Source: Butyriboletus loyo | Taxonomy: Eukaryota; Basidiomycota; Agaricomycetes; Boletales; Boletaceae | Direction: 5' to 3' | Assembly: GCA_038093515.1 (NCBI GenBank) | Contig: JBBPSI010000040.1 | Coordinates: forward strand, 62,001-126,000 | DNA length: 64,000 bases | Part shown: one piece after another, positions 1 through 64,000 of the stretch | How positions within the stretch are numbered: the stretch's first letter is position 1 | Layout: each line of letters opens with the position of its first letter | Notes under the pieces: generated by a model | Told to the model about the DNA's origin: nothing | Database searches by the model: none | Seen by the model: the letters and a program-made list of their open reading frames with translations, nothing else | Position numbers and translations under genes: made by a program

Positions 1-44
1 ACAAGCATACAAGCCAAAAAAGAAACGCCATAAACCAGCGACAC

Positions 45-637
45 TTAACCGCACATGCCTGGGTCTATGATGATGCCGCAACGCTTGCATTGCACTCGGC
101 GGTCGAGAAGACAGAGGCCAATTCCGAGAGGGAACCACACTATGGCGGCCAAGATACCTAAATCAGGATGAGTCGACGCACACAAACGCCTCAGAGAGTA
201 ACACTTGCCGCAGATACCAAACTTGGTGTGTGGTACGTGGCCGCCCTGTTGCAGGCACAGCATTTCTGGATGATCTGGGGGTGAGAATGATGCTAAATGT
301 TCCCCAGTGACAGGATTCTGATAGTGGTAGACTCTAGGCTCGGGCATCACGGGCACTGGTGCTACGTGGAACGTTGTGACAGGTGGGGGCGAGGGGCCTG
401 GATGCGCTGGTGCTTTGAGTTGCTGCTTGTCGGCTGAGCTAGGCAACGACACATCTTGTCATGCATCAGCTTACATTCCACAAAATACGAGGAAGGCCCA
501 CTCACTACCTTGCTCAGGATTATACTCGTAAGGGGGTGGGTGATCTGTGTGACTGACCTAGAGAACGCTGTAAGCAGAGTGCCGAATTACGAAGGAGGTG
601 TAATGTGTACCATGTTCGAGTTGGAGTCGATGATCAT
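45..637 (-). CDS. BRI3/LITAF-like small membrane protein, 3 exons
   Basis: Three exons join in frame: 637-611, 557-509 and 433-45, giving 465 nt and 154 aa. The introns are 53 and 75 nt, both GT-AG. The N-terminal half is proline-rich and includes PPPYEYNP, a PPxY-like element typical of proteins bound by Nedd4-type ubiquitin ligases. The C-terminal half has a CGKC pair, a hydrophobic stretch LGILAAIVWFPLGIGLCLL and then CKRCG. A membrane segment between two cysteine pairs is the layout of brain protein I3 and related LITAF-like late endosome/lysosome proteins. The reading frame that contains most of exon 3 can be read further upstream, but the spliced start at MIIDS is better because it adds the PY motif. 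Function in fungi is not established; an endosomal membrane adaptor is an inference. Confidence 0.7.
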
Positions 638-861
638 CCGAGGTGGAAGCCAAGGTTGAAATAACGCAGAGAAGGGGCTGTACGCACTGCGGATCGCAAG
701 TCACGTGGTACGGCAGCAGAGGGAGATGTTTGTGTGTGTTGGTACCTCTCCGAGCATTCGCTGCGTTTCCTTTTCAGGACAAGTTCGGAGAGGCAACAAA
801 TCTTTGCAAGTCGGATTTTTTTTCTTCTTCCCTCCGAGATCATCTGACGGACACTTTCGAC

Positions 862-2358
<1,497 letters not shown>

Positions 2359-2691
2359 ACGCTGACCGGTTGTCAGGTCGTAATCGACCTCGTTCCTTCT
2401 CTTGTATATATTGTGCAAACTGTATACCTCCGTACATACCCACCATCTCTCCCGTGTCTTTGCGCTCACGTCATCGGGTTGATGGAAGCACAGGTACTAG
2501 ACGGCTGAGATACTGCAACAACTTGCGTGCGCGAGGATATTAGCCATGTTGCACCCTGTAGTTGTTCTGGAGTATCATTCAAATTTCAGTGCCTTCCGTC
2601 CGACAGAAGAGCAAGTTGGAAGGTTCAGCCGAGAAACACAATAGGATGTACATTGCATACACGAAATCTATACCATCCCTCTTGCTGCCGA
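2359..2691. other. Convergent 3' intergenic region
   Basis: 333 bp between the stop of the arginine methyltransferase and the stop of the epoxide hydrolase, which point at each other. It presumably holds both 3' UTRs. Short open frames here have no family resemblance and I see no other gene. Confidence 0.5.
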
Positions 2692-3911
2692 TCACAATTT
2701 GAATGTGTTTGTCACCCAGCGATCAAGCGCATCGTTGTAGTCCTCCGGCTTCTCCAACTGTGGCCAGTGCCCTACATCGAACTCTATGATAGTTAGACCA
2801 CCTTTGGCATACTTTTCAATTTCCGCAATGGCAAATTCGCGGAAGCAAACATAGTCGTAATTTGCCACGGCCATGAAGGCTGGCTTCTTGATCTTGATAT
2901 TATCTTCAGATACCGCTTCGTCGCAAATCACTCGGGAGCCAGAAACAGATTGAGCTGTAGGACGTACTTGCTTTAATACCATCATTAACACCCTGTAGGT
3001 TGCTCCGGTACCAATTGAGAGGGCTGTTTAGTCCCCCTTGAAGAAGGGATTTTTTGATGTGCTCATAGTGCTTCAGCAGGGTGCTTCAGCAGGCATCATC
3101 AACACGATGGCGTGGGCACGCACCTCGGGAGTCACGTATGGTGCTCTTGAAAACCTCTTTTTCTGTCTGACGAACAGCTCGAATTCACCAGGCAAGTTCA
3201 TATACGTCTTCCATATTTCCGGATCGGCGGGGTAAAGTATGTCGAGGAATGAGTCGATCTGTTTTCCACACGCGCGAAAGGGCGAGTAAGATGGAGAGAA
3301 ATCACATAGGCGGGGCTTTGCTTACGTTTGCCTCGATCAGGCGGGCAGCGTCCTCTCTCCTGAAGAACGCCCAGTACCCCATCAACGGGCGGCCATACCT
3401 TTGCTTCTGAAACTCGAGGATGATATCGAGTGGCGGAAAGACAGAGGGTGGGTAGTAAGTGACTGCGGTGAACGCGAAACCGAGGAACCTGTCAGAGTGC
3501 TTTGCGGAGAGGATGCTGGCAACGCCTGAGCCCCTGTTTTCGTTTATATCGTGTCAGCACGATCACGCAAAGATGAGCGAGATGAACATGCCAGTCATGT
3601 CCAATCGCGATGACATTCTTGACGCCCTCCTCATCGAGGATGTCCAGCAAATCCTGTCCTATTGCGGTGAGCAAAAAGTCGGCAGGGTTAGTCGACTTGG
3701 GTTCCGTTCGTCCGCATCCGAGAAGGTCGGGAATGACCAATCCATATCCCTTTGGCTGGAAGTAGTTGATCTGGTGGTACCAATCATACGACGTTGACGG
3801 GAATCCGTGGATGAACAAGAGAGTGGGCTTTCCGGGGATTGCCTGAGAGAAGAGATAGTGGTACACAAAGTTCCTGTTAGTTTTCTTGAACTTCGAGTGC
3901 ACCTTGTCCAT
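2692..3911 (-). CDS. Epoxide hydrolase, alpha/beta-hydrolase fold
   Basis: The frame starts at MDKVHSKFKK and ends KPEDYNDALDRWVTNTFKL. Motifs are HGFPSTSYDW (oxyanion HGxP), DLLGCGRTEP, the nucleophile elbow GHDWGS, PLNWYR with a lid tyrosine, and GHWPQLEKP with the catalytic histidine. These are the hallmarks of soluble epoxide hydrolases, which open epoxides to diols through an Asp-ester intermediate. The elbow is split by an intron at 3591-3534 that must use a GC donor: GHDW is joined to GSGVASILSAKHS only if the intron begins GCATGT and ends AACAG. Further introns lie near 3300, at about 3160-3080 and near 2920. The acceptor at about 3081 lies in a 13-bp perfect direct duplication. The gene is downstream of a P450 on the same strand, so a coupled epoxidation and hydration step is plausible. 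About 300 aa, apparently intact. Confidence 0.88.
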
Positions 3912-4015
3912 GACAATGGCTGATAGTATGAGAATGATGACGGGAGATGTTTTATATGCCTTGTGTGTCCGATCGCATCCCACTTTGATGTCAATTCAAT
4001 TCCCGTCACATCAAA

Positions 4016-4500
4016 CGTGTCCGATCTGCACCCCCTCGCACTGCCTGGGCTGCTGATTCGGATCGCTTTCTAGCGTCCGATCGAATGCAGTGTGGTTGCC
4101 AGCTGGCATATAAAAATCGAAAGGAACTGTTGAGCCACATTCAGGGTCACCGATCAAACATCCAGGCTCCCAAGAAAATCAGGAGGCAGGCGCCAAATCA
4201 ACAACGGGATTGAAGGAAGGAAATGTTGTACTTAGCGTGCCGTCGGGATGATCAGCGTCGCCACCTTGTGAAGTGTTCGAACAAGTATCAACGACTTTCT
4301 CGTTGAGTATACATTACTTGCTACAGTGATACATAAGCCATCAAAGTTCATGTATGTTCCAGCTACTGAAAAAATGATTGATCTTCATGTGACAAACGCT
4401 CACAATCAACGATCTAGGAAATGCACTCGCCTGGTCTGCACCAGGGGATCTGGGGATGCGTAATGCGACAGGTCACTAACCCGAACCAACTATATCAACG
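4016..4500 (-). pseudogene. Gene remnant or short unrecognised gene between epoxide hydrolase and P450
   Basis: On the minus strand an unusually protein-like frame runs from about 4310 to 4016 and is broken by one TGA near 4187. Its peptide before the stop includes VVDTCSNTSQGGDADHPDG and after it GCLIGDPECGSTVPFDFY and AFDRTLESDPNQQPRQCEG. The stop could instead fall in a weak 46-nt intron (GTTGTT...GGGAG) that keeps the frame. Just upstream, near 4360-4320, another frame reads AGTYMNFDGLCIT after a plausible acceptor. The cysteine content suggests a secreted protein. I do not recognise the family, and no clean start codon and full exon chain could be built, so decay is as likely as a real gene. 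Confidence 0.3.
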
Positions 4501-4576
4501 TCAGTCCGTAAGCCTTGGCCGAGAAAACGTGAGAGCGAAACACGATATGCAGAGAGCGAAAATGACAGTGAGCAGA

Positions 4577-6745
4577 TCAGAGATCTCGCATAGCTAGTTC
4601 TCTTATTGCACTTGGAGAGATCCGGGGGACAATCCAGCACGGAAAGTGCTTAGGTAGTCTGTCAGTCGTTGGATTATAAACGAGGCGCATGAAGCAAAAA
4701 AAAAACAGGCACGCACGAAGTCGCCCCAGTGGTGAACTGAGGCGAGAAATCAATCTCGTTCCCACTGTCGTCTTGCGCTTTCAAAAGATCAAAGGTTGCG
4801 AGCATCGAGGCAATGGCGATCCACATCGACGCGTTGCCAACATGTCGTCCAGGACAGATCCTGGGAGAATTGTCGATGCAGATCACGTGCAAATAAATTA
4901 TTTGCCTACCTTCGTCCGAAACCGAAGGCGAATGAAGAGTCACCCTCGATAAGTGTACCATTTTCATTAAGAAATCGTTCCGGTTGGAACTCAAATGGCT
5001 CAGGGTAAGTTTCCTCGTCGTGAGCAAGGCCCCTGAAAAGGTGGTCAGAGGTTCAACCACGCACGCACAAATCTGAACCCACCACACATTGACCAATACC
5101 GTGATCCCTACACCAAGTGGTTAGCATCAGTGAAGGGAAAATCTATGTACATCCAAGAACAGACCTTTCGGGATGTATAAACCTTCATACACATCGTCGG
5201 TAGTAGTCGCGTGAGGCAGTCCTTTGCGGAGGTACAAGAGTCAGCATTGACCAAAAGGGAATACTACAACTCACCCAACGGAGCGACGGGATGCCATCTC
5301 AAGGTCTCCCGCAGAACAGCCTCAACGAAAGGTAGAGAAGGTCTATCATTGAAACCCGGCAACCGGTCAGAGCCAACCACAGCATCTATCTCCTTTTGTG
5401 CTCTCCTCTGGGCCTCAGGGAATAGAACCATAGCGAGGAGAAATACGTTCAAGCTAGCTGATGTCTGTATTGTATTTAATAGCTGTTTCTCAAAAAAAGT
5501 ATCGTCGACAAAATCGTACAGTTTCTGATGCAGCTGTATTGAATATGAGCCGACGTAACGTAATATACCCTCCAAGGATGCTCACCGCCATATGCAACCG
5601 AAGAAGTGTTCCTGATGGCAAGAGTTACTTCTGGAAAGTTTCCGTTTTTCTCATTTCTCCTGACAGCATCACTAATCATGGAAGGTCCACCCGTTCCAGA
5701 TGCCTCGGGAGGCGTCAGAAAAGCTGCTTGATTGGAAGATAACAGAAAATGCGCACCATTTGTTCTAATGCCATTCCAAAAAGAACTTTGCGAAACCCGG
5801 TCGCGTAATACTTTGCCTCTTCTGCTTCCGCTTTGAATGAGCCTGGCATCCATGTAGGTAGTTTAAGGACTTGAGAGAGGTTCAGTCAGAGAATAACTCG
5901 TGTGATGAGACCTACGGAATGGAAACATTCCAAGCAAGGCAGCTCTTTTTGAATCTGCGGCTTTGGCGATTGCCTTTATACCCTGCTCTGCATACTTTAC
6001 GTAGGGGTCGTTTGTCGGGGCCGTGTCATATCCGTAGACAATTGACATGATAACTGATGTAGAATAGCTAAATTGGACGATGTCAGAGCGATGAACTCAC
6101 AAATGATAACGAGACGAACGCATGGAGATGTACAGAGAAATGTCGTGGATCTTCAGCAAGATTGATTATCAACTGACGAGCCTTTGCGCACTGCATCGGT
6201 CTATAGTTCATAGCAGCTTCGGCGTTCAATGCTTGATGGTAAATGCGGCGGTGAAGACGCCACGTGTCCCCATAGGGCATGAGGAGGGTACCATCCGCAA
6301 TCCCGTATCTAGGTGGATCAATGTGAAAAGGGAATACGGGAAAGAAGAAAAGAATGAGGCCTACGGTTCTGCTGTTGCGAACTTTGGCCGATCCGAGTAG
6401 ATGTTTGACCGAAGTTCGATCAGGTCACGAGCTACCTTTGCGCAATTTATTATGAGTACATCCATATTGAAAATGCGTGTGTAGATGAGGTCGCCTGGAA
6501 TGGATTAGGCTTATGAGACGACCCTGAACATAGCACCCACCGAATTTTTTACGCCATTGAAAGTAAGTGAACCATGGCTTGGAAGCATCAACGCTCAGTA
6601 CCGCTCCCAACAGAGGAAAGCCTTTGGGTCCTGGAGGGAAGGGGTGCTTGGGAGGGAGCTTGGAATGTCTGCGTTTGACGATATATAATGCGACGAGCAG
6701 CACGAGAGATACATTGCGAAACGTTACCGCCATAGGCATGAGCAT
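4577..6745 (-). CDS. Cytochrome P450 monooxygenase, OrdA-like fungal family
   Basis: A haem-thiolate monooxygenase of about 500 aa, anchored in the ER membrane by an N-terminal segment (NVSLVLLVALYIVKRR) followed by the proline-rich hinge PPKHPFPPGPKGFP. Further motifs are the I-helix AASETTSAS, the K-helix EAVLRETLRW (ExxR), QPERFL and the haem loop FGFGRRICPGRHVG with its cysteine ligand. At least ten GT-AG introns are needed, and each join was followed codon by codon. The I-helix depends on a 14-nt exon at 5533-5520, and a 25-nt exon encodes KGITVLVNVW. The last intron removes a poly-T tract and leaves FPCWIVPRISPSA at the C-terminus. The substrate cannot be told from the sequence. The epoxide hydrolase lies downstream on the same strand. 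Confidence 0.93.
5520..5533 (-). other. 14-nt micro-exon encoding the P450 I-helix core
   Basis: Flanked by introns 5585-5534 (GTGAGC...TACAG, 52 nt) and 5519-5465 (GTACGA...TACAG, 55 nt). Joining gives AYG-AASETT-SASLNVF, the oxygen-activation motif expected at this place. Skipping it shifts the frame. Confidence 0.85.
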
Positions 6746-8073
6746 GTTCAGAGGATAGGATCAAGTGACCGTCAAATGCCGGATGGGCAGTGGCTGGCGC
6801 TCATGAAGAATTGAGGGCAAGCAATGGGCGGTGCGGCCTGCCAGTGGGCTGACGCTTGTCATTACGCAATGGATTTCCATATTGTAGCGGCCGAAGCCGT
6901 ACTAACGCTGTGAAGATAAACAAGACAACGTCACCCTTACGGCGCTGTGCGAAGAAATGAACGCAAGACTCCAGCCGAAACCAGCTTATATCTCAGTTCC
7001 GAGTCGACCTTCTCGCTCCCGCAATGAATAGAAGATCCGAAAGTTGCCACATTGAACGCTGGCTTCTAACTTCACATTCGAGTCAAAAGTGGCATACCTC
7101 TGCTCTTCGAGGGTTCGATGGCCCAACTGCCAGGTTCAGCTGGATATCGATCGACGGCGATAGTCTCAATGCTACAGAACGCAGTGTACGACGTCACACG
7201 GATCATACGGAATAGCATGGACCAAGAGCGAAAGAATCCGACCGAGGCGCTACTTGTCCTACTTACCCCGCACGGGACCTCAATTGGATTATTAAAAAAA
7301 AGCATCCGACTTGGTCTGAACCCACTGCGCTTAACAATGTATAGCGTCGGAAGTAGCACAAATAGTATGCCGCCAACGCTGGTGTCACTCAATTCAGAAA
7401 ACAAATGGTCACGAGAAGAGTAAATCGAGAGTTGCTGTATGCCGCATCTGTAAAGACGGTGGTCCATGACAAGCCCAAGTTGACGGCTGTGGTTGGAGGA
7501 CGGCTAGCAAGAACTTGAAGGGAGATTAACTTGGAGGGTGCAAAACATGTCGATTATACCCCAAACCAACATATATAGATCCTGGTGAACTAGCCCATTG
7601 AATGTAGTAACAAAAAAAGGAGAGGCTCGCCCTTCAAGAGATGTAGGTTGACACCCGACGCGCCGCATGTACATTCTCATTCCTTATGTCGGAAAATACA
7701 CATGCTGTGCCCCGGCTTAAACAGAACAGCCCAAAATTTGAAGTTTATGCCGATCGAACGTTCACATGAAGGTCTCTCTCACAGCAGGTAGACTATCTCC
7801 ACTGGTGTGGTGTTTTTGCTATCATAGGCCCAGTTCGGAAGTGAATTCGAGCCGGGGATATGAACACGTGATCACTAAGTTATTGTATTATATAAGCGTT
7901 CCCAAAATGGCAAGTGTTATTGTTGTGGAAAACAATGAACACTTTCAAAAATTACACAAGGATTCGAGAATATAAAGGCGGGGCATGATGGATCTCCACT
8001 TCTTATTGCGTCGCTGGTTGTTCCTCCTTCTACGACCCCATTTTTTCTCTCTTGACGTCGCAGGTCGACCCAA
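6746..8073. other. Intergenic region, with a possible P450 5' remnant
   Basis: 1.3 kb between the divergent P450 and PRM1 genes. It should hold both promoters. The only peptide of note is the minus-strand frame listed separately at 7072-7467. No RNA gene or repeat was recognised. Confidence 0.4.
7072..7467 (-). pseudogene. Possible remnant of a second P450 N-terminus
   Basis: An ATG-started frame of 131 codons carries the hydrophobic segment VGGILFVLLPTLYIVKRS, which resembles the membrane anchor LVLLVALYIVKRR of the intact P450 next door, also on the minus strand. No proline-rich hinge or later P450 motif follows. It may be a degenerate duplication, or chance. The rest of the frame resembles nothing I know. 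Confidence 0.2.
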
Positions 8074-11000
8074 ATGTTTTTGCCTCCAAGGCTCATATCT
8101 CCGCCACCACGCTATGACGCTCACTCAAGCTTACGGACATCATCCACGTCGCTCAAACCATACCTCGAACTTCCTCATATTCTCTCTCTTACATGGCTGG
8201 CCTACCCCATTCTTTCCTTGTTGTTCGTCATCTTCAGGCTACAGCTCTCCTCAGACGAAGCACAATCATCGATCGCCAATGCAAAGGATGATCTCCTCAC
8301 AGCTTGTCAGGCTGCCGAACAGGCTGCAATTGCCGCTGCCAGCATGCCACGCTACTTGGCCGTCGCCACTAATCGGCAGTTCGCAGATGCAGCCAATGGA
8401 ACCATGAATAGTGCTCGTGAAGCTCTCGTCTTGGCACTGACCTGCATGGAGGCAATCATCAACTTTCTCATCAGCCTCTACCGTTCCACGTTCCTTTGTT
8501 TTCTGGAGCTTGTTGTCGTTGGTGGACTGGGTCTTCTCATAAGCGCAGTTCAAGAAGTACGTTTCCTACCATTACCAACTTTGTAGTCTCACTAGTCTCT
8601 TTAGATCACCTCCTTCTTGCAAAGCACTTTGAACACCACTGTGTCAGGTCTCAAGAACGACGCTACCTCTCTCAACTCCGCCATCCAGAGTGCCGTGAAT
8701 TCTGTAAACTCGATTAATCCCTTGGGGAAGATCCAAGCGCCACAATTCAATGTCTCCAGTCTTGATGCACTCTCGAACATCACCATCCCTACTGATTTCG
8801 AGAACGCTTTGATCCAACTCAACAACTCATTGCCCACTGTATCATCCATCAAGAATACCATTCAGGATCTGTAAGGTGTTACCCATTGCCATCAACGAAT
8901 GCTCCCTTACGTCTTTCAGGGTGGACATGCCGTTCGAGGCTGTCAAGGCTGACATCAATAATACGTTTCTTGGCCTTACTCTCGATCCGACGCTACTTCC
9001 TGTGCCAGCAGAAAATACCGTTTCTTTCTCTTTCTGCAGCGGTCTCGATACTTCCTCTATCGACAATCTTGGGAACGATCTCCTCCAGATCACGAAGATC
9101 GGCACAATCATTTTGATCGCAGTCCTCTTCCTGCTCCTCTCCGGTCACTTTGTCTTTGAGTGGTGCAAGTGGCGTTATCTTATGTTTCAGCTGCGGTTTA
9201 CGCGTGAGGCCTGGATGTCCGATCCAACGACTTATCATACTACTTCTTCGGAAACTACTCCCTTTGTCGCGCTCACTGATCACAATCTCCTCATGCTTCA
9301 AACCGATGCACAACATCCGCTGTTTACCCACATCGCTTATACGCTAGCTACTCGGCTACGCTTAACGCCTTCTCAACACGTCCACCTTCGCTGGTTTCTC
9401 CACTATATCTTTCACCCTCCCGCGCTTGCCTGTTTTCTCATTGGCTTTTTTGGGTTACTCTCTGTCCAGATCCAGCTTATTGTGGTTGGTCCTCTTGAAG
9501 CCAAGTATGCCGCTCAAGTTGCCGCAAGTGTGCAAGACCTGTCGAATACAATTGCGATGCAGATGAATAACAGCATGTATAACCAGTCCGCAGCGTATGC
9601 CAGCGGAATCAACACCAAGGTCCAAACTGTTCAGTCCACCATCAACAATGGCCTCTTAGGCTGGGTGAATGGTACTACCACCACGCTCAATTCCACGCTC
9701 AACAACTTCTACACCGATATTCAGAATCTCGTAGGCACCCTCTTCAACGGGACGATTCTCGAAGCGCCCACCCAGGATTTCATCAAGTGCTTGATTGGTT
9801 CCAAAGTCGACGCCATTGAGCAGGCACTCACTTTCCTGAATCAAAACCTCAATGTCAATATTTCCCAGGTCAACGAGACCATCCTTGTCCTCTCACCTAC
9901 CAGCGTCAATGAGATCACACAACCCATTGCCACTGCTGCTATTGGTAGTAGTTCGAGCAACTCTCAAGGTCTCATTAGCAGGCTGGTGTCGACGTATGTC
10001 GACTCGCTCAAGAAAGAACGATTGATGTTTGGTATCTTCATGGGCTTATGGGGGTTGGTTGTGTTGATGGCCCTCGCCATCGTGTTTTGGCATTCATATG
10101 CCAAGAACTGGGTGGATGCGTACAAGAAGCGGAAATGGCAGAAGGAGCAGCGAGACGGCCTCGAGGGATTCGTCATGCCATCCAGAGAGGGTGCACCCGT
10201 GCCTCATGTAGGGGATACCGAGAAAGGCCCAAGCATACCTGATCCTCCCTTGCGCTCGTTTACGCCGCTCCCTGAAGCCTGTTCGCCCTTCAGCATCAAC
10301 CTTTTCCGTCGCTCAAACCAGCCGCCTCCCTCACCCAATCATCCTCTCAAGTTGTTGGACCCTACCTTCGAGAAAAGCTGGGATAGCTTCTTCCACGAGG
10401 GTGCGAATAATAAGCAGCCTGAGGTGTCAGGGCTGCGCGGTGTTGTCAGTCATCCGATGAAGCTCATGAATTTTGGCAAGAAGAGTGACGAAAATGTGAT
10501 GGAAACTTCCGAAGGAGACCGTTCAGCGAGCAAGCCAAGATCTGTCTCTGTCTGGTTCAAGCCAGTGACTGGGTTGTTCTGGAAGAAGGATAGTGTTCGG
10601 CCTGTTTCGGAGTTTGTGGTCAACAGGCCCACCTCAGCGGGCTCTCGCGCCCCTTATCCACAGTTGACGATCTCGGTCGAACAAACCTCGACGGCTACGC
10701 TGACAGACTTCCCGAAAATCGATAACACACCTTCCCCTGCGTGTGAAGAGCCCTCGCCGGCCCAGTCGGTTTTACCGGTACCTCCCACGCTTCCTTTGAT
10801 GAGACACATTCCCCCGAAAAAAGCCATTCCTCTCACTATTCCCCCACCACCTCCGGGCCTCCCGCAGAGCGCCAATGTTCCTACGGACGTAGGTTCTACT
10901 CCTCCAGACTATGGCTCCCTAGCCATCCCGCTCCATAATGCCTTTGAGGAACGTCCAGCGTCTCAGAAATCCGTGCATCTTGCGCTCTATCCCACATTCC

Positions 11001-11269
11001 TCGCTTCTCTCTCTGATGCCCCCTCTTCGCATGAGAGACATAAGCGTTCGCCAACCGTTCCCGTACAAGTCAACCCAGCGCTAGCGTGTTCCATCGGTCG
11101 ACACGAGTCCACCAGATCAACCTCACGGCTTCTTACGAATGTGTATGTACAACCTCCAGGCGAGCCGGTTGATCCGTTTGCTACGCCTTTTGATGACGAT
11201 GCCAACATCGCGAGCCCTGCGAAGACAAAGAGAATCACGAATCCCTTTACTGGAGGCTTTGCTTTGTAA
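8074..11269 (+). CDS. PRM1: Plasma membrane fusion protein PRM1
   Basis: Three exons (8074-8556, 8605-8870, 8920-11269) sum to 3099 nt, 1032 aa. PRM1 is a polytopic glycoprotein that acts at the cell-cell contact to promote plasma-membrane fusion during mating or hyphal fusion. Hydrophobic segments lie near residues 40, 140, 330 ([18 protein letters not shown]), 440 ([19 protein letters not shown]) and 640 ([19 protein letters not shown]). Between them are extracellular loops rich in N-glycosylation sites (NNT, NGT, NST, NVS, NIS) and coiled-coil-like Ala/Asn/Ser repeats. After the last segment comes a basic stretch and then a cytosolic tail of about 370 residues rich in Pro and Ser, including a PPPPPG run. 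Yeast Prm1 has no such long tail (661 aa in total). The gene converges on the dehydrogenase. Confidence 0.9.
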
Positions 11270-11741
11270 TTCTAAGTTGTAATGTTTAGTTCGCACCATG
11301 GTCTCACCTGCATCAGTCTCAACATCAGGACAACCCACTTACTTTATCGTTGACTCTAATCGCTATTACTCACAAAAAGATATATTTGTTAGCTTGGACG
11401 TTCACTCACTCACTCACAAGCACTTGACAACCGATGTATCTATAGTGGATAGCCTATTTGTTCTGTTTACACACAATTCCGCTGGTACTAGTTGGGTGGT
11501 AGACGTACTCAGCGTAATTTCAATGTATTCCACCATCATTTGCTTAGAACTTGATGTGCTCTTCAATGAATCAGACTAGTGCAGCTATGCTCGGATATCA
11601 GCCATGCATTACTTCATGGCAGGTCCACAGTAGCAACGCTATACTAACAGCGACTCCCAACGATATGAAGTTTGGAGCCTTAAGAGAATTTATAGAGTAC
11701 GTATACAACGTTGGAACATTCACATCTCCCAAGCTAAAAAC
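11270..11741. other. Convergent 3' intergenic region
   Basis: 472 bp between the stops of PRM1 and the short-chain dehydrogenase. It is AT-richer than its neighbours and carries no frame with family resemblance. Presumably it is two 3' UTRs. Confidence 0.5.
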
Positions 11742-13071
11742 TCAGCGAGCCAACAAATGCTCTGAAATAATTTGATCCACTCTCGGATCGATCTTTCCCA
11801 GAATATCAACTGTCTCCGTCTTCAGACAAGCAATAAACAACACGGGTCAGTCAAACTCGCTCCGTAAAACCAGCTGAACCAAATATACACTTACCCACAA
11901 ACGTCCCGAGACCTCCTTTCCCTCTTCGCTCAAAACATAGTCACTCTCCTCGGCGACCTCACAACAGGACACGTATCGTCCGTGCCTAACTCTCTCGCCC
12001 GGTCCTACGGCGGGATGTACGAGCGTGCGGCTCCCCATCTCGGTCGTGCGCGCCAACAGCGCCTTCATCACACGTACTGCAACGTTAATGACCGGATTAC
12101 TCTCGATCGAGCGCGTGAGGCGAGAATGGCAGAACCCGGGGTTGATCGCCGACACGGAGACGGGCGTCGGGTTCGGTAACCGAGAGGCGAGTTCGCGGAC
12201 GAACATGACTTCCAGCACTTGACATTTTGTTTTGGACAAGGTGAGCATCATGACCATGTGTTCACGGCGTTTCACTCACGCTTCGAGAGTTCGTAGCGAT
12301 TTCTCATCACGCTACGCGAGCAGATCAGGGTCGGGTTCTATGCGTGGTACTGAGTACTTACGAGGCAGTGCAATATTCCTCGTCGCTCAGCTTACCGAGG
12401 ATGCTGGGCCAGCTGGTGGCGCCATCGAGCTTGTTGGCCAGGAAATGGGCTTCGCTGGAAACGATGACAAGTCTCGAAGCATTGGATGGGGTCGTTGATT
12501 TGATGAGGTGAGGGAGCATCAAAATGCTAAGCAAAGCCGTCGACAGATAGTTCACTTGCAATCTGACAAATGAACAAAGAGTCAACCGGGGGGTACCGTA
12601 CTACATGCATGCCTGGGACGAACGTGGTCTCCCATCCGCCTTGCGTCTTCGCGTAGGTCATGGTCGATATGGCTGCATTGGCAATAAGAGCGTTCATCGG
12701 GAAGCCCTCCAATTCGACCCTGTCAGCAAACGTGCGAACAGAGTCAAAAGAACCCAGCTCGAGTGGCCAGACATGGACGTCATCGATCATGGCCTGCTGT
12801 TCGATATCTGTGGCAAAGACTGCGAGTCAGCGGGTGGTGTAGATAACGAAGAGGTCTTCATACCTTGTTTGGTTTGCTTGCATTTGGCCTCGTCACGGGT
12901 GGTGAGAAGGAGTCGCTTGGGTCTGAGTTTGGCGAGATGAATGGCTGCTTCGAAGCCGAGGCCAACATTTGCGCCGGCGACGACTATCGATTTGTCGCTG
13001 ATATCGGCCTTCGGGAGGGGGATCGTCGTCCACTGTTCGCGGAGAAAAGAGCGGATGGTGAACTTGCCCAT
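11742..13071 (-). CDS. Short-chain dehydrogenase/reductase, retinol-dehydrogenase-like
   Basis: An NAD(P)-dependent oxidoreductase with a Rossmann fold. The start is MGKFTIRSFLREQW. The nucleotide-binding glycines are in IVVAGANVGLGFEAA, followed by NALIANAA (the NAG-type motif), LQVNYLS, the serine motif IVSSEAH and the active-site YELSK. YELSK lies entirely in a 23-nt exon at 12302-12280, between 59-nt and 62-nt introns; the joined protein reads CTASNRYELSKLLEVMFVREL, the usual family sequence. The last exon (from about 11810) supplies TETVDILGKIDPRVDQ and the stop at 11744-11742. About 330 aa. This subfamily is large in Agaricomycetes and its substrates are mostly unknown. All catalytic residues are present. 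Confidence 0.92.
12280..12302 (-). other. 23-nt micro-exon encoding the SDR catalytic YxxxK
   Basis: Bounded by introns 12361-12303 (GTAAGT...TGAG) and 12279-12218 (GTGAGT...TCAAG). It encodes NRYELSK with split codons at both ends. Skipping it removes the catalytic tyrosine and lysine and shifts the frame. Confidence 0.85.
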
Positions 13072-13740
13072 GGCGAACTGTAGCGTTCGGGTGACGCTGG
13101 AAGGGTGGGGAGTGAGAGCACCGAACAAATTAAAGTGTGTTAAAGGGCGCAAAAATAGGGTTTTCCCGCACGACTCAAGTGCGGGACAATGAAGACCAAT
13201 CGTGTGCGATGTCAGGGTCAATGAAAAGGATGAAAAACGGCTCCGCATCTTATAAGCTCATCATCATTAAAGCTTCCAATGATCCGTGTAGGGCTGGTGG
13301 CCAATTTAGACAACCACATGGCGGGATCATGTTGCACGAGTATGGCATTGAGAAGGTCCACGGAATACAAAAGAGCAACTGCTGATGAGGCTGAGATGAT
13401 ACCCTCACGACGACTATAATTGTCTGCAGGCCGCCGCAAGTTGTCCTTTGTTTGTAGTCGGCCAGTTATATACTTACTGTTTGTTGTCGTAACCGTGTGA
13501 GCATAGCGTCCACGGAGGGGCAGCCTTAGTGTCCAACTCGACGCACCTGGGTCGAGTGAGATGGAGGATATTGTCGACGTCTGATAGTAGTACGGAGTCC
13601 AAGTCCGCAGTGCATATCGGGGAGCGCAACGTCAGGTCGAATTTAGTACTCCATGCTGCCGGGGTTCTTGAAACGTTACAAGTAGGAGGGAGACCCGGGA
13701 TACGTATATGAGGCACGAGCGCCCATTTCCAGGTCCCCGT
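13072..13740. other. Intergenic region between SDR start and ORC1 stop
   Basis: 669 bp containing the promoter of the dehydrogenase and the 3' end of ORC1, both on the minus strand. An 80-codon minus frame at 13716-13474 has no recognisable features. Confidence 0.45.
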
Positions 13741-16482
13741 CTATGCGTCGGCGCTCAGCGCACTCCTCCATAAAGGCCCACCGACGTCTCCGAGAACTCT
13801 CTCTACCTCGGCCTGCTCCAAATTAAGGATAATCTTCCGCTCGATTACAGGTTTTCGTACCGCTGTAAAGCCATCCTCCATGAGCATCGCCCGCGATGCA
13901 AGGAGGGAGTCCAAGACGAAGGTGAGCTCGCCGAGCGTGGGTGCATGGGTGGACACCCCTTCTCCAAGGGTTTCCACATAGATCAGGTGCTGGCGTTCAA
14001 CCTGTCGAACAACAGACGTCACGTTACGAAGTAACATGCCCGAAAAAACTCACCTCCCCCCATTTGATTTCTTCTACACCCTCCCTCTTCATACACTTTA
14101 CCAGCGCAGCTAGCATGATTCTTTCGTGTAGACTCAGCTCCTTCAAGAATGCGGCCGTTGGACTATTTTGCATCACTTTAATGACCTCCTTCACGTCCTC
14201 CGTACCCGCAGCCTTTCCCTTTGGATGTACAAGTTCGACGGCACGTCTGCAAATATCCAAAACACGGCGAGCGTCACCAGAAATAGAGGACACTTTCATG
14301 GAGGCAAACTTGACGCCATCAGCAGTAATGACATCGTGTTGGTATTGAGATGGAAGATTTTCTTTGGAAGCGAGAAGACGTGCGTGTACAATTTCCTGGA
14401 GTTGGTGGGTTGTGTATGGCTGGAAATTTATTCGGGTCATCCCTTTATATCACGGTTAAATCATCTCGTAGTCACCACTGTTCTCTTACCCAGTCGACTG
14501 CGAACACGTCCGCTCATAACCCTCTCTGGAAGGTCCATCGTATTCGCGACCGCAAGCACGACAAGTTTTGACCCGACTAATGTTGGCCAATTAAAAAAGT
14601 TATAGACGACGTCTTGTTTTGTCGTGACCAACTGGTCTAATTCGTCCATTAATACAACACTGGTGGACCAAGTATAAATTGTTAGCTATTACGCTATCAA
14701 TGGAGAATCACTACCAACCATGCATGACCACCAGGACCCGCTCTAACACCAGCACTGAAGTGGTTGCTGAGTCGCTTCAGAGCTTCCTTCGAACTGACCT
14801 TGAGATGACCATCCGTGGAGACATCGTGACCGGAGATCGTTTCCCAAAGGAGGTTATAGGCTGCCGCTGGCTCGGGAATTCTGAGCCCATTAATCTCGAC
14901 GTACGTGAATGGGATCATTTCCTGCACAGGGCTATAAGCAACAGCCGCTTATGGATGATCCGGGACGTACCCCATTCTCTGCCATGCGCTTAAGTTCGCG
15001 TACAACAGCATGTACAGTGGCTGTTTTTCCAGTTCCAGGCACTCCTGAAATATCTAAGAGAGCCAACAGTTAGAAATTCCGAGAACAGGGACAGAGATAC
15101 CCACAAACACACCCTCCACTCCCTTCCTCGAGAAGTTCTTCCACTGTGCGCAAAACACGGTTATATTCCTCTCCTCGGCAAGGTAGAATGTCTGGGCGTG
15201 CAGCTACATGTAGAACATGCATAGCCCTTAACCATGCGTCTTGGGGCAACTTCTGTAGTTGCTTGTAATGTTCTCGTGTCAGGTCTGGAGGTGGGACGCG
15301 CACGACTGCTACTTTGCGATTATTCCTCTTCCGCATGGCGGCCTTAGAATGAGGAGTCGGTGCAACCAGCTTGTTCGAGCGGGATTTTCGAGGCGTAGAC
15401 TTGGACGGGGTGCTGACTGGGCGTTTCCGTTTCCGGGATGGTGTCTTTGGGAAATCGTCCTCGAGCACTTCGCTGCGAGCATCAGGCTCAGAGTCGAGAT
15501 CGGTGCCCGTGATGGGGAGTTTGTCATCATCACTGCCTTCCACAGGTTCTGGGTACTCATAGTCGGTATCCGCTTCCTGGGTCAGTGACTCATCCGCCTC
15601 AGTGATCTTCTTCAGTCTTGGCCGTTTCTGAGCCCGGGTAGTCTTCTGTCCTGGAGACTCTACGAGAACGTTCCAGGATCTTCCACTTGTCTGTTCTTCG
15701 TCCGAATCAGAGAGGGCACGCTTTTTATGATGACTCCAGGCAAAGCCGTAGTAGAGCCCTTTCCTGGAGTCGAGGGCGAAGCGACAGTAGAACAGCGAGA
15801 TATCATTTTGTCTAAAATTTACCAAGTCAGAGGACGCGACTTGACTGGAGTTTTCCTTGGGGGGTAGGTCGGTTACGGTGCAGTGGCGAACGAGATTCGA
15901 GGGTGGCAAGATTGCTTCCGTGTCAAGGGTGAAGTACACTTCGTTCTTTTAACGCATGGTTGGAACTGGCTGAAAAGATACGACTCGACGACTCACCTCG
16001 GTGTGCTCCCTTCCCGGACGTACGCGAGGAAGTTCGATTGGCCTTTGAAACCAATGCATCCGAATGCACATGTTGGGTTGCGTTCCGTCCGACTCGTCTG
16101 TCCTGAGTTCCCACATGGATGTGATGACCCCGATGCTGTCATACTTCGCAGTGCCTGTTGAAACGAACACCGTATCCCCAACTTCGTATACCTCCCGAGT
16201 ACTCGTCTCAGATCTCGAGGACCGTGGCTTTCCTTTGAGGGACGGTGGCAGAAGCGACCTCGAGCGGGTAAACGAGTGGTAAAACACGGTCTGCATGTTG
16301 GCTAAGGGCTTCCAATTTTCATCCTCTTCAAGGGCCTGGTAGTCTTGTGGGATGGAGGATCTAACGTAGAACGGTTCGGACGACCAGGACGTGGATTTGT
16401 CGGCCCATGCGCTGGGGTGTACGGGGGTAACGAGCTGCTGATAGCGTTTCGAGCGACGCGAAGGCGTTACCTGGGTCGACAT
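13741..16482 (-). CDS. ORC1: Origin recognition complex subunit 1
   Basis: The largest ORC subunit, which binds origins and loads the MCM helicase with Cdc6. The N-terminus ([16 protein letters not shown]) leads into a BAH domain ([43 protein letters not shown]), which in this family reads nucleosomes. A charged linker follows, with an NLS-like [16 protein letters not shown]. The AAA+ domain has Walker [12 protein letters not shown], Walker [11 protein letters not shown], sensor 1 [13 protein letters not shown] and the sensor 2 region [15 protein letters not shown] winged-helix C-terminus follows. Introns split the gene before Walker A, after MAENG, before Walker B, after SRLG and after KWGE. 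The gene is head to head with ADE6. All ATPase motifs are intact. About 790 aa. Confidence 0.95.
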
Positions 16483-16648
16483 GAATGTAAATGGTCAAGT
16501 GTGTGACCGACGCGTCCGTCACGCGTTCCAATTGGATGACTCGGAGGATTCCTCCGCGATATCTCTCTGTCTGATAACACCACTCGCTGGTGAGCATCTC
16601 TGCCAATCACTCAACCGGGTCATCCTCTGAACTCCTTCGCAGACAAAC
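16483..16648. promoter_or_regulatory. Bidirectional promoter of ORC1 and ADE6
   Basis: Only 166 bp separate the two start codons, which face away from each other. Both promoters and both 5' leaders must fit here or extend into coding sequence. No clear TATA element is visible. Confidence 0.6.
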
Positions 16649-19600
16649 ATGCTCGTTCTCTATGGATCATCTGCGCTCACAGAAACAAAGCGTCAGATCC
16701 TTCTGCGTGACATCCAGACTATAAACGGCGACATCTTGTCTGTAGACACTCTTTTTATTCATCTCGTGAAATGCCGGACGCAAGCGCTCGAGCGGGAGCT
16801 CAGCAACAGTCATCTGTCTCACAGGCAATCACTCACTGCCCTTCTCGACTATGGCAACAATGTCCAGTTGCCCAATACCCTACACACCCTCCGAGGTGAT
16901 CAAAACACTGTCTACGTTATCCCGAGAGCGGGTTCTATATCTCCATGGAGCAGTAAGGCAACAGATATCGCAGCCATCTGCAATCTCGGGGAGCACGTTG
17001 AGAGAGTCGAGCGAGGCATCGCGTACGCTTTTCATATGAAACAGGGCAAGACGCTAGACAATACGGTGGTTTCCCAAATTTCGCATCTACTCCATGATCG
17101 TATGACGCAAACCATTCAACTCTCTCTCCCTCACGAAGACGTGATATTTAAACATCAAGATCTCAGCCCCTTGCGGACAGTCAAGTTGACAAACCAAGTC
17201 GTCGGTGAAGCAGTGGATGCTGCCACCGCCAGAGAACGTCTCTCTGCCGCCAACAAAGTACTGGGCCTTGCCCTCGCACCCGATGAAATCGATTATCTAA
17301 TCGATGCTTTTGTTACTGGAGTTTCTCCGCTCAACCGCAACCCCACCGATGCAGAGCTCTTTATGTTCGCTCAGGTTAACTCGGAGCACTGTAGGCACAA
17401 GATTTTCAATGCCCCCTGGACTATCGATGGAATTCCTCGCGAGAAATCACTTTTCAAAATGATTCGGAATACCGAAGAGAAGTGCATTCACAAGGCTATC
17501 TCTGCCTACTCCGACAACGCCGCTGTCCTTGGGGGCCCAACCATCCCTATATTTGGACTCTGGACCCAAGAATCCAAAGAAACACAGGTTTATACCTCGA
17601 GAAAATTCGAGCCTAATCCCATCCTCATCAAAGTCGAGACCCACAATCATCCTACAGCAGTTTCTCCATACCCAGGGGCGGCAACAGGTTCCGGCGGGGA
17701 AATCCGCGACGAAGGCTCTGTCGGCCGAGGGTCCAAGCCCAAAGCTGGCTTGGTTGGCTTCACTGTGTCCAACCTTCGTATCCCTGGCTATGAGCAACCG
17801 TGGGAAACTGACTTTGGTCGGCCATCCCACATCGCATCGGCCCTGGAAATCATGATTGATGGTCCACTGGGTGCGAGTGCATTTAATAATGAGTTTGGAC
17901 GACCAGCGCTTGCCGGCTATTTTCGCACGTTCTCAGAGTCCGTGCCTGCCTCGGAGGATGGGGCGAAGGAAATCAGGGGGTACCACAAACCTATCATGAT
18001 CGCTGGCGGGTACGGAAATGTACTCACATGCTTCGCGAAGAAATCGGCCATTGAGCCTGACGCGAAGATAATTGTGCTAGGAGGCCCCGGAATGCTCATT
18101 GGTCTAGGAGGCGGAGCCGCGTCTAGCCAGGTCTCTGGGGCTGGTTCGGCCGAGCTCGATTTTGCATCTGTGCAACGGGATAATGCAGAAATGCAGAGAC
18201 GGTGTCAGCAGGTTATTGACGCGTGCATAGGTCTGGGAGATGGGAATCCGATTCAGAGCATCCACGATGTCGGAGCCGGCGGCCTATCCAATGCCCTACC
18301 CGAATTGGTGCATGATTCCGGGCTCGGAGCGATATTTGAGATACGAGACATTCTCGTTGCAGATAGCTCCATGTCGCCGATGGAGATCTGGTGCAATGAG
18401 AGTCAGGAACGATACGTACTTGCCGTCTCCGCGGAGAAAGCCGATGATTTCGAGGCGATTGCGAAGCGAGAACGGTGCCCGTTTTCCGTCGTTGGTCGCG
18501 CTACGATAGAGGAAGAACTGATCGTCACCGACCGCCTCCTTGGTCAGGATGTTATCAATCTGAAAATGTCCACCCTTTTTGGCAAGCCACCCCGTATGTC
18601 CCGGAGAGACAAAACGCGAAAGGTTACATTCAACAACTTTGACACATCCCTGTCCAAGTACCTGCCCAATATCACCGACCCTATCTCAGTTGCAGTCGAT
18701 CGCGTACTTCGCCTTCCATCCGTTGGTTCAAAGTCTTTCTTGATCACTATCGGAGACAGGTCCATCACCGGCCTAGTTACGCGCGACCAAATGGTGGGTC
18801 CTTGGCAAGTCCCTGTCGCTGACGTTGCCGTCACCCGCTCTTCCTTTGGTGTCGACGTCCTCGCCGGAGAAGCCATGGCGATGGGCGAGAGAACTCCCTT
18901 AGCTCTCCTCAGTCCCGCTGCATCGGCACGCATGGCAATCGCCGAGTCTTTGACCAACCTCGTCGCAGCCACTATCTCGGATATCTCCCTCGTCAAGCTA
19001 AGTGCTAACTGGATGTGCGCTGCGTCAAAGGAGGGTGAAGGCGCGGGATTGTACGAGGCTGTCACCGCTGTGGGTTTGGAGCTTTGCCCTGCACTCGGAG
19101 TTGGTGTTCCGGTCGGCAAAGACTCGATGTCTATGTCAATGAAGTGGAAGCAAGGGGACGAACAACGAGAAGTTAGTGCACCTCTGTCACTCATTGTGAC
19201 CGCATTCGCACCCGTGGATGATGTTTCCACGACTTGGACCCCGCAGCTCCGCACAGATGTTGGCTCGCCAACAGCCCTTATGTTTTTCGACCTTGCTGGA
19301 GGAAGGAAGCGCATGGGCGGATCGGCGCTAGCGCAAGTGTTCGGGGAGATCGGATCTGAGGCGCCTGACGTTGTTGATCCTTCATTGCTCAAAGCCTTCT
19401 TCAGCGGCTGCCAGATCGCCAGAAAAGCAGGCTTGGTCCTTGCCTATCACGATCGTTCTGACGGTGGTTTATTTACTACCCTTGTTGAAATGACCTTCGC
19501 GGGTCGGGTCGGCGCAGATATCACACTTGATCCATTAGGTTCTTCGGGAGAAACCATTGCGACGCTGTTCAACGAGGAGCTTGGTGCTGTCATCCAAGTG

Positions 19601-20725
19601 CGCAAGCACGCGGTCGATGAATTGAAGTCTACGTTCGCCAACGCAGGTTTCCCTGCCACTTCGATCTTCGAGATCGGTAGCGTGAACGAAGATCCTACCG
19701 ACCAGGCTTTCGTTATCCGGGAAAACTCTAGTATATTGTTCTCTCGAACTCGAGGACAACTTCAGGAAACCTGGTCGGAGACGTCGTTCAGGATGCAGAG
19801 CCTTCGCGATAATCCTACTGCTGCGAGACAGGAATTCAATCTCATAAGCGACCCAACCTACAAGGGCACATATTACGAGCTCACCTTCACATATAACACA
19901 TCCCCTTTCCGCGATCTGACACACCGTCCTCAAGTCGCCATTCTGCGAGAGCAAGGTGTCAATGGCCATGTCGAAATGGCTTGGGCATTCACTGAAGCCG
20001 GCTTCAATGCCGTTGACGTACACATGACTGACATCTTGAGTGGAAAAGTATCTTTGACCAACTTCCGTGGGTTAGCTGCTTGTGGTGGTTTCTCTTACGG
20101 TGACGTCCTCGGAGCCGGAAAAGGCTGGGCTCACTCAGTTCGTCTTAACGAACTCGCGAGGAGAGAGTTCCAACAGTTCTTCGAGAACGACTGCACATTC
20201 ACACTTGGCGTGTGTAACGGATGTCAGTTCCTCAGCCATCTCCGTGACCTGATCCCTGGTGCGGCGAACTGGCCCGATTTCAAGCAGAACGCCAGCGAGC
20301 GATTCGAAGCGCGTGTATGCGTGGTTCAAATCTCGCAAAGCGACGTTACACGGCGCTCTGTGTTCCTCCGCGACATGGTCGGCTCCAAACTCCCGGTCCC
20401 TGTCGCGCATGGAGAGGGACGTGTCTCATTCGCCAATGGCAATTCTCAGCTGCAGGCCTTGCGGACGGAAGGTCTCATCGCCACCCAATTTGTAGATTCT
20501 GAGGGATTGCCGACCGAAGTGTACCCCATGAATCCCAACGGAGGCGTTGATGGTATTGCTGGGGTGCAGACACCGGACGGCAGGGTGTTTGCACTGATGC
20601 CTCACCCTGAACGGGCAACCACTTTGGAGAGTAATAGCTGGTACCCATCCACATTCTCGGATTCTTGGAATGGTGTGGGTCCGTGGTTCAAGTTGTTCCA
20701 AAGCGCGAGAGCCTGGGTAAATTGA
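16649..20725 (+). CDS. ADE6: Phosphoribosylformylglycinamidine synthase (FGAM synthase)
   Basis: One uninterrupted frame of 1358 codons, the usual eukaryotic length. The enzyme performs the fourth step of de novo purine synthesis: FGAR plus glutamine plus ATP gives FGAM. An N-terminal PurS-like domain is followed by two PurM/PurL-type ATP-binding halves ([39 protein letters not shown]; later [17 protein letters not shown]) and a C-terminal class I glutaminase. The glutaminase shows [18 protein letters not shown], the nucleophile cysteine in [12 protein letters not shown] near residue 1187, and the His/Glu of MPHPERATT near residue 1319. The absence of introns over 4 kb contrasts with every other large gene here. 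The enzyme is cytosolic. Confidence 0.97.
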
Positions 20726-21257
20726 TAGTGGGTTGTTTCGCATTGTACGTTATTCGGGAGCTTGATGTATATTGTCAGAAGCGTAATCAAGACATCGATG
20801 ATCATTTGCAGGAAGATCTATTGTTATAAGCCATTCAAGGGCCTGATATATGTCGGAAGTAGAATCAAGATTTCTGATTACTTATAGAGAAGTTTATCGT
20901 TGAAAAGAAGGAATGTATGTATTCAGCCACCATCAATGAAGCAAACGGTCGGGACGCACAACTATAGTTAATGTGTTATGGACAGGAACAGGTTGACCAC
21001 CTTCAGACGACCAAAGACGAGGGAAATGCACAGCTTGACTTCAGGTTTGCGTACTGATGACCGTCATGAGGTATGACTTAGACTGTTCTATACAAACCGT
21101 TTAGCTTTCCGTGTATGCATACTTATTGTGTGTACATGTTGTTCAAGAGCCTTGGAGCCTAACAAACCAAAATAACGCGGGTCCGCGACCCTTAATCACT
21201 CTAACACCATACACTCTCCATCAAAATTTCACCCTTCTAACCATCTCTGATTCCGAC
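20726..21257. other. Intergenic region between ADE6 and RAD5
   Basis: 532 bp holding the 3' end of ADE6 and the promoter of the RAD5-like gene. The proximal part contains an imperfect tandem repeat, listed separately. Nothing else was recognised. Confidence 0.5.
20761..20907 (+). repeat. Imperfect tandem duplication of about 68 bp
   Basis: Copy 1 (20761-20830) and copy 2 (20842-20907) share TGATRTAT, GTCRGAAG, AATCAAGA, a TCTGATTA-like block, a GGAAG/GAGAAG block and a final TATTGTT/TATCGTT block, in the same order with small gaps. It lies directly behind the ADE6 stop, probably in its 3' UTR. Confidence 0.6.
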
Positions 21258-24200
21258 ATGAGCAACAATGCTCTATTCTTCGCGGACACGGATGATTTGA
21301 ATGCGTCCAGGATACCGGTAGACAATGTCCAGCATCATTCGGGAGATGTCGTCGTGGACCTTGCAAGGTCTACCAAAGCAGAAGTTGTTTCAATGTCGTC
21401 TCAACAAGTCCGTGAAAAACGGCTATTCTTTCCTGATAGCGACGACGAGAATATTCCAACTTTCGAAGCTCCGTTGAACGCTATCACCATGACTCCTCTA
21501 ACAACAGGTACAGCCCATGACTCTGAAAGCGACCTTGAGCTCCCCTCTATCGAAGAGGTTCCACGCGCGTCGAGCGTCAGCGGTATGTCTTCCGCTGTTT
21601 CGAGGGACTCCTCTCCTGCTCCTCTTCAGCCCACTCGGTCTTCCCCACCTCCAACCAAGAAAAGGCGCCTTCTATTGTCTACACAGCCTGAACCTGCCAT
21701 CAAATCAGACGGCGTGTACCTGGGTACTTTCTTGGTCCCCAACGCTTGGAGCACGGCCAAGGGCAAAGGCTACACCAAACCAGGGGACGAAATCATAGTC
21801 GAAAGGGACAGCCCTGAGGATACCAGTGCCGCAGCGACAACCTCGGTCAAAGGGAAGAAGAAGCAGCTCACCCTCAAAGCGATGCTGAAGTCTCAGCCAG
21901 TCAAAAAAGTGAAACGGAAGACAGATACGATTATCCGACTTACAAATAAAAGGGGGTTCGGTAAGTACATCGTTGTGTAATGGCTACAGGCTGTGTGACC
22001 GGGTCTAAAGAATTTGGCCGATTACCGCAAGACATTGCTGGATGGGTATCGAAGTTATTAGATATGGGTAATTCTGTTTCTGTGGCCCATTTCTCGTGTT
22101 TACATTCATACATCCACCAAGGTTTGATCAACTTCAGGGGCAGTACAATGGTCGATTGCCCGGCTGTCCTCTACTCAGGTGCAGACATGATCGTCTCCCT
22201 CTCTGTTTACATTTCCGCTTCAGCGTTCAAACCCGTTAATGCATCGGACGCTTCCACCCAACCAAAAGTCATGTTCGGACAAGGAAAGGAGACTGAGGAA
22301 GAACAATCTCTCCGTGAGCGAAAAACTGCACTCCTGGTTTTATTTGACGCTGTCAGCCTTCGACCGCGCGCTGGTGCGCGAGCCTTAAGTAGTGACCAAA
22401 TTCCAGATGGGGATGAATGGCAGAATGGAAAACCCGCGCAGAAACCGGCAGGGACAAAGAAAACGAGAACCGAAATAATAGGTGACGGAGAGGAAATTGA
22501 AGTCGAAGAGGGTGAAGAGTTGTCTGACAATCAATTGGACCAGATTTACCAAAGGTGATCGAACCATAACTTCATACACGGCATATCTGATTCCATCCCT
22601 ACAGGGCACAGCGACACGACCAGACCATGGCAGAGATGGACCCTCCACCGACATTTACGTTCACGTTAAGGGGATATCAAAAGCAAGCATTGACGTAAGT
22701 TAACTCTCGCCTGGGCAAATTGTATACTTAATATTGGGCAGGTGGATGCACTCTATGGAGTCGGGCGAAGTCTCCGCGAGAGAAGCAACGTCCATGCATC
22801 CTCTGTGGAGCGAGTGAGTCTCAACTACATTCTAGAGCTACTCATCATGACCGTTCTTCAGATACGTGTTCCCCACCGAACCGTGTAATGGATTAATTGA
22901 CCTAACTGATGATGACAAACCGTTCTATTTCAACCCCTTCTCTGGCGAGCTCAGCCTGGACTTCCCCAAGGTTGAGTGCAAACTTAGAGGTGGAATTTTA
23001 GCGTAAGTCTCTGCACTTTATGCTTGGCATGAAACTCATTAACACTTGTAGAGATGGTAAGCATTGCCACCTTCGCTGATAGAGACTGATATTCGAACAT
23101 ACCATGTCTTAACAGAAAGTAAGCACCAAGTGAAATCAGACATTTTATCTGTCCGACCTTCATTCACAGTGGGAATGGGCAAGACAATCATGATATCAGC
23201 CTTAATCCACATCAATAAAGGACCAGAGCCTCTCAATGACGACGGGAAGCAGTCTGCTCGTGGGCGCCAGTTAAGACTGGACAGCGCTTTCCGAGCCATC
23301 CCACCCAATCAAACAAAACGACCAACGAAGGGCCCTTCCGCGACCCTGGTTGTTGCTCCGACATCTCTTCTCTCCCAATGGTCTGACGAACTGGAGCGTT
23401 CCAGTGTTGCTGGAAGCGTGCGAGTTATTGTCTGGCATGGGCAAAATAGGTTAGATCTGGACGGCTTGGAGGCCGAGGAAGACAGTGACATAGGCATACC
23501 CGTCGTCATTACCTCTTATGGTGTCTTGGCTTCTGAGCATTCTAAGTTTGAGAAATCAAACGGTCAATCATCGGTCTACCAAAGTAAGGCTCGATTTTCT
23601 TACCTGATTAGGTACTGACTTAACATGGCAGTTGAATGGATGAGGGTTATTCTGGACGAGGCACACTACTGTAAATCAAGAACGAGTAAAACTGCCCGGG
23701 CCGTCTACGCACTTCGGGCGAGGCGGAGGTGGGCCGTCACGGGAACACCTATCGTAAATAAGCTCGAAGACCTTCATTCGCTCTTGTGAGAAGTACCGTT
23801 TTTTGTTGGATTTTCATACCCACATCCAGAGCAGGAAATTTCTGGATTACACTCCCTGGTCATCTTCTGCCTTTTTCCGCTCGTATGACTTATCGGTAAT
23901 CGTTTGACCACAGCTGAGGGTTGTTCTAGGTTTATTACGTTACCATTTCTCGCCCGCGACCCTAAAGCGATCGAGATAGTGCAAGTTATTTTGGAGAGTA
24001 TTTTACTCCGCAGAGAGAAGAATATGCGGAACAGCGATGGGAATCGGATCGTAGAGCTCCCCCCAAAGGAAGATATAATCGAAACTCTTCACTTCTCCAC
24101 TGCGGAGCGAAAAATTTACGACTCTATCTATGATACCGCCAAACGAAGCTTTGATCAGCTTAATGCCAAAGGATTAGTTGGCAAGAACTATACCCACATT

Positions 24201-25580
24201 CTCGCCATGCTCATGCGGTCCGTGCTTGACAGAAGGTCGAGGTTCCTATGGCTAACAAACTAGTACTCAGCTTGCGACGTGCCGTGCTGCACCCGGATCT
24301 TGTCGTAGATACCAAAGATCAGATGAACGAGTTTCCATCAGGCTCGAAATGCATCGAGATGGATACCTTAATACATGATGTTGTCGAGCAGCAAACCTCT
24401 GATGCTTCAAACATATCCTTCGCCAAGAACGTACTCTCCAATCTTGCGGCATCCGAGACAGATGAATGCCCCATTTGTCTCGATGTGATGGAGGCTGCGG
24501 TCATCATTCCTCAGTGTTTACATCGGTGGTAAGCATCATCTACTTCTCGCGTCACCCACAACTTATATCCTTCTTAGCTGCAAAGATTGTATTGTTTCTT
24601 ATATAACGGCCTGCTCCGAGCGAAGCGAGGAAGGACGCTGCCCTTCCTGTTCTCGAGGACCTATCAAAGAAAATGAATTGATAGAGGTTTTTAGACCTAA
24701 AACCGAAGATGAAGTGAAAGCCGCACCTCTTCTTTCAGGGGATGACAAAGTCGTAGAGCCCGTGACTGTACCAGTGGTTGAGCTACGTCGTAACGACTTC
24801 CGCTCCTCTACAAAACTCAATGCTTTGATTCAAAACCTACGTAAGTCGCCATTTGGTTATTTGACAGCGGAGATAGTTATAGTTGTCAAATAGGTCGACT
24901 GCGAAACCAAGATCCATACTTCCACGCAATCGTCTTCTCACAATTCACTTCGTTCCTCTCGCTCATATCAACAGCTCTTGACCGCGAACATCTCGCTTGG
25001 TACCGCTTTGATGGTTCTATGGACATAAAAAAGCGCAGCGCGGCGATAGCTGAGTTCAAACAAAGTGAGCGCAAGCCCAAAGTTCTGATTATTAGCCTGA
25101 AGGCTGGTGGGGTTGGGCTGAATGTAAGAGAATTGCTCTCTCGATAGCCTCTGCTCATCACACAAACAGCTTACCTGCGCTAATCATGTATTCATGGTGA
25201 GTCTTTCAGTGGTCTGTGCAGGGCAAATATAACACCCGTCCTAGATGGATTGTTGGTGGAACGCGGCAACTGAGAACCAAGGTATATTTCCCAGTTGAAT
25301 CTTGCCTACATGCAGTAACATCTTCGCAGCGATTGACCGTGTTCACCGCATTGGCCAAGATAAGACAGTCTATGTCAAGCATTTCATCGTAAGAAAACAT
25401 CATTTTGCACACTCAACATTGATGTTCCCCCAGATTGAGAATACAATTGAGGGCAATATACTAGAGATCCAAAAGCGCAAGACGGCCATCATCAAGGAAG
25501 CGTTTCGAGGAACGAATAGGTCAGGAAAAGCTGATTCTGAGAGCTTAGAAAATCTCAAATTTATCTTCGATGATAATTAA
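21258..25580 (+). CDS. RAD5: RAD5-type SNF2 ATPase and RING ubiquitin ligase
   Basis: Nineteen exons sum to 3429 nt, 1142 aa, close to yeast Rad5. The protein polyubiquitinates PCNA and remodels stalled forks in error-free damage tolerance. The acidic, Ser-rich N-terminus carries [10 protein letters not shown] (NLS-like). A HIRAN-like region follows ([31 protein letters not shown]). The SNF2 half has ADEMGMGKTIM (Walker A), the DEAH box [10 protein letters not shown] and [10 protein letters not shown]. Inserted in it is a RING finger: [26 protein letters not shown]. The C-terminal helicase half has [21 protein letters not shown] and [12 protein letters not shown]. Walker A is assembled through exons of 5 nt (23052-23056) and 3 nt (23116-23118). 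A 27-nt exon (25170-25196) encodes LTCANHVFM. All catalytic motifs are present. Confidence 0.95.
23052..23056 (+). other. 5-nt micro-exon in the RAD5 Walker A motif
   Basis: The exon AGATG lies between intron 23003-23051 (GTAAGT...TGTAG, 49 nt) and intron 23057-23115 (GTAAGC...AACAG, 59 nt). It completes the Ala codon, supplies Asp and gives the first base of Glu in ADEMGMGKT. Without it the frame is lost. Confidence 0.85.
23116..23118 (+). other. 3-nt micro-exon in the RAD5 Walker A motif
   Basis: The exon AAA lies between the AACAG acceptor and intron 23119-23169 (GTAAGC...CACAG, 51 nt). It supplies the last two bases of Glu and the first base of Met. With it the motif reads ADEMGMGKT; if skipped the frame is kept but the motif becomes ADVGMGKT. 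Confidence 0.8.
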
Positions 25581-25713
25581 CCAAGTAGAGTAGTACTACG
25601 CAAATTTACAATATCGCATGTGACAGTGACGTTACGCATGTGTGACTTTGTGACATTACGGTGATTGCTGTGTTGCTGCGAGCTGTACAACCTGTTCCCG
25701 GCTCACAACGACC

Positions 25714-26422
25714 ATGGCCACTGTGTCGCCCTTCGCTCGAAGCAGCGCGTTTGATGAGCCCCGTCTCGGGGTGCATGAGCAGACTGTGTGTACCTTTCGG
25801 TCCTTTCTCTGTCCCCCCTGAATCAATCCGAGCAAGCGCCTTGCAGATCGAAGAGATGTACAGCGTTCCAGAGAGTTTTCTGGAAATCGAGGTTCGTAAT
25901 CCTCAAACGCACGGTAAGCAAGCATTCTTTGCCAAAAATTGCCAAACATTGTAGTTGATGTTGCCCTAGGATTCGGTCGGAAGATGTTTACCGACTATGA
26001 AATCGTGTGCAAAGTGTGTTCTCAGTTGATCCTGCTTTCATCCGCTGTGAGTCTGAGCACCTATTGATGACTTAGACCAACATACCTGCCTTTAAATTAC
26101 GCCACTCCCTCGTGAGACGCCGTTACTCTGACTTTGAGGCATTCCGTGATATCCTCGAACGAGAGTCTACTCGCGTCAACATTCCGCCCCTCCCTGGCAA
26201 GGTCTTCACTAATAGATTTTCTGACGAAGTCATTGAATCCCGGAGGGAAGGACTCGAACGGTTCCTTAGCATCGTTGCTGGTCATCCTCTCTTGCAGGTG
26301 CGGTATTTCAATTCCGTTGCATCAGACAGCTCTCACGCTTCTCCTCTCGTCCCCAGACTGGTAGCAAAGTCCTATGTGCATTTTTGCAGGATCCAGGTTG
26401 GGACAAGACTCAGTGGCTATAA
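25714..26422 (+). CDS. SNX3: Sorting nexin 3 (Snx3/Grd19), PX domain protein
   Basis: Five exons (25714-25785, 25847-25913, 25970-26013, 26076-26297, 26357-26422) sum to 471 nt, 156 aa, the normal size for this single-domain nexin. It binds PI3P on early endosomes and works with retromer in endosome-to-Golgi retrieval. The PX domain shows [40 protein letters not shown] (the RRYSDF phosphoinositide motif), IPPLPGKVF and the final [13 protein letters not shown]. The start [11 protein letters not shown] is the first ATG that leads into the spliced frame. The gene follows RAD5 by only 133 bp on the same strand. Confidence 0.93.
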
Positions 26423-26988
26423 ACAATTTTCTCTCGCGACTCCCCAGTTTATTCTCAGTAGCCAAACCCTGCCTTGTCTCCGCCCCACCTGTTTTGGACT
26501 CATAGCCAGTCTAACCTTTCCGCTCAAGGACCCCCAGGTCTTTTTACCATGTGCTACTAGGTGTCCTTGTCCGATTTCACGCTTGGTTGTTCTTGTATAT
26601 TCATATTTGTTCCCTTGCAAGCCTCCTCATTCTCCCCGGTGTTCTGATTGTCCACCAATTCATAGTACATGTCTCAGGTACATAAAGCACCCGCTATGGA
26701 ACCTTCTCTACTTTGACTCTTGCTGCGCGTTCATGAACGACGATGTCCATAACAGATCTGAAGCCGAGTTAGTCATTGGTGGCAAAGAACCTACCACTTC
26801 TGCTTACCGTAAGTTAACCACATACCCTGTCTCGACGTCCGTTAGCGTGAGGATGTCGACAGAATGCACACCAGGAGAAATGGCAAGGAAGTCCATACGG
26901 ACGGATTGACAAGTGGATGGCTTAAGTGGGCTGTAGAAGCAAACCAATCCTTAGAAACACGAATGAATAGGGAACTGTGATTCTTAAC
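26423..26988. other. Convergent 3' intergenic region
   Basis: 566 bp between the stops of SNX3 and TRS65. The frame of SNX3 stays open in an alternative reading, but the peptide is not family-like. Pyrimidine-rich stretches are present; no gene was recognised. Confidence 0.45.
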
Positions 26989-29666
26989 TCACCCGACCCT
27001 CACCCGGTTCTGTAAGGGTAAGATACCAGGAGGAGTGATTAAAGCCGTGAATTCCTCCATGTTCCGTTTGCCTCTAGATCCTGGGGTGACCTTACTTTGC
27101 TCGATTTTCCGTTGTCGCCTATCCGCATTTGGACAGCTGACCTCGAACCTTCTGGTCCACGAGCTCTGATTGTAGACGAAAATATCGAATGTGAACTGAT
27201 CCGATGGATATATCTTCCTCTGTCCAAACGGATAGCTGTCGTCAGACTCAGTAGCTAAGAGGCCCACAGAGACGACAACGGGCTCTCCCGATGGTACCGG
27301 CAGAGGCTCTCGTCGAGTGTCATACTGGGTATTCAGGACGGTCGGGAGCGGCGTCTGTGGCACCGCGGTCATCATTCCCATTCCTCTCTCTCGCTTGATC
27401 TCAATGCTCGGACCGGAATAGCCTTGTTGACTGCCCAGTGCCTGGATGTGTGGCGCATTGGCTGTCACGCCTGGCGAAAACATGGGGTACGCAGGCGTAG
27501 GTGGTGTGACGAATGGCTGCGCCGGTATTTCGGACAGTGAGGCGTTGACATTAAACCCAGCCCCTCCACTCGGTGGCGGAGGTAGCATTCCAAATGTGGT
27601 TGAGGCCGATCGATTGAATGTCTGAAGCGCAACAGAAGGAGGGGTGAAACCCGTTGTCGAAGCAGGTGGCGCAGACCCTCCAGGGTGTTCGCGAGACGGT
27701 AAAGAGAGACGAAAGCCGGCAGAGGTGTTAATAGCACGCATGGCGGTGATACTACCAGGGAGCGTGTGTCGTTTTCCTGCAATTGCTTGAGGTATGGGCA
27801 TCGCGGGTACAGGAGACGAGACGAGAGATGAGAGAGTGCTACGGCCTGGAAAGGGTGAAGGAGGTTCGGGGAGGGCACTACGTCCTGTGGAGGTCTCGTG
27901 GAAATGTACAGGTTCCTCGCGAGGTCTAGATGATAGGTCAAGAATGCAATTCCACCGGGAGGAGAAGGTTTGAGTTGGGTAGGATAGAATGCTGTGTTCA
28001 TCTTTGACTTCATTTGTGAGATACGGTCTACCGTAGACAGTGATCGTCACTGCTCTCTGTAATTCCCCGCCGTCGTTGATACCCTGTGACGTCAACAAGT
28101 TATCTTGATCATTTGGTGTGTTCCAGAAGGATACGACGTAGAGGAGGTTGTACTGTTCCATTGAGCCTATGAGGAGAGGAAAGAGGTGTTTCTCGGTATC
28201 CGGGTTGAAGGCACCATCTCCCCATCCGATTAATCTCGTAGTCGCACCTTCTCCGCCAATGTTCACAACTAAACGCTCGAGCGAGAAACCGGTGGCTGGA
28301 CCTGACTCTCCCGAGTTCTCCACCTCAACGCAAAGGACCACAGTGCGTTCACTGTTTCCTGCTTCCCGCTCTTCGTTCCCACTTTCGAAATCATTGCAGT
28401 CGTGGGCGTCCTGATCGCTTGCGGAAACAGAGGAGTTCTTCGGCAGCAAGACATGAGGAACAAATACAGTACGCATTCGGACACGAAATCCAGAGACCGT
28501 CTGCAGAATTTTGCGATAAGATTTTCGCAGGATATGACTTGGACTCTGTTTGGAAATTGAAGGTGTTCGAGTCGGCGCGGATGCCGGAGGAAGCGAAAAG
28601 TATCGTTGACGAGTGGTATTTCCTAGTCGAGTTGAAGGGAGGTGGAGCGACTCGGAGTCCGATGATATACTGGAACCTGCTGAAAACAAAATATTCATTA
28701 TATACGCCGGATCGTGATGCATAGACGCACCCAGTGTGAGCCCTTCAAGTAAGTTAATTTCCTCGAAGCCAGTATCTTCACTTTCTTCGAGTTCCTCACC
28801 ATCCTCACCTCCCGTCACGGCTCCCGAATCAGGATGAGAAATCATACCTGCTCTGGCTAGGTATGCAATAAGCGGGTGAGTTGACTGGGAGAGAGATAGC
28901 GCCTTCTCTCGTAATGTAGCAGATGCGGTCAGACAAAGCAGAGGATCGGAGAAGGGAAGGCGCAAATAGGCTAAGAAGTTCAACACGGCCGCACCAAACA
29001 CAAGGATAACCTTACTCACACACGATCAGGGAAAGTTCATAGACGGCGATCCAGCTTCTTTGGGACTCGGAAAATAGGAGTGCAAACTTCTCTTTTGATT
29101 CCTCTGTTGCTTTTTTCGTTCCCCAAATACTAGAAAAGAGTAAAGTTCCTTCTGATTGCACATATTTCCGGTCACTTTCAGTAGTTGACGGGATGGGATT
29201 CGGAGTGTTGGGTGGAAATATCGAGGGATGAGACGAGAGCGGGCGGCCCTTGAGCATAGATGACGTGCGAGGATGGACAAGGCTAGCCGTGTCCAGTACA
29301 TCCTGGTTTGGCATTTTAGGGATGTAGCTCGCTTCTAGCGACACTTGTATATGACTGAGAAAGTCCACAAGGGTCCGTGGAGGACTATGGTGATTGTGTG
29401 GGTTATTGAGAGATGGATGTTTAATGTGCATCACAAGAAACAGATTCAATTGCTCGTCTAGATACCTGTGAGCTTCGGTGTGGTGCAACGATGAGTATAT
29501 AATGTACCTCACCGAAGAAAGCCTGCTTTCTCTCCGCACGGGGTTGTTTGACGCTCGCGAGCCAGTCATCGGCGACGATACATTCCGGAAACGATATCGA
29601 GGTAGCTGGCGTAAGAGCGTCAAGTACACAAGACCCAAAAAGTGTCTCTAACGATTCCTCAGCCAT
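26989..29666 (-). CDS. TRS65: TRAPPII complex subunit Trs65
   Basis: A fungal subunit of TRAPPII, the late-Golgi guanine-nucleotide exchange factor for Ypt31/32. The start is MAEESLETLFGSCVLD. Introns near 29550-29465 and 29030-28985 join FF to DEQLNLFLVMHIKHPS and LIV to SYLRLPFSDPLL. The middle contains a beta-rich region (VVLCVEVENSGE; LLYVVSFWNTPND; RAVTITVYGRPYL), a long Ser/Pro-rich linker, and then VVVSVGLLATESDD, FTFDIFVYNQSSWTRRFEVS and the C-terminal IEQSKVTPGS...GILPLQNRVRVG, the signature end of Trs65. About 830 aa. The gene is divergent from ELP6, with 234 bp between the start codons. Confidence 0.85.
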
Positions 29667-29900
29667 GGTGCGAGCCGACTGCCGTTGGTGGACACAGAAA
29701 CGATTGATCAACCTGAGCGTAACCCTATTGTATTGACAGACTAACTCCACCTCGATTAGGTTGGCACGATTAGTTTTGCAGACCAGCCTGAGGACAGCAA
29801 TGGTGGAGGCGACTGGAGACGTTGTTTGCGTTTGTTGTCCAATGGCCTCTAGAAAGACCGATTTGGTAAACGTACACTGATTAGATTTTGTACGAGTACC
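29667..29900. promoter_or_regulatory. Bidirectional promoter of TRS65 and ELP6
   Basis: 234 bp between two diverging start codons. No distinct element was recognised. Confidence 0.5.
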
Positions 29901-30800
29901 ATGCAGTCATTTCCACCTCCAGACCTCACCTCCCACGTTGGACTTGTATTAATTACTGACGAACTGCAGGCTCCCGCGGATTTTTTGATTCACAGATTTT
30001 TGAATCTTCGCCTGAAGGATTCAAAACGCTCTCGGTGTCTCTTACTCTCTGTCTCAGAGGACATCGAACGGATAAAATCAGTGGCGTCCAAGTCAGTGCG
30101 TAGAGAATAACATCTACTTTACTATATACTGAGGGCATCTTAAAGAGTTTGAACATCTCGCAAAACGCGAGGTTCAAGTTCATTGATGTCCACTCGAACC
30201 TCGAAGAATGGGAAGAGTCTGAAGCACCTGACACAAGCTCTAGAGAATCGAGATTGAGGCGCATTTTCGACCTCGTTTCCACGGAGCTGCGCGGTGGACC
30301 GGATGATGATGGAAGAAGTCTCGTCATTTTGGACGATATCGCAACCCTCGAATGGCTTGGATATTCCGTTCTGGAATTATCACGACTTTGTCGTGCACTG
30401 CGAGCGTTGTGTCTGAAGGTAGGCCATACCCTATCGTCTTAAACATTCTGATTAAGGGACGTGCGTCTGTCAGGAGGCTGCAACCATCTTGATACGGCAT
30501 CATGTCCTAAATCGATCAGAGCCTGACCCCCTCTTCCGACATCTTTTGCAGCTGTGTTCCTATCATGTGGAGGTGAGACCTCTATCAAGTGGCCGCAGTG
30601 GTGCTGTGAGTGGTGAGGTGAGCTAGGACCCTTCTTATCGAACGAAGTCCAACATACATATGCAGCTGTGTATGCACTTGGGTCCTGTGGAAAGTGAACC
30701 CTCATATCCTCTGATCACCCGTTCGGCTGCGTTGCAATATCGGCTGACGGATAGTGGTGCTATTTTTTTTAACAAGGGCACTAGCGCAGGGGTGCTATAG
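29901..30800 (+). CDS. ELP6: Elongator complex protein 6
   Basis: A RecA-like subunit of the Elp4-5-6 ring, which assists Elongator in wobble-uridine modification of tRNA. Four exons: MQSFPPPDLTSHVGLVLITD to ASKS, then SLNISQNARFKFIDVHSNLE to LRALCLK, then EAATILIRHHVLNRSEPDPL to SGRSGAVSGE, and finally LCMHLGPVESEPSYPLITRS to the stop. Family-typical elements are SLVILDDIATLEWLGYS, the RALRALC helix, ILIRHHV and PLSSGRSGAVSGE. Like other Elp6 proteins it lacks a true Walker A motif. About 265 aa. The final exon overlaps long minus-strand open frames that I regard as shadows. Confidence 0.85.
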
Positions 30801-31107
30801 GATACCTTTCCATCAAAAATTATCATGGTCAGCATCAGGAATGTGTACGACGACATCTATTCTAGTTTGAGGTAACGCTTTGAAGGTTGATCAGGAACAA
30901 ACCTAAATACCCTGAGTTTGTGTTTTTCTTCTCCGATACACGCGTTTGGAATACGGATGACATGGAACGATGCAAGGATGTATACTTTGTACTGACCTCT
31001 TATCTTCATTGCACTGTACTAGGTGAGCCCTTGCGTGCTCGAGAGAATCATTAATAATAGTCATCGCAAGCCCATCATGTTATGTTTACCACAATGCATA
31101 CCGAACT
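30801..31107. other. Convergent 3' intergenic region
   Basis: 307 bp between the stops of ELP6 and COG3. No gene, repeat or RNA was seen. Confidence 0.5.
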
Positions 31108-34100
31108 TCACGAAAGTTGACATTCATCACAAATGACACTCAATCTCTCCTTCAATCTCTCCTCCGAGTACACAACCCCTTTCAGAGCTCCCGCGTACAT
31201 GTTCCACACGACTTCTCTATACCCCATGTACCCATCCACAACCGCTTCTTTCACATGCGTGAGCAATACTGACACCGTCCGATTATCCTCTAGGTATAAC
31301 CGGAGCTTCGTCACCGCTGCCCTGAGATCGCGTTCGCATGATTCAACAAACTTTGCGTGCAAGTCTTCGGCCGCGGATTGACGTGCCCAGTCTTGTTCGG
31401 TGAGCAACGGAACCAGTCCCGATGCGTTCGTCGGTGGAGTAACTATACGGGAGGTGTTGAACGCCCGCACACGGTCGACCCATTCTTGCAAAGGTTCGCA
31501 CGGACCCTTGGCGCAGAGTGAGATGAGATTTTGACATGCGCGTTTGAGGTCTTGGTCGATCTCCTGAGGGATGGGAGATAGCGTCCAGCACAACTTCCGG
31601 ACGGTTTCAACAAGGCGACTTACGTGTCTGGCATCCGTCATGCTCTCGTATCCGCGTGGCATGCCGAGAGATGCAAAGAGCGCGTCGGGAAGCAAGGCGG
31701 TTGTCTTGCTGAGAACTGAAGCCAGTGCATCTGTTCGTATCAAACGTCAGTAAGGCTTCGAGGAGTAACCAACCGGGTGATCACCTGTCATGCCACCCTG
31801 ACCTGTTTGTCGTTGGGTATCTCTTCCAGCCAAGTCCAGATTGTTCGTGGCTTCTTTCAGGATCAAGAGATGTCGAACGAGGAAGAGTTCTCCAACGAGT
31901 ATGCTTGCAGGAGCGTTACGTTGCCCTATGATGGCGCTCGACGATACGAGCGACTGTCGGCACAGGCTCACAGCTTCTTGAGCAATGTCTTCGAATATCG
32001 CAGGCTGGGAATATACGTGAACCACGGCACTTAAAGGGTGTGCGAAAAGTATTACCTTGACGAAATCGTGTAGTTGAGATAGCACCCAAACAGTTTTTTG
32101 CAAGGTTGGATACCACGTCTCCTGCTTGTCCAAGGAAGAAAATTGGAACAATCGACTAACACTTTCCTTCTCCTTGATGTCAAAATGAGAAGTAGGTTTT
32201 CTTACAGCTGCAGTGCTTCATGAGCGTTCTCTGGTTCACGGAAACAAGAACTCTCGAGCAACAAACCTACGAGTATATCTGGGTATGCCAGGTCTTCCGG
32301 CTTTGGAACATAGTACCTGATCTCAGCCTGAATCAAGCTCTGAGCCTTGAAGAACAGTCTCGTCTGAGCATCCTGGAGGACCATTTGTAGCAAGTGGCTG
32401 ATGTGCAGTCTCCCGAGGCCCCTTGGCTTCGGATGATCGAGGTCCACGCTAAGCTCGTCAAGGGGCTCTTCAGGGAGCTCAACGACGTCGAGAACCATCA
32501 AGGCTTGAAGGACAGTACAAACTTCGCAGAGTGTAGTGAGTCGAGTCTCATGAAGAATACGCGGCCGAAGATCATCGTAGAGGTAATCACAGAGAGTTTC
32601 TAGGTAATGACTATAAATGCCGGCTGAATTCAAGGCGATAGGAGCAGTAAACGATACGACTCACTATAGTTGATCCCCACCAGAATCGAAAAACCCGCGG
32701 AAGAGATTGAACTCGTCCGTACAAAGTTGTTTCAAATAAGCGCATCCTGCGTTTGTCTAAAAAGTAGAAATCAACAACGATGTTTTTGTACGGAAAGGGC
32801 ATCTTCACCAGTTCGACGAGCTCGGTGTGCGTTGGGTCCAGCCCTCGTATTTCTTCCATCAAACGTCCGACCAAGAGGGTCTTGCGCGCACTGAAGTAGG
32901 CTGTATGGCATTCAGACAAGAGAGCGGAAAGTTCCTCTGGATGCGCAGTCGCACGTCGCTCGAGCTCGTTGAGGAGAGGTGCCAGTTGAGGCGTAACACT
33001 CCTAAATCTGGTATACAATAAATGCATCTGTGCTGTAGTAGATACATCCTATTGCTGGGGTTAACTGGAGTGTGTCCAAGACAAAGCAATTGGGCTACCT
33101 TCTCAGACAAACGCTTGGATACGTCTGCTGTGAGAGCCCTGAGGGAGCCAACAAAAAACATCTTGATGAGCGTCATGGCACGTGTCATACATTGCTGGAA
33201 GCGCAACAGGTAGACTTCTGCTTCCTTGTAATATCGCTAAATACGTTGTCCTCAGTATCGGGCGCGTTAATGCGATGATGACTAGTGAAAGAGCGTACAT
33301 GAGCCTTCAGATATTCGATGCATATGTCGACACGTTCGACCATGTACAAGAAGTCAGTTTGGAGAACAAGTGATTCTCCAGGGTGATTAAGCATCCGAGT
33401 TGCATGCTCGAGCTCCTGGAAGTACTCCAGTCTAGTATCAATCTCGTCCGTGAGGTCAAGCAACTTGTCCTAAGACCAGTCGCGACATCAGTAAATAAAT
33501 ACCGAGATGATGTACGACAACTGACCCTGTCTTCGAGAAGCCGTTCACAAGCATCCTTCAAACTCCTCCCACCCTCCTCGACGCCTCTCCACTCCCCAAA
33601 CATGCTATCCACCTCCCCTTCCACCTCGTCAAGCCGTTCGAGCAACATGTCTGCTGTACCCAAGTGTTCTGCTACCATGGCCACATGCGCCCTGAAATGG
33701 GCCTCTTGGCTATGCGCGACGGAACGATCAACTTGCGCGAACCAGTCATAGAATTGCTGAGGCGTTTGTATGGGCACCTTGGGATCCAAGGCATGCGAAG
33801 GCAATGAACGCGTGGATGCAGGAACGGGAGTGGAAGGTCGGGAACCTGATCCAAGTTTGCTCGTTGCGCGTAAACTGGGAGTAGGTGGGTGCGAGGCATC
33901 GTACTCGACGGCGACCTTTTTGAATCTGAGGCGATTCCTCTCCCATGGAACTGGTACTCACTTTCAAAGGAAGGGGTGATTTTTCATTTGCTGCTTTGAT
34001 CGCAGCAATGCTCTTGAGAGCGAGGTCACTCAAGGGTGCTTTAGCTTCCCATTCTTCAAGGGAGATTTGGGGTTTTGGTTGCGATGTCGGGGTTGGAGGT

Positions 34101-34141
34101 GCAGCCGGGCGGCGCTGTGCATTCGACCGAACAGCTGACAT
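31108..34141 (-). CDS. COG3: Conserved oligomeric Golgi complex subunit 3 (Sec34)
   Basis: A lobe-A subunit of COG, the tether for retrograde vesicles within the Golgi. The start MSAVRSNAQRRPAAPPTP leads into SLEEWEAKAPLSDLALKSI. An intron follows, then VAVEYDASHPPTPS and a Ser/Pro linker, then TPQQFYDWFAQVDRSVAHSQ, the start of the Sec34 domain. The helical Sec34 region runs through LDLTDEIDTRLEYFQELEHA, DFLYMVERVDICIEYLKAH and RFQQCMTRAMTLIKMFFVGS. The C-terminal part includes LNSAGIYSHYLETLCDYLYD, LSVDLDHPKPRGLGRLHISH, SLIQAEIRYYVPKPEDLAYP and a final segment ending with the stop at 31108. Several 50-70 nt introns interrupt it. Length is roughly 800 aa, normal for fungal COG3. Confidence 0.9.
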
Positions 34142-34373
34142 TGTACCGCAAAGGTATGAAAAGTTCAAATCTGGTGGACTTGATCGACATTCGAGTCGGA
34201 GTCCGCTGGCCAGCAAACAATCGAACCAGTTGGAAAGCAGCGATATGGATTCAAGTATACAAGTGTTTCTAGCGTGCTACAATTACCAGCATGTACTAAT
34301 TGTCGAACTGCGTGGATGTGTATATCAGGTCAGAGATAACTCACACAACCATCGACGGGATTCAATAAAGTCG

Positions 34374-35836
34374 CTACGACGCTACATCTTCCCATGGCGA
34401 TGGCTCATCAGGCACTAATAGAACATAAGGCGAAGCCGCAATTACTGGCAGTGATTCTTTGAGCGAGCTGACGGACAAATCAGCAATTCCCAATGTCTCC
34501 GTTGACGCGGTTTTTCGATGCAGTCCTGCTAGCGACGGCAATGGTGCAGGCTCGGGCTGAAAGCCAGGAAAGTTGCCGGGTATCTCATACGAAGGTGCGA
34601 CGGGAGGGGTTACCTTGCTGGTCGTTGGTCTAGACAGTGGCCGAGGCGACGGCTGTTGTGGACACGAACAAGGCAAAACTACAGACAATGTGTCCGACTG
34701 GTCAAGCTGACCCAAAGGTGCGTCAGACGGGGCATTTGTGCTGCGTAATCGTCCGTTCTCTCCTTCTAGCAGTTTGAGTGCCTGCCGCAGTGCATCTTTC
34801 TCCAAGCGCGCTTGATCCAGCTCTTCTTCAGTTTCGGCTCTTTTCATACGCTCGGTAGCTACCATTTTGTTTGCCTGCGGGTTGCTCAGACGAACAGGAA
34901 CTATCAGAGAGAAAGCATATACCTCTTCAAACAATGCTTGTGACAGCGACTCAAGCTCTGCTTCCAGTGCAGCCTTGGCCGCATCTGCAGCTTTGTGAGC
35001 CTGACGTTCACGCTCGAGTTGCTCTTGCAACTCTTCCATCTCTTTTTCTCGTGCATTTGGTACCAAAGATGAGAGAGAGGGAGAGGTGAGATGCGAGGGA
35101 TGAGGGGAGAGGGCGGGCGATCGAGTACCTGTCCGCGGATGAGCGGTAGCTCGAATGGATGTGTCTGTATCTGACCCACCACTACTGAACCGAAATTTAA
35201 AAAAACGGTTTTCCTGGCTCGTTATCGGTGTTGACGGTTGAGGAGTGGAGTCTGACGATGCCGCTGGCTTGACACCATTGACGAGTACCACGGCCGCGCC
35301 GGACGGGACTGTGGGTGTGCCCGATTCATTCAAAGGTCCATAATCTAGGCTTCGAGGACGCTCTTCAGACTTGTTTTCTGTATTGTAATTCTGAACCTCG
35401 CGCGCACTCCAGCGACGCCAACCGACATCCTTTGCATTGCATGGCGTCTCCCTCTTCAGAGCCTCTTCGAGCATCTCATTGTTGGATATCACAAGCTGAA
35501 GATTCGACTTTGCGAGATTCAACTGTGTCTCTAGTTCCGTCTGGGTCTTGATCGCTATCTTGAGAACGGAAGACTACAAAACAGGAGAGATCGGGGAACG
35601 ATTGAGGGGTGGTCGGGATGGAATGAAGTTGAACGTGGGCTCACGAGCTCTTCCACTTTGTTTAGGACACGGTCGAGGGCGCATCGTAGGTCCTCTTCTT
35701 GGCCATGAGAAAGGACGCGGCGGGCATCACGCAGTTCGTCGTCCAGACCCGCTAAAGCGGTGGACGTGGGTGAACTCGGGGCGGGCGAGGGGTGTGAGGA
35801 TCTGGCACTCGCGCCGAATGAAACGCTGGACAACAT
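34374..35836 (-). CDS. SEC2: Sec2-type guanine nucleotide exchange factor for Rab8/Sec4
   Basis: The start MLSSVSFGASARSSHPSPAP leads to a helix (LDDELRDARRVLSHGQEEDL), then an intron and a coiled coil (LKIAIKTQTELETQLNLAKS; ISNNEMLEEALKRE). After a Ser/Pro-rich linker comes a second coiled coil, REKEMEELQEQLERERQAHK followed by ALEAELESLSQALFEEANKM, with a 45-50 nt intron inside it. The ESLSQALFEEANKMVA motif is the diagnostic GDP-release helix of Sec2/Rabin8 proteins. The protein activates Sec4-class Rabs on secretory vesicles and is recruited by Ypt31/32. The C-terminus is Pro-rich and ends EPSPWEDVAS. About 470 aa. It lies just upstream of COG3 on the same strand, 232 bp apart. Confidence 0.87.
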
Positions 35837-36391
35837 GCGAAACGCAGCGACGCAAAAATATGACAAAGTCAGAAAACAACTGTACAACTTGCCATTCGCG
35901 GCAATCTACTTCGTTATGGCAACCACCGAGAGTAGTAGTGAGTAGTGACTTGTCTGTATTTTCGCTGCCACATGCATGTGCCCGCTTGACGTGGTAGCAA
36001 CCTGAGGCTGTTGCCCTTCTCATGCCCATGAGTATCGTTCACAGTGGTATGAGAATATATTTTCAAAAATCATTCATCCCATTTGCTGGTTTCTCCAGAG
36101 TCATCGCTGGTTCCACGCATCCTCGCGATGGAGCCGTTTACATTTTCTCGCGTCAACGCTACCGGTGCGGACCTCTCATTGCCACAGCTCTCTCATTTCC
36201 CGGGCGTTCCTCTCCGGCGCTGTCCATTTCCCGTGATCATTTCGCAGCAAGGCCCCATGGCGGACTGCTACCGCGGCCGATTCCCACTTCTCATCAGCTT
36301 ATTACGCGGTGTCGTGTCTCGATCATTTCGCTGCACGACTCCCCTCCAGTAATCATCTACTCTCCTACTTGGCGAATCCTACTAGATCGAT
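35837..36391. promoter_or_regulatory. Divergent promoter region, SEC2 and DUF6593 gene
   Basis: 555 bp between two diverging start codons. It includes CT-rich stretches upstream of the plus-strand gene. No other feature was identified. Confidence 0.4.
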
Positions 36392-37133
36392 ATGCCCCCC
36401 AAGAAGGTCGACCCCCCCCATAAGCTCACCTTTGCCACCAACAGTGTACGCAATACAACCTTTTCGTTGGGCAACGACAAGTTCTACTATGAGATCGTGA
36501 CCCGGTTTTGGCACCCTCATCTCACCAAAATAAATAAATACGACTATGAAAACCGCCTCGTGAGTTGTGTCGCCGAAATCGAGTCCATCCCGAAAAAGGA
36601 GGTCAAGGTCCGGTTCAACATGCCTGACGCAGAGGGCGAATGGATTCGGGCTTCAGATTTTATCAAGCCTGAGGGTAATAACATGTGCGTGCAATATCTG
36701 ATTCGTTGCGCGTTGGAAAAAATCTTACATTGCCATAGCGGTGGCGTGTTTACCACAGGAGAGGAGGGTGTGATGTACCGCTGGAAGACCCACAAGCGTT
36801 ACTTGCAGGTGTGTAAAGTACCTGTCCGCTGCAGCGAGTTGGACTGATTTTTCAAGCTCCAGCTTGTGAAGGTTGATGACGAAGAAAAGGTTCCAGTTGC
36901 GGAATACCATCCATTCAAACGCCACTTCCTTGTCTTCCGGATGTCCCGGCGTGCATGGCTCGAAGTCAAGCCGGAAGCTGCGGCAGCTCTCGAGAAAATC
37001 ATCGGCGAGTATATCTCCTGGGATGAATGCACTGACATTAACGACTCATCGATGGTCGTCGACAGTGAGTTATCTCATCGTAGAAAGGCGCCGACGCCAA
37101 GCCAAGATTCGCATCAAGTTGGAGCACGAGTAA
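36392..37133 (+). CDS. DUF6593 family protein
   Basis: Four exons (36392-36684, 36739-36808, 36857-37004, 37066-37133) sum to 579 nt, 192 aa. The frame begins MPPKKVDPPHKLTFATNSVR and shows NTTFSLGNDKFYYEIVT, VMYRWKTHKRYLQ, VPVAEYHP and the terminal IIVSYLIVERRRRQ. This is the strand order and closing helix I associate with DUF6593, a family abundant in Agaricomycetes and of unknown function. The third intron (37005-37065) must use a GC donor (GCGAGT) to give the family C-terminus; the nearest GT donor gives an unrelated tail. The family assignment comes from remembered pattern, not a search. Confidence 0.7.
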
Positions 37134-38051
37134 ATTCATGCGTGCGATTTATTGTCTGTCCTTCAACTCCATCTCATCGGTCTATTCGTGCTCTGTATCG
37201 TTCCTGCTGCTGCGGAACACAGGTTTCCGACATCCCAGCCTCAGAGACTGGGTACTGTGTTAGTGAGGCTGTACACACAAGTACACCTTTTTGGGCCACT
37301 GATTCTACCAGCTCGTCCACTCGAGTTCATATACTCCTTCAACTATTTTATTATATTTTCGTTTCCCTACAGCCATATTGTCCCGGCTATTAGATTTCCG
37401 GTACTGAATATACTCTTCGTTTTGGTAACTGAGTGTAGGACAAATGCTTACCACGCATTACTTCGCCACCTTTCTGCACTTCATCATCAATCCGCGGAGC
37501 GCCAAGCACAGGCGAAATGACGGGCGTCGATGACGCGTTCGTTGTGCTTGCTATAGACCTTGAGTTGGAATCCCCAAGAACAAGAAAGGCGAGCTGGCAA
37601 TGCGACGCGAAGCACACCCATTTTATTCACTTCGCCTGCGGATCTATCGATGCATTGTACCCAGGGGACACCAGTCCAGAGCATGGACCGCCGAATTGAC
37701 AGAGGACCGCCTGTCTGCTTTTTCTTGATACATGCATGCTCATGGTGAATGTAATATGCATCAAGTTCGACATTAGTTCCATACGAATTGCATTCCGTGA
37801 TCAAGTCGTTGCTGTCGGATAACCTCACGTCGTCTGTATTGCCGTTGGATCCGCTACTTGACATCCAGACCGGGCAAGTCCAAGGGGGTGATGGTGATGA
37901 AGATGAGGTGAAGCTGAAGAAACGGAGACAGAAATTCAAGGAAATGATGGATCCATTCGAAGACTTCCGAGGGAGGGTGTGGTTTCCGTGCGCTTGAGTA
38001 TACGCTCTTGCCTGAAAATGCCGTAGTGAATCGACGCAGGTATATACGTCT
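37134..38051. other. Unresolved region with short open frames on both strands
   Basis: No gene could be built. A plus-strand stretch at 37788-37997 reads SSVLPLDPLLDIQTGQVQGG followed by a charged EDEVKLKKRRQKFKEMM and DPFEDFRGRVWF, which looks protein-like and could be an early exon of the doubtful gene that follows. A minus-strand frame at 38101-37487 overlaps it and has no recognisable motif. Confidence 0.25.
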
Positions 38052-38998
38052 CCACTAATCCCGAAGCGCCTTCTCCTCGTGTTCACGCGCGCGGTTATCA
38101 AACATCGTCATGCGAGACTTGTATTTGTGGGCTATGCGAATGGCTTACATCTCTTGACCGTCTGGGTCGTCTGGAGTCGGGAGGGACATTGGGGACACTG
38201 CTGGAGTGTTTTGTACGTGCCACATGCAAAACGCCTTTGATCTATCCTAAAAAGATCATGGCAAAGGGTGAGTCGTTCATGTGGAGATTTCTTTTCTTTC
38301 TAAGCATGGCATGATAGCAGAACCTCCACAAGTTTCACAAGGATTGCTATACAAATCGCGTGTCCAAGTAGAACCAACGAGTATTACCGCACGGCAGTTT
38401 ACAACTGCGCTATGGGCAAGACTTGAGTCATTTATGAAATGGCGAGATACCAAGGTAAGGCCCTCCTCTCCCGGTCATTACTTCCCAGGGGTCAAGCTTT
38501 TGTGCCTACCCTCGAAAAAGTACTCGATCTCAAGAAGGACCCGCTCAACGGGGTATCATCTCCTGACGATGCTCTCAAGGGTTGTGTTGATATCCATATC
38601 GTCGCTGGGGAAGCCTTTGAAAAGTGCTTGCGGCGCAGCTGTGTAAAGGTCGGTGATAGTCTCAACATTGTCGAGATGATCTGACAACAAGCATAGGATC
38701 AGTACTCCGTGCTCTGGTTATTCCAAGCTCGTATGGCTTTTCCACGAGTTCTTTGCTGTATTGTGGTGCACACAGACGCCGTGTACACCCCACATCACTT
38801 CTCACTCATGAGTCTCCCAACACCTTTGAAGGCCCGTTGTCAACGACTAATCAAGTACGGAAACGATCCTCGTGCTTTGCGCACTTTGAGGCCATTTATG
38901 TTTCCCGTTCATCTACGAGAACGAACGAGGCCGTCGCTCAAGCCTTCTCCGTTGGCGCTCGTGCTCCTCCCGACGCAAACGAAGGAAACGCACTGTGA
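38052..38998 (+). CDS. Doubtful multi-exon gene, unknown function
   Basis: After a plausible acceptor near 38040 a plus-strand frame is open to 38268, with ETCICGLCEWLTSLDRLGRL and LLECFVRATCKTPLIYPKKI. A donor GGTGAG and an acceptor at about 38325 join it in frame to PPQVSQGLLYKSRVQVEP and ARQFTTALWARLESFMKW. The next block, GQAFVPTLEKVLDLKKDP to EAFEKCLRRSCVK, is in another frame and no clean intron links it. A last block reads LTHESPNTFEGPLSTT and FSVGARAPPDANEGNAL. The cysteine-rich start is reminiscent of a small zinc-binding module, but I do not recognise the family. It may be a real gene with exons I have misplaced, or a decayed one. Confidence 0.25.
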
Positions 38999-39618
38999 TT
39001 AACGAGCTCGACACTGTGCATTCAGATCCCTTATTGGTACAAGCAGTACATGGCCGCTCCACGGCTGCAGGTCACAGCAACCATTTACTCCGTTCTAACC
39101 ACTCACTTCCCCATATTCGCGTATCGTTCACAGGCTCTACTCTAATTGTATAACTGGGACAGCTTGCCCATTTCGCCTTGTGCTAGCTATGGAGTTGGTG
39201 CACTGTCAAAGTCCATATCTCGTGCTCGCAGAAATCGCAGCATCAGATACGAGTTATTTTTCGTGCCAGTGAGCAAGGTAGTATGATAGATGTGTAAGGG
39301 GAAAGGATTCGCAATATATGAGGCTGTGCCGTCAGCTTGTGCGCTCTGTTCACTTCAAGTCGGAGTGGTGTGAAAAGAATCATCATTGGGTATTGTCTTT
39401 CTCTTGTTCTCCCTGCCCTCTGCTCATGGACGCTATAAACGAAGGTTGTAACAGTATATGCTGGGAATAAACGGCGATGGAGGGACGCTGCTGAGAATAG
39501 CGCGATACCTCCTCATCATTGCATCATAACCCCGGTGACTGTGCTGAGCTGACTGGGCATATCTTCTCAGCCGCCGTCTTTCTTTATTCAAGTATCGAAC
39601 ACACCCTTGGCATTCTCT

Positions 39619-41201
39619 ATGGCTACCAACTTCTCCAGCATCCCAGTCCTCGACTTTGCCCTCACCAATGACCAGGCTCATAAGCCCGAGTTCATCGAAC
39701 AGCTCAGACATGCTCTCATCAATGTCGGCTTTCTCTACTTGAAGAACCACACCGTGCCACAGCAAATCATCAACGATCTTATCGGGTACATCCCACGTCT
39801 CTTTGATCTCCCACAAGAGGCAAAGAACAAGATCTTGATGGTCAACTCCCCACATTTCTTGGGGTATTCAAAGCTTGGCGCGGAGTTCACGAAAGGCAAT
39901 ACAGACCATAGGGAACAGTTTGATTTCGCAACCCCTCACGAAACCCAGTGGAGACCTGGTGTTCCGGAATACTTGCGATTGTGGGGACCTAGCCAGGTAT
40001 GTGACCACCTGATCAGGCAGACAACTCGAGCGTTGACGATCGGTACGGTTCTTAGTGGCCCGACGAACAGCTGATATCAGGATTTCGAAACACCATGGAA
40101 ACTTACCTTGCTCACGTGCAGAAACTCAGCTATCACTTCATCACTTTGCTCGCGGAAGCGTTTGGTCTTCCGTCGGATGCGCTCAACAGATTCTACGATA
40201 GAGACGAGTTGATGCAGCACCGAGGAAAGGTGAGATTAAAATTGACGACGAGATATTACACTGCACTCGGTATTGATACGCGCTTCCAGGTCGTCAAATA
40301 CCCAGCCAACGATGGATCGCTGAACGATCAAGGCGTCGGTCCTCACTATGATGCTGGCTTCCTCACATTCGTAAGCGCTTTCCGCGGGATCTCAAATTTT
40401 GTTCGTCCAAGCCTGATCCGCGTTATAGCTCCTCCAAGCTTCTCCTCACCCTGGTCTCCAAGTTCAGAACCTTTCCGGCGCATGGATTGATGCACCCCCA
40501 ATTCCCGGAACCTTTGTCGTGAACATCGGAAAGGGTAAGTGACGACCTCCCCAGCCCTGCCTGAGACCTTCCACCGACGCACTCATCAACAGCCCTCGAA
40601 TTCGTCACGCGCGGTCTGGCCCGCGCCACCTCTCACCGGGTCCTCTCACCTCCCGTCGGCTCGACGGCCCGTTACTCCGTACCTTTTTTCCAGAACATCA
40701 GCTTGAACGCACGTCTCGCCAATGAAGTACTCGACTGTACGTCTCCCCCTCCCTGCGGAACGAAACCACTGATGTGAACCTATCCCTCGTTCAAATCGCG
40801 CATACACGACAGTCCCGGAAGAGATCCTGAAACTCCAGGAACTGAGAAGTGAGGTTGCGACGACAGAATGTACGTGACGACACCTTTGTCTTGTTTTCCC
40901 CTTTCTCCAAACGACTCATCCTCCTTCTTTCTCTCTCTCTACGCGCGCGCGCATGACATTAACATGCGAATTCCACAGCTGTCAATTTTAGCGAATTTGA
41001 TCGCGAGCCTTCGGGTAAAGTCAATTTGATCGGCCGTGTCAAGTGAGTCATGACGACCATGGGTTTGATCCATCGCACGGAACAAAAATTGACGCGACCC
41101 TTGTGTTTAGGAGCCATCCTAACGTCGCACAACGTCACTACCCCGACTTGTTCAAACAATATTTTCCATCTGGCCTCCCGAAAGAGGTCAACGCCTACTG
41201 A
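39619..41201 (+). CDS. 2-oxoglutarate/Fe(II)-dependent oxygenase, isopenicillin-N-synthase-like
   Basis: The start MATNFSSIPVLDFALTND enters a DIOX_N domain (IEQLRHALINVGFLYLKNHT; FDLPQEAKNKI; GYSKLGAEFT). The double-stranded beta-helix core provides the iron ligands: His and Asp in GVGPHYDAGFLTF and the distal His in ATSHRVLSPPVG, plus RYSVPFF, the RxS motif that binds 2-oxoglutarate. Introns fall after GPSQ, inside the HxD region (HRGK to VVKYP, and TF to LLQASPHPGLQ), after NIGK, after EVLD and later, and all joins keep the frame. The C-terminus ends LPKEVNAY. About 350 aa. Family members hydroxylate or desaturate small metabolites; the substrate is unknown. No pathway partner is adjacent. 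Confidence 0.9.
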
Positions 41202-41835
41202 ACGAACGAGTTTTGGGGCATCTGGATCGTTGAAACGAGGAAGCAGACATGTTGTACTCACGACTTCATGTCTAGCTCAGTCAACAATGTATAACATTTT
41301 ATGGAAAACGTCCATGGATTCATCATGCAACATACGTAGAGTCTCCAACATGACTTGTGATTTGGTCAGAATAATGAGGTAGTGACACTGCAGGGATTTA
41401 GATGCGAGGATGGGTTATGTAAGAAAAGCAAGTATACAACGATCAGAAAACCCTGGATATATACAACGTCAGCATATGCGGCGAGGATTACTGTCGACTT
41501 TCGAAGAGCAGACAAAAAAGACCTGTGCAAAAAACACACTAGGTCTGCTTTCGCCGCCCAGCGACATTGAAGTGCAAGAGCAGTGTATACATATGGAAGA
41601 AATAGAAATGCAGCATAGAATACACTAAAGCGAAACCGCCAGCGTGACGAAGAATGAGAGTACTCGACGTCACTTGAAGCTGACGATTGGCCACGACTTG
41701 AGCGACGGGGGTATGTTCTTGGGTATCCGTCGCTGCAGCATCAAGATCATCTTCACGAATCGTTGCTGTCGGCTCTATGATAGGGACTTGAAGATCGAGG
41801 ACGTCTATCTCAACAGCAGCGGGGGTCGCAAATAG
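41202..41835. other. Convergent 3' intergenic region
   Basis: 634 bp between the stops of the 2OG oxygenase and the BCS1-like gene. Three short plus frames are present, none with recognisable features. Confidence 0.45.
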
Positions 41836-44383
41836 TCAACTAGATCCTTCCGTGACATTGATCCAAGCCGTTTCTGGAGGGGTGAAGGGAGGTGGAACGT
41901 TCTCCTCATCGCTGTCCTCGTCCGTAGTGCTCTCACTCTTGTCCTCGTCTTTTGGGACCTCGCCCTCGATGTTGAGAATAGAACCAGATCCGTCTTCTTT
42001 CTTATCCAAGTCGGTCTTGCTCCTAGTCTCTTGTTCCTGAAGCTGTTGACGGAGCTTGGTCAGCTCGAGTTCTTTCTTCTCGAGCTCGGCTTTCTCTTTC
42101 TCCTTCTCGATAAACTCCTTCCTTCTTTTCTCGCGCTATACACGAAAATGATCAGCGCCTCGATCTCAGGGATGCAAGTGAAACGGTGGAAAGCTCGGCA
42201 AACGCAGATGTACGCCGAGGACTCACTTCCAGTTTTTCCTTGAGTTCACGAGCTTCCTTTTCCTTCTCCAGACGTTCCCGCATTTCCCTCTCGCTGACAA
42301 CCCAGACGGCCGCCCCTTCCGCTGCGGCTTCAGGTTGCGACTTGTTCCTTAGCAAGTCTACAAATTCCAGAAAGGAGAAACGTAATGTCAGTAAAGATTT
42401 TACTCTCCTTAACACCCCAGCACCCGCACAAACAAGAGAAAACCACCCTGCTAACAATCATGGTTGCAAACAAACTCACATCCTTGCAGCGCCGCAACGC
42501 TAAACTCATCGTCAGGGATCGAGTCTGCGAAGTTCTTTGCCAATTGGGCAAGCTTGACACCATTCAAGGGCTTGGCAGAGTGCTGGCAGGCAGCAATGTG
42601 TTCCTCGATAGGAGGTGGGAGATATGCCTGGTTCTTCGAGCCAAATCTATCTGGACTGTCGATGGACTCGGGCGGAGATTGCGAGTTCCTGGTCGAGGAT
42701 GCCAAGGACGAGGTCGACGAAGAGAATGAAGGCGACATGGACCACAGAGTAGAAGAATGGGATAATGGCGACCGAGGCGCTGGCGTCGAGGGGAGCTCGA
42801 TCCCTTCAAGGTCGCCCTCTATGGGTTCGTCATCCTGGTCGGTCGACGGGAAGAAGTTACGGAAGAGAGCCTCCGCCTGCCATTTGGAGGCGTTCTTGAA
42901 CTCGATCCAGACGTCCATACGGCCAGGACGCGAAAGTGCAGGATCGAGACGTTCAAGGTGATTCGTGGTGCTGCAAGTATTGTCAGCTGGGTGCCAACAC
43001 AGCAGATAACCAAGACTCACGCAAAGAGGATACGGCCCTCTGCGGCGGCAACACCATCCAAGGCGTTGAGAAGACCGCTCAAACTCAGTGTATTGACATC
43101 CGAGATGTGGTCCTTGTGACGTCTGTGGCGACCGCTCGACGTCGAAGGCTGCTCCGGAACAGTGACCTCCTCTCCGCTGTTGCTTGAATCAGGAGTTCCA
43201 TTGGAACTCTTGTCGCGGGTGACACTGCGAGTAAAGGCCGCATCCAGATCTTCTAGAAGGACAATGCAGCGAGCGGGGACACGACCCATGAGCGTGGTCA
43301 GGGTGCTGTCACTGATCCATGACGAGGACAAGGACAAAGTATAGATGTCAAGCATCAGCTCTCCAGCTATTGCATGGATGAGCGAGCTCTTTCCTGAACC
43401 TGGAACACCATGGAGGAGGTAGCCGCGACGGAACGGAATACCACGGTCGGCGTACCACTGGAGATAAGGGTCGTTAAGTAAGCCGCGGCATTAGAAGTAC
43501 TGAGATGACATACCTTCTCGGACTTGAGGAAATCGCGAGCATCGTTGAGAAGCATCTCCTTGACACCTGGATTCAAGACAATGGACGACATGGGACGCTT
43601 GTGACGCGAATCTGTCCAGCGCCAACTGCCATGGGAATCCGCAAAATAAATCTGAATACGGTGGATGGCCTCTGCCTCGTACTCCTTCTTTGCTTGGAGC
43701 ACAAGCTGCTTGAGGATGGCATTGCTACGAGCCACCACGCTACATGAGGACTGTGTCAGTTGGCACGAGCTGAGCTAATATTAGAACGAATACCTTATTG
43801 ACAGGACTTCACAGCCGCTGCCATCTGTCTTCCTGCTACGGCGCACCCTGAGCCAGTGGCCCCTGTAATAAATAGTGTGCGTCGTGTCCGGCGTGGGCTG
43901 GAAGACAACGCGTGTCTTGACCTTTCCAGGCGGCGCATCCTCATCACCGTCTTCTTCCTCGTCGCCGAACGAGTTGTCGGCGGTTTGAGTGCCTGAGAAG
44001 CCGGGGGTCGTCGTTCGCGTAGTCGTCTCAAACTCCCTAGAACGTTGCCACTCTGGGCGGCGAGAGAGCCACAGCATGAGCCAGTCATAAGGGTAGTCTT
44101 CCTCAGAGAAATGGGCTGTGAGGAAAAAGGCTAGGAACAGTCGTCAGCTGTGTCAGTCTCCACAGAACGGCGCTTACAGTTGATAAAGTGAGACCTGCGA
44201 CAAGGGATGAAGGGTGAGTCTGAGTTTGAGGAAATTCATCCTGGAAACATACCAGGCGGAGCTAGAGACCCTGCGGGCAGTTTCGACTGTGCCTCCCAAC
44301 ACAACAAGCTTTACGCCGTCAATGACCGAGGAGCCTCCTGCGCCGCCGACGAGGGGTTGCACGAGCGACTTGAGAGCGTCCAT
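41836..44383 (-). CDS. BCS1: BCS1-like mitochondrial AAA ATPase
   Basis: A BCS1-type AAA protein; yeast Bcs1 moves the folded Rieske protein across the inner membrane for complex III assembly. The start is MDALKSLVQPLVGGAGGSSV. The BCS1_N domain includes HFINSFFLTAHFSEEDYPYD, LMLWLSRRPEWQR and TIYYRGHWLRVRRS. The AAA core has WYADRGIPFRRGYLLHG with Walker A GVPGSGKSSLIH, Walker B CIVLLEDLDAAF, and TNHLERLDPALSRPGRMDV with the arginine finger. A Ser/Thr-rich insert lies between Walker B and sensor 1. The C-terminus is a charged coiled coil (REKRRKEFIEKEKEKAELEK) and an acidic tail. A 17-nt exon (44194-44178) encodes the N-terminal SHFIN. Extra C-terminal sequence is common in fungal BCS1 paralogues, so this may not be the true Rieske chaperone. 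Confidence 0.88.
44178..44194 (-). other. 17-nt micro-exon in the BCS1-like gene
   Basis: Bounded by a TCGCAG acceptor upstream and a GTAAGC donor downstream. It joins SAW to SHFIN and then SFFLTAHF, the expected BCS1_N sequence. Skipping it shifts the frame. Confidence 0.8.
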
Positions 44384-44713
44384 GACAGTGAGGGTGTATC
44401 GGCGACAGTGTACAATCCAATGCTGCGACGGTGAGAGGAAATGGTGGGACTGAAGAGGACGTGGTGGGAGTGTGAGTGCAAGTTGTGTCAAATCGGGGAC
44501 TAAAGCGATGTAAGGTCTACACGAGCTGTGTATAGAGCCAGGGCAGGCTGTAACTAGTGCCTAGCAAGTTCTAGACGTCCACTAACTCAGTGGTGGAACT
44601 GGAAGCAAGTCAAGACGCGTCAGCGCAAACGTGGGCACCGTAAAACACCGGCGTCCACGCCACATACTCGCAAGCGAATTACACGTATTTCACTACAATT
44701 TACACGGATGGGT
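44384..44713. other. Intergenic region upstream of BCS1
   Basis: 330 bp between the BCS1 start and the stop of the upstream membrane protein on the same strand. It should contain the BCS1 promoter. Nothing specific was recognised. Confidence 0.45.
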
Positions 44714-46009
44714 CTACGATAATCCCTCCACAGCAACGTTCGCCTGCCATATCCCCACCCTACGGACGAGCCGAAGCATCAGGGGAGCAGGCAGAATGAG
44801 CACGTAGGACACTGGAACCAAGACCACCAATCCTATCGATATGCAAAGAGTGATACTGGGCTTGATCACGAGAAAGTAGAATAGTGCTTGGTATGTCGTC
44901 GCATCCGTAAACTGGAAATAGGGACCGAGTGAGCATCAGTGCCAAATATACAGGCGGCGGACCCACCATAGCGTAGGTATTCTTGTAAAACGACGTTTCA
45001 TATTGCGCGCCTGAGGCACCGGTCTCTGCCGCGGAGAGCTCGGGAGGGCGCATACGCTGGAATATCGGTCTGGGGGGATATGGCGGAGGATGAGCTAGGG
45101 GGCCATGAAACTTTGTTTGTAATGCAAGCTGAGAACAAAAAGAGATAAGAATCCAAGTCTGGTGACAGGGTGCGAAATGCTGACCTCGCCTCGGGCGAAT
45201 GCCCTGGCCCCGAGAAGATCAAGGAAGCACAGAAGGGCTCCGAGTGGCAACGTGATAAGAAGTGTCGTACCAGTCTAGAACTGCCATCAGCACATCCGCT
45301 CGACACGGGAAGCCAGCCATTCGGACAAACAAGGCAGGAAATCGAGAGCGTGTGGCACTCAAGTACTCACCAATGTAAAAATAAATAGATAGATCCATGC
45401 GATCAGCGCGTAGGGGAAGTTGGCCACCATCAAGTGGAAGACAGCAGCATGGTAGGCCTTGCGGCCCATTGGCCGAAAATACCTAGCCCATGCACGCTTG
45501 TGGATTGACCAGCGTCCCGGCCTGTGTTGGAGAGCATTCTGAGCTTGCCCGGCGTGCTGGTCTTGGTGGCCCAGATCCTCACCCCTCAGCGCTTCGAAGA
45601 TGTCAACATCAGGCTCGCTTTCAGAGTCTTGGCAGAACGAAAGAACGGTTTGGGTGAAGGAGCTGGAAGAAATGACTGTGCTCGCATGGGAGTTGGCGCG
45701 ATGGCGGCTTAGGGCTGGGCGAAGTAAGGACGTGGTTTCACTGGGACCACCAGAGATGGGGAAGTAATACGGGTGAAGATTTGGGGAGACGGCGTGTTCT
45801 GGAAATGCATCGGAATCCGACGGGGATAGAGTGCTTCGTGTCGGGATGTGGGCTGATGGATGTTGTGGGTGCCTGCGAGTGGTTCGAAGTGCTCTTAGGC
45901 GCCGTTCTGGAGAAGGATATGGCGGGGGCGGGTCATTGGTAGGTACGTCGAGCAGACCCAGGGCGTTTTGTGGCTGTATGACAGCGTCTTGATTCTCTGA
46001 GCTTGACAT
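44714..46009 (-). CDS. Multi-pass membrane protein with long cytosolic N-terminus
   Basis: The first ATG gives MSSSENQDAVIQPQN; the frame is open further upstream but without an ATG. The N-terminal 170 residues are polar and Pro/Ser-rich with NDPPPPYPSPERR, a PPxY-type element. The membrane part has pairs of hydrophobic segments: VFHLMVANFPYALIAWIYLF, a Thr/Leu-rich segment after the first intron (TGTTLLITLPLGALLCFLDL), ATTYQALFYFLVIKPSITLC and IGLVVLVPVSYVLILPAPLM. The order resembles the bacterial and fungal 'putative sensor' membrane domain, but this is a remembered likeness, not a search. The spliced C-terminus ends RVGIWQANVAVEGLS. Function is unknown. Confidence 0.65.
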
Positions 46010-46300
46010 GGTCGAGGTGGACAACGAGTGAAAGTGACAATGAGGAACGCACGTGCCAGGCTGGCGGTGAAGCTTACCACAGCCAATGTAAATTTACTCC
46101 GTTCGAGTCACTCATGCCAATCTCCTGAATCTCAACCGTTTCAACCACCACAGCTGTGGTATTCGAGACCGAGCGTCCGTCCGTGTGTAACCGAGCCCAG
46201 ACTGCAGACTGCAGCAGGGTCGGGACCGATGCAAAAGGGCTGAGAACGTAACCACCGCCCCGAGGTGAAATAGCGTCTCGCTTGGATTAATTGGTCGGTC

Positions 46301-46393
46301 GGCGCTATAGCCAAGTGGTTACGGCGACAGATTCGAACGGCTTTGAATATCTGTTACTCTTCGAGTGCGCAGGTTCGAATCCTGCTGGCGTCG
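46301..46393 (+). tRNA. tRNA-Ser(CGA): tRNA-Ser (anticodon CGA) with an 11-nt intron
   Basis: The acceptor arms are 46301-46307 and 46386-46392, pairing with two G-U pairs, and the discriminator base is G, as in serine tRNAs. The D arm is GCC/GGC, the anticodon stem ACAGA/TCTGT, the anticodon CGA at 46334-46336, the variable arm ACTC-TTC-GAGT (type II), and the T arm GCAGG/CCTGC. An intron at 46338-46348 sits at the canonical site after base 37. Box A (TAGCCAAGTGG) and box B (GGTTCGAATCC) are near perfect, and a T5 Pol III terminator follows at about 46400. Yeast tRNA-Ser(CGA) also carries an intron. Confidence 0.97.
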
Positions 46394-46399
46394 AACGTT

Positions 46400-46404
46400 C
46401 TTTT
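46400..46404 (+). terminator. Pol III terminator of tRNA-Ser
   Basis: A run of five T seven bases behind the tRNA, the usual Pol III stop. Confidence 0.8.
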
Positions 46405-46807
46405 TGCAGACGCCACCATTTTTGATTGAAAACAAAAAAAAAACGCTTGGCTGGCTGACAGGTGCCAGTCAAGTATTTTAAATAAAATGTGCGATGTGGT
46501 GCTCGCTCGGCTGCGAGGATCGGCGGAGTGGGATTTGCGGGGTTTGCAAAGAGTATGTCCAAATATGGAATGGTAACCCAATGCCGTGCGGTTGCCGAAC
46601 GTGGCCAACGATTTGGTGTGAAACAGGAGCTTGGATTTTTCTGTTTTGCGGGCAAGTTGTGTTGCTCTGTCAAAACACGTCCCTTTCCCATCTCTGGCTA
46701 ATTATTGCTCAATCACCCGCTCCTTCCATCTTTTTTCGTTCATCGCCTCCTCCTTCTGGTCACTTTGATCTTTTTATTTTTTTTTCTCTCTCCTTGCCTC
46801 CGCCGAC

Positions 46808-48207
46808 ATGGGTTGTGTACAGTCCACCAGCATTGATAACGAGGCAAAGGCTCGTGCGTGCTCTCTTCCTTCCACCACTCTGCAGTCCCAACTCTCTTAC
46901 CACAGGCAACGATGAGATTGAAAACCAACTCAAAAAGGATCGAATGTTGGCCAAGAACGAGATCAAAATGCTGCTACTGGGAGCGGGAGAGTCTGGAAAG
47001 GTCCGTTTTCATTCATCCTAGCCACTTGGTCCGCTCACCCGAACCTGCTCCCATCTCCAGTCAACGGTGCTCAAGCAGATGAAGCTCATTCATCATGGTG
47101 GCTACAATGACCAGGAACGTGACTCCTACAAGGAAATCATATTTTCGAACACGATCCAGTCAATGCGGTAGGCCCCACTTTTCCACCCTCGTCCTCTCAT
47201 TGTAACCTTCGACGTCTACAGTGCCATCCTAGAAGCGATGCCCCAGCTTGATATCACTCTTTCGCCCCAAAACGATGCCCGAAGAGCGGTCATTCTTGCC
47301 CTTCCCATACAAATCGAGGGCGATGTCTTTCCACGGGATGTCACCGACGCCATTCGAGGACTATGGCGGGATCCGGGTGTCAAGGAGGCTGTCCGCAGGT
47401 CTCGCGAATTCCAACTCAATGACTCCGCCGTCTACTATTTCAATGCGATTGACCTCATGTCAGTACCAGGATACCTTCCAACCGATCAGGACATCTTGCG
47501 GAGTCGAGTGAAGACCACCGGTATCACAGAGACCACCTTCAAAGTTGGAGAACTGACCTACAAATTGTTCGACGTCGGTGGCCAGCGAAGTGAACGGAAG
47601 AAATGGATCCACTGCTTCGAAAATGTTACCGCGCTCGTGTTCCTAGTCAGTCTTAGCGAGTATGACCAGATGCTTTACGAAGATGAAAGTGTGGTATGTA
47701 TATTTTATTCGCTTCGTTTCGTTTTTCCGCTCTGGGATGTTGATCCATGCCTCTCAGAACCGGATGCAAGAAGCACTGACGCTCTTTGATTCGATATGTA
47801 ACTCTCGGTGGTTCGTCAAGACATCAATTGTGAGCATTTCGGCATAACTCCCATGGTGTCTCATCACGTTCCCTCGTACAGATTTTGTTCCTGAATAAGA
47901 TCGACTTGTTCGCTGAGAAGCTTCCGCTCTCGCCACTGGGTGATTATTTCCCAGACTATACCGGCGGTGATAACTACGACGCTGCATGCGACTATCTGCT
48001 GCACCGTTTCGTGGCACTCAATCAAAATGCCGCAACAAAGCAGATATACGCACACTATACTTGTGCAACGGACACTCAGCAGATCAAATGTGAGTGCCAA
48101 CTTTGTTCGACGCGGGATCGAGGCTGATTTATTGTCAATCAGTTGTCCTGAGCGCCATCCAGGACATTCTGCTACAAATCCATCTACGAGAATGTGGTCT
48201 CCTGTGA
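46808..48207 (+). CDS. Heterotrimeric G protein alpha subunit, Galpha-i class
   Basis: A seven-exon gene for a protein of about 353 aa. The N-terminus [20 protein letters not shown] has the Gly2 myristoylation and Cys3 palmitoylation signals. The P-loop GAGESGKST is split by an intron after the lysine codon. Other elements are the helical domain, switch [11 protein letters not shown] with the catalytic arginine, switch [14 protein letters not shown] with the catalytic glutamine, LFLNKIDLF (NKxD) and TCATDT. The C-terminus RECGLL has cysteine at position -4, the pertussis-type ADP-ribosylation site of the Gi class. It signals from pheromone or nutrient receptors to MAPK or cAMP pathways at the plasma membrane. 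Basidiomycetes carry several paralogues, so the exact GPA number is left open. Confidence 0.96.
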
Positions 48208-48827
48208 TGAAGGTTCTGCCTTCCCGTTCCCATTCCGCATGAACTTGACCCCTCCTTGCATCGTATATCTCATCATTCGCCATGTAGTTACCACATTCAT
48301 CGTCTTCATAGCATCAGACTCTTAGTGCCACTCACTATCTTGACTATATCTTCTTCTTTTTCCCCTCGGTTCTCGTGGGTCACTGTCCCTCGATTTTTTT
48401 TTGATTTCCATTACTTTCCAAATTTCTGGGGGTAGCATGAAAGCTTAATATACCCTTTTCTTACGATCCGCTATAATGACGAGTGGTTTCTTTTCTACAT
48501 TGCTGTCGTCCTTACCTATACCTTGCTCTTTCGAGGACGGGCATGGGGTTCAACAACGTTGAGCATTTGTCCACGACGATGTATGGAATGAGGTGGCAAT
48601 GCGCTCGTCCACTGACCCGGCGAGTAAGCACCGAGGGAGCACGTGAGTACATGCCAAATTGGGCAGTGTCAGTCTGGGAGCCGTTTTCAAGCCGGTCCGA
48701 ATGTTCCGTGTCATCCGCAGCGAGTGGCGTCACCTCGAACGCGCCAGAGGGGACATGAAACAAGTTACATCAAGATAGACGGAACAGTAGGACATGCGTT
48801 TCGAACGTAGGATCTGGTGGGATGGTG
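48208..48827. other. Convergent 3' intergenic region
   Basis: 620 bp between the stops of the Galpha gene and the Dap1-like gene. It has T-rich stretches near 48390 and no family-like frame. Confidence 0.45.
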
Positions 48828-49463
48828 TTACGATTTCCGTGCGACTGCTTCTGGCATATCCGTAACACGCCCAACGATATTGTATCGTTTCCTGCCCGAG
48901 AAGGGGGGTTCAGACGCGGACGATATCAAAAAGGGTAAAGAAAAACGTACGAGAAAAACGAGTGCCAATCGTCGAGGACTTTCATCTCGTTCTCAGGCAG
49001 GGTGCTGTAGTCGGGTACAGCGTCCTCGACATTGAGACTCGACTTGCCAAGACCGCTCGAGCCGTCCTTGCCCGCAAAGATATTGTAGGACCCGCGTTTG
49101 CCATACACGTCACGCTTTCGGGTGACGTCAAATACATCGCCTGGCGAGGACCAAGTCGTGGCATGTGAGCGGGGCGCGCGTGCGTGAATACGTATGAACG
49201 AGTGGGTCACCTTTGATCGACACATATATCGGTTTGGTGTCATCAGAGCCGTCATATTGGGCGAGCTCGCTGAGCGTGAAGGGGTTGTCCTTGGGTGAGT
49301 CGAGGTCGTCTCTGGGCGCTTGCATGATGGTCTTGAGTGAGTTTTTATCGTCTGTCTGTGTGGTGACTGAGGGACGCGATGGAGGACACGATAGGGCACG
49401 ACGACGGAAGAAAAACAACAGAGGAAGGCCGAGCACGAAAGTGTAGATGCAATACGATAACAT
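48828..49463 (-). CDS. DAP1: Membrane-associated progesterone receptor-like protein (Dap1)
   Basis: A MAPR-family haem-binding protein that supports cytochrome P450 enzymes such as Erg11 in sterol synthesis. The start MLSYCIYTFVLGLPLLFFFR gives one N-terminal ER anchor. The cytochrome b5-like domain reads NPFTLSELAQYDGSDDTKPI, YVSIKGDVFDVTRKRDVYG, YNIFAGKDGSSGLGKSSLN and NEMKVLDDWHSFFSKRYNIV. As in Dap1, axial histidines are absent and tyrosines (for example in KRDVYG) are the likely haem ligands. An intron splits KG/DVFD and a second (donor near 48945) replaces an early stop with KRYNIVGRVTDMPEA. About 160 aa, intact. Confidence 0.88.
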
Positions 49464-50556
49464 CTTTTGCGTCGTGGACAGAAATCGTGCACGGGAATTG
49501 CCGTGCTCTGCGAAAACCACACGGCAACATTCGTTTTCAAACACACCGTCGTGCACTTCTTCAAGAAAGAAACATGGACGACGATTCGGGAACCGCAGAG
49601 AAGGAGATCTCTCCATCGGACACGGACATTCTACTCGCCGTCCCGTCCGCGGTGGTCCCCATCCAATATCCACCTCTCTCGCCGCCGCCGCCACACCACC
49701 TGCTTCGTCACTTTCCGGCCGCCGTGTTTTTCTCTGCGCGTCGCGTTCACAGCGTACGCTAAACATGCCCTCCCTCGCACGTTCTATCACGTCTCACGAT
49801 GCCCATCTTCAAACTTTCATCCACCAGTAGCGAGTCCTCTGATGTACACATAGAACTCTATACACAGAGCAACACGTCTAATCTCCTCGGTGAGCCGCGT
49901 CGATGTTGGATTTAGCCACGTCAATGAAGCTTTTAAGCTCAGGGACTCCCCTTCCCTAAACTTTGCCGCTGGTAACGCAACATCCTCCGTGAAGCGTGCA
50001 CTTCGGCAGAACAGCACGATCTGATCTTCGATCCAGGACCTGATCGTCGACACCGTGGTTATAATCGTGGTCCCTATCAATTAAAATCGTCCATCACCTC
50101 CCGTGTACGGCAACGCCGAAAGGAAGCATTGCACCGCGCGAACACGCTTCTCTTTCGCACTCAAGACCGATCATACGCGAGCGTCCGATTCTGTGGACCG
50201 TGTCGCCGTAACTAAATTTCAGAGGGTATCCGTAGACTCGTACGTGGACGACATGTGTTAAAATACAGCGTTGAAATGAAAGCCAGTGGATCGTAGGATT
50301 TTCATGGCAAAGGGGAAAAAATCGACATAGTCGAAAACGAACGAAGGCGAAGGCGATTATGCGAACTATGACGACGTAAAAGCAGAAAGCATTTGTAGGT
50401 AAATGAATCGAGAATCTCAAGGTGTACAGTATCGAATCACAGGCTACAGAAAACGCACTTATGAACATAGCAGGTGTATACTTGCAAACATAAACGAGTG
50501 AGGGTATACTAGGGTATTCAGACTCAAACAACTCGTAGCGGGTGGCATTGCTGAAT
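49464..50556. other. Intergenic region upstream of the Dap1 gene
   Basis: 1.1 kb holding the Dap1 promoter and the 3' end of the transcription factor gene. A plus frame from about 49574 reads MDDDSGTAEKEISPSDTDIL and ends at 49762; it looks mildly protein-like but has no partner exon I could join. A minus frame at 50080-49817 is equally unsupported. Confidence 0.3.
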
Positions 50557-53500
50557 TTACCCCCCTCTGATATGCAGTGGAAGGGAGCAGTTGGGCGGAA
50601 GAGGGGGGGTTATATTCGTACAGTGACAGGCATCCGTAACCCGCTTTCGTAACTCGTCGCACTTGCTTTGGAGCACTGTAACATCATTGAGCTTCGTCTC
50701 GGTTCCGGCCTTCGATTGAGAAGCATTCACTTACTTGGGCACGGCCATAACGTGTTCAGCACATCCAGAGGAACGACGATGTCTTTCGCAATTTCCAACG
50801 CGTCGATCAACGTGTTGTCGTTCTCCCACAGCGAAAGGCATCTGTGGCGACATTCAGTCAGACGAAAAACTCGCTCCCAGAAGCACCCACATGGACACTT
50901 GGCTAGCAAACCACGTTACTTGGAATGGCCGCCTCGTAAACAGGTTACCATCAGCTTGTCCAAGGCGCTCAATCGACATCCGAACTCTCCTGATGAAATG
51001 ACTCTGGTGATATACTGCACGGAAATTAACTTGCCAATAATTTTGAAACGACAGGTGCAAACTCACGCCATTGTTCGGTGTGCTTACGGTTGAACGATGG
51101 CAGGTTTCCGACTTCCCGACCATGCAGACTACATCGAATATGATCAGATCAATACAGATGTTAGAATAACATCGCTTACGTCTGCAGAATGGAAGTAAGC
51201 ATCATCTGCGTGCTGTTTGGGGATAAGCCGACATCAGCATGTGACAATGAAGAAAAAAATATTTCGCAAGGACACGCACTTATACACGTACTCCCGACAC
51301 ATGTACAGGAGTGCCATATCAAGGTTGCATGTGTGAGAATCCAGCGCATTCTGTATTTCCTGAGTTTCCCGCCAAGATTCCAACGCCAGCTCAGACGTAT
51401 TTTCCCTCGAGTAGGTGTTTTTTCTAAGGCGAGTCGTGCAAAAATTCCAGAGGAGCATGCTGCGGCAATAAAGCGCCCATATCGAGTCCTTTGGTGATTG
51501 CATCTTGTGGTCGGTGGAGACACGTTCGGATACCTCACCCGGGAACAGCAACCGGAACTACACAAAAGAGGTCACTAATCCAATCCACATGAACCACAAC
51601 AGTGGAGATGAACTCCGTGTTCAATATAAACAAAACGATAGGGGTGACTCACATTGGCAGGGTCCGTCAGGTAAAGATCCGTTGGCTCTTTCCGAAATGC
51701 AATACAATGCGAGGTATAGCTGGCCACGAGGTTGAGCGCACTCCAGCACAACCTTCTGCATGCTTCCTTGTGCATCTCCTCGGGGGTCCATGTTGGATCC
51801 CAAGGTGGAGCGTATGACCAAGAGGAGGAAAAATGATCGGTGACAATTGACGCATTAGGTGCAACAGGAATGCATGAGCATTTACGCAAAGAGGAACGCG
51901 GGGAACGAAGGGCATCCTTGGACATGCCATCATATGATCTCTTGTAGGCGACCGGGACGGTGTTGGGAGTGAATGCCGACACTTCAGGTTCGTTGTTATC
52001 CAAAAAGGTCAAGCCAAGGGCTCGAACAATGTGATCCAGAAGAATGAGAGACTGTCGCTCGCGTTCTGGGGTGTAAAGATGGTGGGCAGAAGATTCAAAG
52101 AGAGCTAAAATCTGTGGTCTAAGGTGAGAACAAGGGATTGCGAGGTAGAAAAGGGACACGCACAAGCGCGGCTTTGGCAAGGGTCATGTCTATCCATTGT
52201 GCATTCCAGGAGGCTTCCAGAGAGGCTTGCGCTTGGTCCCGGAGCCAAGCCGCACGGTTTCGGCCTGCGGTGCTGAGTTCCATCTCGCTAGATTTCATGA
52301 GGGTGGCGAGAGCTAACCCGGAAAAGACAAGCGAGGGTTGCATCAACGACCGATCTTCGGGGTTGTACAAACTCCGCACAAATTCTGGGACATTAACAAA
52401 GGAAAGCCAGTAACCAGTGGTGGTAAATCTGGGAAGGAGTGAGTAAAGAGTGGTCAGAATTCTCACAACACGTACAAGGTAGATAAGTCAGAAGCGATGT
52501 CCTTGAGGCTAGAGGGTAAACGAGTTGAGAATACGGATATGTTCGTTCAAATGGAATAAGAGCCACGTACGATTGGTCGCGGTTGGCGGAGTAACTGTTG
52601 ACAAGGTTATCCCACCATTCCTTGCGGTTGTACTGGACAGAAGGGGTGGAGGGAAGCCGAACCTTGTCGACAATATGGCGGTCAGGTTGCTGCGGGTGAG
52701 GACGTAAGGCTACTGTGGGTCCATTGGTATGCCTGATCGGTACGTACCGTGGCATAAGCATCGGCGGACAAGCCTCTGGACGGGGCGGAGGATGAAAAAT
52801 CGGATCCCTGGGGTGAGAGGGAATGTTGGTTCAAGCGGATGTGGCAGTCTTGTTCGAGATCGGAGGTTCTGAGGGCGGGCGGATCGAGGGGTCTACGATC
52901 CTCGGGGTCTTCCTCTGCGTCTGGAACGCGGGTCGCTGTTCTCTTCCTTTTCGAAGGGGGCAATGGCGGAGCCGAACCGTCAGCGGGACGCTTCTTGCAG
53001 GAACGTTGACGGGTGCCGGGACGTTTATCGGGGCCTCTGCGCTTTGGGACAGCATCGTACTGGCACTCGTTTGATCGGCGAACACAATTATGGCAAATCG
53101 GGCGAGTGGAGTCACAACGGATCTTCCTTGCACGACTTCGAGAACACGTGAACAACTTTGTAAGAAGGGCACGGGGGGGCTTACCACTGACGACAGGCAA
53201 TGACAAGGTTGGAGCCTTCACGCCGCGGAGGAGGCTGTGTTGCGGAAGGGGTGTTGCGGGTCGCGGGTGGGGAGGCAGGATCGCGTTTGACGGGAGGCGA
53301 TCGCTGATCAGAGTCGGGAAGGACGGGAGCAGCGGGGGATGGAGGGGAGGGGTAGGAGTGGTCGCGGGCATCGGGGGGGAACCTGCGATGGGTGTGGTAG
53401 GGTATGTTGAGTTGGGAGGGGAGCGGGGGAAGACGGGCATTGGGATATGGTTGAGGAGAGACGTCGAGACCGAGGTGATTGCGGGAGGAGATTGCGTATT

Positions 53501-53849
53501 CGTGGGAGTACTGCTGGTGGGGGGTCTGGAGGTCGAGGGAGGGTTCGAGGAGCTGTTGCGTGGGAGGGTGTGGGACGAGGTAGTTTGAGTCAAACTGGGA
53601 AGCGAGAATGCCTGCGGCGCTGTGCACGTCGAGGTGGTCAGGATGGTAGCGGACTTTATTGACGTGAGTGCAGAGAAAAGGGCGCGAGGTAATGACGAGC
53701 TTACGACTACTGTCACCGTGGGGCTGGGGAAACTGGGCGCCGAAGATGGGGGAGTGGAGACCGGAGCTGTCGTCGCTGGACTGTGGGCCGTCGTCGACGA
53801 TCATGGCGGGGAAAGGGGAGTAGACGTCGCTGGTGGCAGAGATGACCAT
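50557..53849 (-). CDS. Zn2Cys6 fungal transcription factor
   Basis: The start MVISATSDVYSPFPAMIVDD leads to a long Pro/Ser/His-rich region, then the binuclear zinc cluster ACRQCRSRKIRCDSTRP and CHNCVRRSNECQYD near residue 220, with all six cysteines in the C2-6-5-2-6 spacing. A basic linker follows (KRRGPDKRPGTRQRSCKKRP). The middle homology region includes TPSVQYNRKEWWDNLVNSYS, TTGYWLSFVNVPEFVRSLYN and MQPSLVFSGLALATLMKSSE. The later part has LILLDHIVRALGLTFLD and KEACRRLCWSALNLVASYTS. The final exons give NTLIDALEIAKDIVVPLDVL and LQSKCDELRKRVTDAC. About ten exons, roughly 850 aa, nuclear. Binding sites and targets cannot be inferred. No co-oriented metabolic cluster adjoins it. Confidence 0.9.
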
Positions 53850-53959
53850 GCAAGAAGAAAGCTAACTTGATCCCGCCACGCGAGGAAACACTTGTCTCAT
53901 GCTCACGTCCGCTTATGAAATCCATCTTAACTGGCCTTATCCGGTCACCCCGATGATCA

Positions 53960-54000
53960 GAAGATCCACTTTATTTTATATATATATTTTATTTTCCACC
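53960..54000. repeat. AT-rich low-complexity tract
   Basis: A short TTATTTTATATATATATATT-like tract lies in the divergent promoter region between the transcription factor and the next gene. It could act as a nucleosome-free element. Confidence 0.5.
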
Positions 54001-54147
54001 CTGCCCGCCTAAATCGGACAACCCCCCCGGTCGGCCCCGGCACACCCCCCTCCCCGTGTGCCTGGTCGTCGTGCGACCGCGTGTCTCCCCTCCTTCCTCT
54101 TTAGGAAGTCGCTCCATTCGACCTCACGCTGGTTCGCACTTGAGCTC

Positions 54148-55029
54148 ATGTTTGCCCTTCTCTTCTCCTGCTGTGGTCGCCGTCACTGCCCACATGAACC
54201 TGTCAGTGCTCATCCGTCCCATCGCCTTTCCCCTCTGACTCACTCCCAGCCAGGTGAACGCACCCCGCTCATCCCCCAGTCCGATGACACCCCGACGCAA
54301 GTCCCTTCTCATCCTCCTCTGCCCTCCTCACCCCCCACCGTAGCCCACAGCCCCGTGTGATCGACCACCAGAAGCTCAAGGAGCGTCTCGGGTCCGTCGT
54401 CCGCTCAAAAGAAGGGTCCGTCTATCCACCGCCCCTTCCCCCGTTCCCTTCCCACAATCTTCAACAGGAAGATGGTCAATGTGAACGCACAGTTTCCATT
54501 CAACCTCAACAACCAGGAACACCCAGAAGGCTCCTCTTCCCGATCCTCGCGCAACGTCTCGGGTGGCACTCGGCCAGGTAGTCGTGCTGCGTCGCCGTCC
54601 CCACACCGTTCGCTTCACAAGTCGCACTCGACAACGTCATTCCGTCCCGATGGCGAAGACGCTCCACCCTACTTACCTCTCGTGGCACACCTTTCAGCGC
54701 CGATCCTCAACGTCCGGCTTATCAAGCCCACTCGCTCAACGCAGAGCACACGTGGTCGTTCCCAGCGCAGTGGCGATCCCAATGGCCGAGCGCAGGCCCC
54801 TGACTCACAGTTGGGGGCGGATGAGGGATACACTCCCTATGCACATCCACCTGCTTCGGAACGCTCACCCACACATGTGAGTCCTCTTTCGCTGCCATCT
54901 CCTTGTGACTGTCACAAACTCTACGTTCTTTCGCGTCTGAAGCTTCCTGTTGACCCAGAAGCGCCGCCCTATCCCGAGAACTTCAGGATACATGACACTG
55001 GCGCCGTGGCACGTTCATGGGGAGACTGA
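54148..55029 (+). CDS. Conserved Agaricomycete protein of unknown function
   Basis: Exons begin at MFALLFSCCGRRHCPHEP, continue with PGERTPLIPQSDDTPTQ, then PRVIDHQKLKERLGSVVRSK and KMVNVNAQFPFNLNNQ, and end VLSRLKLPVDPEAPPYPEN... IHDTGAVARSWGD. Introns of 45-55 nt separate the blocks, and the joins keep the frame. The cysteine pair near the N-terminus with an ERTPLI motif resembles lipid-anchored lysosomal scaffold proteins such as LAMTOR1/Ego1, but the likeness is weak. The KLKERLG...VNVNAQFPFN block and the terminal SWGD are what I would expect to be conserved in relatives. The centre is Ser/Arg-rich and disordered. About 240 aa, function unknown. Confidence 0.65.
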
Positions 55030-56981
55030 TGTTTTGTTCCCTCGTCTTGCTCACGCTCATTTCCGGACTTTGCCATACATACTCCCTTGTGTAGCACACC
55101 CCTTCCTTTTTTGGTATATTCCTGTTATCTCCACGAGGTATCACATTCACAACTTTATCTTCTCGACGTGTCGTCGGATCTGGTTGCTGCGTAGCTGCTT
55201 TCCAGATATGTTGTCCTCCACTATTGTGCCTCTGCCCGACCACGAATCTCATCATTGGCTGGGAACTTTGCGGCTATGAATCCCACATGCAAGTGCTACC
55301 CCTGCACGGAAATTCCCTTTTTAAATTTCAAACTCCCAGAAACGGGCTGCCCGCAGCTTCCAAACTTTAATGAGTGACGAGCGTCCTTGAGCATGTGCCA
55401 ACATTTCCCATCGGGCATGTGTTGCCACCCCGTTTGTTGTCTCACTTCCTCGACATGGACCTTGTCGCAGTGTGGTCTCGCGTGAATAGATCTGTCAAGA
55501 CGGGCTTGGCTGTATAGCTTTTGTTTCTGCGAGCCAATTCAATTTGTTACCGTATGGGGTACGTTCCGTCGGAAAGGGGACGAAACACGACGTGCCAGGC
55601 AAAAGAAGACGAGCAAGAGAGAAACACCCCCATACTGAATCGCGCGCGAGGTACGAACAGTCACCCGCCATTTCGAAGAGAAAAAGCCGTACGCTATTTA
55701 TGTACTCGTAAACAAAACAACACCCATCAAGTCCTCCATGGAGGCAATAGGCTGCGTGCGATTGACGCGCGATGACTGGTGAGCATTCGGATCGGCGCAA
55801 GGAAAAGAAGTGGGAAGCGCGAGAACGGAAAGGAAGTGAAACGAGCGAAGTCCAAGAATCCTGGCACTGCATTCGAGCACGGGCAGCCAGTAGGTCGCGA
55901 GGGATGATAAATCGTTCAGCCCATTGGAAGATAAACGTCCTCTTCCCGACTTGCCGCTCCCAACGTCCAGCGACAACTCCCGTTAGGCGCACCTGAGGAG
56001 ACGCACTCGGTTCCCGATCTTGACCGGGAGAAAGCTCTCGTCGCTGTCGATTCAACTCGGTGCCCGCGCCATCTAGACGTCGGCAGCCTTGTACCGAATT
56101 GATGTATCGTATCAGGGAGAGGAGACAGTAATTTATTTAGACCTCTTACGTGATTGGAGATCGACTCCACCCACAGAATTCTGTCGTCAACAAGGGCCAA
56201 AAAAAACACAGTCACATGTGAGTCCAAGACAGCAAATCCGTTCTTCTTTACGTATATAAAACACGATTGCTGGGAGTTGTGCAACCGGGCGTGATTCAAA
56301 GCTTGACGTCCTTTGTTTTTTCCCCACGTCGCATGGGCCCTTGTCGTGTCCTTGCCTTGGGGGGAGGGGGACAACTATCGATGCGAAGTCGTGACCGGAC
56401 ATCTGGTTGACGACGGGCTGACTAGTCAAGCAACCGTCGTCGAACCCATCAAATCGATCTGGTCTTGGGCGCTTAATGTTCGATGGTAGTATCCGGCCGC
56501 CTTTTGCATGAACCCGCCCTATCCAGTGGCCAGCGGATATAACCCTGGACGCCGGACGTCGGCCTCGTGCGATAGAGTTGGCCATCCTGTGAGATCTGTA
56601 GGCCACGGGCGACATCAGGTTGGGGAAAACAAGGCCGCCGATTACAGATATCTTGTCAGAATGCGATAGGCGGCCGGAGCTAGGACCTTCCATGGCTGGC
56701 TGTAATCTGCCTTCGCCCAATGCCACAAGGGACCAAGCAGTGTCGCTTATATCCGAAATTTATCCCCAGCGTAGAGAGGAAAACACCGATTCTTTAGATT
56801 TGCATGGGTAGGTCTGATATACAGTACAAGAGTCCGTGGCTACAACTAGGTACGTAAGATACATCGAACGAGATACGCTCACACAGCTTTTTCTCACTTA
56901 TAAACCGTGTGCCGCTATATGTCGCATGATTGTCAATGAGGCGAGGACCTCTGTTCGGTGAATGAGTGGGAACCCTGGTTG
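55030..56981. other. Long region without a recognisable gene
   Basis: 1.95 kb. Several open frames of 75-190 codons exist, mostly on the minus strand (56726-56187, 56374-55916, 56055-55495), but none shows a motif, hydrophobic pattern or exon chain that resembles a family. No long direct or inverted repeat was noticed. Confidence 0.4.
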
Positions 56982-57617
56982 TCAGGCCAGCGACACCAAC
57001 GTACCAGCCACAAGGTGGGGATACGCCTCATCAATCATCAATATGCAGCCAGACGAACCAATATAGTCCGGTTCGCCGGCCACTTTGAGCGAATAACAAG
57101 CGACAAGGTATTGGCTTCGGTTCGTGCACTGTCCACATCCGTCCAGTCAGTTCGGCGAGTTGGGCATAACGAGGGAGATCTATACTCACGGTCCATTCGT
57201 GACCTTTAGTGGATCGCCAGCTCCATTGGTATTCTTGCCCGTCCGACCCAATAAATTTCCTCGTCATGCTGCTGTGTACACCTAATATCAGCAGTGGGAC
57301 CCATGCCTCGGAACGATCGGTGCTAACCTGCCCAATGGCGAAATCTTCGCGAGGTATTCGTTCATGGGTATGGGAGCCCCTGAGCGGATGGTGATCGTTC
57401 CAAGTGAATTATCCGGGCCAAACGCGAGCGCGATCAACGGGTTCGAGGGATCGTGCCCGTTTGTAGCATTGTGAATCATGTACGCTATGTGGGACGATGC
57501 TTGGGCCGTATAGCGCAGATGAAATCGCAGACGGTCGTTCATGTCGACAAAATCGGACTCTGTCAACTTCCCGGTTTTGTCTTCGAGGAGATAGGGCATG
57601 CCATAGACGGTAGACAT
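56982..57617 (-). CDS. DUF6593-like protein
   Basis: The frame starts MSTVYGMPYLLEDKTGKLTE and shows SSHIAYMIHNATNG, IALAFGPDNSLGTITIRSG, PMNEYLAKISPLG, then after a 50-60 nt intron SSMTRKFIGSDGQEYQWSWR and GHEWT. A second intron joins in frame to CTNRSQYLVACYSLKVAG and a terminal hydrophobic AYPHLVAGTLVSLA. The GxLGTI, SRKF-like and DGQEYxWSWR elements are those I associate with DUF6593-type proteins of mushrooms. The start could lie in an exon further upstream, because the frame is open before this ATG without another start. About 170-175 aa. Function unknown. Confidence 0.65.
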
Positions 57618-58635
57618 GACTGACAAGACGTCTTTCGGGGCGAGAGTGCAATACCGCCCACAGAGGGTAGTGTGATCTATATCTGCGTCTGAGTTCTCAG
57701 ATTAGACCATATTCGGCAGATGGCACATGTAGGACAGGTGAGTGACATGCCATCCACTGGCAGGCATACTATGCATGTAGTCGCGCCCAGTTGCCGATAT
57801 AGTCATCGGTGAAGTTAACCTTGGCACGAATGGTTTCAGGACCATGCTGCGGCCGTTCATCCCAGTGCGCGATAAATGAGAGTGGCCAACGGAGGGCATC
57901 GCCTCGCGAGTCGTAAGCCCGTTCTGCGGCGTATCTGATGTTCCACAAATCAGTTTTCGAACACGACAGCGGTGACGTACGTCTGTATCGTTAACAAGCT
58001 ATTTCAAGGTAAAACCCAAACGTTAGCCATGACAGACTTTGACAGTTGCGTCAACCAAGTTTGCAAGCACAGGATGCATGCATGCATGAACACGAGGTCG
58101 AACAGACCCTTTGACTCGAACAAACGGACTGAGGAAAAAGGAAAAAAAAACGCAACCCCAGATCCCCTTCAAAAATGATTTCCGTGTGATTAGGTCAAAT
58201 GGCTCAAAGAAGGTAACAGCCGGATATTCCAGACGCTGTGTGCACCGCTTGGTCGAATATCGTGCAATGAATCAAACAACACGTCAGTAAGAATCCTCAT
58301 CGTGGTGGGCGGGATACGTCAACACGTGAGCCCCGCGGCTCCCAATATGAAAGCGGACACACGCTCGTTCGTTTCATCAAAACGAGGACGTCGAACATAT
58401 CATTGCGAACACATGGGCCTACAGGTGTTGTGCGCACCTATAGAACGCAGGCACATCACCTTCTGCCATAGGATTGTAAAGAAGATCGTCACCGGCGTTT
58501 TGAACTAAGGCACATGATCGAGAATAGATACCAAGTACCAGACAAACGAGCTGCGGCGGGGAAATCATTGTCCCGTTCAGTTCGCTCGGTAAACCCATGC
58601 ACAGGACTGAGGCGTACAACATACTGAGGAACCCG
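57618..58635. other. Intergenic region with an unassigned coding-like fragment
   Basis: 1.0 kb between the DUF6593-like start and the stop of the MMTAG2-domain gene, both on the minus strand. From about 57957 to 57780 a minus frame reads RYAAERAYDSRGDALRWPLS, FIAHWDERPQHGPETIR and AKVNFTDDYIGNWARL, then stops. It looks like a coding exon but could not be joined to its neighbours. The rest shows nothing. Confidence 0.35.
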
Positions 58636-59411
58636 CTAGCTGTCTCTGTGATGGGGCCTATCCCTTGGTGCATTCATGTCCCAGAGCATCCGATGCCTTT
58701 CTCGCTCCTTTTCCCGCTCAGTTTCATCGTAGTCCCTCATCCGGGTACGGCGCTCCTCGCGGTCATGGGTAGGCGACTGGCTGTGACGGTCTCTCTCGTC
58801 ACCCCGTCTTCTGCGGGTGGGAGATCGCGATCCCGATCGATCCCGATGACGTGCCCGACCGTCTTGTTTATCATGGACCGCCCTGCGGGCTTCCTTGCGA
58901 GTACGTTTCTCCTCTTTGCGCTCAGCTTTTCTGCGACGCCTCTCCTCTTTCTCCTGTCTATGCTGCGTTGCATCGTTCTCGGTGCTTGGAGCAGCGGCGC
59001 CGGCAGTCGTCGATGAGCCTCCCGTAGGTTGTGTGGCATTCGCTCCAGTTGGACCAAAGCCTCTGAAAACCCAAATCATGTTAGTCTCGGTGGTGTGACG
59101 TTCGCGGATGCGACTTACAGTGCAATGGAAAGAGCTTCCGCCTCTGCTTCTTTTATCTTACGAATTTCTTCTTCTCTCTCTTCCGCGTTAGAAGTATCCC
59201 CCCTACCGTACCAATGGACATCCTTGTTCTTTTGCCACCTTCCAGTTGGCGCATTGACACTGTGGCCGAGGTAGTGCTATAGCGTTACTCAGCGCGTTGC
59301 GAAGAAAATATACGTGGTTGTGCGCACTTCTCTGTCCTTGTCTGCGGAAACGTCGGACCACTTGAACTCTGCTTGACCCCCTCGAGTTCCTCCACGGATC
59401 GGTTCAAACAT
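58636..59411 (-). CDS. MMTAG2-domain protein (multiple myeloma tumour-associated protein 2-like)
   Basis: The start MFEPIRGGTRGGQAEFKWSD, followed by SADKDRE, YLGHSVNAPTGRWQKNKDVH and WYGRGD, is the diagnostic N-terminal domain of MMTAG2/kinase-phosphorylated protein homologues. Next come a helical EEREEEIRKIKEAEAEALSI and ALGFGPTG. The C-terminal half is an Arg/Glu/Asp-rich disordered region with RSGSRSPTRRRRGDERDRHS, typical of spliceosome-associated RS proteins. Three exons, with introns near 59330-59275 and 59115-59065. About 230 aa, probably nuclear. The molecular role of the family is not settled. Confidence 0.88.
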
Positions 59412-60967
59412 TATGAGGCCTGTGATAGTCACGGTTCACCAAGTCGACGTTCGACCTCCGCCCCCATCTCCGACCGAAACACTCGCCCTGATATCTAGAT
59501 GGCCTGGTATCTGCAGTGCCTGCTGCCTCGCCGCCTTGCGTGCGTAATCCGCACTCCTGCGGGATGCCGACACCCCGCTCTTCTAGTTCAATGGCGCCGT
59601 TTGTGAAGTTGGATAAGATTCGGGGTGGTAGCCGTGTGGATGCGGCGTGCGGCGTGGACGTAGACCCTCTTTTTCCGCACGCAGCAGAATCCTCGTCCAC
59701 ATTGCGTGATCCCTCCGCCGCCTGCCACAACGATGTCTTTTGTATGATTGATACGTTAGGTAGTTCCCGATATGCATTTGTTGCAGCTTGCGGCATGAAA
59801 AGTTCCGACGTCCTAGGGTCCTTGCACCGGTTTCTTTTGGAGCATGTTCAGCTCGTCGGTGAAATGGTCGGGATGACCCTGGGAGTAACGCCCTCAGGTA
59901 CTGGGCTTTCTATGACTAGCGCTTGCCCCATCATTGGCCAACGTAGAGGAAAACATCTTATTGGTGGTCACAGGTTAAGAGGCAGATTCGTCGAAGCTGC
60001 AAAACATGCTTGAGCAATGCCGCTTTTCGATTCGAATTATTATTTTTTCTAATTTCAGAGAACTCCGGCTAACAACACTCCTTGCACTCTTCCCCCCATG
60101 ACCCTCCCTAGCGCTCCGTCTGTACTTCATCTGAGCCCCAGAAACAGCTAACTGTGGATCGGACACCTTACCTCGAGGAATGGTCCAGCAGAAACAGCAA
60201 ATACGGGCCTTTCAATTACTTGACCTCGAGCACTATCGCACTTCTAGTCGACTCATCCACTGGTCTGAATTATTTCCCTCGACACACTAGCATTCTCCCG
60301 TAACCTCAACGGGTACTGCACGCCTCAAAGATGCGCCTGACCGTTAATATAACCGTCGCACTTCCTTGCAACATGGGGCACAGCTCTCGCTTCCACCCAA
60401 TCGCCGGAGGTAACGGTACGGCATCATCGCACTAGACAAGACAAAGGGACAGGTGGGTGCAGCATCTGTGCAGCCTAGTATTGACCTGAAGATGGTCGTC
60501 GGGGCAGCGGACTTTGGCATTATCTGTAAGTCGGCAGGTCACTTGCGCATTCGCGGATTCGATCAAGCAGTGCCAGGTTAGCCCCTTATCTGAGGACAAA
60601 CAAACCACGCCACGTCGAGATTTCGCCGAATTTTCCGACTCCCCCGACCGAGCCGACGTTCCTGCCGACCCATCGCGCTGTTTCGAAGGCATAATGGAAG
60701 GTCAATTCCACTGCGAGCACCCCTTGCGACGTTGAAGATGCATTGTTTTCATGTACCGTATTCAATGGTATTTTTTTTTCAATATCACGCGCGTCTGTTT
60801 TGTTAATTCTTACGTGGGCGCACGGGCCCGCGTGGCAAACGAAACGGGGTTTGGCTGCAAGTGGAAATCGCCGAACAGAACCCAAGTTGGTGTGCTCCTC
60901 AACCTTCCCTTTTATCTGTCGCGCAACCTCCATTACAACATTCCCTTTTTCCTCGCTCCTACCTGTG
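59412..60967. other. Divergent region with one doubtful open frame
   Basis: 1.56 kb between the diverging MMTAG2 and PWWP genes. A plus frame with ATG at 59564 runs 149 codons to 60013 (including PFVKLDKIRGGSRVDAAC and VQLVGEMVGMTLGVTPSG) but resembles no family and overlaps an equally long minus frame. The sequence TCTAGTTCAATGGCG near 59583 looks like a tRNA box A, but no box B follows. Confidence 0.3.
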
Positions 60968-62396
60968 ATGAGCAAAAAGACACCTAAAAACAACGAATCA
61001 GTGACGAATTATGCAGAACGCGATATCGTTTTAGGAAAAGTGCGCGGTTATCCTCCATGGCCTGGCATAGTATGTCGCGTCTTCTTCTTACCTTTATGTG
61101 CTCTCGTTTATCGTTTTTACTCCCATAGGTCATGAACCCCGACAATGTTCCATCCGCCGTCTCCAAGGAACGCCCTACTGGCAAGAAGACGGTGTTCCAC
61201 TGTGTCAGGTTTTTCCCCACAGGAGATTTGTGCGTCTCCATCATCCTTGTTCGTTATCTGGATAGTTGATAGTGTTTCCGCACAGTGCATGGCTTGTATC
61301 AAAGGATATATCGAGATTGAAGGAACACGAAATCCGTGCATACATCAGCGAGCCACACAAGAAAAATGCGGACCTTCTGGCTGGGTATAGAATCGCTCTT
61401 GATCCCGAAAAGTGGGAGAAGGAACGGGAGAGCTTGGAGATGGCTGCCGCGGAACAAGAAGACAACGCACGAGTCGACCAACTCGAGACCGAGAACGAGG
61501 ACGAGGAGACGAAGAAACCTGCAAAGTCAAAGAAGCGTAAACGGGACGCTGAGGTAGCTTCTGCGAAGGCAAAGGGCAAGCCAAAAATGAAAACCGACAA
61601 AAAGGCGAAGCCGAAGAAAAACGGTGCCAAGTCTAAGGAGATGATCGAGTCCGAGGATGAGGGAGACCAGGAAGCCGAGGCTGAAGGTGAAGACGAAGAT
61701 GCTGGGACGAGTGCTAAGGCCGCTCCACCGCCTTCCAAGAAGCCAAAACGGGAGAAAGAGGAAGAAGTCGATGGTACGACATCGTACATTGACTTTTTCT
61801 TGTATTTTCTGACCATTGCCTTCCTACAGCTAACTTGGAAGCAGATCCCGAGGCTCGCAAAGTGAGAGAGTGGCGACACAGGCTGCAGAAGGCTTTATTG
61901 GGCAGTAAGGGTGCTCCATCAGATGAAGTGAGTCATCCGCACAGCGCAGATTGCCACCACCGACGAAAATTGCGTAGGATATGCCCGCCTTGGATCAACT
62001 ATTCACGACGGTAGAGCACTACGAACATCCAAACCTCATCAATTTCCTCTCGGTGCGTTTTTGTGGCGTTGCGAGTTTTTTTCCATCATTGATCCCAATC
62101 TACATGCGCAGTTTTCTAAAATCGGCAAGGTCATGCGTCACATTGCGGCTCTAACGCCAGACAAGGTACCTCGCGACGAAGAATTCAAGTTCCGAGCACG
62201 AGCGAAAGCTCTGGTAGACAAGTGGCACGCTATACTCGGTGCCAACAAGCCAAGTGAGAATGGCGGTGAAATTTCTACCAACGGTGTACTAGCAAGTGCG
62301 GCTCCAGACGCATCTGAAGCCAAGGTACCATCATCCCCGGCACAGAACGCTATCTCATCTGTTTCAGCTGCAGACATAACGATGTCAGAGGCATGA
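60968..62396 (+). CDS. PWWP-domain chromatin protein
   Basis: The start MSKKTPKNNESVTNYAERDI leads to the PWWP domain: VLGKVRGYPPWPGIV, KTVFHCVRFFPTGDFAWL (joined across an intron) and SRLKEHEIRAYI. A lysine/glutamate-rich region with NLS-like KKRKRDAEVASAKAK and KKPKREKEEEVD follows. After two introns comes a helical C-terminus: KVREWRHRLQKALLGSKGAP, MPALDQLFTTVEHYEHPN, FSKIGKVMRHIAALTPDKVP and RARAKALVDKWHAI, which resembles the LEDGF/TFIIS-N-type helical bundle of the Pdp/HDGF group. The protein probably reads methylated histone tails. About 355 aa. The last exon ends in a Ser/Ala-rich tail. Confidence 0.88.
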
Positions 62397-64000
62397 ATTT
62401 CCCGTGGTTATCTCCTCTCTAATGATTTGCACACTTTTAATTTTGGTTTCGCGACCCAGCCGCCTTGACGGCTTATGGCGTCGTGTCAGTCAAACATACA
62501 TCGTTTGGCATTGTGCAGGATATTACGCTGTGCCACTTCTGTCTCTTCAACAACCCTTGCTGCTACGTTGTACATGTTGTCGTGATCAATTGCAACCCGC
62601 TCATATTCCCTAGTTCAATTTTGTAGTGCAGAAAATACGAATATGTTCTATCATGAGACTCGGGCGAGGACTTGAAGTGGAGGAGGCTTCGGCAACACCC
62701 GAGCGACCGTGTGCTTGCCCTACAGGCCCTTTCGCTCAAGGTTTTGTTGATAGAGAGTAAAGAGGGAACGATGATATCTCTGGTTTGCCCACTGCAGACC
62801 AGATTGAAAGTAGGCACTAACTTGATCTCCAAAATCAAGACTCTTCCTACTTACGCAGACCCGCAGGAGCCACGGTGCAACTGGTGCCAAACTTGATTTA
62901 ATGGCACCGAAACCTCCACGCAAACCAGTGTGCAATTGGTCCGTAACCATCCTGTTCTGCGTTACCAAGAGCGTCGGTCGGTGGTCGCTCGCCTGTTACT
63001 TACTGGTGACCATAAGCGGGGAACTCCATTTACTTGCATCGATTAATCATGTCCACGACCGACAGCTCGCACCGGCCCACACCCCGTAACGTCCAACGTC
63101 GCTCGCGGTCGCGACGTCAAGTCCTTTAGGTTAATGCGGCTCGCCCTCGACCCCCCAGGATAGAGAACCGACAAAACTGAAACCCAATCTCGGTCTCACC
63201 ACCTTCCGGCGGAATACAAAATACTTTTGCTTCGCAACCACATAGTACTGAATTGGAGGACGCCATGGCGATGGGGAGATTGTTCTTGCACAGGTACTGT
63301 TCCAGCAAACCATGGCATCACCTGGTGCGCTTTCAGCTTACGATGCGGTGCGGTAGGGGCGAATGCGCCACTCCAGATACGGTCGTTCCATCTCTTGGAA
63401 ATTTACTTGTATTGCGAAGTCCGGAGTATCGTTGATTAAGGGCGCAGCTCGCTTGGGTAAAGAAGTTGACTGATCGCCGCGGGCAGTACTTGGAATCTTG
63501 CACGAAAGATACCAACCTGCTCTTTGATGTTACCCCATCGGTCTCTCTACGGTACGAATGCCGCTTCCAGGAGAGCCTGCTGACTGAAGTACTGAATAGT
63601 CATCTGACAGATGTCCATCTGATCACGTGCCCTCGCTAGCCCGTGAGTGTATGACCCACCATCAGCTGACTTTCCCTTCCCACAACGTACTCCTTTTGGC
63701 TTCCGTCGGATGGCTGAGCGTCGTATGAGTCGAATTCCCTTATTATCTGCATGATGGGACCGGTACGTCCATCACAGATAACTCCACATTCGAGAACGAT
63801 CCCACCATACCTGTATGGCATGATGACCTGGCGATCAGTGACTTTGGACAAAAGTGGGGATACCCCACCAGACCCCACGCTGCACGGACGAGTATAAACT
63901 CGATTGCCAATCATCCTTTTTGGTGTTGTTCGTGATCAAGGATGTTGAATCGGCTCACATGCAGGTCCGATCTCACTTTGGGAGAATGCCCGTAAAATGA
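62397..64000. other. Terminal region without a recognisable gene
   Basis: 1.6 kb to the window edge. A minus frame at 63914-63636 (MIGNRVYTRPCSVGSGG; MPYRYGGIVLECGVICDG) is the best candidate for coding sequence and may belong to a gene that extends through 63300-63130 with introns, but I could not build it or name it. No repeat or RNA gene was seen. Confidence 0.3.

Follow-up and report, generated by a model that had tools for sequence, protein, structure and literature searches.

How is motif I of the SNF2 ATPase domain, ADEMGMGKT, encoded in the RAD5 gene of Butyriboletus loyo, when no continuous frame at the site encodes it? The gene for this RAD5/HLTF-type DNA repair ATPase lies on the forward strand at 21258..25580 of the window, which is the whole stretch of 64,000 nucleotides that was analysed. 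It was assigned from a rebuilt gene model, its domains and the best protein match. The rebuilt model has 19 exons and a CDS of 3429 nt, which encodes 1142 amino acids without an internal stop. An earlier note on this DNA had summed the 19 exons to 3429 nt, a multiple of three, and our rebuilding arrived at the same model with an open frame of 1142 codons. Along the protein, the Pfam domains HIRAN, SNF2-rel_dom, zf-C3HC4 (RING) and Helicase_C were found in this order, so that all four elements of the RAD5/HLTF type (HIRAN, an SNF2 ATPase with an inserted RING, Helicase_C) are present and in order. The top sequence match in the PDB was 6l8n, the DNA repair protein RAD5 (E 2.7e-66), which we take to be from Kluyveromyces lactis. 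The top protein match was from Boletus edulis with 88% identity at residues 430-930. When the 501 bases around the site were compared with the own genome (30.3 Mb in 420 contigs, with the window in contig 40), the single match was the site itself.

The neighbourhood of the gene was also inspected. Directly upstream, at 16649-20725 on the forward strand, lies an intron-free phosphoribosylformylglycinamidine synthase ORF of 1358 aa with FGAR-AT domains. The intron density differs sharply between this frame and the 19-exon RAD5 gene. On the reverse strand, a stop-to-stop frame of 678 codons at 26992-29025 had no Pfam match at E 0.001.

The interruption of motif I was followed along the forward strand. 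Exon 6 (22862..23002) ends with ...GGIL and the GC of an alanine codon. Intron 6 (23003..23051, 49 nt) runs from GTAAGT to TAG and has a TTAAC branch-like element close to its 3' end. It is followed by exon 7 (23052..23056), a micro-exon of the 5 nt AGATG that is read A / GAT / G. Intron 7 (23057..23115, 59 nt) runs from GTAAGC to ACAG with CTGAT branch-like elements, and exon 8 (23116..23118) consists of the 3 nt AAA, which finish GAA and open ATG. Intron 8 (23119..23169, 51 nt) again runs from GTAAGC to ACAG and has a CCGAC branch-like element; the branch elements of all three introns were assigned by motif only. Exon 9 (23170..23583) begins with TGGGAATGGGCAAGACA, which finishes the methionine codon and leads into GMGKT. 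Exons 7 and 8 are both internal, not longer than 15 nt and bordered by GT/AG on all sides, as micro-exons are defined. The earlier note had proposed these coordinates, the two micro-exons and the three introns with GTAAG...AG ends, and on recheck all of them were exact. The matches of the donors to the U1 consensus were 6/9 for introns 6, 7 and 8, which is average for the RAD5 gene where the donors range from 5 to 7. The RAD5 introns are 45-59 nt long.

We then enumerated the possible splice combinations within 22961-23260. Donors could be GT or GC and acceptors AG, the first donor had to lie before 23061, and no more than two internal exons of up to 60 nt each were allowed, with a minimum intron length of 30 nt. 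Exactly one of the 28,880 combinations restored LRGGILADEMGMGKTIM, and this was the AGATG plus AAA solution. A narrower enumeration with GT donors only gave the same single solution. Since the only splice solution that restores motif I uses both micro-exons, they are required for the conserved coding sequence. The 167-nt interval was also shuffled with the dinucleotides and the terminal GT/AG kept, introns of at least 35 nt and every synonymous codon allowed. Any solution with one or two exons appeared in 3 of 20,000 shuffles.

A comparison of the same intron positions in related genomes had been suggested as a check, and it was made with unspliced fragments of relatives, whose DNA was read only via translated ORFs. 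Viral contigs were also scanned for DNA of the relatives, and none turned up there. With the exon-9 stretch as a query against short proteins only, 120 of 322 matches were listed, one of which (P0121) was the window's own. Among the 120 matches listed, 28 contained VG[ML]GKT with the frame running upstream through the exon-9 acceptor, 3 had a continuous ADEM (P0163, P0186 and P0229) and 89 started at or inside exon 9. At least 16 upstream residues were present in 13 of the 28 fragments. In 10 of these 13 among the matches listed, xES or QKV was found, which are the two open-frame readings of AG/AAA/GT, a signature that was fixed once the fragment peptides had been inspected for the first time. 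Exon 8 is accordingly read at the same position in relatives. The peptides are compatible with AG/AAA/GT without proving the letters, because each of E, S, K and V is encoded by more than one codon. By the peptide reading, intron 8 is 48-58 nt long in the ten fragments, and in two of them (P0159 and P0204) the signature implies the less usual GTGC donor. The other three fragments have 16-17 upstream residues, which is not enough to reveal an intron 8 with a length of at least 48 nt. When the peptides were shuffled in 5000 rounds, the mean was 0.25 and the maximum 3, and no round reached 10. Exon 7 was read in P0175, the only such case among the fragments listed, where L-V-E-M-V-R corresponds to TAG/AGATG/GTAAG and intron 7 measures 51 nt by a hand count from the peptide. 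The donor of exon 7 was also seen in P0130, which starts with M-V-S as a reading of ATG/GTAAG.

The nearest full-length proteins to the ten fragments were sought among 120 listed RAD5 proteins of relatives. They were from Boletus (79%), Scleroderma (75% and 78%), Hypsizygus (68% and 64%), Galerina (61%), Tetrapyrgos (87%), Dentipellis (66%), Pilatotrama (70%) and Postia (97%). Identities of 79-97% place a fragment firmly in an order, and those near 60-70% only loosely. For the genera discussed here and below, the orders were looked up for Boletus (Boletales), Dentipellis (Russulales), Gloeophyllum (Gloeophyllales), Jaapia (Jaapiales), Trametes (Polyporales) and Lentinula (Agaricales); those of the other named genera are presumed. 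The continuous ADEM in P0163, P0186 and P0229 shows that these introns are not present in every lineage and points to a probable intron loss in some. In a rough tree of the short fragments, which carries no support values and gives a rough placement only, the three grouped with P0151, in which the exon was read.

The 120 RAD5 proteins were extended to a sample of 148 by a chimeric-query search (120 listed, 28 new). The names in this sample, as far as we recognised them, are presumably all Agaricomycetes. The 148 entries are not all independent, because Dichomitus squalens occurs three times among them. Nine proteins of the sample come from intronless contigs of the source 'lgn' (eight) or 'jgi' (one), and all nine contain ADEMGMGKT. 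We take 'lgn' to stand for the Logan assemblies. The nine frames are intron-free and have 701-1159 codons; eight of the contigs are 3.4-4.2 kb long, and in seven the frame fills 83-97% of the contig, while P0040 is on a contig of 15 kb. Since frames of about 1150 codons run without introns, we infer that these contigs are best read as cDNA. They are not nine independent cases, because P0029, a partial protein, shares 99.7% identity with P0021. The intronless P0044 and an Armillaria fumosa model that reads GGILAYVGMGKT have 95% identity across 1158 aligned residues, and P0021 is 90% identical to a Pisolithus croceorrhizus model that reads GGILADGKMGMGKT.

The deposited models were analysed for breaks at the exon junctions by pairwise alignment. 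For every exon junction of the window gene, gaps and insertions at a distance of up to three residues were counted. At the three micro-exon junctions, whose windows overlap, indels occurred in 76, 80 and 79 of the 120 proteins, and at each of the other 15 junctions in 0-10 of the 120. In linker windows near residues 932-949, up to 94 of the 120 proteins had indels. Since length variation is thus not rare in RAD5, the test was narrowed to windows that are gap-free in the nine intronless-contig proteins, which was the case for 539 of the 680 six-residue windows at residues 441-1120. The five most-broken of the 539 windows all lie in motif I and were disrupted in 63-80 of the 111 genome-derived proteins. 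For the windows outside residues 485-510 the median was 0, and the highest value, 53 of the 111, was reached near the C terminus.

The motif I region was disrupted in many different ways among the 120 proteins. ADEMG[ML]GKT was present in 30 of the 148 proteins. In the 139 genome-derived models, which all have NCBI as their source, ADEMGxGKT was intact in 21 and the expected motif I was absent from 118. ADVG was read by 28 of the 139, and this is the exact product of skipping the 3 nt: GAT G joined to TG GGA without AAA encodes ADVG. The skip is frame-neutral, as the earlier note had stated. Further 11 of the 148 models read xEMGMGKT where x is not D, which fits an exon 8 extended into its own AG acceptor; x was always codable by NNA, which is a weak test. 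The exon-8 acceptor was kept in the models of Melanogaster, Hypsizygus, Dentipellis fragilis and Taiwanofungus, among others. LADGK, found in 5 of the 148 proteins, fits an exon 7 extended into the donor GTAAG. This strict count was used instead of an 'ADGK/E' class, which was discarded since other parts of the protein can match its pattern too. The models of Gloeophyllum (ADVG) and Jaapia (GGILALVGMGKT) were broken at the micro-exon site as well. An exon of 3 nt is smaller than gene finders can handle and leaves the frame unchanged, and for these reasons exon 8 is skipped or garbled in the majority of the deposited models that were examined. Taken together, our results make it very probable that the 3-nt exon is real, common to several mushroom orders and systematically missed.

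Among the Mycena models P0060, P0093 and P0108, some break or lack GMGKT itself. In P0060, which is one of the 118 models, the break is located after the micro-exon site, and the protein reads ADEMGMGKARTIELAAL, as if there were a further intron directly downstream of motif I in Mycena.

The frame-neutral skipping of AAA had led the earlier note to propose an on/off switch of the ATPase. Under some conditions the 3-nt exon would be skipped, resulting in ADVGMGKT and a dead ATPase with intact HIRAN and RING domains. Skipping does keep the frame, and ADVG is present in 28 of the 148 proteins. However, all 28 are genome-derived models, whereas the exon is present in all nine intronless-contig proteins and ADVG in none of them, with a clustering at 90% identity that could hide a minor skipped isoform. 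Since ADVG is confined to the genome-derived models, the switch is left without support. In addition, the models disrupt motif I in many other ways, as a prediction problem would do, the intron peptides of the relatives had no common block beyond the splice sites when inspected by eye and unaligned, and the donors of introns 6, 7 and 8 match the U1 consensus no better or worse than the RAD5 average. We consider a regulated switch very unlikely. A skipping at low level or in certain cell types, making an ATPase-less RAD5 that keeps the HIRAN and RING domains, has an equally slim chance; if true, three nucleotides would separate the ubiquitin-ligase from the remodelling roles of RAD5 across the mushroom-forming fungi.

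The motif is absent from every continuous frame, which would also be seen if a pseudogene or an assembly error had broken motif I and the micro-exons were a chance match. The remainder of the 1142-codon model is open, the motif was restored in so few shuffles, and the same-exon reading in 10 of the 13 unspliced fragments of relatives among the matches listed largely contradicts a chance match, so that we regard this possibility as close to nil. It may also be asked whether introns 7 and 8 are one complex intron in which one interrupts a splice element of the other. The accessible parts of the literature on fungal stwintrons (spliceosomal twin introns) describe neighbouring introns that are spliced consecutively, and a 3-nt exon likewise implies consecutive reactions. 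In RAD5, however, introns 7 and 8 do not interrupt each other's splice elements, as each has a complete donor and acceptor. A removal of 23057-23169 as one intron would delete the Glu codon, and the only motif-restoring solution keeps AAA. A nested intron is therefore highly improbable. The micro-exon reading of motif I was right, backed by the unique splice solution and by the relatives.

We are confident that the best explanation is a constitutive inclusion of the 5-nt and 3-nt micro-exons with short, intron-defined introns that are removed in order, and an origin by repeated insertion at motif I. Both consecutive micro-exons would always be included in the RAD5 mRNA, with their eight nucleotides AGATGAAA encoding D-E of motif I. 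The introns of 49, 59 and 51 nt would each be recognised across the intron by their own donor and acceptor. Intron definition is described in general terms in the accessible text of PMC8624252, which also cites work linking PRP-40 to the inclusion of very small exons. The earlier note had argued from exon definition, but RAD5 introns of 45-59 nt are consistent with intron definition and point to it instead. Its view that 3 nt is near the physical limit was too strong, since exons of 1 nt have been validated in plants according to the available part of PMC8831610. Only 3 nt separate the acceptor of intron 7 from the donor of intron 8. Their simultaneous engagement is therefore unlikely, and the two introns would be removed one after the other.

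To our knowledge, micro-exons have hardly been studied in the mushroom lineage, and among the titles and abstract openings listed from the open-licence literature we found no description of the RAD5 micro-exon structure. The closest cases come from plants, where the accessible text of PMC8831610 reports 1-nt exons of APC11 and VPS55 in land plants and adjacent exons of 5 nt and 12 nt in a rice gene. As in RAD5, very small coding exons are deeply conserved there and missed by annotation, micro-exons can be adjacent, and some lineages lose them by intron loss. The genes named in that text are from plants and are not SNF2 ATPases, whereas in RAD5 a stretch of eight coding nucleotides in a fungal P-loop is interrupted by three introns. 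For the P450 genes of Phanerochaete chrysosporium, also a mushroom-class fungus with small introns and small exons, the shortest exon given in the accessible part of PMC1184071 is 6 bp, and a cross-species conservation test is not reported in that part. The micro-exon of Trichoderma Xlr2 is fungal too, its omission removes a key domain feature, and it was missing from the first annotation as in the RAD5 models; as far as the accessible text of PMC11121469 goes, it differs from RAD5 in that it is from an ascomycete and has a glucose-dependent regulation.

If our reading is right, a 3-nt exon has been kept across several mushroom orders in the motif that is most constrained in a DNA-repair ATPase, and a systematic database error in genome-derived RAD5 models is exposed. 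With 118 of 139 models lacking the expected motif I, inferences of enzyme loss or divergence from those models are unsafe. The site is a natural system for the handling by the spliceosome of two splice sites that are 3 nt apart, and it also bears on whether SNF2 P-loops attract intron insertion.

In the own genome, 12 SNF2 genes other than RAD5 were resolved at motif I; eight further SNF2 loci are outside this count. One intron in motif I (GGILADEMGLGKT or a variant) was present in 10 of the 12 paralogs (L002, L003, L004, L005/L008, L007/L031, L016/L017, L018, L022, L025 and L028), at seven different positions, and the motif was continuous in the other two. L004 was read by eye, its motif being excluded by the search pattern. 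In L004 and L016/L017, the intron has the codon position and phase of RAD5 intron 7. At the intron density of RAD5, about 18% of the genes would be expected to have an intron in motif I, and 10 of 12 corresponds to a P of about 2e-6, an estimate that rests on the intron density of this one gene. The P-loop codons of the SNF2 genes in this genome look like a hot spot of intron insertion. The simplest account would be independent insertions into motif I codons, three of which struck a stretch of eight nucleotides in RAD5. Judged from the shared exon, the insertion in RAD5 would predate the split of Boletales, Agaricales, Russulales and Polyporales, and many lineages would have retained the arrangement since then, while some have probably lost it. 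In the paralog L005/L008 on contig C37, the motif I intron of 53 nt would use a GC donor, GCGAGC.
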